A stretch of 64,000 nt of DNA from an uncultured Flavobacteriales bacterium (GTDB lineage Bacteria; Bacteroidota; Bacteroidia; Flavobacteriales_D; Crocinitomicaceae): the NCBI GenBank assembly GCA_913054135.1, contig CAJXJK010000004.1, positions 124,001 through 188,000 on the forward strand, given 5' to 3'. Both the position numbers and the translations under genes were made by a program. The notes beneath the pieces were generated by a model. That model did not search any database. It saw nothing but the letters and a program-made list of their open reading frames with translations, and was not told where the DNA came from. Within the stretch, counting starts at the first letter, position 1, and every line of letters starts with the position of its first letter. Below are positions 1 to 64,000 of this stretch, piece by piece.

Positions 1-76
1 TTGCAATCAGAAAAATTAAACATGTGAACCAACTAATTCTTTAATTTAGTCGTTTGTATTTGAAAGCATTCTCTTT

Positions 77-1639
77 ATGATCAATCACCTAAAACTGTTT
101 TTATTGGGCTGCATTGTAGCATTGAATTCTAATGGGCAATCAACCATTGAAGCTGCCTGGCTAAATCAATACGATAACGCAGATCCTTCCAAATTTTCAT
201 ATGAATTGAAGGATATAGTGGTTGATTCTGAAGGAAATCCGATTTTGGCTTTTAATGTTACTCAAAAAGTAAATTTTGGAGGTGGATATATCTACAACAA
301 AGATTATTTCACAATTGTCAAAATGGACACACTCAATAATATCATCTGGGAAAAAGAAATGATGTCCGATCAACTTCAGGTCCATCAGGCATCAGCAGAA
401 TTTGGAGGCATGGATATTGATGAAAACGATAATTTATACATCAATGCATATTTTGACATTTACATTGCGCCAGGAATGAATTTCGACACCATTTTTGTTG
501 AAGGGCAAGGAGAACTTTTGGGAAAATTGAATACAAACGGTGATGCAATCTGGGCAACTGTTCATGAAAATGGCTTTGGAAGAAACTTAAGTTATGCAGA
601 TGGATATATCTACTGCATTGGTGAACATGGTGAAAATGTTGATGTTGGACCCAACACAGCTATCATGAACACATCTCCAGCAATCATTGAATCATATATA
701 TACAAGGTAGATACAAGCGGCAACTATTATTGGTTGAGTGAAATAGATTCACTTGCCACAGCCAACGAAATCAAAGTATATTTAGACCAGATTTATTTGA
801 CTGGACAACATGCTGAAAACACTATTTTTCCTGGAAATAATGCTGCCTTGTTAAATAATTATGGAAACTATCTGCTCAACCTTGATACTTCAGGAGTGTT
901 TCAATGGGTAAACGAATATTCTATGTATGCGTTTACCCAATCTATTCAAAGAATCAACGATAACATTTATATTGCAGGTAACTGCTCTTGGTCAACACCT
1001 TTTGGTCCATTTAACGTGGCAGGATTGGCTGACGCTCAAAACTTTGTACTTGCTTTAGACACCCTTGGAAATGAACAATGGCTCCATAGTTTTGCCACAG
1101 CAGGCTTTATAGATATTGCAAATTATTCTAATCAATTAATGGTAATGGCTCGCTCAAATGGAGAATCAACATTGAGCGCATCTACTTCTTCTCCTACCGC
1201 TTTTATTGCTTTATTAGATTCGAATGGAAATGTTTCTAATTATGTAGAAAAGCCAGGTTTTTACGGGCATGAAATATTTGCAACTTCAAACGCCGCCTAC
1301 TTTAGCGGAGTGAATCCAGGTGAATTGTGGCTTGGTAGTTATTATCTGCAAGGTGAAGGATATGTGTGTGGAAGATTGGACAAAGCAGATTTTTTGAATT
1401 TTAAAGAAGAAAGCCCCTTCTTTAAAGCCTATCCCAATCCAGCTCAAAACCATTTGCATCTTCAACTTGATGATGATTTGGTATATGAAATCAACATCTA
1501 CAATCAAATTGGTCAACTTGTCCTTACACCACATCCCGGAAAAGATGTAGATATTTCATCTCTTTCTCATGGCCAATATTTCATTGAAATGAAAACGAAT
1601 CAGGTTTCAATCACCGAAAAATTTATAATTTCAAGATGA
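77..1639 (+). CDS. T9SS-dependent secreted protein, function unknown
   Basis: A 520-residue protein with an N-terminal signal peptide (about residues 1-21, ending SNGQ) and a C-terminal type IX sorting domain starting near residue 450 (AYPNPAQNHLHL, later GQLVL and HGQYFIEM, ending in EKFIISR). The body has repeated short segments of the form DTSGxxxW / DTLGNxxW / DSNGN, which suggests a repeated beta-rich or propeller-like fold, as seen in large families of T9SS cargo. It would cross the inner membrane by Sec and be exported to or anchored on the cell surface by T9SS. No catalytic motif is visible and no specific function is assigned. The sorting domain is well supported; the fold is inference. 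Confidence 0.85.
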   Translation: MINHLKLFLLGCIVALNSNGQSTIEAAWLNQYDNADPSKFSYELKDIVVDSEGNPILAFNVTQKVNFGGGYIYNKDYFTIVKMDTLNNIIWEKEMMSDQLQVHQASAEFGGMDIDENDNLYINAYFDIYIAPGMNFDTIFVEGQGELLGKLNTNGDAIWATVHENGFGRNLSYADGYIYCIGEHGENVDVGPNTAIMNTSPAIIESYIYKVDTSGNYYWLSEIDSLATANEIKVYLDQIYLTGQHAENTIFPGNNAALLNNYGNYLLNLDTSGVFQWVNEYSMYAFTQSIQRINDNIYIAGNCSWSTPFGPFNVAGLADAQNFVLALDTLGNEQWLHSFATAGFIDIANYSNQLMVMARSNGESTLSASTSSPTAFIALLDSNGNVSNYVEKPGFYGHEIFATSNAAYFSGVNPGELWLGSYYLQGEGYVCGRLDKADFLNFKEESPFFKAYPNPAQNHLHLQLDDDLVYEINIYNQIGQLVLTPHPGKDVDISSLSHGQYFIEMKTNQVSITEKFIISR

Positions 1640-1694
1640 CTTGCATCAACATTGGAATAAAACTGAAACTAACAAAATAAGTAAAGTTCACTTC

Positions 1695-1725
1695 TTGCGC
1701 ATTTAGTCTTCAAGTAATAACTTTA
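1695..1725 (+). promoter_or_regulatory. Probable promoter for the 1748 gene
   Basis: TTG at 1695-1697, a 20-nt spacer, then TAACTTTA at 1718-1725. This matches the Bacteroidota primary sigma pattern TTG-N19/20-TAnnTTTG except for the last base. The start codon lies 22 nt downstream. Confidence 0.45.
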
Positions 1726-1747
1726 CCTAAACGATCAGAACACAACA

Positions 1748-2290
1748 ATGAACAACAATATAGAAATCCCCCTCAGCAAAGGAAAAGCATCAATCCCCAT
1801 CATATTTTTATTGATAATGTCCACTATTGGATTTATCGGTTACTTCTCACCAGAGACTCTTTTTTCTGAGATGGATGAAAAGGATGATAATTTTGGAATA
1901 TTTACTTTGATTGCCGCTATCGTTATGCTTGCATTGGCAGCTTTTCAATCTGTAAAATGGTTTAGAAATAAAACAGGATTGATCATTGACGAAAAGGGCA
2001 TAACAGATCATTCAAACGCCACTTATTCAGGACTTATTGAATGGAATGATATCACAGGAATTAAACGAGTGAAAAATGGCCCTTTAAAATCTATTGTGGT
2101 GATGACCGATAAACCTGAGAAGTACATCAAGCAAGCGAAAATGGGAATGCAGCCATCCATGGGTAAGGCCTTTAAATTTCATGGCTCTCCTTTACTTATT
2201 GTTTCTAATAGACTCAAAATTTCATATGATGAATTGGCTGATGTTATCAGTAGTGAGTTTGAGAAGGTGAAAGGTATCTTGGAGGATTGA
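1748..2290 (+). CDS. Two-TM membrane protein with PH-like domain (STM3941-like)
   Basis: 180 residues. A short basic N-terminus is followed by two hydrophobic segments (about 17-34 and 50-67) separated by an acidic linker, then a soluble C-terminal half beginning GLIIDEKGITDHSNA and containing LIEWNDITGIK. This layout (two TM helices, then a small beta-rich PH-like module with a W-x-D-I-xx-I pattern) resembles the STM3941 family of uncharacterised bacterial membrane proteins; that assignment is from recall and is tentative. It stands alone between convergent genes and has its own likely promoter. Function unknown. Confidence 0.75.
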   Translation: MNNNIEIPLSKGKASIPIIFLLIMSTIGFIGYFSPETLFSEMDEKDDNFGIFTLIAAIVMLALAAFQSVKWFRNKTGLIIDEKGITDHSNATYSGLIEWNDITGIKRVKNGPLKSIVVMTDKPEKYIKQAKMGMQPSMGKAFKFHGSPLLIVSNRLKISYDELADVISSEFEKVKGILED

Positions 2291-2308
2291 AACTATTCTT
2301 TAGCCAAT

Positions 2309-2932
2309 CTAGTTCATCTCAATCAAAACTTCTCTCTCGTCAGAGAATACAATTTTCAATTTGAGATTCTGAAATTTTTGCACATTGTACGTAACATCCC
2401 TCTCAAGCCAGAAAAAAAACTCCCGTTCAAGATTGTCACGAATGACTAAATCTTTTTCTCTGTCATTATATCTTACAATGAAATCTTCTATGTCAACAAA
2501 GGAATGTGTTACAAATAACTCTTTAGAATCTGGAGAGCAAACATAATCTCTACCAGAAAGAAAGTTCTCTCTTTTCATCTTATAAAGTGAATCTCCATGT
2601 GAGTCCACTAAGACTTCCTTAATTGGGAATGATGAACCAATAAAAGTCACTTGATTTATCATATCACCTACTCCATCTTCACCTTGAGTGGATGTATTTA
2701 TAACTCCCACACTTTCGGAATTGTCGGCATAATATTCTACATCAAATGCTATTGCAATTCCCAAACAATTGTCTCCTTGCGAAGGCACTGTTACTATTTT
2801 CTGTTGATTATCATAGCACCCATCATTTTTTACAATTCTCATTGAGCCTCCAATTAATCTCACCTTATTTTTGACATGAGTACATGAAAGAGTAAATAAA
2901 ACCAAAAAAATGAAACTGAATAATATCCTCAT
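2309..2932 (-). CDS. Hypothetical lipoprotein
   Basis: 207 residues from the ATG at 2932. That start is chosen because it gives a clean lipoprotein signal (MRILFSFIFLVLFTLSC, Cys at residue 17), whereas the longer open frame to 2995 puts 21 polar residues in front of it. The mature part has two Cys (CYDNQQK and DNCLGIAI) and a later charged, beta-rich section. I do not recognise the family. It lies 83 bp downstream of the glycosyltransferase on the same strand and may or may not be co-transcribed with it. Confidence 0.7.
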   Translation of the reverse strand: MRILFSFIFLVLFTLSCTHVKNKVRLIGGSMRIVKNDGCYDNQQKIVTVPSQGDNCLGIAIAFDVEYYADNSESVGVINTSTQGEDGVGDMINQVTFIGSSFPIKEVLVDSHGDSLYKMKRENFLSGRDYVCSPDSKELFVTHSFVDIEDFIVRYNDREKDLVIRDNLEREFFFWLERDVTYNVQKFQNLKLKIVFSDEREVLIEMN

Positions 2933-3015
2933 TGAGATGAAGTTACGAATTCTAAAGTAGTCACTACAATTTAATAAGCTCATAAGAAAGGTCAACCGTA
3001 ATTTGATTCTAAGCC

Positions 3016-4965
3016 TTACGAATCCAACTTCCCTAAATTCTTAAAGATGATTTTGAGATCCATTCTGAAGGAATGGTTTTTAGCATAGATTAGATTCAAA
3101 CGAGAAATGGCGTCATCATCTAATTGGTTGTTGGGTACCAGCATCAAAGACGAAAGAATACCTTTTTTAATGGCTGGTAATTTCAGATTTGATGCGTGAT
3201 GAATCTTGGCGTAGCCTACAAAAGAGATTTTACCTCTGAGCACCCCAAACATATTTTTGAAGAATCCGCCTTTACTTTTGTATCCCCATATAATTAGGGG
3301 AGAAAGGATAATCATCAAGAATGATAAAAAGAAGTCTATTATTCGCTTATTACGGCGGTTGGCCGGTTTAGAGATACGATTGATATCCATCACATACAAG
3401 TCTCCTTGTGAATCAATTGAGTTACTACCAATCAAAAATGACGTCTCTGGTTGAGCAATTTTGAAATCTACATTGCCATCACCTAAGGCTTGCATCTTTG
3501 CAATGATCTCAGCTGCCGAAACATTCTTAGCACAAAAAATCACCTCATCAATACCATGAATATCAATGGCTTGATCTAACTGTGAAAGGGTTCCTATTTG
3601 CTTATCGTTCTCTTTAGTATCAGTAGCTGACAAAAATTGAACTGATTGTATTTTACTATTCGTTTGCTGTAGAATTTGGTTCACTCTCTCAGATTCATTC
3701 CAATCACCTACGATCACAAAACGCTTGTTCTTCGCTCCGCCAATGCGATACCCCTCTCCTATCAAATGATGTAAAACGAACCTTGAAAACAAGAAATAAA
3801 GCAACACCCAAGCTCCGCCTAATAAGATGATCAATCTCGAGAATTGCACATCTTTGGGCAACAAAGCATAGGTCATCAAAATAATTCCGGTCCCGATTAA
3901 AGCTCCCAGAGCGTTCTTAAATAACTTGATAGGTTTGTCATATCCGCCAACAAATAGTTGAGTCAACAACCATACGACAGCATAAGTTGGCAAAGCCCAG
4001 AACAATAGAATCTCTGGAATAAAAATTTGCTCTATTTGCTGATAATTTTGGGCAATCAAGAACAAACCTAATATCACCACCACCAAATCAATGAATGGCA
4101 CTATGGCTCTCTTGATGAACCTGTTCATTAAAGCCATTCCTGCTCTAAAATAGATGGCCATATTAATCAAGAAAGAATAGGTTTTGGCATTCTTTTCAGA
4201 GAAGTGTTTTTTCGCAAAAATGATCATGGCGTTATAAAACACAAATACATAATTTACGCTACTCTTCTTTGTACTCTCTCCCTTATAATGGATAATGCTT
4301 GTTTCTGGATAGTAGTAATTCTTGTATCCACCCAAAACAATACGATAACTCAAATCAATGTCTTCTCCATACATAAAGAAGTCTTCATCTAACAAGCCAA
4401 CTTTATCTAAAGCATCTTTGCGCATCAACATGAAGGCACCTGAAAGAATCTCAATCTCATGTGTTTCGTTCATGTCTAAAAAAGACAAATGATAGCGCCC
4501 AAACTTTTTTGTTTTTGGGAACAGACGAGACAATCCAAAAATCTTGTAAAAAGCATCTTTAGGTGTTGGTAATCCCCTTTTAGACTCTGGTAAAAAGTTC
4601 CCTTTACCATCAATCATCTTCACTCCTAGTCCACCGGCATCAGGATGTTCATCCATAAAGTCAACCACCTTTTTAAAGGTGTCTTCTTCAACAATGGTAT
4701 CAGGATTTAGTAGCAAATGATATTCGCCCTTAGCTATTCTCAAGGCCTGATTATTGGCTTTTGAAAAACCAACATTGTCTTTGTTTGCAATCAAATGCAC
4801 ATCTGAAAACTTAGCACGAACCATGTCTAATGATCCGTCAATAGAATTGTTGTCAACAACAAAAACTTCGCCCTCAACATGCTTCAATGCCGCATAAGCA
4901 GAGTTAAGGCATTGCTCTAAAAAGAACTCTACGTTATAATTAACTATGACAACTGAAAGCTTCAT
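3016..4965 (-). CDS. GT2 glycosyltransferase fused to degenerate polyprenyl sugar-phosphotransferase-like module
   Basis: 649 residues. Residues 1 to about 260 are a family-2 glycosyltransferase of the rhamnosyltransferase type: VVIVNYN, VVDNNSIDGS, NVGFSKANNQ, LLLNPDT, and the acceptor-side FFMYGEDIDLSYR. Next come four hydrophobic helices (about 285-400), a Rossmann-like segment (RFVIVGDWNESERV) like the CoA_binding_3 domain of WbaP/WcaJ-type enzymes, then KRIIDFFLSFLMIILSPLII and GKISFVGYA, which match the beginning and end of a bacterial sugar transferase domain. The middle of that domain, with the KFRSM-type basic stretch and the catalytic Asp-Glu of DELPQ, is absent. So the N-terminal enzyme probably works on an envelope glycan at the cytoplasmic face of the inner membrane, while the tail may only anchor or scaffold. 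It is third in an operon behind tamL and the BNR gene (6-bp gap). Confidence 0.8.
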   Translation of the reverse strand: MKLSVVIVNYNVEFFLEQCLNSAYAALKHVEGEVFVVDNNSIDGSLDMVRAKFSDVHLIANKDNVGFSKANNQALRIAKGEYHLLLNPDTIVEEDTFKKVVDFMDEHPDAGGLGVKMIDGKGNFLPESKRGLPTPKDAFYKIFGLSRLFPKTKKFGRYHLSFLDMNETHEIEILSGAFMLMRKDALDKVGLLDEDFFMYGEDIDLSYRIVLGGYKNYYYPETSIIHYKGESTKKSSVNYVFVFYNAMIIFAKKHFSEKNAKTYSFLINMAIYFRAGMALMNRFIKRAIVPFIDLVVVILGLFLIAQNYQQIEQIFIPEILLFWALPTYAVVWLLTQLFVGGYDKPIKLFKNALGALIGTGIILMTYALLPKDVQFSRLIILLGGAWVLLYFLFSRFVLHHLIGEGYRIGGAKNKRFVIVGDWNESERVNQILQQTNSKIQSVQFLSATDTKENDKQIGTLSQLDQAIDIHGIDEVIFCAKNVSAAEIIAKMQALGDGNVDFKIAQPETSFLIGSNSIDSQGDLYVMDINRISKPANRRNKRIIDFFLSFLMIILSPLIIWGYKSKGGFFKNMFGVLRGKISFVGYAKIHHASNLKLPAIKKGILSSLMLVPNNQLDDDAISRLNLIYAKNHSFRMDLKIIFKNLGKLDS

Positions 4966-4971
4966 TTAAGC

Positions 4972-6252
4972 TTACTTTTCTAATTGGCTTTGATTAATAA
5001 GTGCTGTATGAACAGTAATTTTACCCTTGTGTAAACGTGTCCATATGGGTCTTATTACTCCATTATGCACAGAAATGTTTGTGTAATCACCAAAAAAGAA
5101 CTTTGGGTTGGGCTCAAAAGGTGTTTCTGAGATCACAAAGTTCTCAAACGAATCACCTCCATCTTTAGATACAGCAAGCGTTACTTCAGTGGCTCTACCC
5201 TTAGAATTTCTTCGATCATAAAAGACGCAATAAACGTAGCCTGTTACCTGATCTATGGTCATCCAAGTTAAAAACTGATGACGATTAGTTTTGTCATTGT
5301 TCACTAAAACTGGTTTGCCCCAGCTCTCTCCTTTATCTGTTGATTTGATTACCCAAATATCTGTATTGTCAGTTCCGTTTCTTTGGTCGGCCCAATTCAC
5401 ATATATGTTACCATTATATTCTTTGCCACTCACGTCACAAGCTGTTACAGGTAATCCGTTACATCTATAAATACCTGGAATATCAATCACCCAGCCTTCA
5501 GGTTGATCAATGATGTATTGTTCTTTCTTGTTCCATGTCTCACCTTCATCTGTAGATTTATTGAAGAAGATACTGTCATTTCTTGCCCAAGCGCAATAGA
5601 TTTCGCCTTCAGGCCCCACAGCAGGCACTGCACCTTCGGCAGTTAAATCATTGTCTTTACAATCTCCTTGGGTAGATGACAAAACTTTTGGATTGCTCCA
5701 GCTTAAACCACCATCAAATGTTTTAGAGAACAAGATTCTACTCACGTCTTCTTTCTTTCCTGAATCATAAGCATCAAACTGTGTCCAGGTCATGTAAATA
5801 TGATTGTTTTTACGGTTGATTGCTACCCACTCTTTATCATGAAACTTACCGTTATCAATGGTATGGCCTTGGTATTTGAACTTCCCTTTCAACTTCTTAG
5901 AATACTGAGAAACCATACCGTACTTTAAAATCTCGTCTCCCTTTTTTGAGAGATGGAAGTAATAATATCTTTCAAGCGTATCAATAAGCATGCAAGGGTC
6001 TCCGTTCACTCCGAACTTTGATTTGATAGATCTTGACTTCCAAGTTTCTCCGCCATCTTTTGACCAGTAATAATCATTCATTACGGTACCAGCAATTACT
6101 TCATCCGTATTTTTCGGATTGATATAAATTGAAGGCTCTACTTGTGAATAGGGATAGGTCGCCTTTTTAGGTAATGGCAATGCCACATTTTTAAATTGCG
6201 AAAAAGCTGAGCTTGCTGTAAATGCAATCAGTAAGAGAAATAAATTTTTCAT
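4972..6252 (-). CDS. Secreted BNR/Asp-box (sialidase-like) propeller protein
   Basis: 426 residues with a signal peptide (MKNLFLLLIAFTASSAFSQ). Five Asp-box motifs of the form S-x-D-x-G-x-T/S-W/F are visible: SKDGGETW, TFDGGLSW, STDEGETW, STDKGESW and SKDGGDSF, spaced roughly evenly, which indicates a six-bladed-type beta-propeller of the sialidase/BNR superfamily. An arginine triad typical of true sialidases cannot be confirmed by eye, so the enzymatic activity is open; many Bacteroidota proteins of this kind are non-enzymatic. There is no T9SS sorting domain, so it is probably periplasmic. It sits 2 bp after tamL and 6 bp before the glycosyltransferase. Confidence 0.8.
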   Translation of the reverse strand: MKNLFLLLIAFTASSAFSQFKNVALPLPKKATYPYSQVEPSIYINPKNTDEVIAGTVMNDYYWSKDGGETWKSRSIKSKFGVNGDPCMLIDTLERYYYFHLSKKGDEILKYGMVSQYSKKLKGKFKYQGHTIDNGKFHDKEWVAINRKNNHIYMTWTQFDAYDSGKKEDVSRILFSKTFDGGLSWSNPKVLSSTQGDCKDNDLTAEGAVPAVGPEGEIYCAWARNDSIFFNKSTDEGETWNKKEQYIIDQPEGWVIDIPGIYRCNGLPVTACDVSGKEYNGNIYVNWADQRNGTDNTDIWVIKSTDKGESWGKPVLVNNDKTNRHQFLTWMTIDQVTGYVYCVFYDRRNSKGRATEVTLAVSKDGGDSFENFVISETPFEPNPKFFFGDYTNISVHNGVIRPIWTRLHKGKITVHTALINQSQLEK

Positions 6253-6254
6253 AA

Positions 6255-9035
6255 TTAGAAAGGATATCCTATACCGAAATTAAGTCTTGGCCAATGAGGA
6301 TTTATATAATCCACCAATTCATCAGGCTTTTCAGGATTTGTTTTGAAATAGTTTTTGTAATCTGCCTTGCCAGATGTCCACCAACGTTCGCCAGCAGGTA
6401 AGTACGGATTGTGCAATGACCAAGATAAATCAAGACGAGCAATTAAGAAATCGAAATCAGCTCTTAATCCAAAACCTGTCCCAATAGCCACTTGTTTATA
6501 GAATCCGCCAAAGGTGAACACTCCCAAATCAGTGCCTGGGTCTCCCTTAATTTTCCATATATTACCCATATCCACAAAGACGGCGCCTTTAAAAACGCTT
6601 GACATGTCGAATCGCCATTCTAAATTCAATTCTAGCTTCATATCGCCGATTTGCGTGGTAGTTGCATTGGGGTCAAGATAAGTTTGGGTTCCGCCCGGAG
6701 CCATTGTTCTAGCGCTAAAGGCCCTAATATCATTTGATCCTCCAGCTACAAAACTTTGCGTATAAGGCAAAGAAATACCGTTTGCATAGGCATAACCAAC
6801 TCCTGTCAAAAGACGATAAACCATTCTGTGTTTTGGTGTAATGAATTGGTTAAAAGTGAAGGTGTTCTCTAATTTAGCGTATTGAGTGTAAGGGACCTTA
6901 AACACTTTTTTGGTGTCAAGCACAAAGGCGTCTAAATAGCTCAATGAATCATTAAAGGCAGCATCAATTGAGTTCATCACAAGTCCTGCAGCTGTTAAAG
7001 TGATGACATTATCAAAGGTGTGTTTCGTTTTTCTTTTCTTCTTTTTGAGCTTCAGGTTGTTGTAATGATGGCTGATATTCAGAATACCTAATGATAGAAA
7101 GTTACTGTATGAATTCAATAAAAATGGGTCATTCGTGGCTTTCAAATTCTCTTCAAATTCAGGATCCTTATCAATGAATACATAATTAAAACGCAGAGGA
7201 GTGATCGTAAACACTTGCGTGTAGTTGGGCGAATTGAGTTTCCATTTGTAGTTCAATTCACCTACGTGTCGGTCAAATTCAGAACGAAGTTGGTGATTAT
7301 ACAGTGCCCCAATTTGGGTTGTTGGAAAAGATCTTTTAGAAATCTCTTCTTGCCTCTTTTTTGAGAGCGGAAAAAACCTTGGGATACTGTACGTTACTTC
7401 TGGTCCCCACTCAAAAGTATTCAAGCCTCTAATTTTGAATGTTTTTGGAGCCTCTGTTCCATCTCCAGCAACCAACGGCTGTGATTGAAACCCACCTGAG
7501 AGGGTAATAACTAACTTATTGGCCGAACGCGAAAGGTTTTTATTCGTGTATGAAATCAGACCTGAAACTCCCAAAATACTTTGGGTGTTCGTAGCTCGCG
7601 GCTCTAGCTGAAATTTTTGTTTATCACCAGGGGTAAGATCATAAATCACATCCACCTTATTACCTCTAGGATTTTCAGGATCAAGAATCATTTGGGGTGA
7701 TAACCTTGAGAAAACATCTAACCTTAACAAACTTTGAGTTGAGCGATCTTGATAGTAGTCTTTCGCGAATTGATCACGCACTAAAAAGTTTTGCTTGTTC
7801 AGTAAATCGGGCTCGATAAATGGTTTTTCATTGAAAATAAAAATTCCTTTGTAATAGATGTTTGTATCAATATAACGCTCAAACATTTTGACGTTATTCG
7901 TTTTTCTGTCATCACTATTTAAGGTTATAAATCGCTTTCTAATGAGCGTGTCAATGATAAACATGGTGTCTAACAAATGGTAATCACCTTTTTCTGTTTT
8001 ATACTCTAAACCGAGCTTTTTACATTTTCGTTTGTAGGCTTCAAAGTCTTTAAAAGATTGCTCATCAGGGTTATTGAGTCTAAAAGTCACATCATCAACC
8101 TTATAGGTTTTGTGAGCCAAATAATTAGAATCAAGATACTTATCGTGGATGTAAACCACCAAGTGACTCTCAAAATCCCCAACAGTTGTGTCTACCACAT
8201 AAGAAATGTAATTTTTAGTGAATCCAAAGAATGCATTGTCTTTCAAAAACTTGGTGAAGTGAGTTCGTTCTTCGTCCAATACAGCTTCATCTAGCAACAT
8301 TCCTTCTTCAAGCAGAGTGCCCTCTTCTTTCTTCATTCTCTTGTACATATTTCCGACACTTCTGTGCTTTGAAGTGGAATCGTACTTTATTGAAGTGATG
8401 ATGTAAGGCTTGTTGGGCTCAACGTAATAATTGACTGTCGCTTTCTTTTTCTTCTCGTTGAACACAACAGTATCATTGATTTCGGCATACTTAAAACCTC
8501 TTTGCTTTAAATAGATAGCCATTTGATTCTTTGACTTATCAACTTTACCGCTATCTAAAACTACGGGAGGTTCACCCCAATGGGTAATTAACCAATGTCG
8601 CCAACCCAATCGCATTGACTTCTTGTTCTTAGTCTTTTTCTTGTATTCATCTTTACCCTTCTCTCTTGCTTTTGCAATTCGCTTTTTGTTTTTTCGATCT
8701 TCTTTAGCCTGTCTTTTATCGTTTTTACGGTTGACTTTTTTTGTTTTTCTACTGACTTGTTTCTGATACCTTACTGTATCAATTCGGTTGTAAACAAAGA
8801 GGGCAAAGCGCGAATTTGTTTCTGGACGAATGAGATCTTGAATTTCTCCTTCATCTAAAAGGTCATGTGATTCACCCCATACAATACTGAGTGAATCTTC
8901 AGATTCTTGTGCTATGTGAAGGTTGTTTTTCTTGAGCAAATAATAGTTTTCTCCCACATATTTTGATTGGCGGCATCCAACCACTGCAAATAGCAGCAGA
9001 AAAAAACCGAAATATGTAATCAGATTTTGCTTCAC
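6255..9035 (-). CDS. tamL: TamL, lipidated BamA/TamA-family outer-membrane protein
   Basis: 926 residues. Residues 1-21 are a lipoprotein signal (FAVVGC, Cys21). A very basic Lys/Arg-rich stretch at about 92-139 precedes GEPPVVLD, a feature usual in Bacteroidota TamL. POTRA-like segments follow (about 165-430, e.g. YLKQRGFKYAEI), and the C-terminal half is a 16-strand Omp85 barrel with the conserved QSFVAGGSNDIRAFSARTMAPGG region (about 745-770) and a terminal FGIGYPF strand. It would help insert or translocate proteins at the outer membrane with TamB. The neighbouring SpoU-type methyltransferase gene, transcribed divergently, is a common partner of tamL in flavobacteria. First gene of a three-gene leftward operon. 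Confidence 0.85.
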   Translation of the reverse strand: MKQNLITYFGFFLLLFAVVGCRQSKYVGENYYLLKKNNLHIAQESEDSLSIVWGESHDLLDEGEIQDLIRPETNSRFALFVYNRIDTVRYQKQVSRKTKKVNRKNDKRQAKEDRKNKKRIAKAREKGKDEYKKKTKNKKSMRLGWRHWLITHWGEPPVVLDSGKVDKSKNQMAIYLKQRGFKYAEINDTVVFNEKKKKATVNYYVEPNKPYIITSIKYDSTSKHRSVGNMYKRMKKEEGTLLEEGMLLDEAVLDEERTHFTKFLKDNAFFGFTKNYISYVVDTTVGDFESHLVVYIHDKYLDSNYLAHKTYKVDDVTFRLNNPDEQSFKDFEAYKRKCKKLGLEYKTEKGDYHLLDTMFIIDTLIRKRFITLNSDDRKTNNVKMFERYIDTNIYYKGIFIFNEKPFIEPDLLNKQNFLVRDQFAKDYYQDRSTQSLLRLDVFSRLSPQMILDPENPRGNKVDVIYDLTPGDKQKFQLEPRATNTQSILGVSGLISYTNKNLSRSANKLVITLSGGFQSQPLVAGDGTEAPKTFKIRGLNTFEWGPEVTYSIPRFFPLSKKRQEEISKRSFPTTQIGALYNHQLRSEFDRHVGELNYKWKLNSPNYTQVFTITPLRFNYVFIDKDPEFEENLKATNDPFLLNSYSNFLSLGILNISHHYNNLKLKKKKRKTKHTFDNVITLTAAGLVMNSIDAAFNDSLSYLDAFVLDTKKVFKVPYTQYAKLENTFTFNQFITPKHRMVYRLLTGVGYAYANGISLPYTQSFVAGGSNDIRAFSARTMAPGGTQTYLDPNATTTQIGDMKLELNLEWRFDMSSVFKGAVFVDMGNIWKIKGDPGTDLGVFTFGGFYKQVAIGTGFGLRADFDFLIARLDLSWSLHNPYLPAGERWWTSGKADYKNYFKTNPEKPDELVDYINPHWPRLNFGIGYPF

Positions 9036-9044
9036 TAAATCATT

Positions 9045-9052
9045 TATATTTG
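9045..9052 (+). promoter_or_regulatory. -7 element for the TrmH-family gene
   Basis: TATATTTG is a perfect TAnnTTTG element, 58 nt before the TTG start of the methyltransferase gene. A TTG at 9027-9029 lies upstream but with a 15-nt spacer, shorter than usual. Confidence 0.4.
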
Positions 9053-9059
9053 CCTTAAA

Positions 9060-9074
9060 TCTGCCGAAGGCAGA
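9060..9074. other. Short hairpin in the tamL / trmH divergent leader region
   Basis: Perfect inverted repeat TCTGCC-GAA-GGCAGA. Read on the minus strand the loop closes as C(UUCG)G, an exceptionally stable tetraloop, and it would lie in the 5' leader of tamL between its -7 element and ATG. Read on the plus strand it lies in the leader of the methyltransferase gene. Confidence 0.55.
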
Positions 9075-9081
9075 AGCTTTA

Positions 9082-9089
9082 CAAAAATA
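9082..9089 (-). promoter_or_regulatory. -7 element for tamL operon
   Basis: On the minus strand this reads TATTTTTG, a perfect TAnnTTTG element, 46 nt upstream of the tamL ATG. No clear TTG is seen at the expected -33 distance. Confidence 0.4.
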
Positions 9090-9110
9090 ATCGAATAAAC
9101 TGAATACAGA

Positions 9111-9854
9111 TTGTCTTTATCAAAAAACGAAATAAAATTCTACAAGTCTTTACAGCAAAAGAAATTTAGAGATCAAGAAGGTCTTTTTGTCATTGAAGGA
9201 GTTAAACTTTTTCAAGAGCTACTTGAAGCCAAAACCTTTGAAATTGACCAAATTTTAATTGTAGAAGAATCAGATTTAATTGATGAGCTCAAAGTTGAAC
9301 ACGGCAAATATTTGAACGTGATTAGTAATAAGGATTTAGAGCGAATTTCATCTTTTAAGAATCCGAATCAAGTGTTTGTGACAGTTGAACAAAAAAAGCT
9401 GAAAGCACTTGATTACACTGAAGATCAAACTATACTTTTTTTAGATAATGTGAGAGATCCTGGAAATTTGGGAACCATTATAAGAACGGCTGATTGGTTT
9501 GGAGTTACACAAATCAGATGCTCTGAATCTTCAGTTGAATTGTATAACCCAAAGGTGGTGCAATCTTCAATGGGTTCTATATTTAGAGTGGATGTAACGT
9601 ATGGCGACCTATTATCAGAAGTTCAAGCCGCCAAAGCTGAAAACTTTTCTATTCTAGCAGCAGATATGGATGGAGAAGACCTTACTAATTTTGACTTTAA
9701 TTCGAAAACGGTATTGGTTATGGGATCTGAATCTCATGGTGTTTCGGATGAGATATCTGCTTTAAGTACAGCCATCACAATTCCGAAAAAAGGCAAAGCC
9801 GAGTCGCTCAATGTAGCAATGGCTACTGGGATTATTTTGTCAGCGATTAAGTAG
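9111..9854 (+). CDS. TrmH/SpoU-family RNA 2'-O-methyltransferase
   Basis: 247 residues. The N-terminal part (KFRDQEGLFVIEGVKLFQELL) is the substrate-binding L30e-like domain; the C-terminal SPOUT domain shows the three SpoU motifs NVRDPGNLGTIIRTADWFG, GSESHGVS and IPKKGKAESLNVAMATGI, which form the trefoil-knot SAM site. It should 2'-O-methylate ribose in rRNA or tRNA; the target nucleotide cannot be read from sequence. The start is a TTG codon: no in-frame ATG precedes it, and MSLSKNEIKFYKSL is a typical N-terminus for the family. Divergent from tamL. Confidence 0.9.
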   Translation: MSLSKNEIKFYKSLQQKKFRDQEGLFVIEGVKLFQELLEAKTFEIDQILIVEESDLIDELKVEHGKYLNVISNKDLERISSFKNPNQVFVTVEQKKLKALDYTEDQTILFLDNVRDPGNLGTIIRTADWFGVTQIRCSESSVELYNPKVVQSSMGSIFRVDVTYGDLLSEVQAAKAENFSILAADMDGEDLTNFDFNSKTVLVMGSESHGVSDEISALSTAITIPKKGKAESLNVAMATGIILSAIK

Positions 9855-9871
9855 GAACTAATCAATTTTGA

Positions 9872-9953
9872 TGTCAGAGTGAGTTTGTCGAAGTCTCGCT
9901 AAAACTTGCCTTCTTACATTAGTCATAAACACTTCGACAAGCTCAGTGTGACA
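9872..9953. repeat. REP-like extragenic palindrome
   Basis: Two 23-bp arms, 9872-9894 and 9931-9953, are inverted copies of each other at 20 of 23 positions, with the shared core TTGTCGAAGT / ACTTCGACAA, separated by a 36-bp loop. It fills the space between the methyltransferase stop and the convergent DUF4476 gene. The arms are richer in G+C than the surroundings. A copy-number repeat dispersed in the genome is likely but cannot be tested within this window; it may also act as a bidirectional terminator. Confidence 0.65.
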
Positions 9954-9973
9954 AGACAAAAGAGACATTAATT

Positions 9974-10366
9974 TTATTTATTTTCACTAATGTACTCCGA
10001 AAGCGCTTTTAAGCTTGCCTCATCTTTAAACTTCTCATCTACAACTTCACGAAAAGCTTCTTTTTCTGGGCACTGATCATAAGCGGCCTTAGCAAATTCT
10101 AATCTAGAATTCTCTTCTTGCATATAATCCATTACCTCAGCAATCTGGTCGATATTCAAAGTTCCTTTCTTAAGGCCTTTCATTGCAGCCTTCAGCTTTA
10201 CAGACTCAGACGCTCTCCCTTTCATAACATCCATTACATTTGAAAAATCTTCAGCCGAAATGGGTTTAGAATCCTCAACTTTTAGAGTTTCCAAGTTTTG
10301 TGATTGAAAAGCCATTGCTGCAGGAGCAGTAAAAGCTAAAAGGGCGATAATTAATATGCGTTTCAT
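9974..10366 (-). CDS. Small secreted DUF4476-like protein
   Basis: 130 residues with a signal peptide ending in AMAFQ (about residue 20). The mature part is helical and follows the DUF4476 pattern: ISAEDFSNVMDVMKG, then NIDQIAEVMDYMQEENSRLEFAKAAYDQC, then the C-terminal EASLKALSEYI. Proteins with this domain are common, uncharacterised envelope proteins in Bacteroidota. It lies 30 bp downstream of the thioredoxin-like gene on the same strand. Confidence 0.7.
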   Translation of the reverse strand: MKRILIIALLAFTAPAAMAFQSQNLETLKVEDSKPISAEDFSNVMDVMKGRASESVKLKAAMKGLKKGTLNIDQIAEVMDYMQEENSRLEFAKAAYDQCPEKEAFREVVDEKFKDEASLKALSEYISENK

Positions 10367-10396
10367 AATTTCTTAATTTCTGAACTTCGGTTCAAT

Positions 10397-10849
10397 TTAA
10401 TTCATTTTCTTCAATTTCGATTTCTTTTCAGGCACAGATTTACCTGGTTTAACAACTCCTTTAGCTAGAGTTATAAATTCATCAGCTGACATTCTCTTAG
10501 CACCTCTTCTTATTTCTTCTCCAGTAGCTGTAGTAAAAAGTAGCGTTGGATATTTCGTTATCACATATTTTTGCATGATTTCCATGCCATCATCTGTTTC
10601 CATATTGATCTTCAAAGAGATATAGTTTTTCTTAAGATACTTCGCAACTTTCGGGTCTTGGAAAACTTCTTTATCCATTGCCTTGCAAGGAGCGCACCAA
10701 AAAGTGTAGCAATCGATAAAGATTAATTTCTTTTCTTTTGCTGCCTCTAGCTTTGCCGATTCAAAGTCTCCCATATAGAATTCTACTCCTTGAGCATTGA
10801 TTGAAATGCTGCAAAAAGCAATAGCTATGATTAGAAAAAATGATTTCAT
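10397..10849 (-). CDS. Periplasmic thioredoxin-like protein
   Basis: 150 residues from the ATG at 10849, preferred over 10876 because it places the signal peptide (MKSFFLIIAIAFCSISINAQ) at the N-terminus and removes the overlap with the preceding gene. The thioredoxin fold carries the active site FWCAPCKAMD (CxxC) and the cis-proline region YPTLLFTT, of the DUF255/thioredoxin_7 type (FIDCYTFWCAPC). It is expected to act as a thiol-disulfide reductase or oxidase in the periplasm. A basic Lys-rich tail ends the protein. It starts 8 bp after the propeller-SPOR gene, so the two are probably one transcript. Confidence 0.85.
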   Translation of the reverse strand: MKSFFLIIAIAFCSISINAQGVEFYMGDFESAKLEAAKEKKLIFIDCYTFWCAPCKAMDKEVFQDPKVAKYLKKNYISLKINMETDDGMEIMQKYVITKYPTLLFTTATGEEIRRGAKRMSADEFITLAKGVVKPGKSVPEKKSKLKKMN

Positions 10850-10857
10850 CTTGTACC

Positions 10858-12477
10858 TCAACGTTTCAAAATCCATGCCGAGTATCCTTCAGACGATTTT
10901 AATTGCTTGGCAGATGCTTCGGCCTCATTTCTATTATCAAAACAAGTAGGTGCCACATAGTTCAGTTTGGTTCCTTCAATCACGGTACAACTATAGCCAT
11001 TTTTATCAAGTTCAGCTTTTCGCTTGTAAGCGTTCTCAAGAATCGAGAATGAACCGCAAACCACGTAATAGCTGCAAACCTCATTACTTTGAGGCTTAAT
11101 CGCAAATCGCGTCTTTTGAGGTAGAACATCTTCACTCATGTATAATTTAGGTTGATAAATTTTAACCACCTCCTCTACCACTTCAGTTTTTACCGAATCC
11201 ATCACTTCAATTATTGTGTCAATCACAATTTCTTCTGATTCAACTCTTTCTTCTCTCACCTTCGTAGGCCAAAATGAACTTAAATCAATTCCGAAAATAG
11301 AATTTCCATTCTTCAAACTATCTAAGTGAAAATCTTTGAAAACCTCTATTTTACCTGAATAACAAGCCACCCAAATTTCAGATTCATCCCAATTACCGCA
11401 AATTCCAATTGGTTTTTCACTTGTCTCAATGGTCTCAATAACTTCCATGTCTTCGGTTCTGATTTTAGAAAATGAATGATCAAAATAATTCACACAATAC
11501 AAGTAGTCTTCATTTTCAGAAATACACATAGAACGTGGTCCTGAAGGAGTTTTACAAGTAGTTTTCGAATGATCAAAACGGTTATATTTCACCACCTTAC
11601 TCCCTGAATTCATTGAGACAAATAAAGTGGAATCGTGATCACCTAAAATCAGATGTCTTGGTGAACGCCCAATATCTTTAATGTAATTCACCTCATAGTT
11701 ATTCAGATTTACCTCAGCCAATTTAGTTGACCCCATAATTGTCACATAGGCAAAATTTCCATCAGCAGTGATATCAACGCCTCTAGGATGAGCACCCAGC
11801 TGTACCTTTTTTACCTCTTTTTCAACTTCAAGATCTACGATTGAAATATCGCTACTGGTCCAATTTGAAACGATCAGCTTACTGTCATCATCTGAAATTG
11901 CAATAAACTTAGGAACCGCTCCAACCTTCACCACAGATTCAATTTCGTAAGTACTGCAGTTAATCTTGTACAAGAAACTGGGGTCATACTCCTTCCCAAT
12001 ACATCCGTCACAGCCTTCATGTTCAAATCCTGGCCCAACCATACTGTAATTTGAGATCCACAAATACTTTCCGTCTGAAGTGAATGCTGCTTCTACAGGG
12101 CCTCCTAAGTAAGTTCTGTCTTCATATTCATCAAATCCGAATTCTTTAAGATTTACTCCATCTCTAATTTTTGCTAATCGATTCCCTTCTTCATTATAAA
12201 TAGTGATGGTATGACGATACATCATATTTTGGGCGGCGAAAATTCCGGTACCAGATGAAACAACAGATTTTGGCGAGATGCCATCTCTGATTTCATTCTT
12301 TTTTAAGATGTAAGATTTTTGCTGAGAAAAAGCAGCATTAGAAATTAGCAGTAATACTACGATTCCAAGATTAGCTGCAACTCTTTGATACCATCTATCT
12401 TGGTTTGCTCGCCCTTTTTGTTGTACGCAACCGTTAGGTTGGTCAACATTCTCTTTAGTATTTCTGTATTGGAGCAC
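10858..12477 (-). CDS. Secreted YncE/NHL-type beta-propeller protein with C-terminal SPOR domain
   Basis: Up to 539 residues. A hydrophobic signal segment ends in SNAAFSQ (about residue 52). Residues 60-370 are repeated propeller blades (KLIVSNWTSSDISIVDL, NFAYVTIMGSTKLAEVNL, YLYCVNYFDHSFSKI), like YncE or surface-antigen propellers. Residues 465-539 form a SPOR domain (YYVVCGSFSILENAYKRKAEL), which binds denuded peptidoglycan glycan strands. So the protein probably sits in the periplasm at septal or remodelled peptidoglycan. The start is uncertain: the only candidate upstream of the signal peptide is GTG at 12477, which gives an unusually long 30-residue n-region inside the previous gene. 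Confidence 0.75.
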   Translation of the reverse strand: MLQYRNTKENVDQPNGCVQQKGRANQDRWYQRVAANLGIVVLLLISNAAFSQQKSYILKKNEIRDGISPKSVVSSGTGIFAAQNMMYRHTITIYNEEGNRLAKIRDGVNLKEFGFDEYEDRTYLGGPVEAAFTSDGKYLWISNYSMVGPGFEHEGCDGCIGKEYDPSFLYKINCSTYEIESVVKVGAVPKFIAISDDDSKLIVSNWTSSDISIVDLEVEKEVKKVQLGAHPRGVDITADGNFAYVTIMGSTKLAEVNLNNYEVNYIKDIGRSPRHLILGDHDSTLFVSMNSGSKVVKYNRFDHSKTTCKTPSGPRSMCISENEDYLYCVNYFDHSFSKIRTEDMEVIETIETSEKPIGICGNWDESEIWVACYSGKIEVFKDFHLDSLKNGNSIFGIDLSSFWPTKVREERVESEEIVIDTIIEVMDSVKTEVVEEVVKIYQPKLYMSEDVLPQKTRFAIKPQSNEVCSYYVVCGSFSILENAYKRKAELDKNGYSCTVIEGTKLNYVAPTCFDNRNEAEASAKQLKSSEGYSAWILKR

Positions 12478-13256
12478 GGTTCAAAATAGTTCTTTTGCAA
12501 AGGCAAATTGAGACTACGAAGATAATTCTCAATTTCGTTATGGTCAAATATCCTTCCTTTACTAAACGGATTAATATAGAAAAGGATATTCCTATCATCC
12601 GTAATACCGAGCATTTTCAATGTTTGAAACTCATCAACAAAGCCTAAAACAAAGTGATTCGGAAGGTTTACACCATAAATCGGAATCTCTAATTTTTGTG
12701 CTATTACTGAATATAAAATTGAAAGTGATAAAGGATTTCCCTTTTTTGAACTTAATACTGTATTGATGTATGAATTCTCTTCAGAGTAAAAATTGTTTTT
12801 GCTTGACTGAAATCCGCATAAGTCAAAAATCACATGATTAAATATCTTAACAATCTCAAAAGCAGTGTGCTCTTCGTTAATTTCTAACCAAACTTTTTGC
12901 TTAATCTTTTCAAGTTCTGACTCTACATCTGATTCTTGAATCTCAGGAAATTGAAATCTTGAAATAATCATTGAACCTTTAAGTAAGTCTCTAGTGGTAG
13001 ATCCTCTCCAAGCTGTCAAATCATTCTTAAGCTGGTTGAACTGAATTTCTTTAAGAATGTCTTCAAGACGTTCACCATGTCCGCCATCTTCAAACGCAAA
13101 TTGTTGTTTTCTGATGTTCAAAGTGTTTTCAATGCAAGGCACAATTCCTTCTCCCATTTGAATCAATCTGTCTTTGACATGATCAAAAACTATTGGGTCT
13201 GGATCTTCAACCAAACGTATGAGAGCATTAACTTGTCTCTCTTCTATATTCAACAT
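12357..13256 (-). CDS. SirB1-type transglutaminase-like protein
   Basis: 299 residues from the ATG at 13256. The longer frame to 13310 is rejected because a -7 element (13271-13278) lies inside it. The N-terminal third is helical (LIRLVEDPDPIVFDHVKDRL). The rest matches the Transglut_core2/SirB1 family: NTVLSSKKGNPLSLSILYSVIAQKLEIPIYGVNLPNHFVLGF, then TPR-like MLTNLTVAYNKKGE at the C-terminus. The catalytic Cys of true transglutaminases is not evident in the GNPLSLS motif, as is usual for this family. Role unknown. Its last 121 bp overlap the N-terminal coding region of the propeller-SPOR gene in another frame. Confidence 0.8.
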   Translation of the reverse strand: MLNIEERQVNALIRLVEDPDPIVFDHVKDRLIQMGEGIVPCIENTLNIRKQQFAFEDGGHGERLEDILKEIQFNQLKNDLTAWRGSTTRDLLKGSMIISRFQFPEIQESDVESELEKIKQKVWLEINEEHTAFEIVKIFNHVIFDLCGFQSSKNNFYSEENSYINTVLSSKKGNPLSLSILYSVIAQKLEIPIYGVNLPNHFVLGFVDEFQTLKMLGITDDRNILFYINPFSKGRIFDHNEIENYLRSLNLPLQKNYFEPCSNTEILKRMLTNLTVAYNKKGEQTKIDGIKELQLILES

Positions 13257-13270
13257 TGTTTCCACTGAGA

Positions 13271-13278
13271 CAAATGTA
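13271..13278 (-). promoter_or_regulatory. -7 element for the transglutaminase-like gene
   Basis: Reads TACATTTG on the minus strand, a perfect TAnnTTTG, 14 nt before the ATG at 13256. It supports that start over the upstream one. No clear -33 TTG at proper spacing. Confidence 0.4.
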
Positions 13279-13417
13279 CGGCAGTGATTAGCTGGTTTAT
13301 TTTCAACCACTTAAATGTTTTAAACGAGATGATGTTAGTTTACTTGAAGTTTAAACCGAAAAGATCATAACCAAAATACTGATTATCAAAAACTTATCCC
13401 TGTATGAAATCCAGTGA

Positions 13418-14287
13418 TTATTTGGTTAATCTGTCTAACACTGTCTTTACTAGAGACTTCATTTGTTCTTTATAGTCAGGCATAAACTCATTTGAATATC
13501 TGTTAGCCAACACCAAACAACAAGTAACAGACTCATGTCCTAATGCCGATCCTAGAGTGTAAATTGCAGACGTCTCCATTTCTAAATTAGTGGCTCTTGC
13601 GCCGTCCCATTCAAACTTTCTTAAGTTCTCTTTGAAATCAGGATTTGCTAGAGGAATCCTAATTGCTCTTCCTTGTGGTCCGTAAAATCCGTTTGAAGTT
13701 GTCGTGATCCCCTCTTCCATTCCTTCTTTTAATAAATCTCTCAATCTATCAGAAGATCTCTTAATGTACGGACGGTTCAAATTCTCTCCCCAATTGGTTG
13801 CCTTTGTGAAGTGATTCATGGCTCCGCTTTCATCATCTGAATAATCAATTTGATAAAAGTTCGCCATACCGTCAATTCCAACAGCATACTTTGAAATGAT
13901 ATGTGAACCTGGCTTAATATCAGCTTGAAGTGCTCCACAAGTCCCAATTCTCACAAAATCTAAAGACACTTTGTTTTCTTTTTCAACTCTTTTTTCTAAA
14001 TCAATATTGAAAACAGCATCAATCTCAGTTAAAACGATATCTACATTGTCAGTTCCTATCCCAGTTGAAACACAAGAAATTGGCTTGCCATTGTATTTAC
14101 CTGTAATTGAGCAAAACTCTCTGTTCTGAACTTTAAAGGTTACTTCATCAAAGAACTCTCCAACCAAATCAACTCTATTCTGGTCTCCAACAAGAATTAT
14201 TGTTTCAGCCAAATCATTAGGTCCTATCCCTAAATGATAAATTTTTCCGTTTTTATCTAGTGTTAATTCTGAAGCTTCAAATGCCAT
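13418..14287 (-). CDS. Nucleoside phosphorylase (PNP/UDP family, uridine phosphorylase-like)
   Basis: 289 residues. Matches the PNP_UDP_1 fold: ILVGDQNRVDLV (phosphate-binding loop), VSTGIGTDNVDIVL, RIGTCGAL (phosphate and ribose site), and NLEMETSAIYTLGSALG with the ribose-binding Glu-Met-Glu. It should catalyse reversible phosphorolysis of nucleosides to base and ribose-1-phosphate in pyrimidine or purine salvage; the base preference is uncertain, with general shape closer to uridine phosphorylase. It begins 5 bp after bshC and is likely co-transcribed with it. Confidence 0.85.
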   Translation of the reverse strand: MAFEASELTLDKNGKIYHLGIGPNDLAETIILVGDQNRVDLVGEFFDEVTFKVQNREFCSITGKYNGKPISCVSTGIGTDNVDIVLTEIDAVFNIDLEKRVEKENKVSLDFVRIGTCGALQADIKPGSHIISKYAVGIDGMANFYQIDYSDDESGAMNHFTKATNWGENLNRPYIKRSSDRLRDLLKEGMEEGITTTSNGFYGPQGRAIRIPLANPDFKENLRKFEWDGARATNLEMETSAIYTLGSALGHESVTCCLVLANRYSNEFMPDYKEQMKSLVKTVLDRLTK

Positions 14288-14292
14288 TTGAT

Positions 14293-15882
14293 TTAGAGTT
14301 TTATGATTCTGATTTGTGCCTTATTGTCTGCACTGAAATTAGCCATTATTTTACTTACAAAACTGCTGTCTTGCACTAAATAAGGCAAGACGTTTTCGTA
14401 ACGTTCTTGAAATCCGCCATTTGGAAAGAAAGATGATGCTATTTTCTGAACTTGTTTTTGTGTCTTTTCGAATTTTCCTTTCTCAGCTTTTATCATTTTC
14501 GCTTCAATTTTATCAAGCGATTTAGAGAATTTTGAAAATTCAGCCTCTATCATTCCATCTAATCCTTTTGAAATTGCGTTGGCCTGTCTCAATAAATCAT
14601 TTTTTGCAGCTGTTATTTGAAATACTATTGGCGCTATATCTAGATCGTCACCTGATTCTTCAAGCGCCATGTCTTTGATAATTTGATCTACACCTAATTT
14701 TAGGTCAAGTAGCTCTACTTTTAATTCGTCTAAAAGGTCTAGCTGATTTTGCCTTACTAACAAGACAGAATCTCTCACTCTCAACAAAGGGAATGTGAGG
14801 TTTGCTGCTTGAAATGAATTCTTCAATTGCAGCCAATAAGCTATTTCGCCTCCACCACCTACATATGCAAGATTTGGTAAAATACACTCTTGATACATAG
14901 GTCTCATCAAAGCGTTCGGAGAAATTGACTGTGGCTCTTCTTTGATCAAACTCACAACCTCAGATGCCTTCATTTTTTTACCGGCTACCGAATAATCTTC
15001 TCCATCTTCTTTGATTCTGTGCCTCACATTATTCTTATCAATGTAAAAAAGATTGCACTCTCTTACATACACTTGTTGATGGTAATCCAATCCTTTCAAA
15101 TCTTCGTTTGATACATTGACTTTATCATAAACAAATCGCTCTTCAATTTCTTTAATAGCTATTTCACTGAATAAACCTTTCAGTTTTGCATCATCACCAT
15201 CTATGATTACTAAACCGTAATCTTCAAAAAGTGAATTCATTAAGATTCTTGTTGCTTCTTGCAAATTAGAGGTCTCTGAGTACATTTTCAAAAATGAACT
15301 CACTATCTCAGCTGATTCAGGATTCTGAAATTTTTCAGCAATAGGATTCAAAAAGGAATCTATTGAATCGGTTTTAATTCTTCCAGCAATTGCATCCACT
15401 TGCCCTTCTTTCAGCCATTCTACTTTTTGATTGAAAAGGTTAATGTGATTAATTTCTTCAAAATCATGATCTTCTGTGGCCATCCAAAACACTGGAACAA
15501 AATTTTGATCAGGATTCTCTTTTTTAAGACGTTCTACTATTTGAATCACTTGAACCACCTTATAAACAGAGTAAAGCGGTCCGCTCAATAAATTAAGTTG
15601 ATGACCAGTGGTTATCGTATAAGTGTTATCATGTAGTAGGCTATTAATATTAGCTGAAGCTGCCTGGCTCAATTTGAGAGTACTATTCTGAATCTTCAAT
15701 TGATCTACTAAAACTTCTCTTGTTTCAAATGATAATTCTTTCTTCTCAATTTGTTTCTTGAGATTATCAAAACTGAAAAAATCCTCAATAAATTGGGAGG
15801 TTTGAGCGTCTTCATTAATTAGATCTCTAATTAGTTTAGATGACATTTTAAGTTCATCAAAGGTATAGCTTGATTTGAGCAT
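14293..15882 (-). CDS. bshC: BshC, cysteine-adding enzyme of bacillithiol synthesis
   Basis: 529 residues, the normal length for BshC. Recognisable segments are TITTGHQLNLLSGPLYSVYK, VFWMATEDHDFEEINH, PNLAYVGGGGEIAYW, a helical region around 440-480 and the closing NGGFQERYENVLPYL. BshC ligates cysteine to glucosaminyl-malate, the last step in making the thiol cofactor bacillithiol in the cytoplasm. BshA and BshB are not in the window. The ATG is only 4 nt after a TAACTTTG element, so the mRNA may be leaderless. It is divergent from the cyclophilin gene. Confidence 0.92.
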   Translation of the reverse strand: MLKSSYTFDELKMSSKLIRDLINEDAQTSQFIEDFFSFDNLKKQIEKKELSFETREVLVDQLKIQNSTLKLSQAASANINSLLHDNTYTITTGHQLNLLSGPLYSVYKVVQVIQIVERLKKENPDQNFVPVFWMATEDHDFEEINHINLFNQKVEWLKEGQVDAIAGRIKTDSIDSFLNPIAEKFQNPESAEIVSSFLKMYSETSNLQEATRILMNSLFEDYGLVIIDGDDAKLKGLFSEIAIKEIEERFVYDKVNVSNEDLKGLDYHQQVYVRECNLFYIDKNNVRHRIKEDGEDYSVAGKKMKASEVVSLIKEEPQSISPNALMRPMYQECILPNLAYVGGGGEIAYWLQLKNSFQAANLTFPLLRVRDSVLLVRQNQLDLLDELKVELLDLKLGVDQIIKDMALEESGDDLDIAPIVFQITAAKNDLLRQANAISKGLDGMIEAEFSKFSKSLDKIEAKMIKAEKGKFEKTQKQVQKIASSFFPNGGFQERYENVLPYLVQDSSFVSKIMANFSADNKAQIRIIKL

Positions 15883-15886
15883 AACA

Positions 15887-15894
15887 CAAAGTTA
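15887..15894 (-). promoter_or_regulatory. -7 element for bshC, adjacent to ATG
   Basis: Minus strand TAACTTTG, a perfect TAnnTTTG, with only 4 nt (TGTT) before the bshC ATG. The expected transcription start coincides with the start codon. Confidence 0.5.
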
Positions 15895-15912
15895 GAATTT
15901 AAGATGATGAAA

Positions 15913-15943
15913 TTGATTCATTACCAATGATTTTGTATTTTTG
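15913..15943 (+). promoter_or_regulatory. Promoter of cyclophilin gene
   Basis: TTG at 15913-15915, a 20-nt spacer, then TATTTTTG at 15936-15943: both elements of the Bacteroidota promoter at the usual distance. The ATG is 21 nt downstream. Confidence 0.65.
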
Positions 15944-15964
15944 CATTCTGAAAAATCAAGAAAA

Positions 15965-16396
15965 ATGAAAGCAATTATCACAACAAATAAAGGTGTTATG
16001 ACGGCAGATTTATATGCTGAAGAAACACCAATCACAGTATCAAACTTTGTAAAACTGGCAAAGGACGGATTTTACAATGGCCTTACTTGGCATAGAGTAT
16101 TACCTGATTTTGTAATCCAAGGTGGATGTCCTGATGGCACTGGTGCTGGTGGACCAGGATACACAATTGACTGCGAAGTAACTGCTGATAAGCAACACCA
16201 CGAAAGAGGAGTTTTATCAATGGCTCATGCGGGAAGAAACACTGGTGGATCTCAGTTTTTTGTTTGTCACTCAAGAACGAATACTGCTCATTTAGACGGA
16301 AACCATACATGTTTTGGAATCGTAACTGACGGAGTTGATGTAGTTGACGATATCAGAGTTGGAGATACTATTGAGAGTATCGTTATAGAAGATTAA
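15965..16396 (+). CDS. Cyclophilin-type peptidylprolyl isomerase
   Basis: 143 residues from the ATG at 15965; the upstream open frame begins with TTG inside the promoter and is rejected. Contains the core cyclophilin sequence: [27 protein letters not shown] (catalytic Arg in HRV), [33 protein letters not shown] and [12 protein letters not shown]. No signal peptide, so a cytoplasmic proline cis-trans isomerase that assists folding. Single gene with its own promoter and a strong terminator 16 bp after the stop. Confidence 0.92.
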
Positions 16397-16411
16397 GAAG
16401 ATTTCAAGCAT

Positions 16412-16453
16412 AAAAAAAGCATCATGACATTTATCGTCATGATGCTTTTTTTT
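16412..16453. terminator. Bidirectional intrinsic terminator
   Basis: Perfect 17-bp stem (16412-16428 with 16436-16452) built on AGCATCATGAC / GTCATGATGCT, 7-nt loop, flanked by A-tract on one side and T-tract on the other. It serves the cyclophilin gene (+) and the small lipoprotein gene ending at 16469 (-). Confidence 0.9.
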
Positions 16454-16468
16454 GTGTCTTTTTTTATC

Positions 16469-16732
16469 CTATTCTGCAGTAGTCATTTTACCTGCAACAT
16501 CCGGACATTTTTCTTCTAAAGCTTCTGTCCATCCTTCATCAGCAAATACTTCTCCGTCATAGCTGTTGTTCAATTCAACATCACATTCAAAGTAGTTGAT
16601 ATCGAAATCTCCGAATGCATCTTTATCCATACAGTCGCAAAAATCATTTGCTGCTTTTCCTTGTTCGTCACTATATCCACCGCAAGAAGCTAAAACTAAT
16701 CCGGTAGCAATTATCATTAATCCTTTTTTCAT
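16469..16732 (-). CDS. Small hypothetical lipoprotein
   Basis: 87 residues. A lipobox (VLASC, Cys17) follows a short basic, hydrophobic signal. The mature 70 residues are acidic and hold four Cys in FCDCMDKDAF, YFECDV and EKCPDV, so two disulfides are possible in the periplasm. I do not recognise the family. Ends at the shared bidirectional terminator. Confidence 0.75.
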   Translation of the reverse strand: MKKGLMIIATGLVLASCGGYSDEQGKAANDFCDCMDKDAFGDFDINYFECDVELNNSYDGEVFADEGWTEALEEKCPDVAGKMTTAE

Positions 16733-16791
16733 ATCTATATATTAAAACGTTGGGCTCGTGGCACTAAAATAATGATTTTATTCAATTCTCA

Positions 16792-17091
16792 CTAAGCGAG
16801 ATGAACCTCATCAATTATCGGCACTCCCGAAACTGCATTTATTTTCTTTACTATTTCTGATCTTTGTTGCATTAACTCTCCTCTCATGACGCTAGAATTT
16901 AGTTCAAGATAGAGAACGCGATTTTTGATATATTTTTTTTCTGTTCGCTTAGCTACAGCAGACCCCATGATCTCTTCCCATTTAGAAAGAACTGAAACTT
17001 CATGCATTTTAGCATCAATACCCAAGGCCTCTAAGAAACCTTGAACAGAGTCCTTCATGGATTTTCCGTCTTTATATCTAGAATCTTCCAA
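16792..17091 (-). CDS. DciA-like DUF721 protein
   Basis: 99 residues. Matches DUF721: LEALGIDAKMHEVSVLSKWEEIMGSAVAKRTEKKYIKN, followed by VLYLELNSSVMRGELMQQRSEIVKKIN. The family includes DciA, the loader/operator of the replicative DnaB helicase in bacteria lacking DnaC/DnaI. Its reading frame overlaps the 3' end of recF by 14 bp, the common recF-DUF721 arrangement, which supports translational coupling and a replication role. Assignment to the domain is firm; helicase loading in this organism is inferred from family. Confidence 0.85.
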   Translation of the reverse strand: MEDSRYKDGKSMKDSVQGFLEALGIDAKMHEVSVLSKWEEIMGSAVAKRTEKKYIKNRVLYLELNSSVMRGELMQQRSEIVKKINAVSGVPIIDEVHLA

Positions 17092-18181
17092 CTGCTCCCT
17101 CCTCTACTCTAAATACAAACTTCTCTATATCAATCTCACTAAATACTTTCTCAATCCTGTCAACATCTGTGTCTGTAATGAATACTTGACCAAAGGCATG
17201 ATCTGAGACCAGCTTCATTAAATGGGCTACTCGTTCATGATCTAGCTTATCAAAAATATCATCTAATAATAAAATAGGTTTCATATTGAGCAAAGAACTG
17301 ATCATATCAAATTGCGCCAATTTCAATGCAATTAAAAATGATTTCTGTTGACCCTGAGACCCAAATTTCTTTATAGGCTGCCCATGAATAAGAAAAGTCA
17401 AGTCATCCTTATGAATCCCAACAGTAGTGTACCCTACAGCCGAGTCTTTTCTTTTGCTTTTTTCAATTTGTTCAGCAAAATCTCCGCTACTCAATTGTGA
17501 ATCATACGAAATTGAAATACTTTCTTTTTTATTCGCAATCAAATCAAAATACTTTTGAAAAATCGGAATAAAATCGGTCAAAAACGTAGTTCTTTTCTCA
17601 TGGATTGAATGTCCTAGATCTATGAGTTGAGCATCCCAAACTTCAATACTTTCTTGATCAAATATTCTTAACTCTTGAAATTGCTTCAAAAGTGCATTCC
17701 TTTGTTTCAAAACCTTATTATACCTAATCAAAGTATCTAAATAAAATCTATCGTACTGAGAAATGATACTGTCAATGAACTTCCTTCTGGTTTCACTCCC
17801 CTCAATAATAAGGTTTGTATCGTAAGGAGAAATAACCACGGCTGGAAACTGACCTATATGCTCAGCCAGTTTATCGTATTCTTTTTTATTTCGCTTTACT
17901 TTCTTTTTTTGACCCTGCTGAACTGAAATCGTGATGTCTATCTTCTTTTCTTCTTTCTGATATTTAGAAGAAAGTAAAAAGAACTTCTCTTCCATTTTGA
18001 TATTCTGCTTATCAACTGGATTCAAAAAAGATTTACAAAATGAGAGATAATAAATGGCATCTAACATATTCGTCTTGCCCTGACCATTGTTACCTACAAA
18101 TACATTTATCTCTGGGCTCAAATTAATTGTAGCCTCAGTGTAACTCTTAAAATTCACAAGCGATAAAGTATCCAAATGCAT
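17078..18181 (-). CDS. recF: RecF, recombination mediator ATPase
   Basis: 367 residues from the ATG at 18181. The extended frame to 18199 is rejected: a -7 element (18187-18194) lies in it and the family starts at MHLDTLSLVNFKSY. Walker A is VFVGNNGQGKTN, the ABC-type signature is GSQGQQKSFLIALKLAQ, and Walker B with D-loop is PILLLDDIFDKLD. RecF binds single-strand/double-strand DNA junctions and helps RecOR load RecA at gaps. Upstream of and overlapping the DciA-like gene. Confidence 0.95.
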   Translation of the reverse strand: MHLDTLSLVNFKSYTEATINLSPEINVFVGNNGQGKTNMLDAIYYLSFCKSFLNPVDKQNIKMEEKFFLLSSKYQKEEKKIDITISVQQGQKKKVKRNKKEYDKLAEHIGQFPAVVISPYDTNLIIEGSETRRKFIDSIISQYDRFYLDTLIRYNKVLKQRNALLKQFQELRIFDQESIEVWDAQLIDLGHSIHEKRTTFLTDFIPIFQKYFDLIANKKESISISYDSQLSSGDFAEQIEKSKRKDSAVGYTTVGIHKDDLTFLIHGQPIKKFGSQGQQKSFLIALKLAQFDMISSLLNMKPILLLDDIFDKLDHERVAHLMKLVSDHAFGQVFITDTDVDRIEKVFSEIDIEKFVFRVEEGAVGRF

Positions 18182-18186
18182 CCTAA

Positions 18187-18194
18187 CAAAATTA
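18187..18194 (-). promoter_or_regulatory. -7 element for recF, adjacent to ATG
   Basis: Minus strand TAATTTTG, a perfect TAnnTTTG, with 5 nt before the recF ATG at 18181; implies a leaderless or near-leaderless recF-dciA mRNA. Confidence 0.45.
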
Positions 18195-18269
18195 GGCAAT
18201 TATAATTAGGATTAATCATTGTTTCGCAGGAGTTATACACCTTTTGTCCTTAGTCTTGTTTAGAAAACT

Positions 18270-18277
18270 TAACTTTG
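18270..18277 (+). promoter_or_regulatory. -7 element for the HSDR_N gene, adjacent to ATG
   Basis: TAACTTTG, perfect TAnnTTTG, with only 4 nt (AAGT) before the ATG at 18282. No TTG at the standard -33 spacing. Confidence 0.45.
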
Positions 18278-18281
18278 AAGT

Positions 18282-18749
18282 ATGTACCCTAAACTTAATC
18301 TTCCTGATAGTGATGTTCGTGTTAAAGACGGTCAAATTTGGGATCGATTAAGAAAGAAGTGGTACAAATCAACTCCTGAAGAATGGGTGAGACAGAATTT
18401 CATCAATTATTTGATTGAATCAAAAAAATATCCCGAAGGACGTCTAGTTTCTGAGCATTTAGTTAAGTATAATGGGATGAATAAAAGGTGCGACATTGCT
18501 TTATTCAATCAAGAACTAAAGGTAGATGCTATCGTAGAATGCAAAGCGCCGAAGGTAGAATTAACGCAAGACACTTTTTATCAAATTGCTAGATATAACA
18601 AGGTTTTGAACGCCTCTTTACTAATTTTAACAAATGGCCTACACCACTATTGTGCTTTTGTTGATCTTAAGAAAAAAGAATTGAGATTTCTTACCGAAAT
18701 TCCAGATTTTCAAACTTTAGAAAGTATGCTAAGAGATAATCTTAGTTAG
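18282..18749 (+). CDS. Type I restriction R-subunit N-terminal-like nuclease-fold protein (HSDR_N_2)
   Basis: 155 residues forming a stand-alone PD-(D/E)xK-fold domain like the N-terminus of type I restriction R subunits. The segment EEWVRQNFINYLIE precedes a core with RCDIALF and IVECKAP (the D...E-x-K motif) and then DTFYQIARYNK. It is a single-domain protein, widespread in Bacteroidota without any restriction system, and no hsdM or hsdS lies nearby. Its substrate is unknown. Its 3' end overlaps the convergent gene by 8 bp. Confidence 0.8.
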   Translation: MYPKLNLPDSDVRVKDGQIWDRLRKKWYKSTPEEWVRQNFINYLIESKKYPEGRLVSEHLVKYNGMNKRCDIALFNQELKVDAIVECKAPKVELTQDTFYQIARYNKVLNASLLILTNGLHHYCAFVDLKKKELRFLTEIPDFQTLESMLRDNLS

Positions 18750-19395
18750 ATATTCGGTATTTACCTGAACCAAATCCACCAATAAACTCAGACCATGCAG
18801 CTGGATTTAGCAAATTGTTCTGAGGTCCCTGCCCCCTTGTATACTGATCACGCATAAATTGCTGCTGAGAACTGCTATAAGATGAAGAACCATCTGAATT
18901 CATTATCGCGCCAACAAAAGCCATTTCTTGAGGAGTTAATCTTTTTCTAGCTCTTTTTAATGCACTATTAGGACTCTCCATATTCACGAAAGACTCGGCA
19001 AAAGCTTCTCGCGAAGGCCATGGATAAACGTCAACAGGTTTTGACATGATGGTATCAAACTTCATCACTTGAACTAAGCTAAAGGCATTCAGCTCAGTGG
19101 TGTCAGAGATGATATATTGCTTCTTTTTAAATCCTAAACAAGAAAATTGAATGGTATCTCCAGGATGTACCACCAATGCATAGTAACCATAATAATCTGC
19201 AATTACTCCCCTGTTTGTAGTGATATCAACAATCTTTGTAAAAGGGACTCTCATCATACTATCCGTAATGACAATTCCTGTCATTTGAATGTACTTTATA
19301 GAATCCTTATCTGCTGCTGCATTATTCTGAGACCAGCTTTTGTTCACAGTCATTAACAACACAAACAATAAACAGTATTTAATAACCTTCTTCAT
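18742..19395 (-). CDS. Secreted CarboxypepD_reg-like domain protein
   Basis: 217 residues from the ATG at 19395 (chosen for a clean signal peptide, MKKVIKYCLLFVLLMTVNKSWSQ). A carboxypeptidase regulatory-like Ig fold occupies about 38-115: TGIVITDSMMRVPFTKIVDITTNRGVIADYYGYYALVVHPGDTIQFSCLGFKKKQYII. The C-terminal part is Ser/Gln/Gly-rich with no recognisable motif. Proteins with this isolated domain are common in Bacteroidota envelopes; the role is unknown. Confidence 0.75.
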   Translation of the reverse strand: MKKVIKYCLLFVLLMTVNKSWSQNNAAADKDSIKYIQMTGIVITDSMMRVPFTKIVDITTNRGVIADYYGYYALVVHPGDTIQFSCLGFKKKQYIISDTTELNAFSLVQVMKFDTIMSKPVDVYPWPSREAFAESFVNMESPNSALKRARKRLTPQEMAFVGAIMNSDGSSSYSSSQQQFMRDQYTRGQGPQNNLLNPAAWSEFIGGFGSGKYRISN

Positions 19396-19503
19396 TCTAT
19401 ACAAATATCCTCATAATATGGCTCCTTACAAAACATTTTAACAAAATTTAGAATCATTCTAAAACCTATTCGTTTTTATACCCTAAATCAAATTCATTTT
19501 TAT

Positions 19504-19511
19504 TAACTTTG
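19504..19511 (+). promoter_or_regulatory. -7 element for guaB
   Basis: TAACTTTG, perfect TAnnTTTG, 32 nt before the guaB ATG. A standard -33 TTG is not seen at 19-20 nt. Confidence 0.5.
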
Positions 19512-19543
19512 CGGGAATTTATAAATGAAATAAATTCAAAAAA

Positions 19544-21016
19544 ATGGGAATTTCTGATCTTAAAAATGTCACTGAGGGATTAACGTATGATGATGTTCTT
19601 CTAGTGCCAAGATACTCTGAAGTACTTCCTAATCAAGTTAAGCTTCAAACTCAATTCAGTAGAAACATCTTTCTAAATGCTCCGATTGTATCGGCAGCAA
19701 TGGATACGGTGACGGAATCGGAATTGGCTATTGCTATCGCTCAACAAGGTGGAATTGGTGTAGTTCACAAGAATATGTCAATTGAAGAACAAGCTCTTGA
19801 GGTAAGAAAAGTTAAGCGTTCAGAAAGCGGGATGATCTTAGACCCGATCACACTTAGAATAGAATCTACAGTTGCAGATGCCTTGAAGCTGATGAAAGAA
19901 AATTCAATTGGTGGAATTCCAGTTGTTGATTCTGAGAACAAACTATTGGGTATCGTAACCAATAGAGATTTAAGGTTCGAAAAACAAGTCAACAGACCGA
20001 TTGCAGAGGTGATGACTTCTGATAATATCATTACAGCTACCAAAGGAACTACACTAGAGGATGCTGAAAAAACTCTTCAAGGATATAAAATTGAAAAATT
20101 ACCAGTTGTTGATACTGAGAATAAGTTGATTGGATTAATCACTTTTAGAGATATCATTAAAGTTAAAGAACATCCTAACTCTTGCAAAGATACTTTCGGA
20201 AGATTGAGAGTTGCTGCTGCAGTGGGAGTAACTAATGACACCATTGAAAGAGTAGATGCTTTGGTTGAAGCAGGTGTTGACGCAATTATTATCGATACTG
20301 CTCACGGTCATACTCAAGGAGTTGTCGTTAAGCTTAAAGAGATTAAAGCAAAACATACTAGCATTGATGTTGTAGTTGGAAATATTGCAACTCCAGAAGC
20401 GGCACAGTTTTTAGTTGATGCTGGCGCGGATGCAGTTAAAGTAGGAATTGGACCTGGTTCAATTTGTACTACCAGAATTATTGCAGGTGTTGGTGTCCCT
20501 CAACTTTCAGCAGTAAACAATGTGGCTCTTGCTCTTGAAGGATCAGGGGTTCCGGTTATTGCAGATGGAGGAATTAGATATACAGGAGATTTTGTAAAAG
20601 CCATTGCAGCTGGAGCCGATACAATCATGGTTGGTTCAATGTTTGCAGGGGTTAAAGAAAGTCCTGGTGAGACTATCATCTTTCAAGGACGAAAATTTAA
20701 GACATATAGAGGAATGGGATCTGTGGAGGCTATGCAGAAAGGATCAAAAGATAGATACTTTCAAGCGGCAGAGGCTGATGATAAAAAATTAGTACCAGAA
20801 GGAATTTCAGGAAGAGTGCCATATAAAGGAGAATTAGCTGAAGTAATGCATCAAATCATTGGAGGCGTTAGAGCTGGAATGGGATATTGCGGAGCTGCAG
20901 ATATTTCCAACCTTAAGGGCGCACCTTTCGTTAGAATTTCGAGTGCAGGTGTTCATGAGAGCCATCCACATGATGTATCAATTACACGTGAAGCTCCAAA
21001 TTACAGTAAAAAATAA
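19544..21016 (+). CDS. guaB: IMP dehydrogenase
   Basis: 490 residues, full length. Substrate and catalytic loop [20 protein letters not shown] with the catalytic Cys308, [17 protein letters not shown] for phosphate binding, the flap region with [16 protein letters not shown], and two CBS domains inserted at about 100-210 ([22 protein letters not shown] and [23 protein letters not shown]). It oxidises IMP to XMP with NAD+, the committed step to guanine nucleotides, in the cytoplasm; CBS domains give nucleotide control. The downstream chaperone gene starts 7 bp after the stop. Confidence 0.97.
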
Positions 21017-21023
21017 CAAACAA

Positions 21024-23018
21024 ATGAGAAAAATACAGCTATTACTTTTAACATTATTTATTGCAGCCGTTTCATTCGGTCATGATGATAAAGATGATCC
21101 AATCGTACTAACTATAGACGGTGAAGGCATTCATACTTCTGAATTTTTATATATCTACCTAAAGAATAATAATGATTCAGATAAAGAAAAGTATAAGAAA
21201 GAAAATCTTGATGCTTACATGGAACTATTCATCAACTATAAATTAAAAGTTGCTGAAGCAGAAAGATTGGGATATGATACTATTCCGAAATTAAAATCAG
21301 AATTAGCTCAATACAGAAAGCAACTTTCTTTACCATATATGGTAGATAAGGATCAAAATGAGAACTTGATCAAAGAAGCTTACGAAAGAACCAAAAATGA
21401 AGTAAGAGCAAGTCACATTCTAATCAGAGTTAAACCTGACGCTAAACCAGAAGACTCTTTAGCAGCTTATAACAAGATCATGAAAATTAGAGATCGAATT
21501 GTAGGGGGTGAAGACTTTGGTGAAGTTGCAGCAGGAAAAGGAGGATCAGAAGATCCTTCAGCCAAAACAAACAAAGGAGATTTAGGCTATTTTTCTGCAC
21601 TGCAAATGGTTTATCCTTTTGAAGAAGCAGCATTTAACACTCCTGCAGGAGAAGTTTCAATGCCAATCAGAACAAGATTCGGATATCACATTATCAAGTC
21701 ACACGACCAAAGACCATCAAGAGGAAAAATAAAAGCAGCTCACATTATGGTGCTTTCAAACGACTCAATGAGTGATAAAGAGAAAGAAGAAGCTGAGAAA
21801 AAAATCAATGAAATCTATGCTTTACTAGAAGAAGGACAAAAGTTCCCTGAACTAGCTCAAAAATATTCTGATGATCAGTCATCAAAACCTAAAGGAGGTT
21901 TACTTCCAATTTTCGGAGCTGGATCAAAGCAAAGAATGGTTCCTGAATTTGAAGAGGCAGCATTCAATCTTAGCAAAGACTTTGAGTACACTAAGCCAGT
22001 TAAAACTGCTTACGGATGGCACATCATTCAAAGACATGAAGTTTATCCTGTAGCTACTTACGAACAGATGTATAGAGAATTGAAGCTTAAGGTTGAAAAG
22101 GACGTAAGAGCTCAATCTACTAAAGACGCATTTATAAATAAATTGAAGAAAGAGTACAATTTCAAACATGCAAACAGCAACAAATTACTTCCTCTATTCT
22201 ATGACTTCATGAACAATGACATCTTTGCTGGTAAGTGGAAAGGATTAGAAAACAAAACGAAGCATGATGAAGTGATGTTCGAATTCAAAGATCAGTTCTT
22301 CACAGTTGCAGATTTTGAAAAACACTTACTTAATCTAAACCTTCAAGGTTCACCACAGGCAATCAAAACTTTCATTGAGCAACAATATGAAAGCTGGTCA
22401 AGAGGTGAGTTATTGAAATACGAAGACAGTAACTTAGAATCTAAGTATCCTGAATTTAGATCATTGATTCAAGAATATAGAGATGGAATCTTAGTATTCG
22501 AAATTATGCAGAATGAGATCTGGAACAAGGCTTCAGAAGATACTGTTGGAATCAAAAATTACTACGAATCAAATAAAACTGACTTCACATATCCTGTAAG
22601 ATATAAAGGGGAATTGTACAAGTGTAAAGATAAAACAACTGCAAAAGAAGTTTATGCAATGACGCAAGTTGACAGCATGACTTTTGGGAAAATTCAAGAA
22701 GAGATAAACAAAGATTCTCAGTTGAATTTGGTGGTTAAGAAACATACTTTCAATTCACAAACAACTGAAGCCTTCAAAAAAGGAAAAAAGGTTAGGAAAT
22801 TCAAACCTGGATTGAACAAAATTTTTGAAAGAAATGACGAATACTATGTATTCAAAGTTGAAGATGTACTTGAACCAAGAACAAGGGAGTTTAAGGAAGC
22901 AAAGGGACTAGTAACTGCTGCTTATCAGAATAAACTTGAAAAGGATTGGTTGACTTCTTTAAGAAAAAGTCACAAAATTGAAATTCACCAAGAAGCGCTT
23001 TACGCGGTAGGTGAATAA
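21024..23018 (+). CDS. Periplasmic PpiC/SurA-like peptidylprolyl isomerase with two parvulin domains
   Basis: 664 residues from the ATG at 21024; a longer frame reaching back into guaB is an artefact because MRKIQLLLLTLFIAAVSFG is a proper signal peptide. A helical chaperone part (about 35-125) precedes two parvulin domains, at about 127-227 (VRASHILIRVKPDA ... FGYHIIK) and 236-338 (IKAAHIMVLSND ... YGWHIIQ). The C-terminal 320 residues are helical and Lys-rich. It should assist folding of outer-membrane and secreted proteins. It is 7 bp after guaB and is followed by two related factors. Confidence 0.88.
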   Translation: MRKIQLLLLTLFIAAVSFGHDDKDDPIVLTIDGEGIHTSEFLYIYLKNNNDSDKEKYKKENLDAYMELFINYKLKVAEAERLGYDTIPKLKSELAQYRKQLSLPYMVDKDQNENLIKEAYERTKNEVRASHILIRVKPDAKPEDSLAAYNKIMKIRDRIVGGEDFGEVAAGKGGSEDPSAKTNKGDLGYFSALQMVYPFEEAAFNTPAGEVSMPIRTRFGYHIIKSHDQRPSRGKIKAAHIMVLSNDSMSDKEKEEAEKKINEIYALLEEGQKFPELAQKYSDDQSSKPKGGLLPIFGAGSKQRMVPEFEEAAFNLSKDFEYTKPVKTAYGWHIIQRHEVYPVATYEQMYRELKLKVEKDVRAQSTKDAFINKLKKEYNFKHANSNKLLPLFYDFMNNDIFAGKWKGLENKTKHDEVMFEFKDQFFTVADFEKHLLNLNLQGSPQAIKTFIEQQYESWSRGELLKYEDSNLESKYPEFRSLIQEYRDGILVFEIMQNEIWNKASEDTVGIKNYYESNKTDFTYPVRYKGELYKCKDKTTAKEVYAMTQVDSMTFGKIQEEINKDSQLNLVVKKHTFNSQTTEAFKKGKKVRKFKPGLNKIFERNDEYYVFKVEDVLEPRTREFKEAKGLVTAAYQNKLEKDWLTSLRKSHKIEIHQEALYAVGE

Positions 23019-23038
23019 TAAAATTTGTTAATGAATTT

Positions 23039-23077
23039 AAGCCAAACGCTTTTAAAAATGCGTTTGGCTTTTTTTAT
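23039..23077 (+). terminator. Intrinsic terminator after the guaB-PPIase pair
   Basis: 11-bp perfect stem AAGCCAAACGC / GCGTTTGGCTT (23039-23049 with 23060-23070), a 10-nt loop, then a T-tract. It separates the first PPIase gene from the next two, whose start is only 15 bp further on. Confidence 0.8.
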
Positions 23078-23091
23078 ATATACATTTGACT

Positions 23092-23934
23092 ATGCTTAGG
23101 TATTGGCAGCTTTTAGCAATCATCCTCCTTTTAGGAGCGTGTTCTTCAAACGAAGACAAAGGAAAGCTGTTGGCCAAGGTTTTTGAAAGTGAGCTGTATG
23201 AATCAGACCTTAATTTTTTATTTAGAAATAAGACATTCTCAATTGAAGATAGCACTGCAATTAGTGAGGACTTTATAGATCAATGGATTAAATCTGAGAT
23301 TTTGGTGATAGAAGCAGATAAGAACGAGAAGATTGAAGTGGGCGATATTGAACAGAAGACTGAAAGAATAAAGAACGACCTCATTATTATGGAACTAGAA
23401 AAGGTTCTTGTGGATGAGAGATTAGACACCATGGTTTCTAAAAAAGAGGTTGAAGAGTATTACAACAGTCACTTGCAAGATTTTGAACTAAACGATTACT
23501 TGGTGAAAGTACTCTACTTGAAGGTTCCAGGAGACGCTCCTGACATTGACAAAATGGGAGGGCATTACAAACTGAGAGATGAAAAAGACTTGAATGAGAT
23601 TGATAAGTTCGCTCAACTTTATGCGACGAACTATTATTACGACGAAGAAAACTGGATCTATTTTGATGATTTATTAAAAGAGATACCTTTGCAGGATATA
23701 AATAAGGATCGATTCATAATGAAAAGGTCTAAAATTCGTTTTGAAGAAGAGGGAACGTACTACTTTTTGAATATCATAGATTACAAGTTGAAGAATACCA
23801 CTTCACCTATTGAATTTGAAAGTAGCAACATTAAAGAGAGAATCATCAATAAAAGAGTGATGGATCTTAGAGAGGATATTAAGAATGAAATTATTTCAAA
23901 AGCATATGAACAAAATGCAGTCACTAAATATTAA
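23092..23934 (+). CDS. Lipoprotein related to SurA/PpiC chaperones, no parvulin core seen
   Basis: 280 residues from the ATG at 23092. Lipobox LLGAC (Cys17) after a hydrophobic signal. The following helical region (FLFRNKTFSIEDSTAISEDFIDQWIKSEILVIEADKN ... VSKKEVEEYYNSHLQDFEL) matches the SurA/PpiC N-terminal chaperone layout, but the region where a parvulin domain would sit has no HIL/HVL...YGFH signature. So it is probably a membrane-anchored holdase-like relative without isomerase activity. Its 3' end overlaps the SurA-like gene, suggesting translational coupling. A TACATTTG at 23081-23088 is only 3 nt upstream of ATG. Confidence 0.75.
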   Translation: MLRYWQLLAIILLLGACSSNEDKGKLLAKVFESELYESDLNFLFRNKTFSIEDSTAISEDFIDQWIKSEILVIEADKNEKIEVGDIEQKTERIKNDLIIMELEKVLVDERLDTMVSKKEVEEYYNSHLQDFELNDYLVKVLYLKVPGDAPDIDKMGGHYKLRDEKDLNEIDKFAQLYATNYYYDEENWIYFDDLLKEIPLQDINKDRFIMKRSKIRFEEEGTYYFLNIIDYKLKNTTSPIEFESSNIKERIINKRVMDLREDIKNEIISKAYEQNAVTKY

Positions 23935-25297
23935 AAGATTCGCAGTTTTAGCGGGCTTTTTAATCACTTATCTAAATGTATCATTTGGGCAAGATTTGAA
24001 GCCGATTGATAAAATTGTTGCCAAGGTTGGTGAAGAATACATTTTACTATCTGACATCCAAAATCAAAAATTGTCATTGCAACAGAACAATGTAATTGCT
24101 ACTGACGACATGGATTGCGAGATCTTAGAGGGATTGATGTATGAAAAGCTATTGACAAATCAAGCCGTTATTGATTCGGTTGAAGTGGGTGATGAAATCG
24201 TTAACCAAGAGATGGAAAGTAGACTTCAGGTTATTGCTCAGCAAATTGGTTCAATTGAAAGACTAGAAGAGTTTTACGGAAAATCGGTAGCTCAAATAAA
24301 AGCTGAATTTTTTGAAGTAATTAAAAAGAGAATGCAAGCTGAGCGAATGAAAGAAACCATTACTGAAATGGTTGATGTCACTCCTAAGGAGGTAAAAGAG
24401 TTTTACTCTAGCCTACCTAAAGACAGTATTCCTTACATCAATTCAAAGATAACTGTTGCCCATGTTGTAATGTATCCTGAGTTAACTGATGCTGATAAAG
24501 CAGCTGCTAAAAAAGCAATTGAAGAAAGTAAAGAAAGAGTTATTTCAGAAGCAAGATCATTTCAAACTGAAGCGGTATTAACTTCTGAAGATCCAGGGTC
24601 TGCTGTACAAGGTGGAGACTTAGGCTGGCAAACAAAAGGGACAATGGTACCAGAGTTTGAGGCAGAAATTGAAAAACTTGAGAAAAATGAAATCTCTCCA
24701 ATCTTTGAGACTCAATACGGATTCCATTACCTTCAATTATTAGATAGAAAAGGAAACAACTATCATGTGCGTCATGTCTTAGTTTCACCTAAGGTAGATA
24801 AGAAGGCACTTTATAAAACGAAGGCTAGAATGGACAGTATCGCAGCTGCCATAAATAAAGGCACTTTGACTTTTGAGAGAGCTGCCTCATTATTTAGTGA
24901 TGATTTAAAGTCAAATACCAATGGCGGTAAAATTGTAAACCCATATTCAGGAGATTACAAATGGGACCTTCAAAACATTAATGAGATTGACCCACAAATG
25001 TCAAGAATTGTTGATAGACTGAGTGTTGGAGCAATTGCACCAGCCGCTCTTTATGACAATTTCTATGAGCAAAAACAAGGAATTAGAATTGTGAAATTAC
25101 TGAGTAAATCTAAGCCTCACGTAGCTAATTTAGATGACGACTATCAGTTAATTCAAATGGCTGCTCTCAACCAGAAAAAAGAAAAAGTGATTGATGATTG
25201 GGTAAAATCAAAAATCAGTGGGAACTATATCTGGATTTCAGAGCAGTATGCTACCTCATGCGAGTTCAAGCATGTATGGGTAAAAACGGGTAGCTGA
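23915..25297 (+). CDS. SurA-like periplasmic chaperone / peptidylprolyl isomerase
   Basis: 460 residues if started at 23915 (MQSLNIKRFAVLAGFLITYLNVSFGQ signal); ATGs at 23906 and 23885 are alternatives. N-terminal SurA_N-type helices begin IDKIVAKVGEEYILLSDIQNQ, followed by two parvulin domains: ITVAHVVMYPEL ... YGFHYLQLLDR and YHVRHVLVSPK ... IRIVKLL. It should chaperone outer-membrane proteins through the periplasm to the Bam complex. It overlaps the preceding lipoprotein gene by 20 bp, forming one unit of two folding factors behind a third. Confidence 0.88.
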   Translation: MQSLNIKRFAVLAGFLITYLNVSFGQDLKPIDKIVAKVGEEYILLSDIQNQKLSLQQNNVIATDDMDCEILEGLMYEKLLTNQAVIDSVEVGDEIVNQEMESRLQVIAQQIGSIERLEEFYGKSVAQIKAEFFEVIKKRMQAERMKETITEMVDVTPKEVKEFYSSLPKDSIPYINSKITVAHVVMYPELTDADKAAAKKAIEESKERVISEARSFQTEAVLTSEDPGSAVQGGDLGWQTKGTMVPEFEAEIEKLEKNEISPIFETQYGFHYLQLLDRKGNNYHVRHVLVSPKVDKKALYKTKARMDSIAAAINKGTLTFERAASLFSDDLKSNTNGGKIVNPYSGDYKWDLQNINEIDPQMSRIVDRLSVGAIAPAALYDNFYEQKQGIRIVKLLSKSKPHVANLDDDYQLIQMAALNQKKEKVIDDWVKSKISGNYIWISEQYATSCEFKHVWVKTGS

Positions 25298-25396
25298 TAA
25301 TTTCTACTTCTAAGTTTAGTTTCTGCTTTACTTTTTGATGAATCTTACATTAGAGAATTGAAATGGGCGAATAATCCGTCAGTCTCTCAATTCTAC

Positions 25397-25404
25397 TATC
25401 TTTA
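25397..25404 (+). promoter_or_regulatory. Weak -7 element before the acyltransferase gene
   Basis: TATCTTTA (one mismatch from TAnnTTTG) 8 nt before the ATG at 25413. An 8-bp inverted repeat AGAATTGA / TCAATTCT flanks the region just upstream (25354-25361 and 25387-25394). Confidence 0.3.
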
Positions 25405-25412
25405 ACTCATAG

Positions 25413-26750
25413 ATGTATCATTTTCTTAAAATCTTGTGTAAACTAACCCTGTTGGCCTATTTCAGAAAGGTTAAGATTGAGGGTAAAGAACATTTGAAAG
25501 GTGACGGTCCATTTATTTTCGTAGCCAATCATCCATCTGCTTTCATGGATCCAATTGTAGTGGCATCTTCAATCAAACCAGCAGTGTACTTTTTAGCAGC
25601 TGGAGAATATATGGGTAAAGGATTCAAATTTTGGTTTTTTCATAAGTTCTTACATATGATTCCCATTTACAGGCCTGACACTATGCCTGGTGATACTCAC
25701 AAAAACAAAGAGGCCTTTGCCAAATCAATACAACACCTATCAAAGAAAAAATGCCTCTTAGTTTTCCCTGAAGGTGTGAGTGTAACTGAGAAAAAAATAC
25801 TACCTCTTAAAACGGGCGTGGCACGAATTGCAAGAGAAACTGAATTGGCATTAGAATTAAAGGCAGGAATTAAAATTGTTCCGGTAGGTTTAAACTATAC
25901 TGACCCGCACACATTTCGTTCAGACCTTTTCGTGAACATAGGTGAACCCATTTTAGCAGCAGACTTCTTTTCAAATGATCCCGAAAAAGAAAAAGAAGAA
26001 GTTAAAGAACTTACCCAGCACATTGAAGACAGAATGATTGATACCGTTCTGCATATTGAAAGTAAAGAAGTTGAAGATATCATTGATGGAATTAATAAGA
26101 CTTACACAAGAGACTTGAAGAACACACTTGGCGTAGAGTTTTCAGATCAAGACAGAGAATTTGAACTCAATAAGCTAACCATTGCGGCTGTTCATCATTT
26201 TCACACGAGTAAGCCTGAAGATTATTCTAAAATGAAAGCTTTGTTAGATGAATACATCAAATCATTAGAAGCCCAAGGAATCAGAGATAGAGAATTTAGA
26301 AATGTTAACAAAAAGGTTCCTTGGCATCTTACATTAGGATATATTATTGGCGCTCCTTTCTTTCTATTAGGTTGGGTATTTAATTATATCCCGTATAAAA
26401 TAAATGTCGCATTGCAGAACAAACTCGGTTTTAAAGACAGCTTTAAGGGATCTATGATACTAGGCTTTGGTTTAGGCCTGTTCTTAATTTGGTTCACAAC
26501 ACTTACCATTCTTTGTTGGAACTTCACACCACTCTCCTACTATTCTCTCATTTTGCCAGTTGCCATGTATTTGAGTGGAGCCTATGCGCTTGTTTATCTT
26601 TCTTCCCTCAATTATATCATAAGAAGAATGAAGCTTAGAAAGTTTCTTGCAGACAATGCTAAAATCGAATCAGACATCACTCAAAAACGCTCTGAAATTA
26701 TTGAGCTCTTTGAATCATATAGAGCCGAATTTGATTCTACGAAAGGCTAA
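25413..26750 (+). CDS. PlsC-family acyltransferase with C-terminal membrane segments
   Basis: 445 residues. The acyltransferase domain (about 20-220) has NHPSAFMDP (catalytic His40 and Asp46, the spaced variant common in Bacteroidota), the GEYMGKGFKFWFFHKFLHMIPIYR segment, and FPEG (118-121). This family transfers acyl groups to the sn-2 position of lysophosphatidate or related lipids at the inner membrane. After a helical, charged linker there are two strong TM helices (about 305-330 and 345-400). Single gene. Whether it is the main PlsC or a specialised lipid acyltransferase cannot be told; length and the C-terminal TM part suggest the latter. Confidence 0.85.
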   Translation: MYHFLKILCKLTLLAYFRKVKIEGKEHLKGDGPFIFVANHPSAFMDPIVVASSIKPAVYFLAAGEYMGKGFKFWFFHKFLHMIPIYRPDTMPGDTHKNKEAFAKSIQHLSKKKCLLVFPEGVSVTEKKILPLKTGVARIARETELALELKAGIKIVPVGLNYTDPHTFRSDLFVNIGEPILAADFFSNDPEKEKEEVKELTQHIEDRMIDTVLHIESKEVEDIIDGINKTYTRDLKNTLGVEFSDQDREFELNKLTIAAVHHFHTSKPEDYSKMKALLDEYIKSLEAQGIRDREFRNVNKKVPWHLTLGYIIGAPFFLLGWVFNYIPYKINVALQNKLGFKDSFKGSMILGFGLGLFLIWFTTLTILCWNFTPLSYYSLILPVAMYLSGAYALVYLSSLNYIIRRMKLRKFLADNAKIESDITQKRSEIIELFESYRAEFDSTKG

Positions 26751-26814
26751 CTCCAATTTTATTTCATTTTTTCTCAACTCATAAACCTATGATTTACAAA
26801 TGTTTAGATTCTAA

Positions 26815-26841
26815 ATGTATAATATTTCATACATTATGTAT
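26815..26841. promoter_or_regulatory. Candidate operator: three ATGTAT half-sites
   Basis: ATGTAT at 26815-26820, ATACAT at 26829-26834 and ATGTAT at 26836-26841. The last two form a perfect palindrome with a 1-nt centre, and the first two form a second inverted pair with an 8-nt gap. The palindrome abuts the -33 TTG of the operon that encodes an XRE regulator, so autoregulation is a reasonable inference. Confidence 0.5.
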
Positions 26842-26870
26842 TGTTTATTTAACATCTTGTCATATATTTG
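26841..26870 (+). promoter_or_regulatory. Promoter of the membrane protein-XRE-oxidoreductase operon
   Basis: TTG at 26841-26843, 19-nt spacer, TATATTTG at 26863-26870: full Bacteroidota consensus. The ATG lies 44 nt downstream; a small dyad TCAT...ATGA (about 26873-26887) sits in the leader. Confidence 0.7.
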
Positions 26871-26914
26871 TGTCATCAAGTACATGATAATTAACATTAA
26901 ATAAATTTAAAATT

Positions 26915-27361
26915 ATGTCAATACAAGAAAAGAAAGCAGTCTTCAACATCATAAGTTCAGTACTTATAATTGGAGGATACTTATACTATACTTTCGGTAT
27001 TCACGCAAATGAAAACTTACCGCTACAAAATGACGTTCAGTTCTGGGCGCAGTTTATTTTAACATTCATGGTAGTAACCATAGTCTTAAAAATTATCATT
27101 CATATCTTTTTTCATATCTACCTCACTGTAGCACATAAAGACGAAGACATTGAATTCGAAGATGAATATGATAAAAGAATCGAAATGAAATCAGACCGTA
27201 ACGGAAACTACTTTTTCATTTTAGGGTTCGTATGCTCTTTTATTCCGGTCGCAATGGGTGAACCTGTTTACTGGATGTTTATGATTATGCTATTTTCTGG
27301 CTTTGTTGGTGGAACATTAGGAGACGTGTGGAAGTTGTACTATTACAGAAAGGGACTTTAA
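26915..27361 (+). CDS. Four-TM membrane protein of an XRE-paired operon
   Basis: 148 residues with four hydrophobic segments (about 8-26, 43-70, 97-115, 119-140) and an acidic stretch between the second and third (HKDEDIEFEDEYDKRIEMKSDRNG). The layout is like DUF2178-type membrane proteins that are often encoded directly before small XRE regulators; this family link is tentative. Its stop is 1 bp before the XRE gene start, so the two are translationally close and probably functionally paired. Confidence 0.75.
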   Translation: MSIQEKKAVFNIISSVLIIGGYLYYTFGIHANENLPLQNDVQFWAQFILTFMVVTIVLKIIIHIFFHIYLTVAHKDEDIEFEDEYDKRIEMKSDRNGNYFFILGFVCSFIPVAMGEPVYWMFMIMLFSGFVGGTLGDVWKLYYYRKGL

Positions 27362-27362
27362 G

Positions 27363-27614
27363 ATGGCGAAAGATCACATACAAAATAACATCAGGCGGCT
27401 TCGTTTCTTCAAAGACGAATTGACTCAACAAGCGCTTGCTGACGAAATAGGCGTAACACGTCAAACAATCGTGGCCATTGAAAAAGGTAAGTATCCTCCT
27501 ACCTTAGAAATTGCCTTCAGAATCGCAAATGTTTTTGAAGTAGAATTAAGTGAAGTATTCACTTATGACGCCAGCAAAGACAAGTTTAAAAAGAGGAAAC
27601 CTAAAAAGAAATAA
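27363..27614 (+). CDS. Small XRE-family helix-turn-helix regulator
   Basis: 83 residues, a single Cro/C1-type HTH with a basic tail (KKRKPKKK). The HTH reads LTQQALADEIGVTRQTIVAIEKGKYPPTLEIAFRIANVFEVELSEVFTY, a YozG-like pattern typical of compact regulators. It should bind DNA as a dimer; the half-sites at the operon promoter are the natural candidate target. Second gene in the operon, 1 bp from the first. Confidence 0.9.
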   Translation: MAKDHIQNNIRRLRFFKDELTQQALADEIGVTRQTIVAIEKGKYPPTLEIAFRIANVFEVELSEVFTYDASKDKFKKRKPKKK

Positions 27615-27616
27615 TC

Positions 27617-27835
27617 ATGCAAATTCATGTGTTAAAAACTGACTTGAAGTCTCTTCAAGAAGTGAAAACTATTGCCCCAATTTTAGATCTACATCCCCAA
27701 ATTATTAGCTGGAATGTAGACACGCAAGACATTGACAATGTGTTGAGAATAGAAGGTTTACTTCCTCTAGACGAAGAAGAGATCATCCCATTACTTAGGC
27801 AGTACGGAGTATACAGTGAAACTTTAAATTATTAA
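27617..27835 (+). CDS. Small HMA-like ferredoxin-fold protein without metal Cys
   Basis: 72 residues. The pattern IHVLKTDLKSLQEVKTIAPILDLHPQIISWNVDTQDIDNVLRIEGLL ... IIPLLRQYGVYSETL follows the beta-alpha-beta-beta-alpha-beta order of heavy-metal-associated domains (strand, helix, DxxxxxIxWxVDxxDxDxVLRI strands), but the CxxC metal-binding loop is absent. Function unknown. It lies 2 bp after the XRE gene and 2 bp before the dehydrogenase gene, so it is surely part of the operon. Confidence 0.8.
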   Translation: MQIHVLKTDLKSLQEVKTIAPILDLHPQIISWNVDTQDIDNVLRIEGLLPLDEEEIIPLLRQYGVYSETLNY

Positions 27836-27837
27836 TT

Positions 27838-28788
27838 ATGAAAGCTTTTGTATTCAAAAAATATAACGACTACAATTCTATTGAAGTCATTGATAAAGAA
27901 ATTCCTCAACCAAAAGAAAATGAAGTAATCGTTGAGCAAAGATATTCATCTCTAAACGCCATGGAGTGGCATCTATTTAGAGGTGTTACACTGGTAAAGA
28001 TGAAAATAGGCTTTGGAAAACCAAAAGCTAAATTTCAGACTATTGGTGCCGATATTTCAGGAATTGTAACTGAAGTAGGCTCGAAGGTGAAGCATCTCAA
28101 AAAAGGAGATGCGGTATTTGGAGAAGACTTCACTGGTGGATATGCTGAATATGCTTCAGTTAAAGCTGATGCTCTCACCATTAAACCAGAAAACGTTAGC
28201 TGGGAACAAGCAGCCGCGTCACCTGTTGCAGGATTAACAGCACTCACAGCTGTGAGAGAAGTATGCAAAGTAAAAAAAGGTGATAATGTACTAGTGAATG
28301 GAGGTTCAGGAGGCGTTGGGTCATATGCAGTTTTAATTGCTAAATACTATGGAGCTGAAGTTACGGCAGTTTGTAGCGAGAGGAATATAGAATTTGTCAA
28401 AGGCTTAGGAGCCGATCATGTGATAAATTATCAAACAGAAGATTTCTGTGCTCAAGGAATTCAATATGACGCCATTATTGAGGTAGCAGGTAACAGAAAA
28501 CCAAAGGAAGTAAAGCCAATTCTACGCGGTGAGGGGAAATGTGCTGTAATTGGTTTTACATCTGCGAAGCATTTGATGAGATACATGTTCAGCTTCTCAA
28601 AAAAAATCAAAATGGTGAACGAAATCGCAGGACAAGAAAACTTGAAAGAATTGGCTACAATTCTGGCCAGTGGCAAAGCAGAAATGCCAATTATGGCTAC
28701 CTGTAAATTAGATGGGATTGCAGAAGGAATTAAGCAATTGAGCACAAAAAGAACTAGAGGCAAAATGTTAGTCGAGATCAAAAGTTAA
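27838..28788 (+). CDS. Zinc-independent MDR-family NAD(P)-dependent oxidoreductase
   Basis: 316 residues of the medium-chain dehydrogenase/reductase superfamily, quinone-oxidoreductase type. The GroES-like N-terminal part has AFVFKKYNDYNSIEVIDKEIP and GADISGIVTEVGSKVKHLKKGDAVFG; the Rossmann part has VNGGSGGVGSYAVLIAKYYGAEVTAVCS. The structural and catalytic zinc ligands of alcohol dehydrogenases are not present. It probably reduces a quinone, enone or similar carbonyl with NAD(P)H in the cytoplasm. Last gene of the four-gene XRE operon. Confidence 0.88.
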   Translation: MKAFVFKKYNDYNSIEVIDKEIPQPKENEVIVEQRYSSLNAMEWHLFRGVTLVKMKIGFGKPKAKFQTIGADISGIVTEVGSKVKHLKKGDAVFGEDFTGGYAEYASVKADALTIKPENVSWEQAAASPVAGLTALTAVREVCKVKKGDNVLVNGGSGGVGSYAVLIAKYYGAEVTAVCSERNIEFVKGLGADHVINYQTEDFCAQGIQYDAIIEVAGNRKPKEVKPILRGEGKCAVIGFTSAKHLMRYMFSFSKKIKMVNEIAGQENLKELATILASGKAEMPIMATCKLDGIAEGIKQLSTKRTRGKMLVEIKS

Positions 28789-28865
28789 AAAAGGTGAAAA
28801 TTTCATTTTGCTGTAACTTATGATGATTAATTGGGTCCTATAAGAAAACCAATTAAATAATAAAT

Positions 28866-29219
28866 ATGAAAATCATAACAACAGCAATTTTAAGCTTACT
28901 GATCGGATCAGCAGCTTTCGCAGGAAATGGAAATGAAGGAATAAACCCAACTAAAAAAATCCTTCAAAAATGGCAGAAAGAATTTGTTCTTTACCCTAAA
29001 CAGTCGTTGAAAGAAAACAAAAAAGGAATCGTATATGTTTCTTTTACCTTATCTGAAAACGGACTAATGAATGACATTCAAGTTGAAGAAGGAATCTCTC
29101 CAGACCTTGACTCAAAGGCAATTCAAATCGCTAAGAACATGCCTAAAGACCATCTTTTAGATGAGAACTTTGAAGCTGACAAAAGATTTATGCTACCAGT
29201 TAAGTTCAGTATTAAGTAA
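28866..29219 (+). CDS. Small secreted TonB C-terminal-domain protein
   Basis: 117 residues. A signal peptide (MKIITTAILSLLIGSAAFAG) precedes a TonB-CTD-like module: YPKQSLKENKKGIVYVSFTLSENGLMNDIQVEEGISPDLDSKAIQIAKNMP ... MLPVKFSIK. There is no Pro-rich spacer and no retained TM anchor, so it is not a full energy transducer; free TonB-CTD proteins of this sort are common in Bacteroidota with unknown roles. Followed by a terminator. Confidence 0.8.
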   Translation: MKIITTAILSLLIGSAAFAGNGNEGINPTKKILQKWQKEFVLYPKQSLKENKKGIVYVSFTLSENGLMNDIQVEEGISPDLDSKAIQIAKNMPKDHLLDENFEADKRFMLPVKFSIK

Positions 29220-29234
29220 AAGATGAACTCTTTG

Positions 29235-29271
29235 AAAAAGGCCAAGTCTCATAAAGATTTGGCCTTTTTTA
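29235..29271. terminator. Bidirectional intrinsic terminator
   Basis: 11-bp stem AAAAAGGCCAA / TTGGCCTTTTT (29235-29245 with 29259-29269) with A-tract and T-tract sides; lies between the TonB-CTD gene (+) and the membrane protein gene (-), whose stop codon is inside the structure. Confidence 0.8.
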
Positions 29272-30024
29272 TTTTCTTGAACTTTGAATCAGGGCAATCC
29301 AATCAATGGTAAAATAAAATATTGGAATAATGAAAAATGGGATACCCAGTAGATAGGCACCTTTCGAAAATGCTAGTATTCCCAATGAAATCATAAATAT
29401 GCATAATGGATACAAGAACAATCTTATTAAAATCATCTTCCAATTCCATTGAGAATCATTGAACTCAGCACTTTTTGAATATTCTCGTTTGTTGAGGACA
29501 TCATTTGCATGATGGATGAATGCCTTCAAATCCAGGTTTACAAGCCCTAATGATATACCTTGGTTTTTTCTAGACCCATTAGGATACTTAATTTCATTGT
29601 AAAGTATGTGATCCTTTTTTCTAATCAGGGTTATCAATCTTTCACCACTTAGCCTATCAATTGCAGCCCTGTACTGAAAACTGTGAGTAGCCTTTCTCTC
29701 TAATTCCCAAAATTCATTGTTCACCAATCGATTCATAACTTCTTCAAAGTCTTCGCCAGAAAGTTTCAAATCAATTTTTTTAAAGTTTAACCTTCGAATC
29801 TTTAAAACTAAGAGCAACAAAGAAAGGAACGCTAGAATTAACGGCATTGTCAGTAATTCTGCCAGCGTATGGATTTGAATATAGTCTTCCTTAAAAAAAT
29901 GATGATAAATTGAAATACTAGATAAAATCAAAGATACCGCTAGGCCACTAAATGGCAACCAATAGTGATCAATCTTCTGCTCACTTTTCAAAGGCAATCT
30001 ATTTCTTGAAATGTAACTACTCAT
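29269..30024 (-). CDS. Hypothetical membrane protein at the end of the metal-uptake operon
   Basis: 251 residues with four hydrophobic segments in two pairs (about 22-42 and 52-70, then 198-215 and 222-242), separated by a soluble region with GEDFEEVMNRLVNNEFWELERKATHSFQYRAAIDRLSGERLITLIRKKD. I do not recognise the family. It begins 1 bp after the second permease gene, so co-transcription with the metal transporter is likely, but a role in transport is only inferred from position. Confidence 0.7.
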   Translation of the reverse strand: MSSYISRNRLPLKSEQKIDHYWLPFSGLAVSLILSSISIYHHFFKEDYIQIHTLAELLTMPLILAFLSLLLLVLKIRRLNFKKIDLKLSGEDFEEVMNRLVNNEFWELERKATHSFQYRAAIDRLSGERLITLIRKKDHILYNEIKYPNGSRKNQGISLGLVNLDLKAFIHHANDVLNKREYSKSAEFNDSQWNWKMILIRLFLYPLCIFMISLGILAFSKGAYLLGIPFFIIPIFYFTIDWIALIQSSRK

Positions 30025-30025
30025 C

Positions 30026-30910
30026 TTATAATTCTGTGGACAATGCTTCGAATTCAGATGAATTACTTTTTTTCTTGATCTGCTTCAAACCAAGTACTAC
30101 AAAAAAGATTAAACCAGAAACACTAACCATTGCTCCGGTAATACTGACATTTAGATAGACAGCAAAGTAGTACCCTATTAAAACTGCCAGAACTCCCAAA
30201 AGTGAAGCTAGAAGCATCATCCTTTTCAACTTCAGAGTAATCAATTGGGCAGTTGCTGCCGGAATAATTAAGAATCCAACAACTAAAATAGCGCCTACTA
30301 CTTCGAAACTAACCACTGTGACTAAGGATACCAATCCCATCATCATATAATGCCACTTGTTCATATTCAAACCTAATGACCAGCCAAAATCTTGATTAAA
30401 AGACAAGAGTTTAAAACCCTTAAATCCTATCCTTACCACCAAAGCAATAATAATTGTCGCAAAACCTTCAATAAAGAAAGCCCTTGGGCCCAAATATAGG
30501 TTGCCATCAACAATGACCTTATCTAAGTTGATTAGGGCTATATCGCCGTACAAGACACACTCCATATCAATATCCACATCTCCTTGAACACCTCCAGCAA
30601 TCATAATCATTCCGATTGCAAACAAGAAAGTATATGTAATTCCAATAGATGCGTCTCCTTGAATCTTAGCCCTCTTAGATAACCAATTAATCAAAAAAGA
30701 AGTGAGAACGCCAGTCAGAGCTGCGCCAATTAACAAAAGTGGAGAAGTTCTATCACCTGATAAAAAATAGGCCACCACGATTCCAGGAAGCACTGAATGA
30801 GAAATGGCATCTCCTACCATTGACATCTTTCTCAATACTAAGAACACACCTAGTATGGAAGCATTGATTGCAACCAAACTGGCAGTTAATATGATGAATA
30901 TGTCGTTCAT
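30026..30910 (-). CDS. Metal ABC transporter permease (ABC-3 family)
   Basis: 294 residues, about eight TM helices. Family landmarks include FLVLRKMSMVGDAISHSVLPGIVVAYFLSGD (EAA-like loop and early TM), GDASIGITYTFLFAIGM and the core FEVVGAILVVGFLIIPAATAQLITLKLKRMMLLA. This is the ZnuB/TroC/D type that carries Zn2+, Mn2+ or Fe2+ across the inner membrane. It pairs with the ATPase and with the other permease; two permeases may heterodimerise. Separated from the upstream fused permease by 128 bp of palindromic repeats. Confidence 0.9.
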   Translation of the reverse strand: MNDIFIILTASLVAINASILGVFLVLRKMSMVGDAISHSVLPGIVVAYFLSGDRTSPLLLIGAALTGVLTSFLINWLSKRAKIQGDASIGITYTFLFAIGMIMIAGGVQGDVDIDMECVLYGDIALINLDKVIVDGNLYLGPRAFFIEGFATIIIALVVRIGFKGFKLLSFNQDFGWSLGLNMNKWHYMMMGLVSLVTVVSFEVVGAILVVGFLIIPAATAQLITLKLKRMMLLASLLGVLAVLIGYYFAVYLNVSITGAMVSVSGLIFFVVLGLKQIKKKSNSSEFEALSTEL

Positions 30911-30912
30911 TC

Positions 30913-31037
30913 TTTCGTGTTTCGTTCGTCTCGTCTGCGCTGAGACTTATGGTTTTTCGTGTTTCGATTCCGTTTACCGAAAAACGAAACACGAAAAACG
31001 GCATTTGCCATCTCGTCCGAAGCTCGTATCAACGAGC
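30913..31037. repeat. Composite palindromic repeat between two permease genes
   Basis: Contains a 15-bp perfect inverted repeat GTTTTTCGTGTTTCG (30952-30966) / its complement (30985-30999), a direct copy of part of the arm (TTTCGTGTTTCG at 30913-30924), a GTCTC/GAGAC hairpin (30928-30932 with 30942-30946) and a perfect GCTCGT-ATCA-ACGAGC hairpin (31022-31037). Richer in C+G than the neighbouring genes. It looks like a mobile or dispersed palindromic element inserted in the operon, and could also process or attenuate the mRNA. Confidence 0.65.
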
Positions 31038-31038
31038 G

Positions 31039-32322
31039 CTAATAATCCTCCTCTGGTATTCCGGTTATTCCTAATTCTTTTTCTAGTTCTTTTTCTAATT
31101 CTGGTGAAATGATATGCTCAATGACCTCAGCACCTGAGTGCACGTGATCAGTATCAATGGTTGTTCTTTTCAATAAATATTGTTCCCAAAGTCTATGCAA
31201 TCTCACAATTCTTCGACTCTCTTTTTTGCCAGACTCTGTGAGGATATAACTCTCACCGTCTCGCAAGACAAAATCTTTACGCATCAATTGGTTAAGGCCG
31301 TTAAGTAAATCAGAGGTATCAAATTTTCGAACTGAAATTAAGTCGGCTGTTTTTAATTTGACTGACAAACTCTCATGAAGCTTCTGACTCTCATGCCATT
31401 GGTAGATGGCCTTTAGTATATTCTCATGCAAGATTTTCTTTCGATTTCCCCTCGCTCTTCTCCATCTTGAAATCATACCTTTTTGAGGCGCAATCAAGAT
31501 GGAACCAAACATGAATACTGAAAGAATCACCACTACCCAAGGACCTGTTGGCATACCTGAATTTGCGTACGAAACATAAGCTCCCCCAATACCTGAAAAG
31601 ATTGAAAAGCAAACTGCCAATACCAGAATCAGTCTCAATTTATGCGTCCACAACCTTGCTGCTGCACCAGGTGTTACAATTAATGCTGACATTAAAATCA
31701 CACCCAAAGCCTGAATGCCGGCTGCTATTGCCAGAACCGTTAATGAGGTAATCAGGAATTCAATAAATCGAACTGGCAAACCAACTGAATGAGCAAAATC
31801 TTTGTTGAAGGCGACTATAACGAAGGCCTTATAAAATAAGACCAATGCTATTACAATTAATACCAGAATGATGGCAAATGCTATTATTTCAGATTTATTG
31901 ATGGCGGCGGCTTGTCCAAACAAGAAAGTGTTGAGTCCTGAGTGTTGTCCGGCTGCATTCTTTTGAATGAAGGTTAAAAGCACAATTCCTAATCCGAAAA
32001 AAGAAGACAGTACAATCCCAATTGCTGCATCTTGTTTGACCTTTGACCTATTCACAATCAAATCAATCGCATAAGTAGCTAACCAACCAGAGGCAAAGGC
32101 TCCTATCATTAAATATGTCACATTCTTTTCACCGGAGAACATGAAGCCCAAACAAAGACCAGGTAATAAGGCATGTGCAACTGCATCACCAATGAGCGCT
32201 CGTTTTCTTAGAAAAGCGAAAGTACCAATCAAAGCCGAAGACGAATTAATCAACAACATACCTAGCACTACATAAAGTACGTTAGGATCTTTGAATGTTA
32301 TGAAATCAATGAAGGTGTTCAT
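31039..32322 (-). CDS. Metal ABC transporter permease fused to DtxR-like winged-helix/dimerisation domain
   Basis: 427 residues. Residues 1-280 are an ABC-3 permease: FAFLRKRALIGDAVAHALLPGLCLGF, QDAAIGIVLSSFFGLGIVLL and AIAAGIQALGVILMSALIVTPGAAARLW. Residues about 295-427 are soluble and resemble a DtxR/MntR regulator: a winged-helix-like part (LHESLSVKLKTADLISVRKFDTSDLLNGLNQLMRKDFVLRDGESYILTESGK) and a dimer/metal region (RIVRLHRLWEQYLL ... AEVIEHIISPELEKELEKELG) that stops before the DPHG motif. The tail may sense cytoplasmic metal and gate transport, or bind DNA while membrane-bound; both are inference. Its ATG is 27 bp after the ATPase gene. Confidence 0.88.
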   Translation of the reverse strand: MNTFIDFITFKDPNVLYVVLGMLLINSSSALIGTFAFLRKRALIGDAVAHALLPGLCLGFMFSGEKNVTYLMIGAFASGWLATYAIDLIVNRSKVKQDAAIGIVLSSFFGLGIVLLTFIQKNAAGQHSGLNTFLFGQAAAINKSEIIAFAIILVLIVIALVLFYKAFVIVAFNKDFAHSVGLPVRFIEFLITSLTVLAIAAGIQALGVILMSALIVTPGAAARLWTHKLRLILVLAVCFSIFSGIGGAYVSYANSGMPTGPWVVVILSVFMFGSILIAPQKGMISRWRRARGNRKKILHENILKAIYQWHESQKLHESLSVKLKTADLISVRKFDTSDLLNGLNQLMRKDFVLRDGESYILTESGKKESRRIVRLHRLWEQYLLKRTTIDTDHVHSGAEVIEHIISPELEKELEKELGITGIPEEDY

Positions 32323-32349
32323 TTCGTTTTGGAGACTCGCAATTCGGTT

Positions 32350-33141
32350 CTATAAATCCACGTCTTTCTCTCTAATTGGGAATTCGGTTTTCTTAATTAA
32401 GTCAACCACTTTAGAAAGCAGTGTAAGCTGACCTCCGTAAGCGTTTGATAGATTTTCTTTAGTAAGCACCTCTTGTAAGTTTCCTTTTGCAATTAGCCTG
32501 GTATTAAGCAATACCAAGTAGTCAAAGTATTCTGAAACTGTTTGCAAATCGTGATGGATTATAAGCACTGTTTTTCCATCTGCCTTCATCTCTTGTAATA
32601 AAGCCAAAATTGAAGATTCAGTGGCCGCATCTACGCCAACAAATGGCTCATCCATCAAATACAAATCAGCCTTTTGTGCGAGCGCTCTTGCAATAAAAAC
32701 TCTCTGCTGCTGCCCTCCTGATAATTGCGAGATTTGACGATTCTTGAATTCGGTTAATCCTACTTTTTCAATTGATTGGTTAACAATCTCTACATCTGCC
32801 TTGTTTGTTCTTTTGAGCAGATTCTTTTTACGATATCTACCCATCATCACGACATCAAATACTGAGGCGGGGAAATCCCAATCAACTGACTCTCTTTGAG
32901 GCACATAGGCCACTCGCTCTCTTACATCATCTAAATTCTTGTCGTAGATTTTTACGAAACCAGAAGATGGTTCTACTAAACCCATTATTGATTTAAGAAG
33001 TGTCGTTTTCCCTGAACCATTAGGACCAATTATCCCTATGATTTGACCTTGAGGTAACTCAAAATCAATATCCCATAATACGGGACCTCCGTCATAAGAA
33101 ACCGTTAGGTTATGAACTTCTACTGAGACTTGATTCTTCAT
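32350..33141 (-). CDS. Metal ABC transporter ATP-binding protein
   Basis: 263 residues. Walker A GIIGPNGSGKTTLL, Q-loop YVPQRESVDWDFPASVFDVVMMGR (a sequence characteristic of Zn/Mn/Fe importer ATPases), signature QLSGGQQQRVFIARALAQ, Walker B ADLYLMDEPF, and H-loop LIIHHDL. It powers uptake through the two permeases on the cytoplasmic side. Overlaps the binding-protein gene by 4 bp (ATGA-type coupling). Confidence 0.95.
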   Translation of the reverse strand: MKNQVSVEVHNLTVSYDGGPVLWDIDFELPQGQIIGIIGPNGSGKTTLLKSIMGLVEPSSGFVKIYDKNLDDVRERVAYVPQRESVDWDFPASVFDVVMMGRYRKKNLLKRTNKADVEIVNQSIEKVGLTEFKNRQISQLSGGQQQRVFIARALAQKADLYLMDEPFVGVDAATESSILALLQEMKADGKTVLIIHHDLQTVSEYFDYLVLLNTRLIAKGNLQEVLTKENLSNAYGGQLTLLSKVVDLIKKTEFPIREKDVDL

Positions 33142-34055
33142 TCTAACCCTTCTACAATTGTAATGACATTCGCTTTCATCATCCCGATATAAGTCCCGGC
33201 ATCAACATCCGGTTCACCTAATGCGTCAGAATAAAGTGGCCCTAAAAGATTCACTTCGTATCCTTTTGCCCGGCATCCGTCCACTATTGATTGTGCTGTT
33301 TTATCAGAAGTTGAAGTCTCTACAAAAATTGCTTTTAGTTTTCTCTCAATCACGAAGTCAACCATATCAGCTATTTCCTTTAAGCCCACCTCAGACAAGG
33401 TTGAGATTCCCTGAATCCCTTTAACTTCTATGTCATATCGTTTTCCAAAGTAGGAAAAGGCGTCATGTGAAGTCACCAGTACTTTTGAGTTTTCATCCAA
33501 CTTTTTCAACTTTCTTTTTACCCAGCTATCTAATTTCTTTACTTCTTTTTCATAAGATGCGAGATTCACCTGAAAGACAGAATCAAGTTCTGGTTCAATC
33601 TCACCTAATTCTTTCGTAACATGAGTTAAGCCCTTCATCCATTTTTCAGTATCGAACCAAATGTGAGGATCATTCGCGTCTTCAAAGTCTGCAGACTTGA
33701 TTATATCTTCTTTGTCTAAGCCATCAGAAACCAGAATCAAAGGTTTTTCTTTGCTATACTTTTCTAACATTTCGGCCATTTTTCCTTCAAGATGCAAGCC
33801 ATTGGCTACAATGACATCAGCCTCATCTAAAATCTCGATATCACCCGGAGTCGGTTTATACATATGAGGATCAGTTCCTGGCCCCATAAGAGCTGTTACT
33901 TCACAGTCTGGACCGACAATATTGATTAATCCATCTTCAATAATCCCAGTTGTAGTAACTATGTTCAATGGACCCAAGCGCTCATCTTTTTCTTCGTCTA
34001 AACGACATGAAACCAATGCCAGTCCAGCTATTAATATGTAAATCAGTTTCTTCAT
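33138..34055 (-). CDS. TroA/ZnuA-like metal-binding lipoprotein
   Basis: 305 residues. Lipoprotein signal LALVSC (Cys17), then a cluster A-I fold with the expected ligands: His64 (GTDPHMYKP), His131 (NDPHIWFD), His197 (VTSHDAFSYFG) and Asp277 (YSDALG). A His-His-His-Asp set is like TroA and ZnuA rather than the His-His-Glu-Asp set of PsaA/MtsA, so zinc or a broader Zn/Mn/Fe range is likely. There is no long His/Asp-rich loop as in proteobacterial ZnuA. Overlaps both neighbours by 4 bp in the operon. Confidence 0.92.
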   Translation of the reverse strand: MKKLIYILIAGLALVSCRLDEEKDERLGPLNIVTTTGIIEDGLINIVGPDCEVTALMGPGTDPHMYKPTPGDIEILDEADVIVANGLHLEGKMAEMLEKYSKEKPLILVSDGLDKEDIIKSADFEDANDPHIWFDTEKWMKGLTHVTKELGEIEPELDSVFQVNLASYEKEVKKLDSWVKRKLKKLDENSKVLVTSHDAFSYFGKRYDIEVKGIQGISTLSEVGLKEIADMVDFVIERKLKAIFVETSTSDKTAQSIVDGCRAKGYEVNLLGPLYSDALGEPDVDAGTYIGMMKANVITIVEGLE

Positions 34056-34735
34056 TTTGTTTTAAATTTTACTGCAATATTTTCGGCCACTTTCTTTGAT
34101 AATGAGAGCTTATGTTTATCGTCTAATTCAATCATAATGGATTCATCAAAAGCAACTCTTTCCGTCACTTTTATTGAACTGCCCAAAGACAAATTGATTT
34201 GATCTAAGTACTGCAAGAGTTCAAATGAGTCTTCATTTACCTGCACTACCTCAACTATAGCATCAATTGAAATTTCACTCAATGGCACTTTAGATTCTTG
34301 ATAATCTATATTCCCATCCTTATCTGGAATTGGGTCCCCGTGAGGATCAACCTTTGGAAAATTCAAAAAACGATCAATACCATCAACCAATTTACTTGAT
34401 TGAATATGCTCTAATTGTTCGGCAACATCATGAACTTCATCCCAACCAAAGTTTAGTTTGTTCACTAAAAAGGTTTCCCAAAGCCTGTGTTTTCTAATGA
34501 TGTGTACAGCAATTTTCTCACCTTGAGAAGTCAAGACACATCCTTTATATTTTTCATATGACACCAATTTCTTATCTCCCAATTTCTTCAACATATCTGT
34601 GATCGAAGAAGCTTTGGTATCTAACTTTTCAGCCAATGAATTGGTGCTTACTTTCATTTTATCTCTTCCTGATAAATGAAAAATTTCTTTCACATAATTT
34701 TCCTCAGATTGAGAAAGCGCCTTACTTTTTGTCAT
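34052..34735 (-). CDS. DtxR/MntR-family metal-dependent transcriptional regulator
   Basis: 227 residues. The N-terminal winged helix (SQSEENYVKEIFHLSGRDKMKVSTNSLAEKLDTKASSITDMLKKLGDKKLVSYEKYKGCVLT), the dimerisation domain (HIIRKHRLWETFLVNKLNFGWDEVHDVAEQLEHIQSSKLVDGIDRFLNFPKVDPHGDPIPD) and a C-terminal SH3/FeoA-like domain are all present. Metal ligands in the HRLWE, EQLEH and DPHG motifs are kept. It should repress the operon when its metal is plentiful; the dyad at 36971-36992 is the likely operator. Overlaps the TonB receptor gene by 14 bp and the binding protein gene by 4 bp. Confidence 0.93.
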   Translation of the reverse strand: MTKSKALSQSEENYVKEIFHLSGRDKMKVSTNSLAEKLDTKASSITDMLKKLGDKKLVSYEKYKGCVLTSQGEKIAVHIIRKHRLWETFLVNKLNFGWDEVHDVAEQLEHIQSSKLVDGIDRFLNFPKVDPHGDPIPDKDGNIDYQESKVPLSEISIDAIVEVVQVNEDSFELLQYLDQINLSLGSSIKVTERVAFDESIMIELDDKHKLSLSKKVAENIAVKFKTK

Positions 34736-36935
34736 CTTTTCTATCTAATTTCCATCTAATACCTAAAAAGAATCTTCTCACCTGTAACGGCCCGTAAGCA
34801 TAAGAGGTATCAAAGTCATCACCATAAGGGTTTGATGGATCAATTAAGGGTGAATCTTGCGTATAGTTGAACATATTTTTCACTCCCATATACACATCCA
34901 TTCCAGCCTTTTTCAAGTTCTTAGTAATTTGAAAATGCTGTACTGTGAACCATGGAGACACCTCAGGCTTCTCATATATGGGATCAAATTGTGGTAATTT
35001 TTGATTCCCCATAACTTTTCCAATCCAGTTAAATTCTATCCCTGCTTTCTTCCAACTATACGTTAGTCCAAAGGTTCCTGAGAAGCGAGGGGCAAATACC
35101 TGATCAATCTTTATCATCTCGCCATTTTCATCTTCTACCTTTTCAAATACTTGCATGAAAGTTGCTCCCATTCTTAATCGCATTGGGAATTTAAATGAAT
35201 GATTTACAGCTACCGATACACCTCTTGAAGTTCCGTATCCATCTAAATTATCGTAGACAATTAGATTCGGGTCTTGGTCATAGTCAGGAATTATTTTGTT
35301 TTGAAAGTAAGTGTAGAAAACGTCAACATCAAAATTCCCGTATCCGAGTCCAGTGTAGGTGTAGTTAAAATTCAATGTTGCATTATGTGAACGTTCTGGC
35401 TTCAATTCATTCAAGATCACAACATCTCTTGAGCCAGAAACAAATGCATGATCTTCAGTGAACAAATGAACTTGTCTAAAACCTGTTCCGTAATTAAATC
35501 TCAGGGCTGAAAATGCTCCGAATTGCTTCTTCATACTCAATCGTGGTGAGAATATGATGCCGTGATTCTTATGATAATCAAGTCTAGCTCCACCCAGTAT
35601 TTTTAACTCATCAGTCACATCCCATTCATCTTGAACAAAGACTCCAGGAACATAATTATTCTCATCAGTTTGTGAAGGCGTATTATCACTGTAAAGATTA
35701 TACCTATTTGATAATCCCGCTATGAAATAATGCTTCTTTTTAATCTTTTGAGACCAAATCAAATTTGAAAAGAATACCTGTTGATTAGCCTGATAGCTAA
35801 CATCACCATACCAAGAATCTTGTTTATGAGAATTAGCCGAAAAATCTAACTTCAAGTTTCTCTTTTTTAAGGGAAAAATGTAAGAACCTAAGACTTCAAG
35901 ACGCTCTGTTTTGATACTCTCACCATAAAGTGTACTGCTCGCTCTATCCGCTTTTGTCCAATCCATCACTCCACCAAACCTATCTTCATTATAATATCTA
36001 CCCGCCAAGGAAAGCACAGTTTCTCCCTCTTTATTTTCGATTCTCCATTTGTTAAAGAGTGATAATCTATTGTTCAGTGGAATATCAGTGAATCCATCAT
36101 TATTTTCATCTATTCTCAAATTGTTGTAGTAATAATCACCACTTAATGAGGTAAAAACTCGTTTGCCAATTTTGGGGGTGTAGGCAAAATTCCCTTTAAG
36201 TTCTTGGTGCGTATTAAAATTTGCCTCCATTTCAATGAGCGGAGATTTAGAAGGATTTTTAGTGATGATATTTACAACTCCTCCCACCGCTTCTGTACCA
36301 TAAAGAGTACTTGAAGGCCCTTTAACTATCTCAACTCTATCAATTAATGAGGTTGGGATACCATTGAAGCCATATACTGATGACAATCCTGAAACGATAG
36401 GCATTCCATCAATTAAGACCAGTGTGTAAGGACCTTCCATTCCATTAATATGGATATCATTTGTACCACAAACCCCACAGTTAACTTGCTCTTGAACTCC
36501 ATTTACGGTTTCAAGGGCTTCTATTACAGAGAAAACTGGTGAAGCAATAAAGAACTTTTGAGATAAGACTTGTATTTTGACCGGTGATTTTGCAACCGAA
36601 GTCTCTCTCATGGTTCCGGTCACTACCACCTTATTTAATTCTAAATGATCTTCTAATTCAATTTGAAGAGGTTTGAAGTCTTTCTTAACTTCAATAGCTT
36701 GTCTAAATTCTTGGAAGCCAACCGAACTCACTCTTATCTCATAATTGCCTTCTTTGACATTCTCAAAAAGAAATTTTCCATCTTCATCAGAAATTACTCC
36801 TTTTTCAGTGGGGTAAAGAACAACTTTTGCGAAAGGAACAGCACTTTCACCAGAGCGAATCACACCTTCTAATATGTTTTGTGTCAAGCCATTAAAACCT
36901 AGCAGCAATGCTATCAACAACACAATTGTTTTCAT
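34722..36935 (-). CDS. TonB-dependent outer-membrane receptor for the metal-uptake system
   Basis: 737 residues. Signal peptide (MKTIVLLIALLLGFNGLTQ), CarboxypepD_reg-like domain (about 20-95), plug domain (about 105-235) with a CGVCGTNDIHINGMEGPYT segment, IDGMPIVSG and GPSSTLYGTEAVGGVVNI, then a 22-strand beta-barrel ending in RRFFLGIRWKL. It imports a metal or metal chelate across the outer membrane. The place at the head of a DtxR-controlled metal ABC operon, with 14-bp overlap to the regulator, says the ligand is the same metal (Zn, Mn or Fe). The CxxC in the plug is notable and could contact metal. Confidence 0.92.
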   Translation of the reverse strand: MKTIVLLIALLLGFNGLTQNILEGVIRSGESAVPFAKVVLYPTEKGVISDEDGKFLFENVKEGNYEIRVSSVGFQEFRQAIEVKKDFKPLQIELEDHLELNKVVVTGTMRETSVAKSPVKIQVLSQKFFIASPVFSVIEALETVNGVQEQVNCGVCGTNDIHINGMEGPYTLVLIDGMPIVSGLSSVYGFNGIPTSLIDRVEIVKGPSSTLYGTEAVGGVVNIITKNPSKSPLIEMEANFNTHQELKGNFAYTPKIGKRVFTSLSGDYYYNNLRIDENNDGFTDIPLNNRLSLFNKWRIENKEGETVLSLAGRYYNEDRFGGVMDWTKADRASSTLYGESIKTERLEVLGSYIFPLKKRNLKLDFSANSHKQDSWYGDVSYQANQQVFFSNLIWSQKIKKKHYFIAGLSNRYNLYSDNTPSQTDENNYVPGVFVQDEWDVTDELKILGGARLDYHKNHGIIFSPRLSMKKQFGAFSALRFNYGTGFRQVHLFTEDHAFVSGSRDVVILNELKPERSHNATLNFNYTYTGLGYGNFDVDVFYTYFQNKIIPDYDQDPNLIVYDNLDGYGTSRGVSVAVNHSFKFPMRLRMGATFMQVFEKVEDENGEMIKIDQVFAPRFSGTFGLTYSWKKAGIEFNWIGKVMGNQKLPQFDPIYEKPEVSPWFTVQHFQITKNLKKAGMDVYMGVKNMFNYTQDSPLIDPSNPYGDDFDTSYAYGPLQVRRFFLGIRWKLDRKDDKK

Positions 36936-36955
36936 TTATCTCAATTTGAGTTACA

Positions 36956-36963
36956 CAAATATA
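36956..36963 (-). promoter_or_regulatory. -7 element of the metal-uptake operon
   Basis: Minus strand TATATTTG, perfect TAnnTTTG, 20 nt before the receptor ATG. Its -33 region falls within the dyad at 36971-36992. Confidence 0.6.
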
Positions 36964-36970
36964 CAAAATA

Positions 36971-36992
36971 ATTTTTAGGTATGACTAAAAAT
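36971..36992. promoter_or_regulatory. Candidate DtxR-family operator (perfect dyad)
   Basis: ATTTTTAG (36971-36978), 6-nt centre GTATGA, CTAAAAAT (36985-36992): an 8-bp perfect inverted repeat. The TTTAGG...CTAAA shape resembles operators of DtxR/MntR/TroR regulators. It overlaps the -33 position of the promoter driving an operon that encodes such a regulator, an arrangement suited to metal-dependent repression. Confidence 0.65.
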
Positions 36993-37058
36993 AAGATGTG
37001 GAGAACATAAAAATGAGCTGAGCTTTCTTTTATTTATAGGATTTTGAACACTAATTGA

Positions 37059-37088
37059 TTGACAGTTAAAATCAAAATCCTATCTTTG
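37059..37088 (+). promoter_or_regulatory. Promoter of ndk
   Basis: TTG at 37059-37061, 19-nt spacer, TATCTTTG at 37081-37088. Both elements match the Bacteroidota consensus; ATG 28 nt downstream. Confidence 0.7.
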
Positions 37089-37116
37089 CGCCGAATTAAC
37101 AATTGAAATAAAAGAA

Positions 37117-37539
37117 ATGGCTACGAACAGAACATTTACAATGATAAAGCCTGAGGCAGTTGCAGCAGGACACGGAGGAAAAATCATTGACGCAATTATT
37201 GCTGCAGGATTTGAAATCAAAGCGTTAAAATTAACTACACTTTCAAAAGAAAGAGCAGGAGAATTTTATGAAGTACATAAAGAGCGTCCATTTTATGGAG
37301 AATTAGTTGACTATATGTCAAGTGGTCCTATTTATGCTGCTATCCTAGAGAAAGATAACGCAGTTGCTGATTTCAGAGCTTTAATTGGAGCAACTGACCC
37401 AGCTGAAGCAGCTGAAGGAACAATCAGAAAAAACTTTGCTAAGTCAAAAGCTGAGAACGCAGTTCACGGTTCTGACTCAGATGATAACGCAAGAATTGAA
37501 GGTGAATTTCATTTTGCAGCTTCTGAAGTTGTAGCTTAA
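37117..37539 (+). CDS. ndk: Nucleoside-diphosphate kinase
   Basis: 140 residues, the usual Ndk length. Begins [23 protein letters not shown]; the active-site motif is [12 protein letters not shown] with the phospho-accepting His, and the terminal FHFAASE is kept. It moves the gamma phosphate between nucleoside di- and triphosphates in the cytoplasm. Single gene with a consensus promoter and a terminator. Confidence 0.97.
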
Positions 37540-37558
37540 TTTCATCCTTAAATATTAG

Positions 37559-37591
37559 AAACCGTCTTGGCTAAGCCTTGACGGTTTTTTT
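37559..37591 (+). terminator. Intrinsic terminator of ndk
   Basis: Stem AAACCGTC / GACGGTTT (37559-37566 with 37580-37587) with an inner GGC/GCC pairing, followed by a T-run. Confidence 0.8.
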
Positions 37592-37630
37592 GTGCCATAA
37601 TTTCTGTATTTTGTGATTGTGAATAGAATC

Positions 37631-39712
37631 ATGCTCTTTTTATTTATAATCTGTTTTCAATTTAGTGCAGATGCGAAGGACTTCAAAGCCTCAGAGGGAG
37701 TTATTGATTTTTCTAGCTGGGAGCTAAACAAAACACCACTTCAAACCTTAAATGGTGATTGGGAGTTTTATTGGAAAAGACATATAGATCCTGCCGATTA
37801 CATCCTGAACGATACCAACCAAAGAGAATACAGAAATTGTCATCAAAACTGGAACAGCTATAAAGATTCGAATGGCAAGAATTTTCCCGCAAAAGGTTTT
37901 GCCACTTACCGTATTGAAGTCAAGAATTTACCTGAAGGGGAGCTGAATATCGTTATTCGGAATACGCTTTGTGCCGCGGCCGTTTATATTGATTATGACT
38001 TGGTTGCAGAGATAGGAAAAGTTGGTACCAAAAAAGAGTTGATGGAGCCTAGTTGGGAAGATAGAATAATTCCGATACCAGAAGATAAAAAAGACTTCAT
38101 CATAACTGTCATGATATCTAACTTCCACCACCGTAAAGGAGGTTTCAACGACCCTTTTTACATTGGAAAGCAAGAAGATATCTATGCATTGCAAAGACAG
38201 CAAATGATGCTCAACGGATTTGAAACGAGCACATGTCTATTTGCTGGATGTTTTTTCTTGACACTCTTTATCTTCAGAAGAAAGGATAAGACACCACTTT
38301 TCTTTGCGCTTTTTTGCCTGACTGTTGCTATTCGTCCATTTGTATCAGGAAACTACATGATATATTCAATATTCCCCGATTTCAATTGGAACCTTTTGAT
38401 TCATTTAGAATATTTATCTCTCTTTTTACCCTCGGCCTTTACACTGCTGTTTATTAGAGAGCGCTTTCCTAAACAATCACCAAAAAAACTTCTTAAATGG
38501 TTCGCCATTTTCATGTTCGTGGAGGCCGCACTATCGATCTTATTACCATCAACTATTTTTTCTTGGTTAGTACTACCACATCAACTGTTAACTCTGATTA
38601 GTTTAATTGTGATTTTGGTTGTGATCATTAAGGCCTTAAAAGCAAGAGAAAACGGAGCTCTATTTGGAGGGACAGCAATTATCTGTTTGCTGTCAGGTGC
38701 TATTCTAACAATTGTACAATATTTAGATTTAGTTGATCCAATGCCATTTGTTTACACAGGATTACAACTTGGCTTCATTCTTTCTATGTCATTGATATTG
38801 GGTTCAAAGTTCGCTTCTCAATTCAGAAAAGTAGAGTATTTGCAAACAGAGACTGAAACTCAGAGAGCACAGCTTGCTCAGCAAAATATAATTGTAGAAG
38901 AAAAGAATCATGAAATCACTTCAAGTATTTCTTACGCACGAAGAATCCAAACTGCGATTCTACCTTCAGACACAAGCTTGAAAGATCATAAACCAGAATC
39001 TTTTATTCTTTATAAGCCTAAAGACATAGTCGCCGGAGATTTCTATTGGGTTGAACAGGTGAATGATTTAGTATATGTAGCTGCCGCAGATTGCACAGGA
39101 CATGGAGTGCCGGGCGCTATGGTTAGTGTGGTTTGTAATGCGGCTTTAAACAGATGCATCAGAGAGTTTAATATCAAAGACCCCGGTCTACTTCTTGACA
39201 AGGCCAGAGAAATTGTGGTTGAAACCTTTCAAAAAAGTGGCGAAGATGTTAAGGACGGAATGGACATTTCACTTTGTGTCTTCAACAAAAAAACTGGCGA
39301 ATTTAAATTTGCAGGAGCCAATAATCCTATATGGATTATACATCCAAAAAATGACCCTGAAGTATCATCAGTTGCCGTTGGTAAAGTGATTGAGAAAAAT
39401 GATTTTATACTAACTGAAGTGAAAGGTGATAAGCAAGCGGTTGGTCTTACTTTTAATCCAAAACCTTTCGTCACGAAAGAATTACAACTGACAGAGGGAC
39501 AAAAAATCTATCTTATTTCTGACGGATTCCCTGATCAATTTGGCGGACCTAAAGGAAAGAAATTCATGTACAAACCTTTTAAGAATTTGCTACTTGACAT
39601 TCATGCATTATCATTTGCTGAACAGGAACAAAAACTCAATGATGCATTTGAAAGCTGGCGAGGTGAAATTGAACAAACAGATGACGTTTGTATAATTGGT
39701 TTTGAAATTTAG
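37631..39712 (+). CDS. 7TM membrane PP2C/SpoIIE-type phosphatase
   Basis: 693 residues from the ATG at 37631; the GTG codons at 37613 and 37619 are upstream options but lie on top of a TATTTTG element, so the ATG is preferred. A signal peptide and a jelly-roll sensor domain (about 20-190, with LNGDWEFYWKRHIDP and FATYRIEVKNLPEG, as in 7TMR-DISM extracellular domains) precede seven TM helices (about 200-395), a short coiled coil (about 405-435) and a PP2C-like SpoIIE domain with AADCTGHGVPGAMVS and DGMDIS. It probably transduces an external ligand to dephosphorylation of Ser/Thr on an anti-sigma-antagonist type partner; no partner gene lies nearby. Confidence 0.88.
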   Translation: MLFLFIICFQFSADAKDFKASEGVIDFSSWELNKTPLQTLNGDWEFYWKRHIDPADYILNDTNQREYRNCHQNWNSYKDSNGKNFPAKGFATYRIEVKNLPEGELNIVIRNTLCAAAVYIDYDLVAEIGKVGTKKELMEPSWEDRIIPIPEDKKDFIITVMISNFHHRKGGFNDPFYIGKQEDIYALQRQQMMLNGFETSTCLFAGCFFLTLFIFRRKDKTPLFFALFCLTVAIRPFVSGNYMIYSIFPDFNWNLLIHLEYLSLFLPSAFTLLFIRERFPKQSPKKLLKWFAIFMFVEAALSILLPSTIFSWLVLPHQLLTLISLIVILVVIIKALKARENGALFGGTAIICLLSGAILTIVQYLDLVDPMPFVYTGLQLGFILSMSLILGSKFASQFRKVEYLQTETETQRAQLAQQNIIVEEKNHEITSSISYARRIQTAILPSDTSLKDHKPESFILYKPKDIVAGDFYWVEQVNDLVYVAAADCTGHGVPGAMVSVVCNAALNRCIREFNIKDPGLLLDKAREIVVETFQKSGEDVKDGMDISLCVFNKKTGEFKFAGANNPIWIIHPKNDPEVSSVAVGKVIEKNDFILTEVKGDKQAVGLTFNPKPFVTKELQLTEGQKIYLISDGFPDQFGGPKGKKFMYKPFKNLLLDIHALSFAEQEQKLNDAFESWRGEIEQTDDVCIIGFEI

Positions 39713-39766
39713 TTAAAACTAATTTACAATAAGTCAGTTTATGTGGAGTCGTTTCAAAGGTTTCGA

Positions 39767-41326
39767 CTACTCCTTAACAACTCTAATTTCAAGAACTTCA
39801 GAATCGCTTTGCACTTTTACAAAGTACATTCCTGCTGGCAAGTCAGTTAAATCAACATTGAATTGATCAACATTATTTCCAGTGACCGTTTTATCCCAAA
39901 TCTTTTGACCAGTCATATTGTAAACGTCAGCCGAAAAGTTTCCGAATACATGTGGCATTTGAATGAAAACCTTGCCATTTGTTGGATTAGGAAAAGCAAC
40001 TAAATCATTATCAAAATCCTTAGAAACAGAAAGGAAACCAGATTTAAAAATTTCGTGATCATCAATTAAGAAATCAAGTTCATCAAAAGTTGTAGAATTA
40101 TCGTTCACAACAAAATCATAGGTATCTATTTGTGAATAGCCCGGTAAATTGACTACAATTTGATAATTACCGTTTGGTACATTACTAAATGTGTATAAAC
40201 CATTCGCATCTGTAGTTGCTTGAGCATAAGTTGTATTGTTTACATCCTGAATAAACACCTCTACTCCTTCAGCCAAAACTACTGAAGCAGCTTTTGTGAA
40301 TCCGTTTGGTCCCCAACCTAATGTTCCGTTCACGGTTACGCCTCCAGTTAGATCAATGCTATTAAAAGGAGTGATATCAGCTGTAGTTACATTCAATGGA
40401 TCTGACTGCACTAAAGTTGAAGACGTCCAATCAATTGCGTTTGGAAAATAAGTTGCTACAACATCCGCCATACCAACTGGAACTGATCTCATCAAATATT
40501 CAGCATTAGCAACTCCGCTAAATGAATAATTGTTTGACCCATCTACATTTACAGTTGCAACCAATGAATAAGTTGCTGGTGTTACGCCAACATTCTTTTG
40601 ATACAACTCTACCACACCATTATAAGTTCCTCCATAAATTACGATTCCATTAATCGTGGTCAATTCAGTTACATTGATCGCTAAGTAGTCAGAAAAATAT
40701 CCGTCATGAGAATTTCCAAAATGCGAATCTAAGATGTCTCCATTTGAAACATAAGGCACATCTAAATCAAACATTGCCTTTAAGTAATTATCATTCAAAG
40801 CCTCAATTGAACCAGGAACAGGCATTATTGTAAATGTTCCTTGTGTCAAATAAATAGTATTATCAGTTGCTTGTGCGAAGTGTGTATTCTCCATAGAGAT
40901 TGTAACGGGTAACATCTGAGATTCACTTCCCGCTTCAGGCGTAGTCGTTAAAAAAGATGGTGCGTTACTGTTTGAAGAAACCGTAAAACCATTTGAAAGA
41001 TTGATTAATCCATCATTTGAATCATAAACTTCTACCGAATAGGCACCTGTTGGTTTAAGATTTGAAATTCGAATATCAGCCTCTACAGTTTCAGCTTCAA
41101 CATTATTGATAGCTAATACTTCTAATTCGTCGGCCCCTTGCTTAATTCTCAAAACAGTAGAAGTTGCTGAAGAAAATGATGTCCCAGAACCCGTAATTGT
41201 AATTGGCAATGTCCAACTTCCTTTTTCACCTGTATTAGGAGACACAGAATTAATTGTTTGAGCAAAAGCCATTGGTCCTGCCAACAGAGAGAGAATTAGT
41301 ACTCCAAGTTTAGTAATCGATTTCAT
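39767..41326 (-). CDS. T9SS-dependent secreted protein with IPT/TIG-like and Cna/CarboxypepD-like modules
   Basis: 519 residues. Signal peptide ending AMAFAQ, then two tandem IPT/TIG-like repeats (INSVSPNTGEKGSWTLPITITGSGTSF and FLTTTPEAGSESQMLPVTISMENTHF). A carboxypeptidase-regulatory-like module follows (FIQDVNNTTYAQATTDANGLYTFSNVPNGNYQIVVNLPGY), then a T9SS sorting domain from about 445 (AFPNPTNGKVFIQM ... GMYFVKV). It is a surface or secreted protein, probably structural or adhesive; no catalytic residues are visible. Confidence 0.85.
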   Translation of the reverse strand: MKSITKLGVLILSLLAGPMAFAQTINSVSPNTGEKGSWTLPITITGSGTSFSSATSTVLRIKQGADELEVLAINNVEAETVEADIRISNLKPTGAYSVEVYDSNDGLINLSNGFTVSSNSNAPSFLTTTPEAGSESQMLPVTISMENTHFAQATDNTIYLTQGTFTIMPVPGSIEALNDNYLKAMFDLDVPYVSNGDILDSHFGNSHDGYFSDYLAINVTELTTINGIVIYGGTYNGVVELYQKNVGVTPATYSLVATVNVDGSNNYSFSGVANAEYLMRSVPVGMADVVATYFPNAIDWTSSTLVQSDPLNVTTADITPFNSIDLTGGVTVNGTLGWGPNGFTKAASVVLAEGVEVFIQDVNNTTYAQATTDANGLYTFSNVPNGNYQIVVNLPGYSQIDTYDFVVNDNSTTFDELDFLIDDHEIFKSGFLSVSKDFDNDLVAFPNPTNGKVFIQMPHVFGNFSADVYNMTGQKIWDKTVTGNNVDQFNVDLTDLPAGMYFVKVQSDSEVLEIRVVKE

Positions 41327-41365
41327 AATATTCTTGTTAATGGGCTCTAAATTAGTTCATAAGGT

Positions 41366-41429
41366 ACGACAATTATTATTGAAAGTCGTAATCTTATTTT
41401 GATCGCTACGCTATTCGCAACATAAGATT
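41366..41429. repeat. Two short inverted repeats upstream of the 41326 gene
   Basis: ACGAC / GTCGT (41366-41370 with 41385-41389) and AATCTTAT / ATAAGATT (41390-41397 with 41422-41429). They lie between the O-antigen-ligase gene stop and the downstream T9SS gene start. Could be regulatory or a terminator without a T-tract; not assignable. Confidence 0.3.
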
Positions 41430-41459
41430 GATGCAAAAAACGTACAGGTGGTTGCATTC

Positions 41460-43397
41460 TTACATAAAGTTTTCTGAAAAATATATTCTGAGTTGTTGTT
41501 CAAAGTCTTCTCCTGTGGTTCTGCAATTCACTGATATTTGATAAAGTAATTCGGGATCTTCGGCAGCATCAGCCAAAAAAACTTCAAAATCAGGTTGATC
41601 ATGCAAATCAATTAACCAAAGGCATTTAGCCTTACCAATCGCGGCAATATACATTTGATAATCAGAAGGTTCCCACTCTATCACAACTTCCAGTATTAAA
41701 TTCAATGCACCATCAATATCCTGTTCATTGAATTTTAAGGATGCATAGTTCATTAGAGTCTCTGTGAAAAGTGGATTTACAGCTAGCGTTTTATCATAAT
41801 ATAGCTTAGCTGAATCAATTTCACCCAAAGCGTAGTAGGATGATCCCGTGTTATTCAATGCATGGGCATGATAAGGATTCGCCTTTAGAGCTAACTGATA
41901 ATTCGTTATCGCTTTTTCAAACTTCCCTTTTTGATAAAGGTCATTCGCAATGTGCCAATATACAGGTGTCGAGTTAGGATCAATTGTGTAAAAATCTTTA
42001 TTGATTTCACCTAAGACCGATACTTTAGAGGTCTTTTTGTACTCAAAGTAGGTCAATTCCATTTGAAGAAGATAAATAAGACTAGAAACCAAGCTTACTA
42101 AAACAATGGTCAAAACATAAAATTGGGGCGCTTTAAATATTGATCTCGAGTTCTCTTCAGTTTTAGTGGATGTGCTTTTGGATACCGGAATTAAAAAGAG
42201 AAACAAGAGAACTAAGAGCTCTACCTTTTCAAGTGGAAAGGAGAAAAAAGCAATTACCATAAACCCTAGAACACCTGCCAGACTTGCATGCTTGACTTTA
42301 GAATCGACTGTTGATTTGAGTATTCTAATGAGAGCAAGCACAAAGAAGATAACAAACAACAATAGACCAAGTAGTCCCTGTTCAACTAACAATTGAATAA
42401 AATCATTGTGTGCTCTTTGGTAAAAGACTTCCCCTTTTTCAGCTTGAGTGAAGCGCAGTGGTGTTCTTAAAATTTCTGCTTTCCAATCTCCCGTTCCATA
42501 TCCAATTATTGGATGCTCTTTTGCTAGTTCAATTGAATTCTTCCAAATTCTAATTCGCTCATTTCCACTTCCAAAATTGGTTTCTAATAGATTACCAATT
42601 CTTGAATTTGGATCAAGATTAGTGCTCTTTAGAACGATAAAGCTTGTTCCGGCCAAAACCAAAAATGAAATCAAAATAATTCCTTTAATTTTTCTGGACT
42701 TCTTACGAATAGCAAAGAAAAAAAGAAGCATTGGATAGATACCAAACAGCACTATTAGTACTGTTCTATTTTTCAAAAGGATGGCCGTTAAGTAGATGAA
42801 TGCGACTAGAATTAGCAAGAATATTTTTTTAGGTTTTCCTCCTTTAAAGCTTGCAAACAGAAGAGGCACAACCAGCACTAAGAATTGAGAAAACTGATTT
42901 CTATGCCCAAATGAATACCTAAACGAATAGGTACTGTCATGGTTATAGTCACCATTCAACATCAAGATGAGGATATCATATAATGTAAGCAGAACTAAAG
43001 GCAGGACTATAAGGCCAACCACCAATGAAAGCTTAGAATAAAAAGACTCAATGTTCTCAATTTTAAGCTTAATGAGGCCAACAGCTATCGGCGCTATGAT
43101 AAGAGGACTGAGATGAAGCAAGCTGTCCCAAAAATTGTAGGAGCGAAAACAGGAAGCTATACAAACCACTACGAATACCCACCAGGATATCATCAATTTA
43201 GAAGGAGAAGATTTTAAATATCTTCCGTTCAATATGACCAACACGACTGAGGCAATTGTCAAGCCTATCCATTTTGGTGTTAGAGAATAGTTTTGAATAA
43301 TAGGTAGATAAAGAAAAATGCAAAGAGCCAATATGAGGCCGGCAGAAATCACTGAAAAATGTCTGTCTAAAAAACTGGTATTTCCTTTAGCTTCCAT
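41460..43397 (-). CDS. O-antigen ligase/polymerase-like membrane protein with TPR repeats
   Basis: 645 residues. The N-terminal two thirds hold about twelve TM helices with a Wzy_C (O-antigen ligase) signature: FGHRNQFSQFLVLVVPLL, RIRIWKNSIELAKEHPIIGYGTGDWK and QRAHNDFIQLLVEQG (the His-Asn-Asp region of the periplasmic loop). After a last TM (about 430-450) come TPR repeats (about 480-610; FEKAITNYQLALKANPYHAHALNNTGSSYYALGEIDSAKLYYDKTLAVNPLF). It probably polymerises or ligates a surface polysaccharide at the outer face of the inner membrane; the TPR tail is a periplasmic partner-binding part. Confidence 0.85.
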   Translation of the reverse strand: MEAKGNTSFLDRHFSVISAGLILALCIFLYLPIIQNYSLTPKWIGLTIASVVLVILNGRYLKSSPSKLMISWWVFVVVCIASCFRSYNFWDSLLHLSPLIIAPIAVGLIKLKIENIESFYSKLSLVVGLIVLPLVLLTLYDILILMLNGDYNHDSTYSFRYSFGHRNQFSQFLVLVVPLLFASFKGGKPKKIFLLILVAFIYLTAILLKNRTVLIVLFGIYPMLLFFFAIRKKSRKIKGIILISFLVLAGTSFIVLKSTNLDPNSRIGNLLETNFGSGNERIRIWKNSIELAKEHPIIGYGTGDWKAEILRTPLRFTQAEKGEVFYQRAHNDFIQLLVEQGLLGLLLFVIFFVLALIRILKSTVDSKVKHASLAGVLGFMVIAFFSFPLEKVELLVLLFLFLIPVSKSTSTKTEENSRSIFKAPQFYVLTIVLVSLVSSLIYLLQMELTYFEYKKTSKVSVLGEINKDFYTIDPNSTPVYWHIANDLYQKGKFEKAITNYQLALKANPYHAHALNNTGSSYYALGEIDSAKLYYDKTLAVNPLFTETLMNYASLKFNEQDIDGALNLILEVVIEWEPSDYQMYIAAIGKAKCLWLIDLHDQPDFEVFLADAAEDPELLYQISVNCRTTGEDFEQQLRIYFSENFM

Positions 43398-43412
43398 TTT
43401 GATAATGAACTA

Positions 43413-43964
43413 TTATTTTGAATTCAACTCTCTTGCTCTTTTCCAAGCTTTGAATGAAAAACGATATCCAGCCTTAAGGTTGAACATAAAACCTATTGGC
43501 CCATTCTCAGGTGCAATAAAATCAAAAGAATCTAAAGTATGCTCGTACATTGGACCTACGTCAAGTCCCCAATTCCATTTTCGAGTTCCAAATTGAGTGA
43601 GACCAAAGCAGAGCGCATATTGCATTCTTGTTGGCCTCCCAAAAGCTTGACCAACTATTGCGTTTCTTTGGCTAATATGAAATCTTGCCTTAGAACGCTC
43701 AACCTCAATTGGATAATAAGTAAACCCAAACCCTGCGCCAGGGTAACCTCCTCCAATTTCAAAGGTCCAATGTTTACTCAGAAGCAAATCATAGGTAATT
43801 CCGGCCAAACCACTCACTCCGCCTGCATTGGCAGAAATAGCAGACCTATAAAGACCTCCAAACTGAAAGCCCTGCAGCTTCGCAGTTTCAGCAGAATCAA
43901 TTTCAACTTGTGAAAACGAAATGCTGCTCACAAACATCAACAATATGGCTAAGTTCTTTTTCAA
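43413..43964 (-). CDS. Predicted outer-membrane beta-barrel protein
   Basis: 183 residues with a signal peptide (MKKNLAILLMFVSSISFSQ). The mature part is Gly- and aromatic-rich with alternating hydrophobicity (FQFGGLYRSAISANAGGVSGLAGITYDLLLSKHWTFEIGGGYPGAGFGFTYYPI) and ends in LKAGYRFSFKAWKRARELN, so an 8-strand barrel is probable. It follows the paralog gene with a 4-bp overlap (ATGA) and precedes the ligase gene by 15 bp. Specific function unknown. Confidence 0.7.
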   Translation of the reverse strand: MKKNLAILLMFVSSISFSQVEIDSAETAKLQGFQFGGLYRSAISANAGGVSGLAGITYDLLLSKHWTFEIGGGYPGAGFGFTYYPIEVERSKARFHISQRNAIVGQAFGRPTRMQYALCFGLTQFGTRKWNWGLDVGPMYEHTLDSFDFIAPENGPIGFMFNLKAGYRFSFKAWKRARELNSK

Positions 43965-44572
43965 TTTTCGGGTAATTCTTTATACTTCTTATTGATCTGA
44001 AATCCTTCTCCGTCCCAATCTAGCTCTAGAAGTGGAACTTCTATTTTGTTCTTATTTATTGAAAGATACACAATCATTGGCTCACCATCTTTAGGTAATT
44101 CAAATTTATACTGTGCTTGCTCGTCAATGATCTCTGGATTAGCGGCCAAAACTTTTTTCTTCAATTTCAACATTTGTTTCTCCATTTTTTTGAGTGGAAA
44201 AACAGTGTTTGAAACATCTGTTGAATCATTTTCTGAAAACTCAAACATACTACATGCATAGGCACAAACTGGCTGGCAATTTCCAGACGTAATTCCAATA
44301 AGATCATTTCCATTATCCATTTTCCACATGGCAAATTCGTAATCGCCTGAAAAACCACCCGAAACATGAACATATTTCCCTGGAATATCTAATTCTTTGT
44401 AATAATAAAGTACTCCTTGTCGTACGGCAACGTCTTCTTGTTTGTCTGCTATTTTTGACGAAAGCATTCGCTCAGCATACATATGAATTGAAGCTCTGTT
44501 CTTTCTTGAATAGTCTTGAGCGAAAGAAATTTGAATAAACAATATTGATATGACGATTACTAGCCCTTTCAT
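43961..44572 (-). CDS. Secreted paralog of the adjacent lipoprotein, function unknown
   Basis: 203 residues with a signal peptide (MKGLVIVISILFIQISFAQ). It aligns through most of its length with the upstream lipoprotein: ELDIPGKYVHVSGGFSGDYEFAMWKMDNGNDLIGITSGNCQPVCAYACSMFEF, against the same pattern there, including the Cys cluster NCQPVCAYAC. The C-terminal parts (GEPMIVYLSINKNKIEVPLLELDWDGEGFQI) also match. Tandem duplication then divergence, one copy losing the lipobox. Family not recognised. Confidence 0.75.
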   Translation of the reverse strand: MKGLVIVISILFIQISFAQDYSRKNRASIHMYAERMLSSKIADKQEDVAVRQGVLYYYKELDIPGKYVHVSGGFSGDYEFAMWKMDNGNDLIGITSGNCQPVCAYACSMFEFSENDSTDVSNTVFPLKKMEKQMLKLKKKVLAANPEIIDEQAQYKFELPKDGEPMIVYLSINKNKIEVPLLELDWDGEGFQINKKYKELPEN

Positions 44573-45273
44573 CAGTACTTTTTAGCGATACTGAATTTCG
44601 TTTTATCCCAACTAAGGCTGAATATTGGTTCTTGTAATTCATCTGCTCCAATCACTATGTCAACTTCCATTGATGTTCCTTTTTTAGGAAAGTGATAATA
44701 CAATTGTGCATCTTCAGGATAATCAAATCCGAAACCGTTATCTCTATCTAAAATCTCTTTATGCTTAGTCTCTTGCAACTCATTTATTTCGTTCATTGGA
44801 AATACCTCATTCATTTCAATTTGCTGAGCATCTTCACCTTGTCCTTTATAAAATCTGAATGCATAATCACAAACTGGCCCACATCCAACAGACATAAACC
44901 CAACTAGATCATCTCCGTCGGCCATTCTCCAAACCACGAACTCTTGCCAACCTTCTATCGCTCCTGTTACTGAAGCAAATCCACCAGATAAATCTAACTC
45001 TTGGTAAAACCAACCAACTGAATTTTCCATATTCGCCTCTTCTGCCGAAGCCGCAATCTTATCTCCTGTCAACATTTCAGCATAATCATCAATTTGCCAA
45101 TTACCATCAGCATTTTCTGGGATGAATACGTCTTCGGCCAACTCTTCGTTCTCTTCTTCAACTTCGGTCATCAGAGTATCTGATTCTTCTTCATTCTCCT
45201 CACTAACAACTTCATCATTACCGCCGCATGACCACAATCCAAGAATTAAAAATCCATAAATAAATTTCTTCAT
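44572..45273 (-). CDS. Lipoprotein paralog with conserved G-C-x-PVC motif
   Basis: 233 residues. Lipobox LGLWSC (Cys16), a very acidic linker (about 20-50, Glu-rich), then the shared domain: GWFYQELDLSGGFASVTGAIEGWQEFVVWRMADGDDLVGFMSVGCGPVCDYAFRFYKG. The two Cys of GCGPVC and the DGDDLVG stretch are matched in the next gene. The last 40 residues (TSMEVDIVIGADELQEPIFSLSWDKTKFSIAKKY) mirror the paralog too. Family unknown. The two genes overlap by a single base (TAATG), consistent with coupled translation. Confidence 0.75.
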   Translation of the reverse strand: MKKFIYGFLILGLWSCGGNDEVVSEENEEESDTLMTEVEEENEELAEDVFIPENADGNWQIDDYAEMLTGDKIAASAEEANMENSVGWFYQELDLSGGFASVTGAIEGWQEFVVWRMADGDDLVGFMSVGCGPVCDYAFRFYKGQGEDAQQIEMNEVFPMNEINELQETKHKEILDRDNGFGFDYPEDAQLYYHFPKKGTSMEVDIVIGADELQEPIFSLSWDKTKFSIAKKY

Positions 45274-45276
45274 AAT

Positions 45277-45579
45277 CTAACTTTTTGCTTCTCCTTTAAT
45301 CTCTGTACTCCAAGCTTCTGGTTTGGCAGTAAACCAATTCTTAACTTTTGGCCAAACCATTCCAAACAGCTCCGTTTGACGGTAAGCGTCTAAAGAGCTT
45401 TGCTCATCCCAAACACTGTAAGTAAAAAACACACCAGAGTCCAATTTGTCTCTCAGCAATTTAACACTAAAACAACCTGGTTGAGCTGCTATTTGATCTT
45501 TAATCTCATTGAAAAAACCTTCAAATTCTTCTGAACGATCTAACTCAAAGGTCATTTTTACAATTCGTTGAATGGGCAT
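45277..45579 (-). CDS. ABM-domain (antibiotic biosynthesis monooxygenase-like) protein
   Basis: 100 residues. Ferredoxin-like alpha/beta fold of the ABM family: PIQRIVKMTFELDRSEEFEGFFNEIKDQIAAQPGCFSVKLLRDKLDSGVFFTYSVWDEQSSLDAYRQTELF. Members include quinol monooxygenases and heme-degrading enzymes; substrate cannot be inferred here. Located between the SAM-hydrolase gene and the lipoprotein gene with 3-bp gaps on either side. Confidence 0.85.
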   Translation of the reverse strand: MPIQRIVKMTFELDRSEEFEGFFNEIKDQIAAQPGCFSVKLLRDKLDSGVFFTYSVWDEQSSLDAYRQTELFGMVWPKVKNWFTAKPEAWSTEIKGEAKS

Positions 45580-45582
45580 AAT

Positions 45583-46449
45583 TTAATCTTGTGTAAATAG
45601 ATCGTCAATTCTATCTTTCGATCCTTTTGGATGGAATTCAATTCTAATCACATCTTTCACATGCAACCCTAAAAGAGAAGCCGCTCCTCCTCCATTTCCT
45701 TGAACTCCTTTATTAATGGCTATCTCTAAAAATCCGTTATCATTAAAAATGGCCAATTTCTCTCCCATTGGAACATCATAGTAGTTACTAGAAATGTTCT
45801 CAATAAAGTATTTAGAGTTTTTAAAATAGATGGTAAATGGATTTCCGCCACCTACCTCATTAAAAAGCTTCTCAGTGATATTTACAATTACGTTTCCGTA
45901 TTTATCTTCATGAATCACTGTTCCTTTGATGAGATCTTTCAAAATTGTAGGCTGAGTCGTAAATGCCTTTCTAATGTTAGGCATATCTTCACCCATATCT
46001 GAAAGGCTTTTTCCTTTACATAAATCTACAATTGCAGGAACGTAAATATTTCTTGTAGGAAACCTCAACGAGCTTTTGGCCGAAAAATCATCTAAACGAA
46101 TAATCTTAGTTGCATTTTCATAATCCTTGATCAAGGAGAAAATTCCATTGTCACAGCCTACAAAAAAGTGACCGTTAAGTTCCATCACTAAAGGATAAAG
46201 ATTGTCTTCAGCCGCTCCTATAGAAATATATGGTAAGCTATCAACCCCTATATAATGAATGGTTCCTTCAGGAAAATCTTCAATTACATTATTGATATAA
46301 TATGCAGCTTCAGCCACATTAAAAGGTTGAACATCATGAGATATATCAATCATCTGACAAGCATCAATTTTAGACATCAACTGCCCTTTTAATGCTGCCA
46401 CATAGTGATCTTTTAATCCAAGATCTGTCGTTAATGTGATTATTCTCAT
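45583..46449 (-). CDS. SAM hydroxide adenosyltransferase (DUF62)
   Basis: 288 residues. Matches the SAM-hydrolase/fluorinase-like fold: LTTDLGLKDHYVAALKG (Asp of the active site), TIHYIGVDS, GCDNGIFSLI, RNIYVPAIVDLCKG and DKYGNVIVNI. These enzymes split S-adenosylmethionine to adenosine and methionine using water; halogenases of the same fold differ in a few positions, which are not resolved here. First gene of a tight leftward run of six genes ending with the ligase gene. Confidence 0.88.
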   Translation of the reverse strand: MRIITLTTDLGLKDHYVAALKGQLMSKIDACQMIDISHDVQPFNVAEAAYYINNVIEDFPEGTIHYIGVDSLPYISIGAAEDNLYPLVMELNGHFFVGCDNGIFSLIKDYENATKIIRLDDFSAKSSLRFPTRNIYVPAIVDLCKGKSLSDMGEDMPNIRKAFTTQPTILKDLIKGTVIHEDKYGNVIVNITEKLFNEVGGGNPFTIYFKNSKYFIENISSNYYDVPMGEKLAIFNDNGFLEIAINKGVQGNGGGAASLLGLHVKDVIRIEFHPKGSKDRIDDLFTQD

Positions 46450-46580
46450 TTAAAATCTCTTACATCCACTCTTCAAACAAACATTAAAAATGCCATTTGA
46501 TTTGCTAAATGCCTAGTTTTATTCAAAATTAATTCTAATTTTTACTCCATTAATTGAATTGAAAATAAGTAATTAACATT

Positions 46581-47516
46581 TTGCAAGAGAAAATTATTGA
46601 AATAGCCGGGATAGATCCCGTTTTAATCTTTGGTGTTAACGACCAAAAATTAAAGTACATAAAGAAGTTTTTTCCGAAACTTAAAATTGTATCAAGAGGC
46701 TCAACCGTAAAGGTAATGGGCGAACCAGAAATCATTGAACAGTTTGAAATCAAGTTTGAATTGATGATCAAACATATCAATAGATACAATTCTTTGAATG
46801 ACAACAACATTGAAAATTTAATGTTGCAAGAAGAATCTACCATTCCTTTTAAAGATCATGGAGAAACTATAGTTCACGGAAATGCAGGACTATTGGTGAA
46901 GGCAAGGAGCGCTAATCAAAGAAAACTGGTTAAAGCAACTCAAGAAAACGATATGGTTTTTGCGATAGGACCGGCTGGAACAGGAAAAACGTACACCTCA
47001 GTTGCTTTAGCAGTGAGAGCATTGAAAAATAAAGAAGTTCGTAGAATTATTTTAACTAGACCAGCTGTTGAATCAGGTGAAAACTTAGGTTTCTTACCTG
47101 GAGATTTAAAAGAAAAACTGGATCCCTATATGCAACCTCTCTATGATGGATTGCGCGATATGATTCCGGCTGAGAAATTGGCCGAATATATTGAGCACGG
47201 TATCATAGAAATTGCTCCTTTAGCCTTTATGAGAGGACGAACTTTAGATAAGGCATTTGTGATTTTGGATGAGGCACAGAATACCACCACTGCTCAAATG
47301 AAGATGTTTTTGACTAGAATGGGAAAATCTGCAAAATTCATTATTACCGGAGATACCACCCAAATTGATTTACCGAGAAACCAAAGTTCTGGTCTAGTCA
47401 TGGCCACTAATTTCTTGAAAGATGTTGACGGCATTGAGATCGTTCAACTGAATGAGAATGATGTTGTAAGACATAAGCTCGTGAAAGCGATAATTTCTGC
47501 TTTGAAGGATGTTTAA
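46581..47516 (+). CDS. PhoH-family ATPase
   Basis: 311 residues. N-terminal KH-like segment (IIEIAGIDPVLIFGVNDQKLKYIKKFFPKLKIVSRG), Walker A VFAIGPAGTGKTYTSVALAVRAL, Walker B KAFVILDEAQNTTTAQMKMFLTRMG, and the sensor FIITGDTTQIDLPR. PhoH/PhoL proteins are P-loop ATPases linked to RNA metabolism and ribosome maturation. Start is a TTG at 46581; no in-frame ATG is available before residue 48 and the N-terminus is conserved. Divergent from the SAM-hydrolase gene. Confidence 0.92.
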   Translation: MQEKIIEIAGIDPVLIFGVNDQKLKYIKKFFPKLKIVSRGSTVKVMGEPEIIEQFEIKFELMIKHINRYNSLNDNNIENLMLQEESTIPFKDHGETIVHGNAGLLVKARSANQRKLVKATQENDMVFAIGPAGTGKTYTSVALAVRALKNKEVRRIILTRPAVESGENLGFLPGDLKEKLDPYMQPLYDGLRDMIPAEKLAEYIEHGIIEIAPLAFMRGRTLDKAFVILDEAQNTTTAQMKMFLTRMGKSAKFIITGDTTQIDLPRNQSSGLVMATNFLKDVDGIEIVQLNENDVVRHKLVKAIISALKDV

Positions 47517-47585
47517 ACTTAACATCTGATTGAAAACTTCCTTCTTTTGTGAATAATTATTTACCAAAAGAGGCCATTTTGATTT

Positions 47586-47593
47586 TAACTTTG
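47586..47593 (+). promoter_or_regulatory. -7 element for purC
   Basis: TAACTTTG, perfect TAnnTTTG, 20 nt before the purC ATG. The -33 position shows only a TTA-like sequence. Confidence 0.5.
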
Positions 47594-47613
47594 CAGCATC
47601 AAATAATTCTGAA

Positions 47614-48558
47614 ATGAAGGCTGTAAAAGACACAACATTTAACTTCCCTGGCCAGCAGGCTGTTTATAACGGAAAAGTAAGGGATGTTTATACCTTAGAA
47701 AATGACTTTTTAGTAATTGTTGCATCTGACCGTATTTCGGCATTTGATCACATTTTACATGAAGCAATCCCATACAAGGGTCAAGTATTAAATCAACTGG
47801 CTGCCATCTTTTTGAAGGCGACATCTGACATAGTTCCCAATTGGTTAATTGACACTCCTGACCCAATGGTTGCAGTAGGTCACAAATGTGAACCATTTAA
47901 AATTGAAATGGTAATCAGAGGTTATATGTCTGGTCACGCGGCTAGAGAATACAAAGCTGGCAGAAGAGTTTTATGCGGAGTTGACATGCCTGAGGGTATG
48001 ATTGAGAATGATAAATTCCCTACTCCGATTATCACACCAGCTACTAAGGCTGAAGAAGGACATGACGAAGATATTTCGAGAGAAGAAATTATCGATCAGG
48101 CCATTGTTTCTGAAGAAGATTACAAACAATTAGAAGCCTACACCTACGCACTTTTTGAACGCGGAACTCAAATGGCTGCTGACAAAGGACTGATCTTGGT
48201 TGACACCAAATATGAATTTGGAAAGAAGGATGGCAAAATCTATTTAATTGATGAAATCCATACTCCTGACTCTTCAAGATATTTCTATGCTGACGGATAT
48301 TCTGAGCGCCAAGCAAAAGGTGAAAAGCAAAAACAACTCTCAAAAGAGTTTGTTCGAGAATGGTTAATTGCCAATGAATTTCAAGGACTTGAAGCTCAAA
48401 CTTTACCTAACATGCCTGAAGATTTTGTCAATTCAGTTACAGAGAGATATATTGAATTGTTTGAAAAGATTTCAGGAGAATCGTTTATTAAAGCAGATAA
48501 TTCGGATATTGAGAAAAGAATTGAAACAAATGTTTTAAACTGTTTAGCCAATGTATAA
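47614..48558 (+). CDS. purC: SAICAR synthetase
   Basis: 314 residues, the longer PurC form. Key segments: [89 protein letters not shown] and the closing [23 protein letters not shown]. Joins CAIR and aspartate with ATP in purine biosynthesis. The next lipoprotein gene overlaps its end by 8 bp, although its function is not evidently related. Confidence 0.97.
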
Positions 48559-49117
48559 AATTATTGCACCCTTATTTTTAGTGATTTTTCTGGCCTCTTG
48601 TGGAGGTGACGCCCCTATTGATGATGAGACAACAGAAGAAAATGTTGACTCTACTGAAACCGAAATTACCGATTATCCACCCGATACTCAGTCTTGGTAT
48701 ATGACCGAGAGTACGAATGCCGAAGGTGAAGACGAAAAACACTTAAACATTGCCATTTCAATAATGGGAGTTGAAGACAGCATTTATATTGCGACAATCA
48801 ATAGCGATATTGAAGAAATTGATCCTGAAGAATTTTGGGATAGCGGAATTTCAATGAATTCAGTAACTGCCGTCTATTTTCAAAAGGACAATATCATGGC
48901 AATTGAAAGAATTAAGTCAAAAAAAGATACTTACTTGGTGAACATTGCGTTTTATGAAACCGAGTACGGTACTAATGACACCGAAACAGAAGTGATGGTA
49001 GAGCAGGAAGGCGCTAAGCTAATTGCTGAAGATGGTCAAATTACAACTGACTTTCATTTCTCTTCTTTTTCTCCAATCACTCATTATGAAGAAGCCGATA
49101 GGTATTGGTTGAAGTAA
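48551..49117 (+). CDS. Hypothetical acidic lipoprotein
   Basis: 188 residues. Lipobox FLASC (Cys17), then an acidic Thr/Glu-rich linker (about 20-45) and a beta-rich domain ([32 protein letters not shown] ... [12 protein letters not shown]). Family not recognised. Overlaps purC by 8 bp and is 23 bp upstream of another lipoprotein gene. Confidence 0.7.
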
Positions 49118-49140
49118 ATCACAAATTATATAATTGCCCA

Positions 49141-50457
49141 ATGTTCAAAAAGAGGAATCTCATTATTGGCATGTTCTTTCTGGGAGCCTGTGCTTCAACT
49201 GAAAATGAACAAACTGAAGAATCAGAACCAATAAACAGGTGGACTGTTCAGTTGGATGAATTACTCGGAGATGATTATCCTAATAATCCAGACATGTCTA
49301 TATGTCATTCATCTTACACCAATATAGCTTATCAAAATTTGGACCTTAAAAGTTGTGATGATGGACACTACGACATCATCATTAATCCTTCAGATGATAA
49401 AGACACAGTAATACTTCATGATGTTGATATACTTGAGTTCATGCCTACTATTTGTTCGAAAGTTGAAGGAGATGAATATCTAGAGAAGTTAGGAATTGTA
49501 AATCAAGAATGGAACAGACAACAAGTGAAATTCTTAGAAGGAGATTTTGAAGTTTCAGGCTCAAACTCTCAAAACATTGAAAGAGTTGATGTGGCTAGAA
49601 ACTGTTTGAACTCTTATTTATGGGAGATCATATTTTATGTTGAAGAAGATGGCGTCTCAAAACCTTATTATCATGGATGGTTTGATTTTCCGCACGAATT
49701 ATATGCCGAACTTTTTAAACTTAGAAACGGACATGAATTTGCAGAATACAGTTCTTTCTTAGAGCATTGGGAAGACCCAGAGCATGAATCAATTCAACTT
49801 TCCAAATTAAGAGAAGTTGAAAATGAATTTAGCGCAAACTTCGAAAACAAAAACAATGAAGAGTTTCCATTAGAAGGAGAGCGTAAGAAGAAACACATGA
49901 ATATTATGTATCCTAAAAATACAGCCGTGATTCAAGATTTCTTAACTGACTCAACTGTTTTCGCTACTTTTTCACCTCCAGGATTTTACAACCAAGAAGA
50001 CCCCAGAGCAACTGAACTAAGCCGATTAGCTAGATTAGACACTACTTACTATAGATCATTAACGAACGGACTCTTTGAGCTGGAATTGGTGTTCAATGCG
50101 GATAGCAGTGAGAAGAAAACGCACTTTATAGTTTCAGGCTTAGATAAAAATGAGATTCCGACCCTTGCAACTAATGATGTAAATAAAGGATGGCAAAACT
50201 CAATGGGATTTGGTAATCACACTTTTTATGAGACTTACGAAAGTGCCTTGGCTCACCCTTCAAAATCTTCAGAGTATTTTGGTTTGTTATTAGACGCCGA
50301 CAGACTTTGGATTGATAGCCATCACGTAGGAATTGACGGACCCATGCTACATTGGGATGAAGACAATCCTGAGTTATTACACTTTTGGATTTTATCATTT
50401 GAAAGACATGCTTTCGTAGGGCATTACATTATTAACACAGCAAATCCTTCTATATGA
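49141..50457 (+). CDS. Hypothetical large lipoprotein
   Basis: 438 residues from the ATG at 49141; the longer frame starts with TTG inside the previous gene and is rejected because MFKKRNLIIGMFFLGAC is a good lipoprotein signal (Cys17). The mature part is rich in aromatic residues and His (YYHGWFDFPHELYAELFK, RLWIDSHHVGIDGPMLHWDEDNPELLHFW), with no motif I can name. Its stop overlaps the start of the next gene (ATGA). Confidence 0.7.
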   Translation: MFKKRNLIIGMFFLGACASTENEQTEESEPINRWTVQLDELLGDDYPNNPDMSICHSSYTNIAYQNLDLKSCDDGHYDIIINPSDDKDTVILHDVDILEFMPTICSKVEGDEYLEKLGIVNQEWNRQQVKFLEGDFEVSGSNSQNIERVDVARNCLNSYLWEIIFYVEEDGVSKPYYHGWFDFPHELYAELFKLRNGHEFAEYSSFLEHWEDPEHESIQLSKLREVENEFSANFENKNNEEFPLEGERKKKHMNIMYPKNTAVIQDFLTDSTVFATFSPPGFYNQEDPRATELSRLARLDTTYYRSLTNGLFELELVFNADSSEKKTHFIVSGLDKNEIPTLATNDVNKGWQNSMGFGNHTFYETYESALAHPSKSSEYFGLLLDADRLWIDSHHVGIDGPMLHWDEDNPELLHFWILSFERHAFVGHYIINTANPSI

Positions 50458-50912
50458 ATCCACAAAACTTTTTAAAAGTGAACAAGCTTATTTTCTTTGC
50501 TTTACTAGCTGGCATGGTATTGTTTTTAGGAGTAGTCGTATTCTTGACTGAAACGATTGTAATTTTTATTCCTGAGGATATAATCTATTTATTGATTTCA
50601 GTTGGAGCTTTAGGAGCTGCCATCTTTGCAGGGAAATTTTTATTTGAGAAACTTATCGCTCCTGCCAAAGAATCAAATAGCTTGACTCAAAAAACAACTA
50701 TGTTTAATACGAGTTCAATGGTCAGATATGCACTATGTGAAGGCGCAGTATTATTGAATATTGTATTTTTCTTAACTCAGAAAAATGCCTTATTTGGGAT
50801 TGTTGCACTCTTCGGAATATTGTTCTTCATCACCTTAAAACCAACAAACGAAAAGATAATCTCAGCTTTAGACCTTACCTACGAAGATCAAAACTCTTTA
50901 GGGATGAAGTAA
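50454..50912 (+). CDS. Hypothetical four-TM membrane protein
   Basis: 152 residues with four hydrophobic segments (about 12-30, 37-60, 85-102, 107-122) and short loops. Family not recognised. Overlaps the upstream lipoprotein gene by 4 bp, so co-translated; its 3' end overlaps the convergent amidohydrolase gene by 15 bp. Confidence 0.65.
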   Translation: MNPQNFLKVNKLIFFALLAGMVLFLGVVVFLTETIVIFIPEDIIYLLISVGALGAAIFAGKFLFEKLIAPAKESNSLTQKTTMFNTSSMVRYALCEGAVLLNIVFFLTQKNALFGIVALFGILFFITLKPTNEKIISALDLTYEDQNSLGMK

Positions 50913-52235
50913 ATTACTTTTAATATCAGAACTAAAGATTAATTTCCCTCTCATTAGAACCGCGTCAATATCACGTGCATTTGAAATATCCGCAAGAGGA
51001 TTTGAATTCAAAATTAACAAATCAGTTGTTGCACCAGTCTTAAGCATTCCCCACTCTTCTCTTTCGCCAAACATGTCAGCCATATTTGATGAAGCAATAT
51101 GTAATATTTCTCGGTTCGACATACCCACCTCTTTGAAATGCTGTATTTCGTCATGATAAGAATAACCAGGTACATTGTATGCTCCAGATGCATCAGGGCT
51201 AAGTAGCAGATTTCCTCCCTGCTGATAAAGAAACTGAAGGTATGAAGTCATCATTGAAGAGTGCTTTTTAACCATCATTCTAAACTGCGTGAGTTCTTCT
51301 TCAGACCTGCCCTTTGCACTTTCAGTTAATTCTTCATCCCAAGCATCTGTCATTGATTGCGAAACATATTTTAATCCTTCTTGAGCAAGCAGCTTTTCTT
51401 TGGTAAATTGAAATGAATGTGCCCAATTGATAGTAGGGCAATGATAGATTCCTGCCTGATTAGTGTATTTAATTGCATAAACAATCTGCTCCATATCAGA
51501 CAAGTCCGAAATTCCACCCAAGTGTTCTATTGACATGAAATTTCCTTGATTACAAAGATCCTGAATACTAACTCCGTGAGGTGAATGACCGGCTACTTTA
51601 ATCTTTGCAGCTTTCGCAATGCGTTGAAGCTTGGTATAATTTAAAGAGGTATCAACCGAAAGCAACTTAACAAAGTCCCATCCCTCTCTTGCATACTGTT
51701 GAATGCTTTTTTGCAATGAATCAATATTGACAAACGAGCTATCAACTAGTGGAGGTGCCGAAAGGTAAAGTTTCGGGGTGTAGTATCCATTTTTATCAAT
51801 TTTAAGATGCCAAGACTCCCCTCTCATTGATCTCATTGATGTCACTCCATTCATTAAGTTCAACTGAAAAAATCTTTCCAATTCTTCTTCTTTTGGCAGA
51901 TGCACATGAGCATCAGAGAAAGCTGCTATCAAGAACTTTCCTGTGCCGTCAATGTGGGTTGAAAAACCATCATCACCAAATTGAGCAAAGTGTGTCGAAT
52001 CTTCTTCGGTTGGTTCTGAATGCGGACTTATTTTCGTTATTTCTCCATCACAAGCAATCTCAACATCTTGATTCTCATAAACTTGATCAACGTGGGCTGG
52101 TATCACTGTGATGTTCGTAATTTTTGTCGCACAAGAAACTCCTCCTGAAGGCAAGTCTCTCTGAGCAAAAGACATATGAGTCAAAAACACAAACAGGGTG
52201 AAAAAGGAGATTCTCGTTAAAAATTTCATAAGCAT
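50898..52235 (-). CDS. Secreted amidohydrolase (metal-dependent)
   Basis: 445 residues (a second ATG lies 6 nt inside). Signal peptide to MSFAQ. Amidohydrolase superfamily signatures: FSDAHVHLPKEEE (metal-binding HxH), KVAGHSPHG, SIEHLGG, and SPDASGAYNVPGYSYHDEIQ with the catalytic Asp. The C-terminal LKTGATTDLLILNSNPLADI is the usual closing small domain. It should hydrolyse an amide or ester bond, such as in cyclic imides or peptides, in the periplasm; the substrate is unknown. Confidence 0.85.
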   Translation of the reverse strand: MLMKFLTRISFFTLFVFLTHMSFAQRDLPSGGVSCATKITNITVIPAHVDQVYENQDVEIACDGEITKISPHSEPTEEDSTHFAQFGDDGFSTHIDGTGKFLIAAFSDAHVHLPKEEELERFFQLNLMNGVTSMRSMRGESWHLKIDKNGYYTPKLYLSAPPLVDSSFVNIDSLQKSIQQYAREGWDFVKLLSVDTSLNYTKLQRIAKAAKIKVAGHSPHGVSIQDLCNQGNFMSIEHLGGISDLSDMEQIVYAIKYTNQAGIYHCPTINWAHSFQFTKEKLLAQEGLKYVSQSMTDAWDEELTESAKGRSEEELTQFRMMVKKHSSMMTSYLQFLYQQGGNLLLSPDASGAYNVPGYSYHDEIQHFKEVGMSNREILHIASSNMADMFGEREEWGMLKTGATTDLLILNSNPLADISNARDIDAVLMRGKLIFSSDIKSNLLHP

Positions 52236-52343
52236 GGATGAATATAATAAAAAGGCAGAAATATTTCAGCTTCAAATATTTAAGGCCGATATTGGTCAAA
52301 CCTTTGCAAGGATTATACCGTAGAATAATTGAACACTACTATT

Positions 52344-53303
52344 ATGAAAAACTTTACGCTACTCCTATTACTATTGCCTCTGAATTCTCTCATTGCTCAA
52401 GTCAACCTAAATCAAAACATGGTTGCCTATTATCCTTTTGAAGGTAATGCTGATGACCTGAGTGGATTTAGCTTTGACGGAACTCCAACTGATGTCACCT
52501 ATTCAATTGGTGTTTATGGTGCTGCAAATTCAAGCGCGGTATTTAACGGAACCTCCACTTCTTTTGTTGATTGTGGAACACACAATAGAGATATTGTTGA
52601 TACTATGTCAATTTCAGTTTTTGTTAGAACGACCTTTGATGGTATTGGTGATATTGTGAGTAAATATGACCCCGGAAATGATGAAGGATATCATCTTCAG
52701 ATATCTTTAGGTCAAATTAGATTAGCCGGAAGAGATGGTTCTGGAACCTATCGTCAAACGGGCTTTTCTGCAACTACCATCAATGACAGTTTATGGCATC
52801 ACGTCTTAGGTGTTGTGCGAGGAGACACTTGGCTACTTTATGTTGACTGCGTCTTAGAAGGAGCCGAAACAAACCCTGGTCCTACACCTGATATTTCTTC
52901 TTCAGCTGAACTTGGAATTGGAAAAGATGTCTTTGCTGATCAAAAATTCTTAGACTGCGAGGTAGACGAAGTGAGAATGTATACTAGAGTTTTAAATTCA
53001 GATGAAAGGGATTCACTTTGCGCAACAGCTGTTTACGCCGGAATCGAAAGTCATCCTGAACAAGATGAACCTCATTTACAAGTTTATCCGAACCCCGCGA
53101 ATTCACAAATTGCAATAGCCGGATCTACAACTTTGGAAAAAGCAGTGATAGAAATTTTTGATTTAAGCGGTAAAATGGTTTTAAGAAAAACGAACCTTTC
53201 TGCCACTCCTATTCTTGATATTAGCGCTTTAGAAAAAGGGAATTACATTATTAAAGTGATTGAAGACAAGCAAGTCAGTACCCAAAAATTCATCAAAAAC
53301 TAA
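52344..53303 (+). CDS. T9SS-dependent LamG-domain protein
   Basis: 319 residues from the ATG at 52344 (the upstream TTG is rejected). Signal peptide (MKNFTLLLLLLPLNSLIAQ). A concanavalin-like LamG fold spans about 30-220: MVAYYPFEGNADDLSGFSFDGTPTDVTYSIGVYGAANSSAVFNGTSTSFVDCG, LWHHVLGVVRGDTWLLYVDCVLEGA and FLDCEVDEVRMYTRVLNSDE. The C-terminal T9SS sorting domain begins VYPNPANSQIAIAG. Likely a surface carbohydrate- or protein-binding protein. Confidence 0.9.
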   Translation: MKNFTLLLLLLPLNSLIAQVNLNQNMVAYYPFEGNADDLSGFSFDGTPTDVTYSIGVYGAANSSAVFNGTSTSFVDCGTHNRDIVDTMSISVFVRTTFDGIGDIVSKYDPGNDEGYHLQISLGQIRLAGRDGSGTYRQTGFSATTINDSLWHHVLGVVRGDTWLLYVDCVLEGAETNPGPTPDISSSAELGIGKDVFADQKFLDCEVDEVRMYTRVLNSDERDSLCATAVYAGIESHPEQDEPHLQVYPNPANSQIAIAGSTTLEKAVIEIFDLSGKMVLRKTNLSATPILDISALEKGNYIIKVIEDKQVSTQKFIKN

Positions 53304-53317
53304 ACGATTTTATTCAA

Positions 53318-53818
53318 ATGATTTTCAAGCTTAGATCATTGCGAGAAAGTGACCTCTCGAATTTAGTTCAATACGCGAACAACAAAAATATTTTTAATAA
53401 TCTAACTGATGCCTTTCCACATCCTTTTGATGCAGAAAAAGGAAAAGCATTTATTGATAGAATATTATCAAACAAACCTCATCATGTACAAGCGATTACC
53501 ATTGATGACCAGCTGATAGGTTGTATCGGAGTTCATCCTAAAACTGACGTTCATAAAAAAAATGCAGAATTAGGATACTGGGTAGCAGAACCATATTGGG
53601 GAAAAGGAATAATCTCGAAAGCCATTCCACTCATGGTTGAATATGGGTTTGACAATTTTGATATTTCAAGAATTTATGCGACTCCCTATCCTCACAACAT
53701 TGCATCACAGAAAGCTCTTGAGAAAAGTGGATTTGTATTGGAAGCCAGTTTGGAAAAAACTCTCTTTAAAAATGGAGAGTATTTAGATGAATTAATCTAT
53801 GCCATCAGAAAAGAATAA
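53318..53818 (+). CDS. GNAT-family N-acetyltransferase
   Basis: 166 residues of the RimJ/RimL-like GNAT type: LRSLRESDLSNLVQYANNKNIFNNLTDAFPHPF, GYWVAEPYWGKGIISKAI (acetyl-CoA loop) and ISRIYATPYPHNIASQKALEKSGFVLEA. It acetylates an amine, perhaps of a ribosomal protein or small molecule; the acceptor is not determinable. Begins 14 bp after the LamG gene and may share its transcript. Confidence 0.9.
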   Translation: MIFKLRSLRESDLSNLVQYANNKNIFNNLTDAFPHPFDAEKGKAFIDRILSNKPHHVQAITIDDQLIGCIGVHPKTDVHKKNAELGYWVAEPYWGKGIISKAIPLMVEYGFDNFDISRIYATPYPHNIASQKALEKSGFVLEASLEKTLFKNGEYLDELIYAIRKE

Positions 53819-53821
53819 AAC

Positions 53822-53829
53822 TACATTTG
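53822..53829 (+). promoter_or_regulatory. -7 element for the PhnA-like gene
   Basis: TACATTTG, perfect TAnnTTTG, 15 nt before the ATG at 53845. It begins 4 nt after the GNAT stop codon. No good -33 TTG at normal spacing. Confidence 0.4.
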
Positions 53830-53844
53830 TCAAAAACCAATGAG

Positions 53845-54423
53845 ATGAGTTTACTTGCAACATTAGAAAATAGAAGCGGAAATAAATGCGAACTATGCCA
53901 GAGTACAGATGGTCTCGGCATCTACAATGTTCCGCCAGCAGGCTCAGCAGATACTCAAGACAACTCAATACTAGCTTGTACTACCTGCATTTCACAAATT
54001 GAAGATATCTCTACAGCTGATTCAAATCATTGGAGATGCCTTAATGACTCTATGTGGAGCGAATTTTCGGCAGTTAAAGTAGTTGCATATAGAATGCTTT
54101 ACCAACTTAAACATGAGGGTTGGCCTCAAGACCTCTTAGACATGATCTATTTGGAAGAAGATGATTTGAAGTGGGCTCAATCAACATTGCTTGCCGAAGG
54201 TGAAGTGGAGGTTATTCATAAAGATGTTAACGGCGTAGTGCTTTCAGCAGGAGATTCAGTAGTACTGATTAAAGATCTTGATGTCAAAGGAGCCGGTTTT
54301 ACGGCTAAAAGAGGAACGGCGGTACGTAACATTTCACTAGACAATGAAAATGCGAACCACATAGAAGGAAAAGTGAACGGTCAAGGAATTGTAATATTGA
54401 CTCAGTACGTTAAGAAGTCGTAG
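53845..54423 (+). CDS. PhnA-family zinc-ribbon protein
   Basis: 192 residues from the ATG at 53845; a TTG upstream lies in a -7 element and is not used. N-terminal zinc ribbon CELCQSTDGLGIYNVPP ... LACTTCISQI with CxxC pairs, and a C-terminal SH3/KOW-like module (DSVVLIKDLDVKGAGFTAKRGTAVRNISLDNENANHIEGKVNGQGIVILTQYVKK). The family is named after a gene wrongly tied to phosphonate use; true role is unknown. Convergent with the response regulator gene. Confidence 0.88.
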   Translation: MSLLATLENRSGNKCELCQSTDGLGIYNVPPAGSADTQDNSILACTTCISQIEDISTADSNHWRCLNDSMWSEFSAVKVVAYRMLYQLKHEGWPQDLLDMIYLEEDDLKWAQSTLLAEGEVEVIHKDVNGVVLSAGDSVVLIKDLDVKGAGFTAKRGTAVRNISLDNENANHIEGKVNGQGIVILTQYVKKS

Positions 54424-54432
54424 AAACAGTTA

Positions 54433-54834
54433 TTAGAAATACTTCTTTAACAACTCATCAAAAACAGCTTGTTCTAAAGGCTTAGAAAGCAACTCTTTTG
54501 CTAAAAATTGTTTGTCAAAAGACTCAACATCTTTTCTGTGCCTTGAACTCGTCAACATCATTAAAACCGGTTTGAACTCTCTAAAATGCTGATCAATTTC
54601 ATCAATCCATTCAAAGCCATCTAAATCAGGCATTCTCACATCAATTAAGATTAAATGAGGCAATTCTTGATTTCTCTCATCAAGATCAATAATATGTTGA
54701 AGTGCTTTTTCTGAATCCAAAAAAGAAGTTACCTCACCAATTCGCTCATTTTCCGAAATAATATCTTCTACATAGAAGTTATCTTCTTCAGAATCATCAA
54801 TTAAAAAAACATTAATTTTTGTGGTGCTCATCAA
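54433..54834 (-). CDS. Single-domain response regulator
   Basis: 133 residues, one receiver domain and no output domain. Acidic pocket Asp13/Asp14 (FLIDDSEEDN), phospho-acceptor Asp65 (LILIDVRMPDLDG), Thr95/Ser96 (LTSSRH) and Lys118 (LLSKPL) are all in place. It should act like CheY or as a relay in a phosphorelay; no sensor kinase gene is nearby. Stop codon is 9 bp from the convergent PhnA stop. Confidence 0.93.
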   Translation of the reverse strand: MMSTTKINVFLIDDSEEDNFYVEDIISENERIGEVTSFLDSEKALQHIIDLDERNQELPHLILIDVRMPDLDGFEWIDEIDQHFREFKPVLMMLTSSRHRKDVESFDKQFLAKELLSKPLEQAVFDELLKKYF

Positions 54835-54946
54835 GAATTTTTTGGGCTTATTTATTACACTCTCAATTTTATTGGATTACCAATTTAGCGAGAATTTATT
54901 TCTAAAGAGTCATCAACTAAATAGATTAATTGTGATTAGATAAAAA

Positions 54947-56407
54947 TTATTCAACTACATCCTCTTTATCTTCAATTGCTTTCTTTTTAACCTTCGGATA
55001 CTTCAAATCAAGCATTACAATTATCGCCGTGAATCCCCAAACAGGGATTGTTGCCTTATCAGTATCCAAATAATTGTTCAATATGCCGTGAGCAAAATAA
55101 GTCACCAAACCAAGAAACAAGGTCAGCATGATAGTCCGCATTTCGCCTTCAGGCATCCTCAAATATAATGTGACAGCCGTATAGCAGATGTATCCAACCA
55201 ATACAATCATAAGCAACATTCCCGGAATACCTTGCTCTGATAAGGGGCCGAGATATTCAGAATGAGCGTTACCTCTATTACCTGAATTGGTTGATATTAT
55301 TGTTTTACCCGAAGCCAATTGAAAAGGAGCGTATACCATAGCGTACGTACCTGGTCCCCAACCAACGATTGGTCTTTCTTGCCATAAACGAATAGCACAT
55401 CCCCAACGGTTTAATCTTTCAAGATTAGAAGCATCTGTGGTGACATTGGTCATGGACTCTAACCTCTCATTCATATTCTCGGTAGCGTGCTCAGCATTAT
55501 TCTTCTCTGCTGAATGCATAATAGACGTCCAGTTAACGGCTACATAAACCAAGATGCCCAATGAAAGAATGGCCAGATATTGAAACTTTACCCTGAATCT
55601 GATCACCAAATAAACTAAGAGGGCTCCAAACAATGTAATCCAAGCTGCTCTTGTATAAGACATGATAATTGCAAAGCCGAATAACACTATCAATCCAATG
55701 ATAAATAGTCGCATTGGAGCCGAATTCTTTTTGCCAAAGAGCAAACCAAAGAGCACTGGATAAACCAAGGCTAAAATTGCACCATAAGAAGTGTGATCTT
55801 TAAAGAATGGGAACATAACCCAATGCCCTGATTCCTCATCAAAACCATTAATCGCATGATTCGTCAACGTATAGAGAACCACAACTGTGAGAGAACCAAT
55901 GTAAAGCCAAATGAACCATTTAATATTTTTCTCTTTTCGAAAGAAAATCACCCCGTAGAAAAAGATGGGAACAATGAACCACAGTTTTGTCATTAAGAAC
56001 TTTGCCGAAACCATTGGCAACTCACTAGTGATACAGGTCACCCCTATCCATAAGAGTTGTAATATGAAAATGATCGAAATTGGATGACGTATGATTCTAG
56101 CATCAAATTGATTCCCCTTCATCTGATTCAAGATGATTATCAACAGCATTCCAAACAATATAGGTTCGGTTGGTAAAAACAATCCCACATCTGAACTTAC
56201 AAACTCTTCTATATTAACAGAGAGAGGAGTAAACATGACCACAAATAAGAATAGCTGCTCAAAATGATACAAGGCTACATAAACCAACAAAAGAGCTATC
56301 GGAACAGCATTCAAGAGGATCTCTCCACGCCACAGAAAAAATAAATTTGCAGCTATGAATAATGCTGCAATCAGATAAACTGATTTATTTTTTAATATGG
56401 CTTTCAC
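54947..56407 (-). CDS. O-antigen ligase/polymerase-like membrane protein
   Basis: 486 residues with about twelve TM helices. Wzy_C signature region: FKDHTSYGAILALVYPVLFGLLFG, SYTRAAWITLFGALLVYLVI, then the periplasmic loop with RLNRWGCAIRLWQERPIVGWGPGTYAMVYAPFQ and NRGNAHSEYLGPLSEQGIPGM with the key His. It polymerises or ligates a polysaccharide from a lipid carrier at the inner membrane's periplasmic face. It follows the Wzz-like gene by 27 bp, so the pair is a chain-length-controlled polymerisation unit. Confidence 0.87.
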   Translation of the reverse strand: MKAILKNKSVYLIAALFIAANLFFLWRGEILLNAVPIALLLVYVALYHFEQLFLFVVMFTPLSVNIEEFVSSDVGLFLPTEPILFGMLLIIILNQMKGNQFDARIIRHPISIIFILQLLWIGVTCITSELPMVSAKFLMTKLWFIVPIFFYGVIFFRKEKNIKWFIWLYIGSLTVVVLYTLTNHAINGFDEESGHWVMFPFFKDHTSYGAILALVYPVLFGLLFGKKNSAPMRLFIIGLIVLFGFAIIMSYTRAAWITLFGALLVYLVIRFRVKFQYLAILSLGILVYVAVNWTSIMHSAEKNNAEHATENMNERLESMTNVTTDASNLERLNRWGCAIRLWQERPIVGWGPGTYAMVYAPFQLASGKTIISTNSGNRGNAHSEYLGPLSEQGIPGMLLMIVLVGYICYTAVTLYLRMPEGEMRTIMLTLFLGLVTYFAHGILNNYLDTDKATIPVWGFTAIIVMLDLKYPKVKKKAIEDKEDVVE

Positions 56408-56434
56408 TGATTCAAACTATGGTTTGATAAACGA

Positions 56435-57424
56435 CTATGCGTTTTTCTTTAATTCTCTGATTTTTTCAACTGCCAAGAACCAGAATATTGAAAGTAAAAA
56501 TGCCGCTATAGTTGACATGATTACTACTACAGCCCTCTTAGGTTTCGCCTTTTTATCTGGCACCTCAGCCATTGAATGTCTAATCGTTTGTTGGATGTTC
56601 GTATTCGCATATTGCGTGGCCTGATCATTTACATCAAGAATATTTGAATATCTCAAGCTAAAGAACTCAGACAAGTTTGAGTAAATATCATAGTCAGAAC
56701 CGTATTTTTGAGAAGCATCAATCTTCCTTTTGATCTCTGATGCCACATCATTTTTCCCGGCCTTTAGTGCAGATAAATAATCAGAATACAATCTACTTCT
56801 TGTCTCCTGATTTACCACTCCACTGTCTGAAAGAACTTTCATTTTATCTGAATAATCTCCCATCTCTGTTTTGATCAATCTTACCTCATCTTGAACAGCC
56901 CACATTGGCCCTTTACTTCTTTCTCTAATCATTCGATTCATAACCGTATCAACTAATCTTACGATATCGTTCGCCATGTCAGCAGCAATCTCTGGATCAG
57001 CATCATAAACATCAATTGTGATTGAATTATATCGAGTTCTGTTAAACTGAACATTACCCTCGTAAGCTTTTTGAAACTTGGCTCTTGCTTGACCTGCCTC
57101 TTTGTCTAAATCATAATGCTCATACAAATTGTACTTGTCTGTCAAGCTATCTCTAATTTCAGGAGAGTTTAATACTTGAAGTAAACGCTCAGCATCAGCT
57201 TCGTCTCCAAACTCAACCACCGAATTTCGTCCGGTTCCTTGAAAATCCACTGAATTTGATTTAGTTGGAAACACAATTGCCTGCGCTTTAAAATATGGCG
57301 TCATCATTAATGAAACCACCACCGAAGCCACAATGGCTATGGAAGTAATGATGATTAACGGTTTTCTTTTTCCGTATACAAAGGCGATTAAATCACCAGA
57401 GTTAAAATTTGGATCTTGAGTCAT
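56435..57424 (-). CDS. Wzz-like polysaccharide chain-length/co-polymerase protein
   Basis: 329 residues. An N-terminal TM (about 23-45, KRKPLIIITSIAIVASVVVSLMM), a large periplasmic helical/coiled-coil region (AEVERLLQVLNS-type segments; SEIKRKIDASQKYGSDYDIYSNLSEFFSLRY) and a C-terminal TM (about 297-320) flanked by KPKRA and Pro/Lys-rich residues. This is the Wzz topology, but without a fused tyrosine kinase. Located just upstream of the Wzy-like gene and co-oriented. Confidence 0.85.
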   Translation of the reverse strand: MTQDPNFNSGDLIAFVYGKRKPLIIITSIAIVASVVVSLMMTPYFKAQAIVFPTKSNSVDFQGTGRNSVVEFGDEADAERLLQVLNSPEIRDSLTDKYNLYEHYDLDKEAGQARAKFQKAYEGNVQFNRTRYNSITIDVYDADPEIAADMANDIVRLVDTVMNRMIRERSKGPMWAVQDEVRLIKTEMGDYSDKMKVLSDSGVVNQETRSRLYSDYLSALKAGKNDVASEIKRKIDASQKYGSDYDIYSNLSEFFSLRYSNILDVNDQATQYANTNIQQTIRHSMAEVPDKKAKPKRAVVVIMSTIAAFLLSIFWFLAVEKIRELKKNA

Positions 57425-57540
57425 TGGTTCAATTTGGTCAACAAAAGTAACGATTTCAACCTATCAGGAATTCAATCGATACAACATTTAGCAGAACGTA
57501 TCAAATTCTATTTTCGTATTTTGGTTCAAAACTATTTTTG

Positions 57541-60102
57541 ATGTCAAAAATTATTCTTTCCAGCATTGCCCTAATTAGCATTACTTCAGCTTATTTCTTT
57601 TTGAATTTCGAAAACGACAAAAGTGAGCTACAAGAAAACTCAACAGAATTAAATTCAATTCCGATTCCTACTCAAGTTCACGAGAAAATGGATGATGAAG
57701 AAGCTTTTGAAAATGCGAAAGAACAATATTTTGAGCTCACTCATACCGGAGGTCAAGACATTGATTGGAAAGCTATCATTGAGCAAAACTTCAGAGATTT
57801 AGTTGAAAAGAGAAAAGCCATGAGGCAAAATAAGGCCGTCATTTCATATGCCAACGGAGAAATTGCGGGTGAATGGTTTGAGAAAGGTTCTACTAACCAA
57901 GCCGGAAACGTAGTAGTCTCAGCTTTTGACGAAGTTGATGAAAACATTTACGCAATCTCAGATGGCGGAATTCTTTGGAAAGGAGATTTAAATAATAGCC
58001 CTTGGCAATCATTGAATGATGAATTCTTATTGACTCCTGCAATAATAGAATCAGTTCGTTTGGCTGACGGAAGTTTAAGACTTGTGAGTTCAATTGGATT
58101 TGGAATTTGGTATTCAGATGATGAAGGCGCAAATTGGGAAGAGGCTGCTGGATTTTCAGGTAATACTTCAAATGGTTCGGGAATAGACTTAATCGAACTA
58201 AATGATGACGATAGCACCTTAGTTTATTTATTTACCCAAATTGCTTGGAACGGAAGCGGTCAAAATAAAATTGCATACTCAACTGATCACGGAGAGACAT
58301 TTAATTTCCTTCAGAACTTGAATTCATGGAACTCAGGATATGCATCAATGGCATCTCCTCATAATTCGTCTGTAGCATTCATTATGGATGGTAATGATGA
58401 TGTACACAAATTTGAAGGCGGCGTTTATTCTCCGGTAAGTCTTGGCAATTTATTTACAGGAAGCGCAACTTCACAAATTGAATGCGTAATGGACGGAACA
58501 GACACAGTCTTATATGTCCTAACAAATGATGAAAATTTATATCGTTCATCTGATGCAGGGGCTACTTTCACTGAGGTGGGTCCACTTGCCACGCCTGCAT
58601 GGGATTGCGGAATCGGAGTTTCTATTGATGAACCGAACACATTGTATTATGGAGAAGTGGATTCATACCGATCAACAGATGGTGGTTTGACCTGGAACAT
58701 GATATCTTCTTGGGGAGATTATTATGTTGACCCTTCATTTTATATTCATGCCGACATAATGGATATTGCCACTTACAAGAAAACAGATGGAACTGAATTT
58801 TCGCTTATTTGTAATCATGGCGGAATCAACATTTCTTATGACAAGTGTGTTACGACTCCAAATGTTGGAATGAATGATTTAAATGTTGGTCAGTTTTATG
58901 ACGTCATTACCAGCCCAGTAAACTCTTCATACATATTTGGAGGAACTCAGGATCAAGGACTTCAAAGAACCAATTTAGGAACAACACCTGGATCAATCGC
59001 CTTTGAACAAGTTATTTCAGGGGATTATGGAGCGCAACAATTTTCAAATAACGGTAATTCATTTTGGACGGAATATCCATTTGCACAATTCTCATATTAT
59101 AGTGATGCTTTAAATGGCGGATACGACTTTTGGTATGATATTGACGGAGATGATATGCCTAATGCAAACTGGATAGTTCCGACTGCTCCGGCTCCAAACC
59201 CAGCAGATGATTACATATTAGTTGGTGGAGGAAGTGCCACAGGAGGATCTGGATCATTCATAATTAAATTAGAAAACGACAATGGAACTGCCGTAGCGAC
59301 AAACCTTCCTTTCGATTTTAAACAAGAATCAGGAACGGCGATTGCAGCCTTAGAAACTACGCCTTTTGATTACAACAAATGGTATGTATGCACTGAAAAT
59401 GGCAAATTCTATCATTCAGAAGATGGCGGAGACAACTGGACTGAAACGAACAATAACAACTTACCTTCAAATAATTGGGTATGGTCAAATGACATTTACT
59501 CTTCAAGGCTAAATGATTCAGTTGTTTATATCGGTGGTACCAACTACCAAAGTTCTCCTGTATGGTTTTCTACAAACGGAGGTGAAGATTTTACCGCAAC
59601 CGGTGACGGCATACCTGCAACAATGGTTCACGACTTATGTATGGATGAAGAAGAGAATTTCTTATTCGCAGCTTCAGATGCTGGTCCCTACGTATATAGT
59701 GTATCGCAAGATGAATGGTTTTATTTAGGAGGAACAGATGCACCAATTCAATCTTACACCTCAGTTGAATTTGTTGCAAGTGAACAAATCGTAAGGTTTG
59801 CTACTTATGGAAGAGGAATTTGGGATTTCAAATTAAGTGATGTCACTTCAGTTGAAGAAGTAGCTATTAATGTTCACGAAAAAGTATATCCAAACCCTTC
59901 AACAGATGGTCGTTTCATTCTAGAAACTTCAGAGTACGCGAAAGTGCAAGTTTATGATATGATGGGCAGAGTTGTATGCAAAATCTCATTGTTGCCAGGA
60001 CTTAATCATCTTGATCTTGGATACTTAGGAAGCGGGAATTTCATAATCGCCGGAACTGATATTCACGGAAGAAATATCCAACAAAAAATCGTGATTAACT
60101 AG
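57541..60102 (+). CDS. T9SS-dependent VPS10/sortilin-like BNR propeller protein
   Basis: 853 residues from the ATG at 57541. A hydrophobic N-terminal signal/anchor (SKIILSSIALISITSAYFFLNF) leads to a long array of Asp-box repeats (YSDDEGANWEE, YSTDHGETFNF, RSSDAGATFTE, RSTDGGLTWNM, HSEDGGDNWTE, STNGGEDFTA) forming one or two ten-bladed propellers as in VPS10/sortilin domains. The T9SS sorting domain starts at VYPNPSTDGRFILE. Likely a secreted or surface-bound protein; no glycosidase motif is clear. TATTTTTG lies immediately upstream of the ATG (57533-57540). Confidence 0.88.
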   Translation: MSKIILSSIALISITSAYFFLNFENDKSELQENSTELNSIPIPTQVHEKMDDEEAFENAKEQYFELTHTGGQDIDWKAIIEQNFRDLVEKRKAMRQNKAVISYANGEIAGEWFEKGSTNQAGNVVVSAFDEVDENIYAISDGGILWKGDLNNSPWQSLNDEFLLTPAIIESVRLADGSLRLVSSIGFGIWYSDDEGANWEEAAGFSGNTSNGSGIDLIELNDDDSTLVYLFTQIAWNGSGQNKIAYSTDHGETFNFLQNLNSWNSGYASMASPHNSSVAFIMDGNDDVHKFEGGVYSPVSLGNLFTGSATSQIECVMDGTDTVLYVLTNDENLYRSSDAGATFTEVGPLATPAWDCGIGVSIDEPNTLYYGEVDSYRSTDGGLTWNMISSWGDYYVDPSFYIHADIMDIATYKKTDGTEFSLICNHGGINISYDKCVTTPNVGMNDLNVGQFYDVITSPVNSSYIFGGTQDQGLQRTNLGTTPGSIAFEQVISGDYGAQQFSNNGNSFWTEYPFAQFSYYSDALNGGYDFWYDIDGDDMPNANWIVPTAPAPNPADDYILVGGGSATGGSGSFIIKLENDNGTAVATNLPFDFKQESGTAIAALETTPFDYNKWYVCTENGKFYHSEDGGDNWTETNNNNLPSNNWVWSNDIYSSRLNDSVVYIGGTNYQSSPVWFSTNGGEDFTATGDGIPATMVHDLCMDEEENFLFAASDAGPYVYSVSQDEWFYLGGTDAPIQSYTSVEFVASEQIVRFATYGRGIWDFKLSDVTSVEEVAINVHEKVYPNPSTDGRFILETSEYAKVQVYDMMGRVVCKISLLPGLNHLDLGYLGSGNFIIAGTDIHGRNIQQKIVIN

Positions 60103-60141
60103 GATTAAAATGCAATTCTTACCTTTAGGCAAATCCAATTC

Positions 60142-60534
60142 ATGAACGAAAAACTAGGTCTTCTCTCACAACTCATTGCATTGAGTGCCGTGGATGGCTA
60201 TGTTTCGGACCAGCAAATTGGTCTAATTCAAAAGATTGGAAACCTGATGGGTATCAAAAACCCTGATATTTTAGAACTATTCAGAGTTCCTGCCGATTTT
60301 ATTCCACCAGCCGATCACATGGAAAGAATTGTACAATTTCAACGCATGATGCTTATCATTAACGTTGATCAGGACGTCATGCCAGAAGAAGTTGAATTTG
60401 TGCGCCTTGCTTCAATTAAAATGGGATTGAATCCAGATGCAGTCAAAGAAGCTTTAATGAGAATGCATCAATTTCCTAACAGTGCTATTCCGCCAGAAGA
60501 TTTACTGAGAATCTTCAGTAAATACATGAATTAA
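60142..60534 (+). CDS. TerB-like small helical protein
   Basis: 130 residues, all-helical. The pattern LLSQLIALSAVDGYVSDQQIGLIQKIGNLMGI ... MLIINVDQDVMPEEVEFVRLASIKMGL is the paired EF-hand-like DGxVSxxE repeat of the TerB/TerB-like family (tellurite resistance name is historical; function uncertain). It stops 2 bp before the pseudouridine synthase gene. Confidence 0.75.
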   Translation: MNEKLGLLSQLIALSAVDGYVSDQQIGLIQKIGNLMGIKNPDILELFRVPADFIPPADHMERIVQFQRMMLIINVDQDVMPEEVEFVRLASIKMGLNPDAVKEALMRMHQFPNSAIPPEDLLRIFSKYMN

Positions 60535-60536
60535 GA

Positions 60537-61427
60537 GTGAAAATTCTAGCTGAAATCGTATGTGAAATCGAAGCCGACCAACGTCTTTATGATTTTTGCA
60601 ATGGTCGATTTACAGAATTACCCAGTCGTAAAAGCGTCAAAAATGCCATTGATCAAAATAGAATGTTGGTGAATGGAAAATCTGAAAAAACGGGATTTTG
60701 GCTAAGAGGAGGTGAAAGAATTCAATTAGTAGATCTCGAAAACAAGCCTCCTAAACCATATCATTTAGATTTAGAAATATTATTTGAAGACGACCACCTT
60801 ATCATTGTGAATAAGCCCGCAGGTATAAGAGTAAGCGGTAATCAATTTAAGACCTTAACCAACATATTAGCTTACAATTTCACGCCTTCAAAGGCGAAAG
60901 ATGCCTTGCCCTGGCCTCTTGTAGTACACAGGCTTGATCAACCAACATCAGGCATATTGATTGCTGCTAAATCACAATCTGCTAGAATAGAAATGGGTCG
61001 GCAGTTTGAAGCCAAAGAGATTGAAAAATCCTATCATGCAATTGTTATCGGAGAAACATCCAAATCGTTTGAATCTCATACTCAAATTGACGATAAAGAC
61101 TCAGAGACACAATTTGAAACATTAAAAACGGTAAGGTCGTTACGCTCAAACCACCTGTCATTATTGAAAATCTACCCAAAAACAGGAAGAAAACATCAAA
61201 TTCGCAAGCATTTATCAGAGATGAACTTCCCGATACTTGGCGACCAAACATACTCACCTCCAGCACTTAAGCTGAAAAACAAAGGTTTATTTTTATGTGC
61301 AACAGGCGTGAAATTCGTGCATCCAGCAAGCAAAAAGCCTCTAAAAGTAGCGATTGAGCTTCCTAAAAAATATGAAAAACGATTAAAATCGGAATTAAAG
61401 AGGTGGAAAAACACTATGCAAGCATAG
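60537..61427 (+). CDS. RluA-family pseudouridine synthase
   Basis: 296 residues, started at GTG (60537); no ATG is suitable upstream. An S4-like N-terminal domain (SRKSVKNAIDQNRMLVNGKSEKTGFWLRGGERIQLVD) precedes the catalytic domain with VHRLDQPTSGILIAAK (catalytic Asp in the RLD motif), YHAIVIGE, KIYPKTGRKHQIRKHLSE and FLCATGVKFVHPAS. It isomerises uridine in rRNA or tRNA; site unknown. Confidence 0.92.
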   Translation: MKILAEIVCEIEADQRLYDFCNGRFTELPSRKSVKNAIDQNRMLVNGKSEKTGFWLRGGERIQLVDLENKPPKPYHLDLEILFEDDHLIIVNKPAGIRVSGNQFKTLTNILAYNFTPSKAKDALPWPLVVHRLDQPTSGILIAAKSQSARIEMGRQFEAKEIEKSYHAIVIGETSKSFESHTQIDDKDSETQFETLKTVRSLRSNHLSLLKIYPKTGRKHQIRKHLSEMNFPILGDQTYSPPALKLKNKGLFLCATGVKFVHPASKKPLKVAIELPKKYEKRLKSELKRWKNTMQA

Positions 61428-61523
61428 GTTTCATCCATACGTTTTTATTCACCATTCGTCTGATTTAATGTTAATTTCATCTAATTTTCAGAAATAATGT
61501 AATGTAAGTCACAACAATACGTC

Positions 61524-61531
61524 TATGTTTG
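61524..61531 (+). promoter_or_regulatory. -7 element for the 61564 small gene
   Basis: TATGTTTG, perfect TAnnTTTG, 32 nt before the ATG. No TTG at a standard -33 position. Confidence 0.4.
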
Positions 61532-61563
61532 TGTTATAATTGTACAAACAAAAAATAATTGTT

Positions 61564-61734
61564 ATGGCACGTAAAAAGTCGAATGAAAAAGTGGAGAAGA
61601 TCTTAAATGAAATTAAAAATTCAACGCCAAAGTTCAAATTACAATTGGACAAGAAAACTACAATTACTTTGAAAACTGAAGAACAGCTTGCTAAATGGAT
61701 GGAAATGTATCCTAAAGCAGTTTTACTTTCATAA
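61564..61734 (+). CDS. Small basic hypothetical protein
   Basis: 56 residues from the ATG at 61564 (a TTG further up is not needed). Lys-rich start MARKKSNEKVEKILNEIKNST, then a compact beta/alpha part (KFKLQLDKKTTITLKTEEQLAKWMEMYP). Not recognised. It has its own -7 element and a terminator, which supports that it is real. Confidence 0.65.
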   Translation: MARKKSNEKVEKILNEIKNSTPKFKLQLDKKTTITLKTEEQLAKWMEMYPKAVLLS

Positions 61735-61755
61735 ATAGATTTTACTTAAATTTTG

Positions 61756-61794
61756 AGGAGTTCTCTAGGCTAGGCCAAGAGAGCTCTTTTTTTT
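61756..61794 (+). terminator. Intrinsic terminator after the small gene
   Basis: Stem GAGTTCTCT / AGAGAGCTC (61758-61766 with 61778-61786, one G-T pair), then a T-run. Confidence 0.75.
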
Positions 61795-61799
61795 GTCAT

Positions 61800-61807
61800 T
61801 ATATTTG
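61800..61807 (+). promoter_or_regulatory. -7 element for the CvfB-like gene, adjacent to ATG
   Basis: TATATTTG, perfect TAnnTTTG, 5 nt before the ATG at 61813, directly after the preceding terminator. Predicts a leaderless transcript. Confidence 0.5.
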
Positions 61808-61812
61808 CAGTC

Positions 61813-62646
61813 ATGGTTGAAATTGGAAGAGTAAATACACTTAAAGTCGTTAAAGAAGTTGATTTTGGATTATATCTTGACGGAGGTGAAGACGGAGAAA
61901 TCTTGTTACCAACAAGATATATAGATGCAGGAACAGAGGTTGATCACTTTATTGACGTCTTCATCTATTTAGATTCTGAAGACCGATTAATCGCTACAAA
62001 TGAGACTCCAGAAGCTCAAGTGGGTGATTTTGCCTTTTTGAAATGTGCGCAAACCACTGATTACGGAGCATTTTTGGATTGGGGATTAATGAAAGATTTG
62101 CTATGCCCTTTTTCAGAGCAAACTGTTGACATGATTGAAGATGTTCGTTACTTCGTTTACATTTATGTCGATGAAGAAACAGAGCGAATTGTGGCTTCGG
62201 CCAAAACAGATAAATTCTTAGATAATGTTCCAGCTGAATACGAAGAAGGTCAAGAAGTTGAGTTGATTATTGCAACAAGATCAGATCTCGGAGTAAAAGT
62301 AATCGTGAACGGAACTCATTCTGGGCTCTTATATCACAATGAAGTTTTCGAAGATTTAAGACCAGGACAAAAAACTACCGGTTATATCAAGAAAATCAGA
62401 GAAGATGAGAAACTTGATGTTAGTCTTCAAAAAGAAGGTTATGAACGTGTGATTGGAGTTGCAGGTGATATTCTTAGAAAAATGCAGGCCAATGGTGGAT
62501 TCGTAGAGGCAACTGATAAGTCTTCTCCCGAAGTTATCAAGCATATGTTCGGCATCTCTAAAAAGGTATTCAAGAAAGCTATTGGAGCTTTATACAAAGA
62601 CAGATTGATTACAATTGAATCCAACGGCATTAGGCTGGTGAAGTAG
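61813..62646 (+). CDS. CvfB-like S1 RNA-binding protein
   Basis: 277 residues. Repeated S1-type modules (IGRVNTLKVVKEVDFGLYLDGGEDGEILLPTRYI, then VGDFAFLKCAQTTDYGAFLDWGLMKDLLCPF, then LGVKVIVNGTHSGLLYHNEVF) and a C-terminal winged helix (HMFGISKKVFKKAIGALYKDRLITIESNGIRLVK), the CvfB architecture. It binds RNA in the cytoplasm and in other bacteria affects regulation of virulence or exoprotein genes. Single gene. Confidence 0.88.
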   Translation: MVEIGRVNTLKVVKEVDFGLYLDGGEDGEILLPTRYIDAGTEVDHFIDVFIYLDSEDRLIATNETPEAQVGDFAFLKCAQTTDYGAFLDWGLMKDLLCPFSEQTVDMIEDVRYFVYIYVDEETERIVASAKTDKFLDNVPAEYEEGQEVELIIATRSDLGVKVIVNGTHSGLLYHNEVFEDLRPGQKTTGYIKKIREDEKLDVSLQKEGYERVIGVAGDILRKMQANGGFVEATDKSSPEVIKHMFGISKKVFKKAIGALYKDRLITIESNGIRLVK

Positions 62647-62694
62647 TACCAACGAATACCTTTCATTTAACGTTAGTAATAGAAACGCCCAGAA

Positions 62695-63195
62695 GTGAAA
62701 ATCAAATTCCCTTTTATATTTCTTTCAAGCATTGTGTTACTCACAACACTTATCGCCTGCAGAAAAGATGACATTAATCCAACCCAAGAATCTGGCCAGG
62801 AACCATATGTTATTCAAGATGACGATTACAGATGGCAGTATGTTGGTGAATGGGAATTCGTTTGCGAAACTTTCACTTGGGATTACATGTGGTACCCTGA
62901 TAGCACTGGTGGAGGCTGGGTAAACAATTCACACACAGACACTAATTGGATAGATACTGGTGAAGTGAAAATGGGAATTGCTGAAACCGATATTCTGATT
63001 AAGAAAAAAATGAATCACGAATTCGAAACTCACTTTGTTACTAATTCGGGTGGGTTAAGCATAGAAAATCACAATTGCGGTCACTCCAATTGGTCAATAT
63101 CTGCAGAGAACTATTATCACAATTGGAATCCTGAGTCTTCAAATTATGGGGGTTCTTATTACACGGTCACCACCGTTAAGGGCGTAAAACTCTAA
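62695..63195 (+). CDS. Hypothetical lipoprotein
   Basis: 166 residues started at GTG; no ATG is available before the signal (MKIKFPFIFLSSIVLLTTLIAC, Cys22). The mature part is rich in Trp, Tyr and Asn (YRWQYVGEWEFVCETFTWDYMWYPDSTGGGWVNN), like small Trp-rich beta proteins whose family I do not recognise. Its stop is directly followed, in the same frame, by the broken Lacal_2735-like fragment. Confidence 0.65.
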   Translation: MKIKFPFIFLSSIVLLTTLIACRKDDINPTQESGQEPYVIQDDDYRWQYVGEWEFVCETFTWDYMWYPDSTGGGWVNNSHTDTNWIDTGEVKMGIAETDILIKKKMNHEFETHFVTNSGGLSIENHNCGHSNWSISAENYYHNWNPESSNYGGSYYTVTTVKGVKL

Positions 63196-63276
63196 TTCTT
63201 TTTCAAAAGAAAATCCCCAACTTCCAAACTAGAAAATCAATACGACAAACTTCTCAAAAAAGCCTTCTCTTGGTAA
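63196..63276 (+). pseudogene. Partial, broken copy of the Lacal_2735-type gene
   Basis: Translated from 63196 in this frame the text is F-F-F-K-R-K-S-P then SKLENQYDKLLKKAF, and it stops at TAA (63274-63276). It matches the intact gene next door (TKKSPIKKLEAKYDALIAEAF) over about 20 residues, including K-S-P and K-L-E-x-x-Y-D, and then loses similarity. No start codon. It is probably the N-terminal half of a tandem copy that has decayed. Confidence 0.55.
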
Positions 63277-63333
63277 GAGAGTATCTTTCTCTCCGAACAT
63301 TACAACTTCCCGCTTGTTCTTAAAAAAACATCT

Positions 63334-63501
63334 ATGGGACTTTTCACAAAAAAATCTCCGATTAAAAAATTGGAAGCCAAGTATGACGCCTTAATTGCTG
63401 AAGCATTTCAATTGTCAAAAACAAATAGAATGGCAAGCGATCAAAAAACAGCCGAGGCGAACGAAGTATTAAAAAAAATTGAAGATTTGAGTAAAGGGTA
63501 G
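63334..63501 (+). CDS. Lacal_2735-family small protein
   Basis: 55 residues, a gene below usual ORF size limits. MGLFTKKSPIKKLEAKYDALIAEAFQLSKTNRMASDQKTAEANEVLKKIEDLSKG in parts matches the Lacal_2735 family, which is confined to Bacteroidota: N-terminal G-L-F-x-K-K, then K-L-E-x-x-Y-D-x-L, L-S-x-T-N-R, and K-T-A-E-A-N-E-V-L-K. Function unknown; small basic helical protein. Ends 4 bp before the convergent mutS2 stop. Confidence 0.8.
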   Translation: MGLFTKKSPIKKLEAKYDALIAEAFQLSKTNRMASDQKTAEANEVLKKIEDLSKG

Positions 63502-63505
63502 TTTC

Positions 63506-64000
63506 CTACTCTACCTCAGACAATTTCGTGGTAATCACAAAATTACCAACAAGCACTACTACTTTATTTCCTTTAATCTCTTTGATTGTACCTCTTTGAT
63601 TAGTACTCTTAAGAACGGCTATGTCACCCACCTTGAAATTCTTAACCACCACCTTGGGTGCTGACCTTTTGGTGGCATCTTCTAATTGACCTTTAGCTAA
63701 CTTTGGCAAGTCAGGAGCTTTCAACTGCTTATCCATCAAAAGCGCATCATTTATTTTGGTCTCTTCTTTTATCTTTCGCTTCTTGGCCGCATCTCTCTTT
63801 GCCTTTTTAAGCACCAAAATCTTTGACTTTTCTTGAGCCACATATCGCTTTACAGACTCATTTAATGCCTTGTTCGTTTCATGCTTTTCGTATTTTTTAA
63901 TCAATTCAAAAATACGCTTGCCAGCATTCACAAATTTGTTTTGTTGCTCAAAAAACGCCGCCTGTCTCTCAGCCTTTTGAGTGAGTGTTAGCAGTTTTGC
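63506..64000 (-). CDS. mutS2: MutS2 C-terminal part (truncated by the window edge)
   Basis: The open frame runs from 64000 to the stop at 63506 with no stop codon; the GTG at 63931 is only an internal codon, so the real start is outside the window. What is visible is a helical, charged coiled-coil stretch (LTQKAERQAAFFEQQNKFVNAGKRIFELIKKYE), a Lys-rich linker and a closing KOW-like module (FKVGDIAVLKSTNQRGTIKEIKGNKVVVLVGNFVITTKLSEVE). This is the end pattern of Bacteroidota MutS2 ATPases, which act on branched DNA and on collided ribosomes; an Smr nuclease domain is not seen after it. The assignment rests on that tail alone. Confidence 0.7.
   Translation of the reverse strand, partial: AKLLTLTQKAERQAAFFEQQNKFVNAGKRIFELIKKYEKHETNKALNESVKRYVAQEKSKILVLKKAKRDAAKKRKIKEETKINDALLMDKQLKAPDLPKLAKGQLEDATKRSAPKVVVKNFKVGDIAVLKSTNQRGTIKEIKGNKVVVLVGNFVITTKLSEVE

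Follow-up and report, generated by a model that had tools for sequence, protein, structure and literature searches.

The window, by which we mean the whole 64-kb stretch of DNA that was analysed, contains a minus-strand operon for metal uptake and, between its first gene and a divergent gene in the plus strand, a palindrome that overlaps the predicted operon promoter. The elements of the region are the following:

37117-37539, plus strand: divergent gene, which we take from its sequence to be ndk-like, with its own TATCTTTG at 37081-37088
36971-36992: candidate operator dyad ATTTTTAG-GTATGA-CTAAAAAT, with perfect 8+8 arms and a 6-bp spacer (conserved core, 36974-36989)
36956-36963, minus strand: -7 promoter box TATATTTG, matching the TAnnTTTG consensus (predicted start near 36951)
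34722-36935, minus strand: TonB-dependent outer-membrane receptor, operon gene 1 (Pfam PF00593, PF07715, PF13715)
34052-34735, minus strand: DtxR/MntR-type regulator with a FeoA (SH3-like) domain (PF01325, PF02742, PF04023)
33138-34055, minus strand: metal-binding lipoprotein of the ABC importer, ZnuA/MntC type (PF01297)
32350-33141, minus strand: ATPase of the ABC importer (PF00005; the top NCBIfam match, a Mn/Fe ABC ATPase, is below the cut-off)
31039-32322, minus strand: ABC permease 1 with a C-terminal DtxR-like metal-binding domain (PF00950, PF02742)
30026-30910, minus strand: ABC permease 2 (NCBIfam metal-permease models, below the cut-offs)

Genes 1-4 of the operon overlap successively by 4-14 bp. 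Located 1 bp past permease 2, a gene for a 251-aa membrane-like protein (29269-30024, minus strand), with no NCBIfam match, may be the final gene of the operon. The C-terminal ~125 aa of permease 1 are a DtxR-like module (PF02742; residues 302-418 match the MntR model) that retains the His, Glu, Glu, His ligand set and is also present in several relatives. Through this module, the importer may carry its own tethered metal sensor; a literature search for papers on such a fusion of a permease with a DtxR-like module found nothing direct.

The dyad and the operon promoter

The plus strand at 36971-36992 reads ATTTTTAGGTATGACTAAAAAT, and the perfect dyad ATTTTTAG-N6-CTAAAAAT described in the sequence-only reading is thus borne out by the letters. 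On the minus strand, the dyad is separated from TATATTTG by 7 bp (TATTTTG, 36970-36964), the same spacing that had been claimed, and the ATG of the receptor gene is at 36935. The vegetative promoter of Bacteroidota is composed of TTTG at -33 and TAnnTTTG at -7 (PMC2483708), and the -7 box occupies -12 to -5 in Flavobacterium psychrophilum (PMC9723704). With this numbering, transcription would start near 36951 and the dyad would extend from about -41 to -20, thus covering the -33 region; the overlap with -33 proposed earlier holds if the -7 box is placed in this way. No clean TTTG -33 box was found beneath the dyad. Since the ndk-like gene has its own TATCTTTG, some 90 bp off, the dyad probably serves the minus-strand operon alone and leaves the divergent gene outside its control. 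The proximity of the ndk-like gene to the regulator operon is conserved in many relatives (L016-L019, L024-L026, L047, L087, L088, and L094).

The regulator and its proposed mode of action

As the sequence-only reading had stated, the operon encodes a DtxR-family protein: its domains place the regulator in this family, and no other member was found in the 4.05-Mb genome. It has 227 aa and three domains: an N-terminal winged-helix Fe_dep_repress domain (PF01325, 54.9 bits, above the cut-off of 26), a metal-binding/dimerisation domain (PF02742, 107.2 bits, above the cut-off of 27), and the FeoA (SH3-like) domain. Its score with the MntR equivalog model NF047407 was 160.9 bits, under the cut-off of 350, such that "MntR-like" and not MntR is its proper name; SloR and ScaR are among its closest solved relatives. 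The ligands His83, Glu106, Glu109, and His110 are present in the regulator and in all 36 relatives aligned. A Glu or a Cys (Cys102 of DtxR) at one ligand position divides the Mn from the Fe branch of the family, and the regulator carries Glu106, not Cys, at this Glu99/Cys102 position, along with the equivalents of His77, Glu102, and His103. The N-terminal Asp ligand (Asp8 in B. subtilis MntR, Asp7 in SloR) was not found; the regulator has Asn13 at this position, which is Asn in 31 of the 36 relatives and Asp in 5, and this substitution may alter its metal binding. Aligned by eye on the common SSVTxM motif, Thr40 and Lys41 of B. subtilis MntR correspond to residues 46 and 47 of the regulator, and in the cryo-EM structure Thr40 lines a pocket for the methyl of a conserved thymine whereas Lys41 touches half-site bases (PMC11275975).

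We consider it very likely that the DtxR/MntR-type regulator of the operon uses the dyad as its operator and that the metal-loaded protein, probably with Mn2+, binds it for autogenous repression. A divalent metal, most likely Mn2+, would load the regulator, and its dimer would set one recognition helix on each TTTAG half-site; the bound dimer, spanning about -41 to -20, would bar the vegetative RNA polymerase from the -33/-7 promoter, and this block would silence the genes for receptor, ABC importer, and regulator alike. Under metal scarcity, the regulator would release the dyad and the uptake system would be produced. Homology and the geometry of the promoter are what suggest repression under plentiful metal.

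This type of switch is already known from the operators of MntR, SloR, and TroR. SloR, the Mn regulator acting on sloABC and mntH of Streptococcus mutans, also belongs to the DtxR family, has the three domains found here, and represses Mn uptake genes from a palindrome with a 6-bp spacer over a promoter element; at mntH, its 6-6-6 interrupted palindrome overlaps the -35, and binding requires the 6-bp spacer (PMC12096823). It differs in having TTAA-type arms and several cooperating sites, whereas the locus described here has TTTAG-type arms, one dyad, a Bacteroidota -33/-7 promoter, and a TonB-dependent receptor within the operon. In Treponema, too, a single operon encodes an ABC metal importer and the DtxR-like TroR, and an 18-bp dyad overlaps or adjoins the tro promoter (PMC2628430). 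The likeness to TroR is one of layout; the regulator is the last of the five tro genes described but the second gene here, and the tro promoter is of the sigma-70 type.

B. subtilis MntR is without the FeoA-type third domain that the regulator has here. Its recognition helix aligns with that of the regulator, Thr40 corresponding to Thr46, and the two proteins differ at Asp8 (Asn13 here), Glu11 (Lys16), and Lys41 (Asp47). At mntA and mntH it acts, as we propose for this operon, from a single operator overlapping the promoter of the uptake gene (PMC11275975). The same protein is able to activate exporter genes from upstream sites, so one could suppose that the regulator binds the dyad yet activates, or merely fine-tunes, the promoter. 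We regard this as very improbable: activation by B. subtilis MntR involves several weak upstream sites (PMC11275975), whereas a single near-consensus site lies over the -33 region of an uptake operon here, an arrangement shared with mntA and mntH, whose promoters are repressed.

The dyad in the genome and across the Bacteroidota

The dyad is the only match to its own pattern in the window at 0 mismatches. Allowing up to 3 mismatches, 7 matches were found against 2.65 expected, and weak matches in the window therefore carry little meaning. The 4.05-Mb genome has a single copy of the exact 20-bp core, TTTTTAGN6CTAAAAA, and none of the reversed pattern; across 39 genomes, the exact bare pattern gave 16 matches and its reversed control 12. 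The bare dyad is thus not rare enough alone, and conservation had to decide.

Within this genome, the regulon was assessed by pattern searches. All 10 sites that differ from TTTTTAGN6CTAAAAA by no more than 1 mismatch were inspected; 8 lie within open reading frames, and the remaining 2 are the operon dyad itself and one intergenic site whose flanking genes have no evident metal link. Perfect TTTAGDYNNRHCTAAA sites number 4 in the genome, and one besides the dyad is intergenic, lying between an EF-Tu-like and a small secE-like gene with no metal link. At up to 1 mismatch, TTTAGDYNNRHCTAAA has 87 sites in the genome vs. 129 for the control pattern; the first 15 of the 87 one-mismatch sites were inspected, and degenerate members of the regulon may remain.

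Relatives of the regulator were drawn from named genomes, from close relatives, and evenly across the phylum. The pattern NTTAGN6CTAAN was found upstream of 97 of 154 regulator loci across the Bacteroidota, while three patterns of the same composition gave 0, 1, and 3 matches in the 154 upstream regions, and gene bodies of equal length had 2 in 155. The absence of enrichment before metal genes in related genomes had been named as the result that would speak against the operator; the dyad withstood this test (97 of 154 vs. 0-3 in the controls). Like an operator of the DtxR/MntR type, it is a palindrome over a metal-uptake promoter that is conserved together with the regulator.

A chance AT-rich palindrome or a terminator-like hairpin would be another account of the dyad, and the AT-rich genome and the scarce enrichment of the bare pattern in relatives (16 vs. 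12 in the control) speak in its favour. Nevertheless, the conservation at promoters across families, with control patterns close to zero, argues against chance. As for a terminator, the dyad has divergent genes on both sides and the -7 box downstream of it, hence lies outside the operon messenger and at no 3' end, and this explanation as a whole seems to us hardly credible.

The conserved sites have the consensus TTTAG-R/T-Y-WW-R-Y-CTAAA, in which the spacer holds information and conservation is only ~60-66% at the outer T/A pairs of the arms. The half-sites of such repressors had been given as TTAGG/CCTAA-like; what is conserved here is TTTAG with R/T-Y after it. In receptor-first operons (L016/L114, which are one contig fetched twice, L112, L113, and L115), the dyad precedes the receptor gene, 8 bp from TAnnTTTG as counted from the 20-bp core, a distance identical to that in the operon described here. 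At many other loci it lies immediately before the regulator gene, with TAnnTTTG ~5-8 or ~20-24 bp downstream. The exact core dyad is absent from 57 of the 154 upstream regions: some of these regulators seem to sit inside operons, and others, most of them of the Bacteroidales type with SxM helices, may use a different site. Four regulators of the Ignavibacteria type (L036, L037, L040, and L045) have Asp at the Asp8 position, a SPASVNGM helix, and neither class of dyad upstream, such that they probably use another operator.

The literature search, to which subscription papers were mostly beyond reach, found nothing direct on a Bacteroidota MntR motif or on RegPrecise entries for it, and we did not find a recognition motif for the whole phylum described. 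For manganese-type metalloregulation in bacteria that have their own promoter type, the dyad offers a concrete candidate operator across the phylum, and the motif allows the prediction of metal-uptake regulons.

Signal metal and operator classes

The motif precedes MntABC-type ABC operons, mntH (Nramp) genes, and ZIP genes, some of them apart from the regulator. A perfect GTTAG/CTAAC core precedes two unlinked genes, L207 (mntH) and L246 (binding protein), both from genomes with regulators of the G class treated below; the unlinked transporters L243, L249, and L250 have the core at one mismatch. No such dyad was seen immediately upstream of the mntH-like L208-L210 or the ABC genes L234, L236, L247, and L248.

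From these genes and the regulator, Mn2+ is the most likely signal metal. With the same operator and regulator, the signal could instead be Fe2+ or Zn2+, an unlikely reading but one with appreciable weight. The closest family models of the importer include zinc (AztABC) besides manganese proteins, all below cut-off, ZIP genes occur at some dyad-bearing loci, Asn13 stands in place of the usual Asp, and a TonB-dependent receptor is more often a partner of iron or zinc. Against it, the motif also precedes MntH-type Nramp genes, the one tested being above the curated cut-off of the MntH subfamily, and Glu106, not Cys, occupies the position that separates the Mn and Fe branches.

The outer base of the dyad varies with the recognition helix of the regulator. 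Helices ending in TDM or SDM are accompanied by TTTAG/CTAAA in 65 of the 66 loci with a clean class, the lone exception being L107, where a KPATVSDM helix has a GTTAG site; NSM, NDM, NNM, and TSM helices have GTTAG/CTAAC in 16 of 16. Further TTTAG sites occur with TNM helices (2) and a SEM helix (1). The GTTAG-N6-CTAAC class was observed at L049, L100, L102, L105-L109, L111, L169, L175, L177, L180, L183, L184, L188, and L190.

Because its outer base tracks the recognition helix, the dyad appears tied to the regulator itself. Fur-family proteins likewise bind AT-rich dyads before metal genes, and the site could in principle belong to Fur, Zur, or another regulator while the DtxR-like protein of the operon acts elsewhere; yet the dyad follows the mntR-like gene through shifting neighbourhoods and changes with the helix of its product, which leaves such an assignment with very little probability.

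When the helix was left out of tree building, the G class called for two changes on the resulting tree, so the pairing is backed by one or two evolutionary events and a code is not yet proven. As a tentative model, to which we would give somewhat less than an even chance, the Bacteroidota would have at least two MntR-like classes whose operators differ by one symmetric pair set by helix residues 44-47, insulating paralogues in the same cell, and most of these regulators would sense metal through the Asn-for-Asp site. The one-base contrast between the paralogue classes would be a simple, testable specificity switch. In the seven genomes with two paralogues (G113, G136, G148, G163, G183, G187, and G231), each paralogue is found with a site of its own class.
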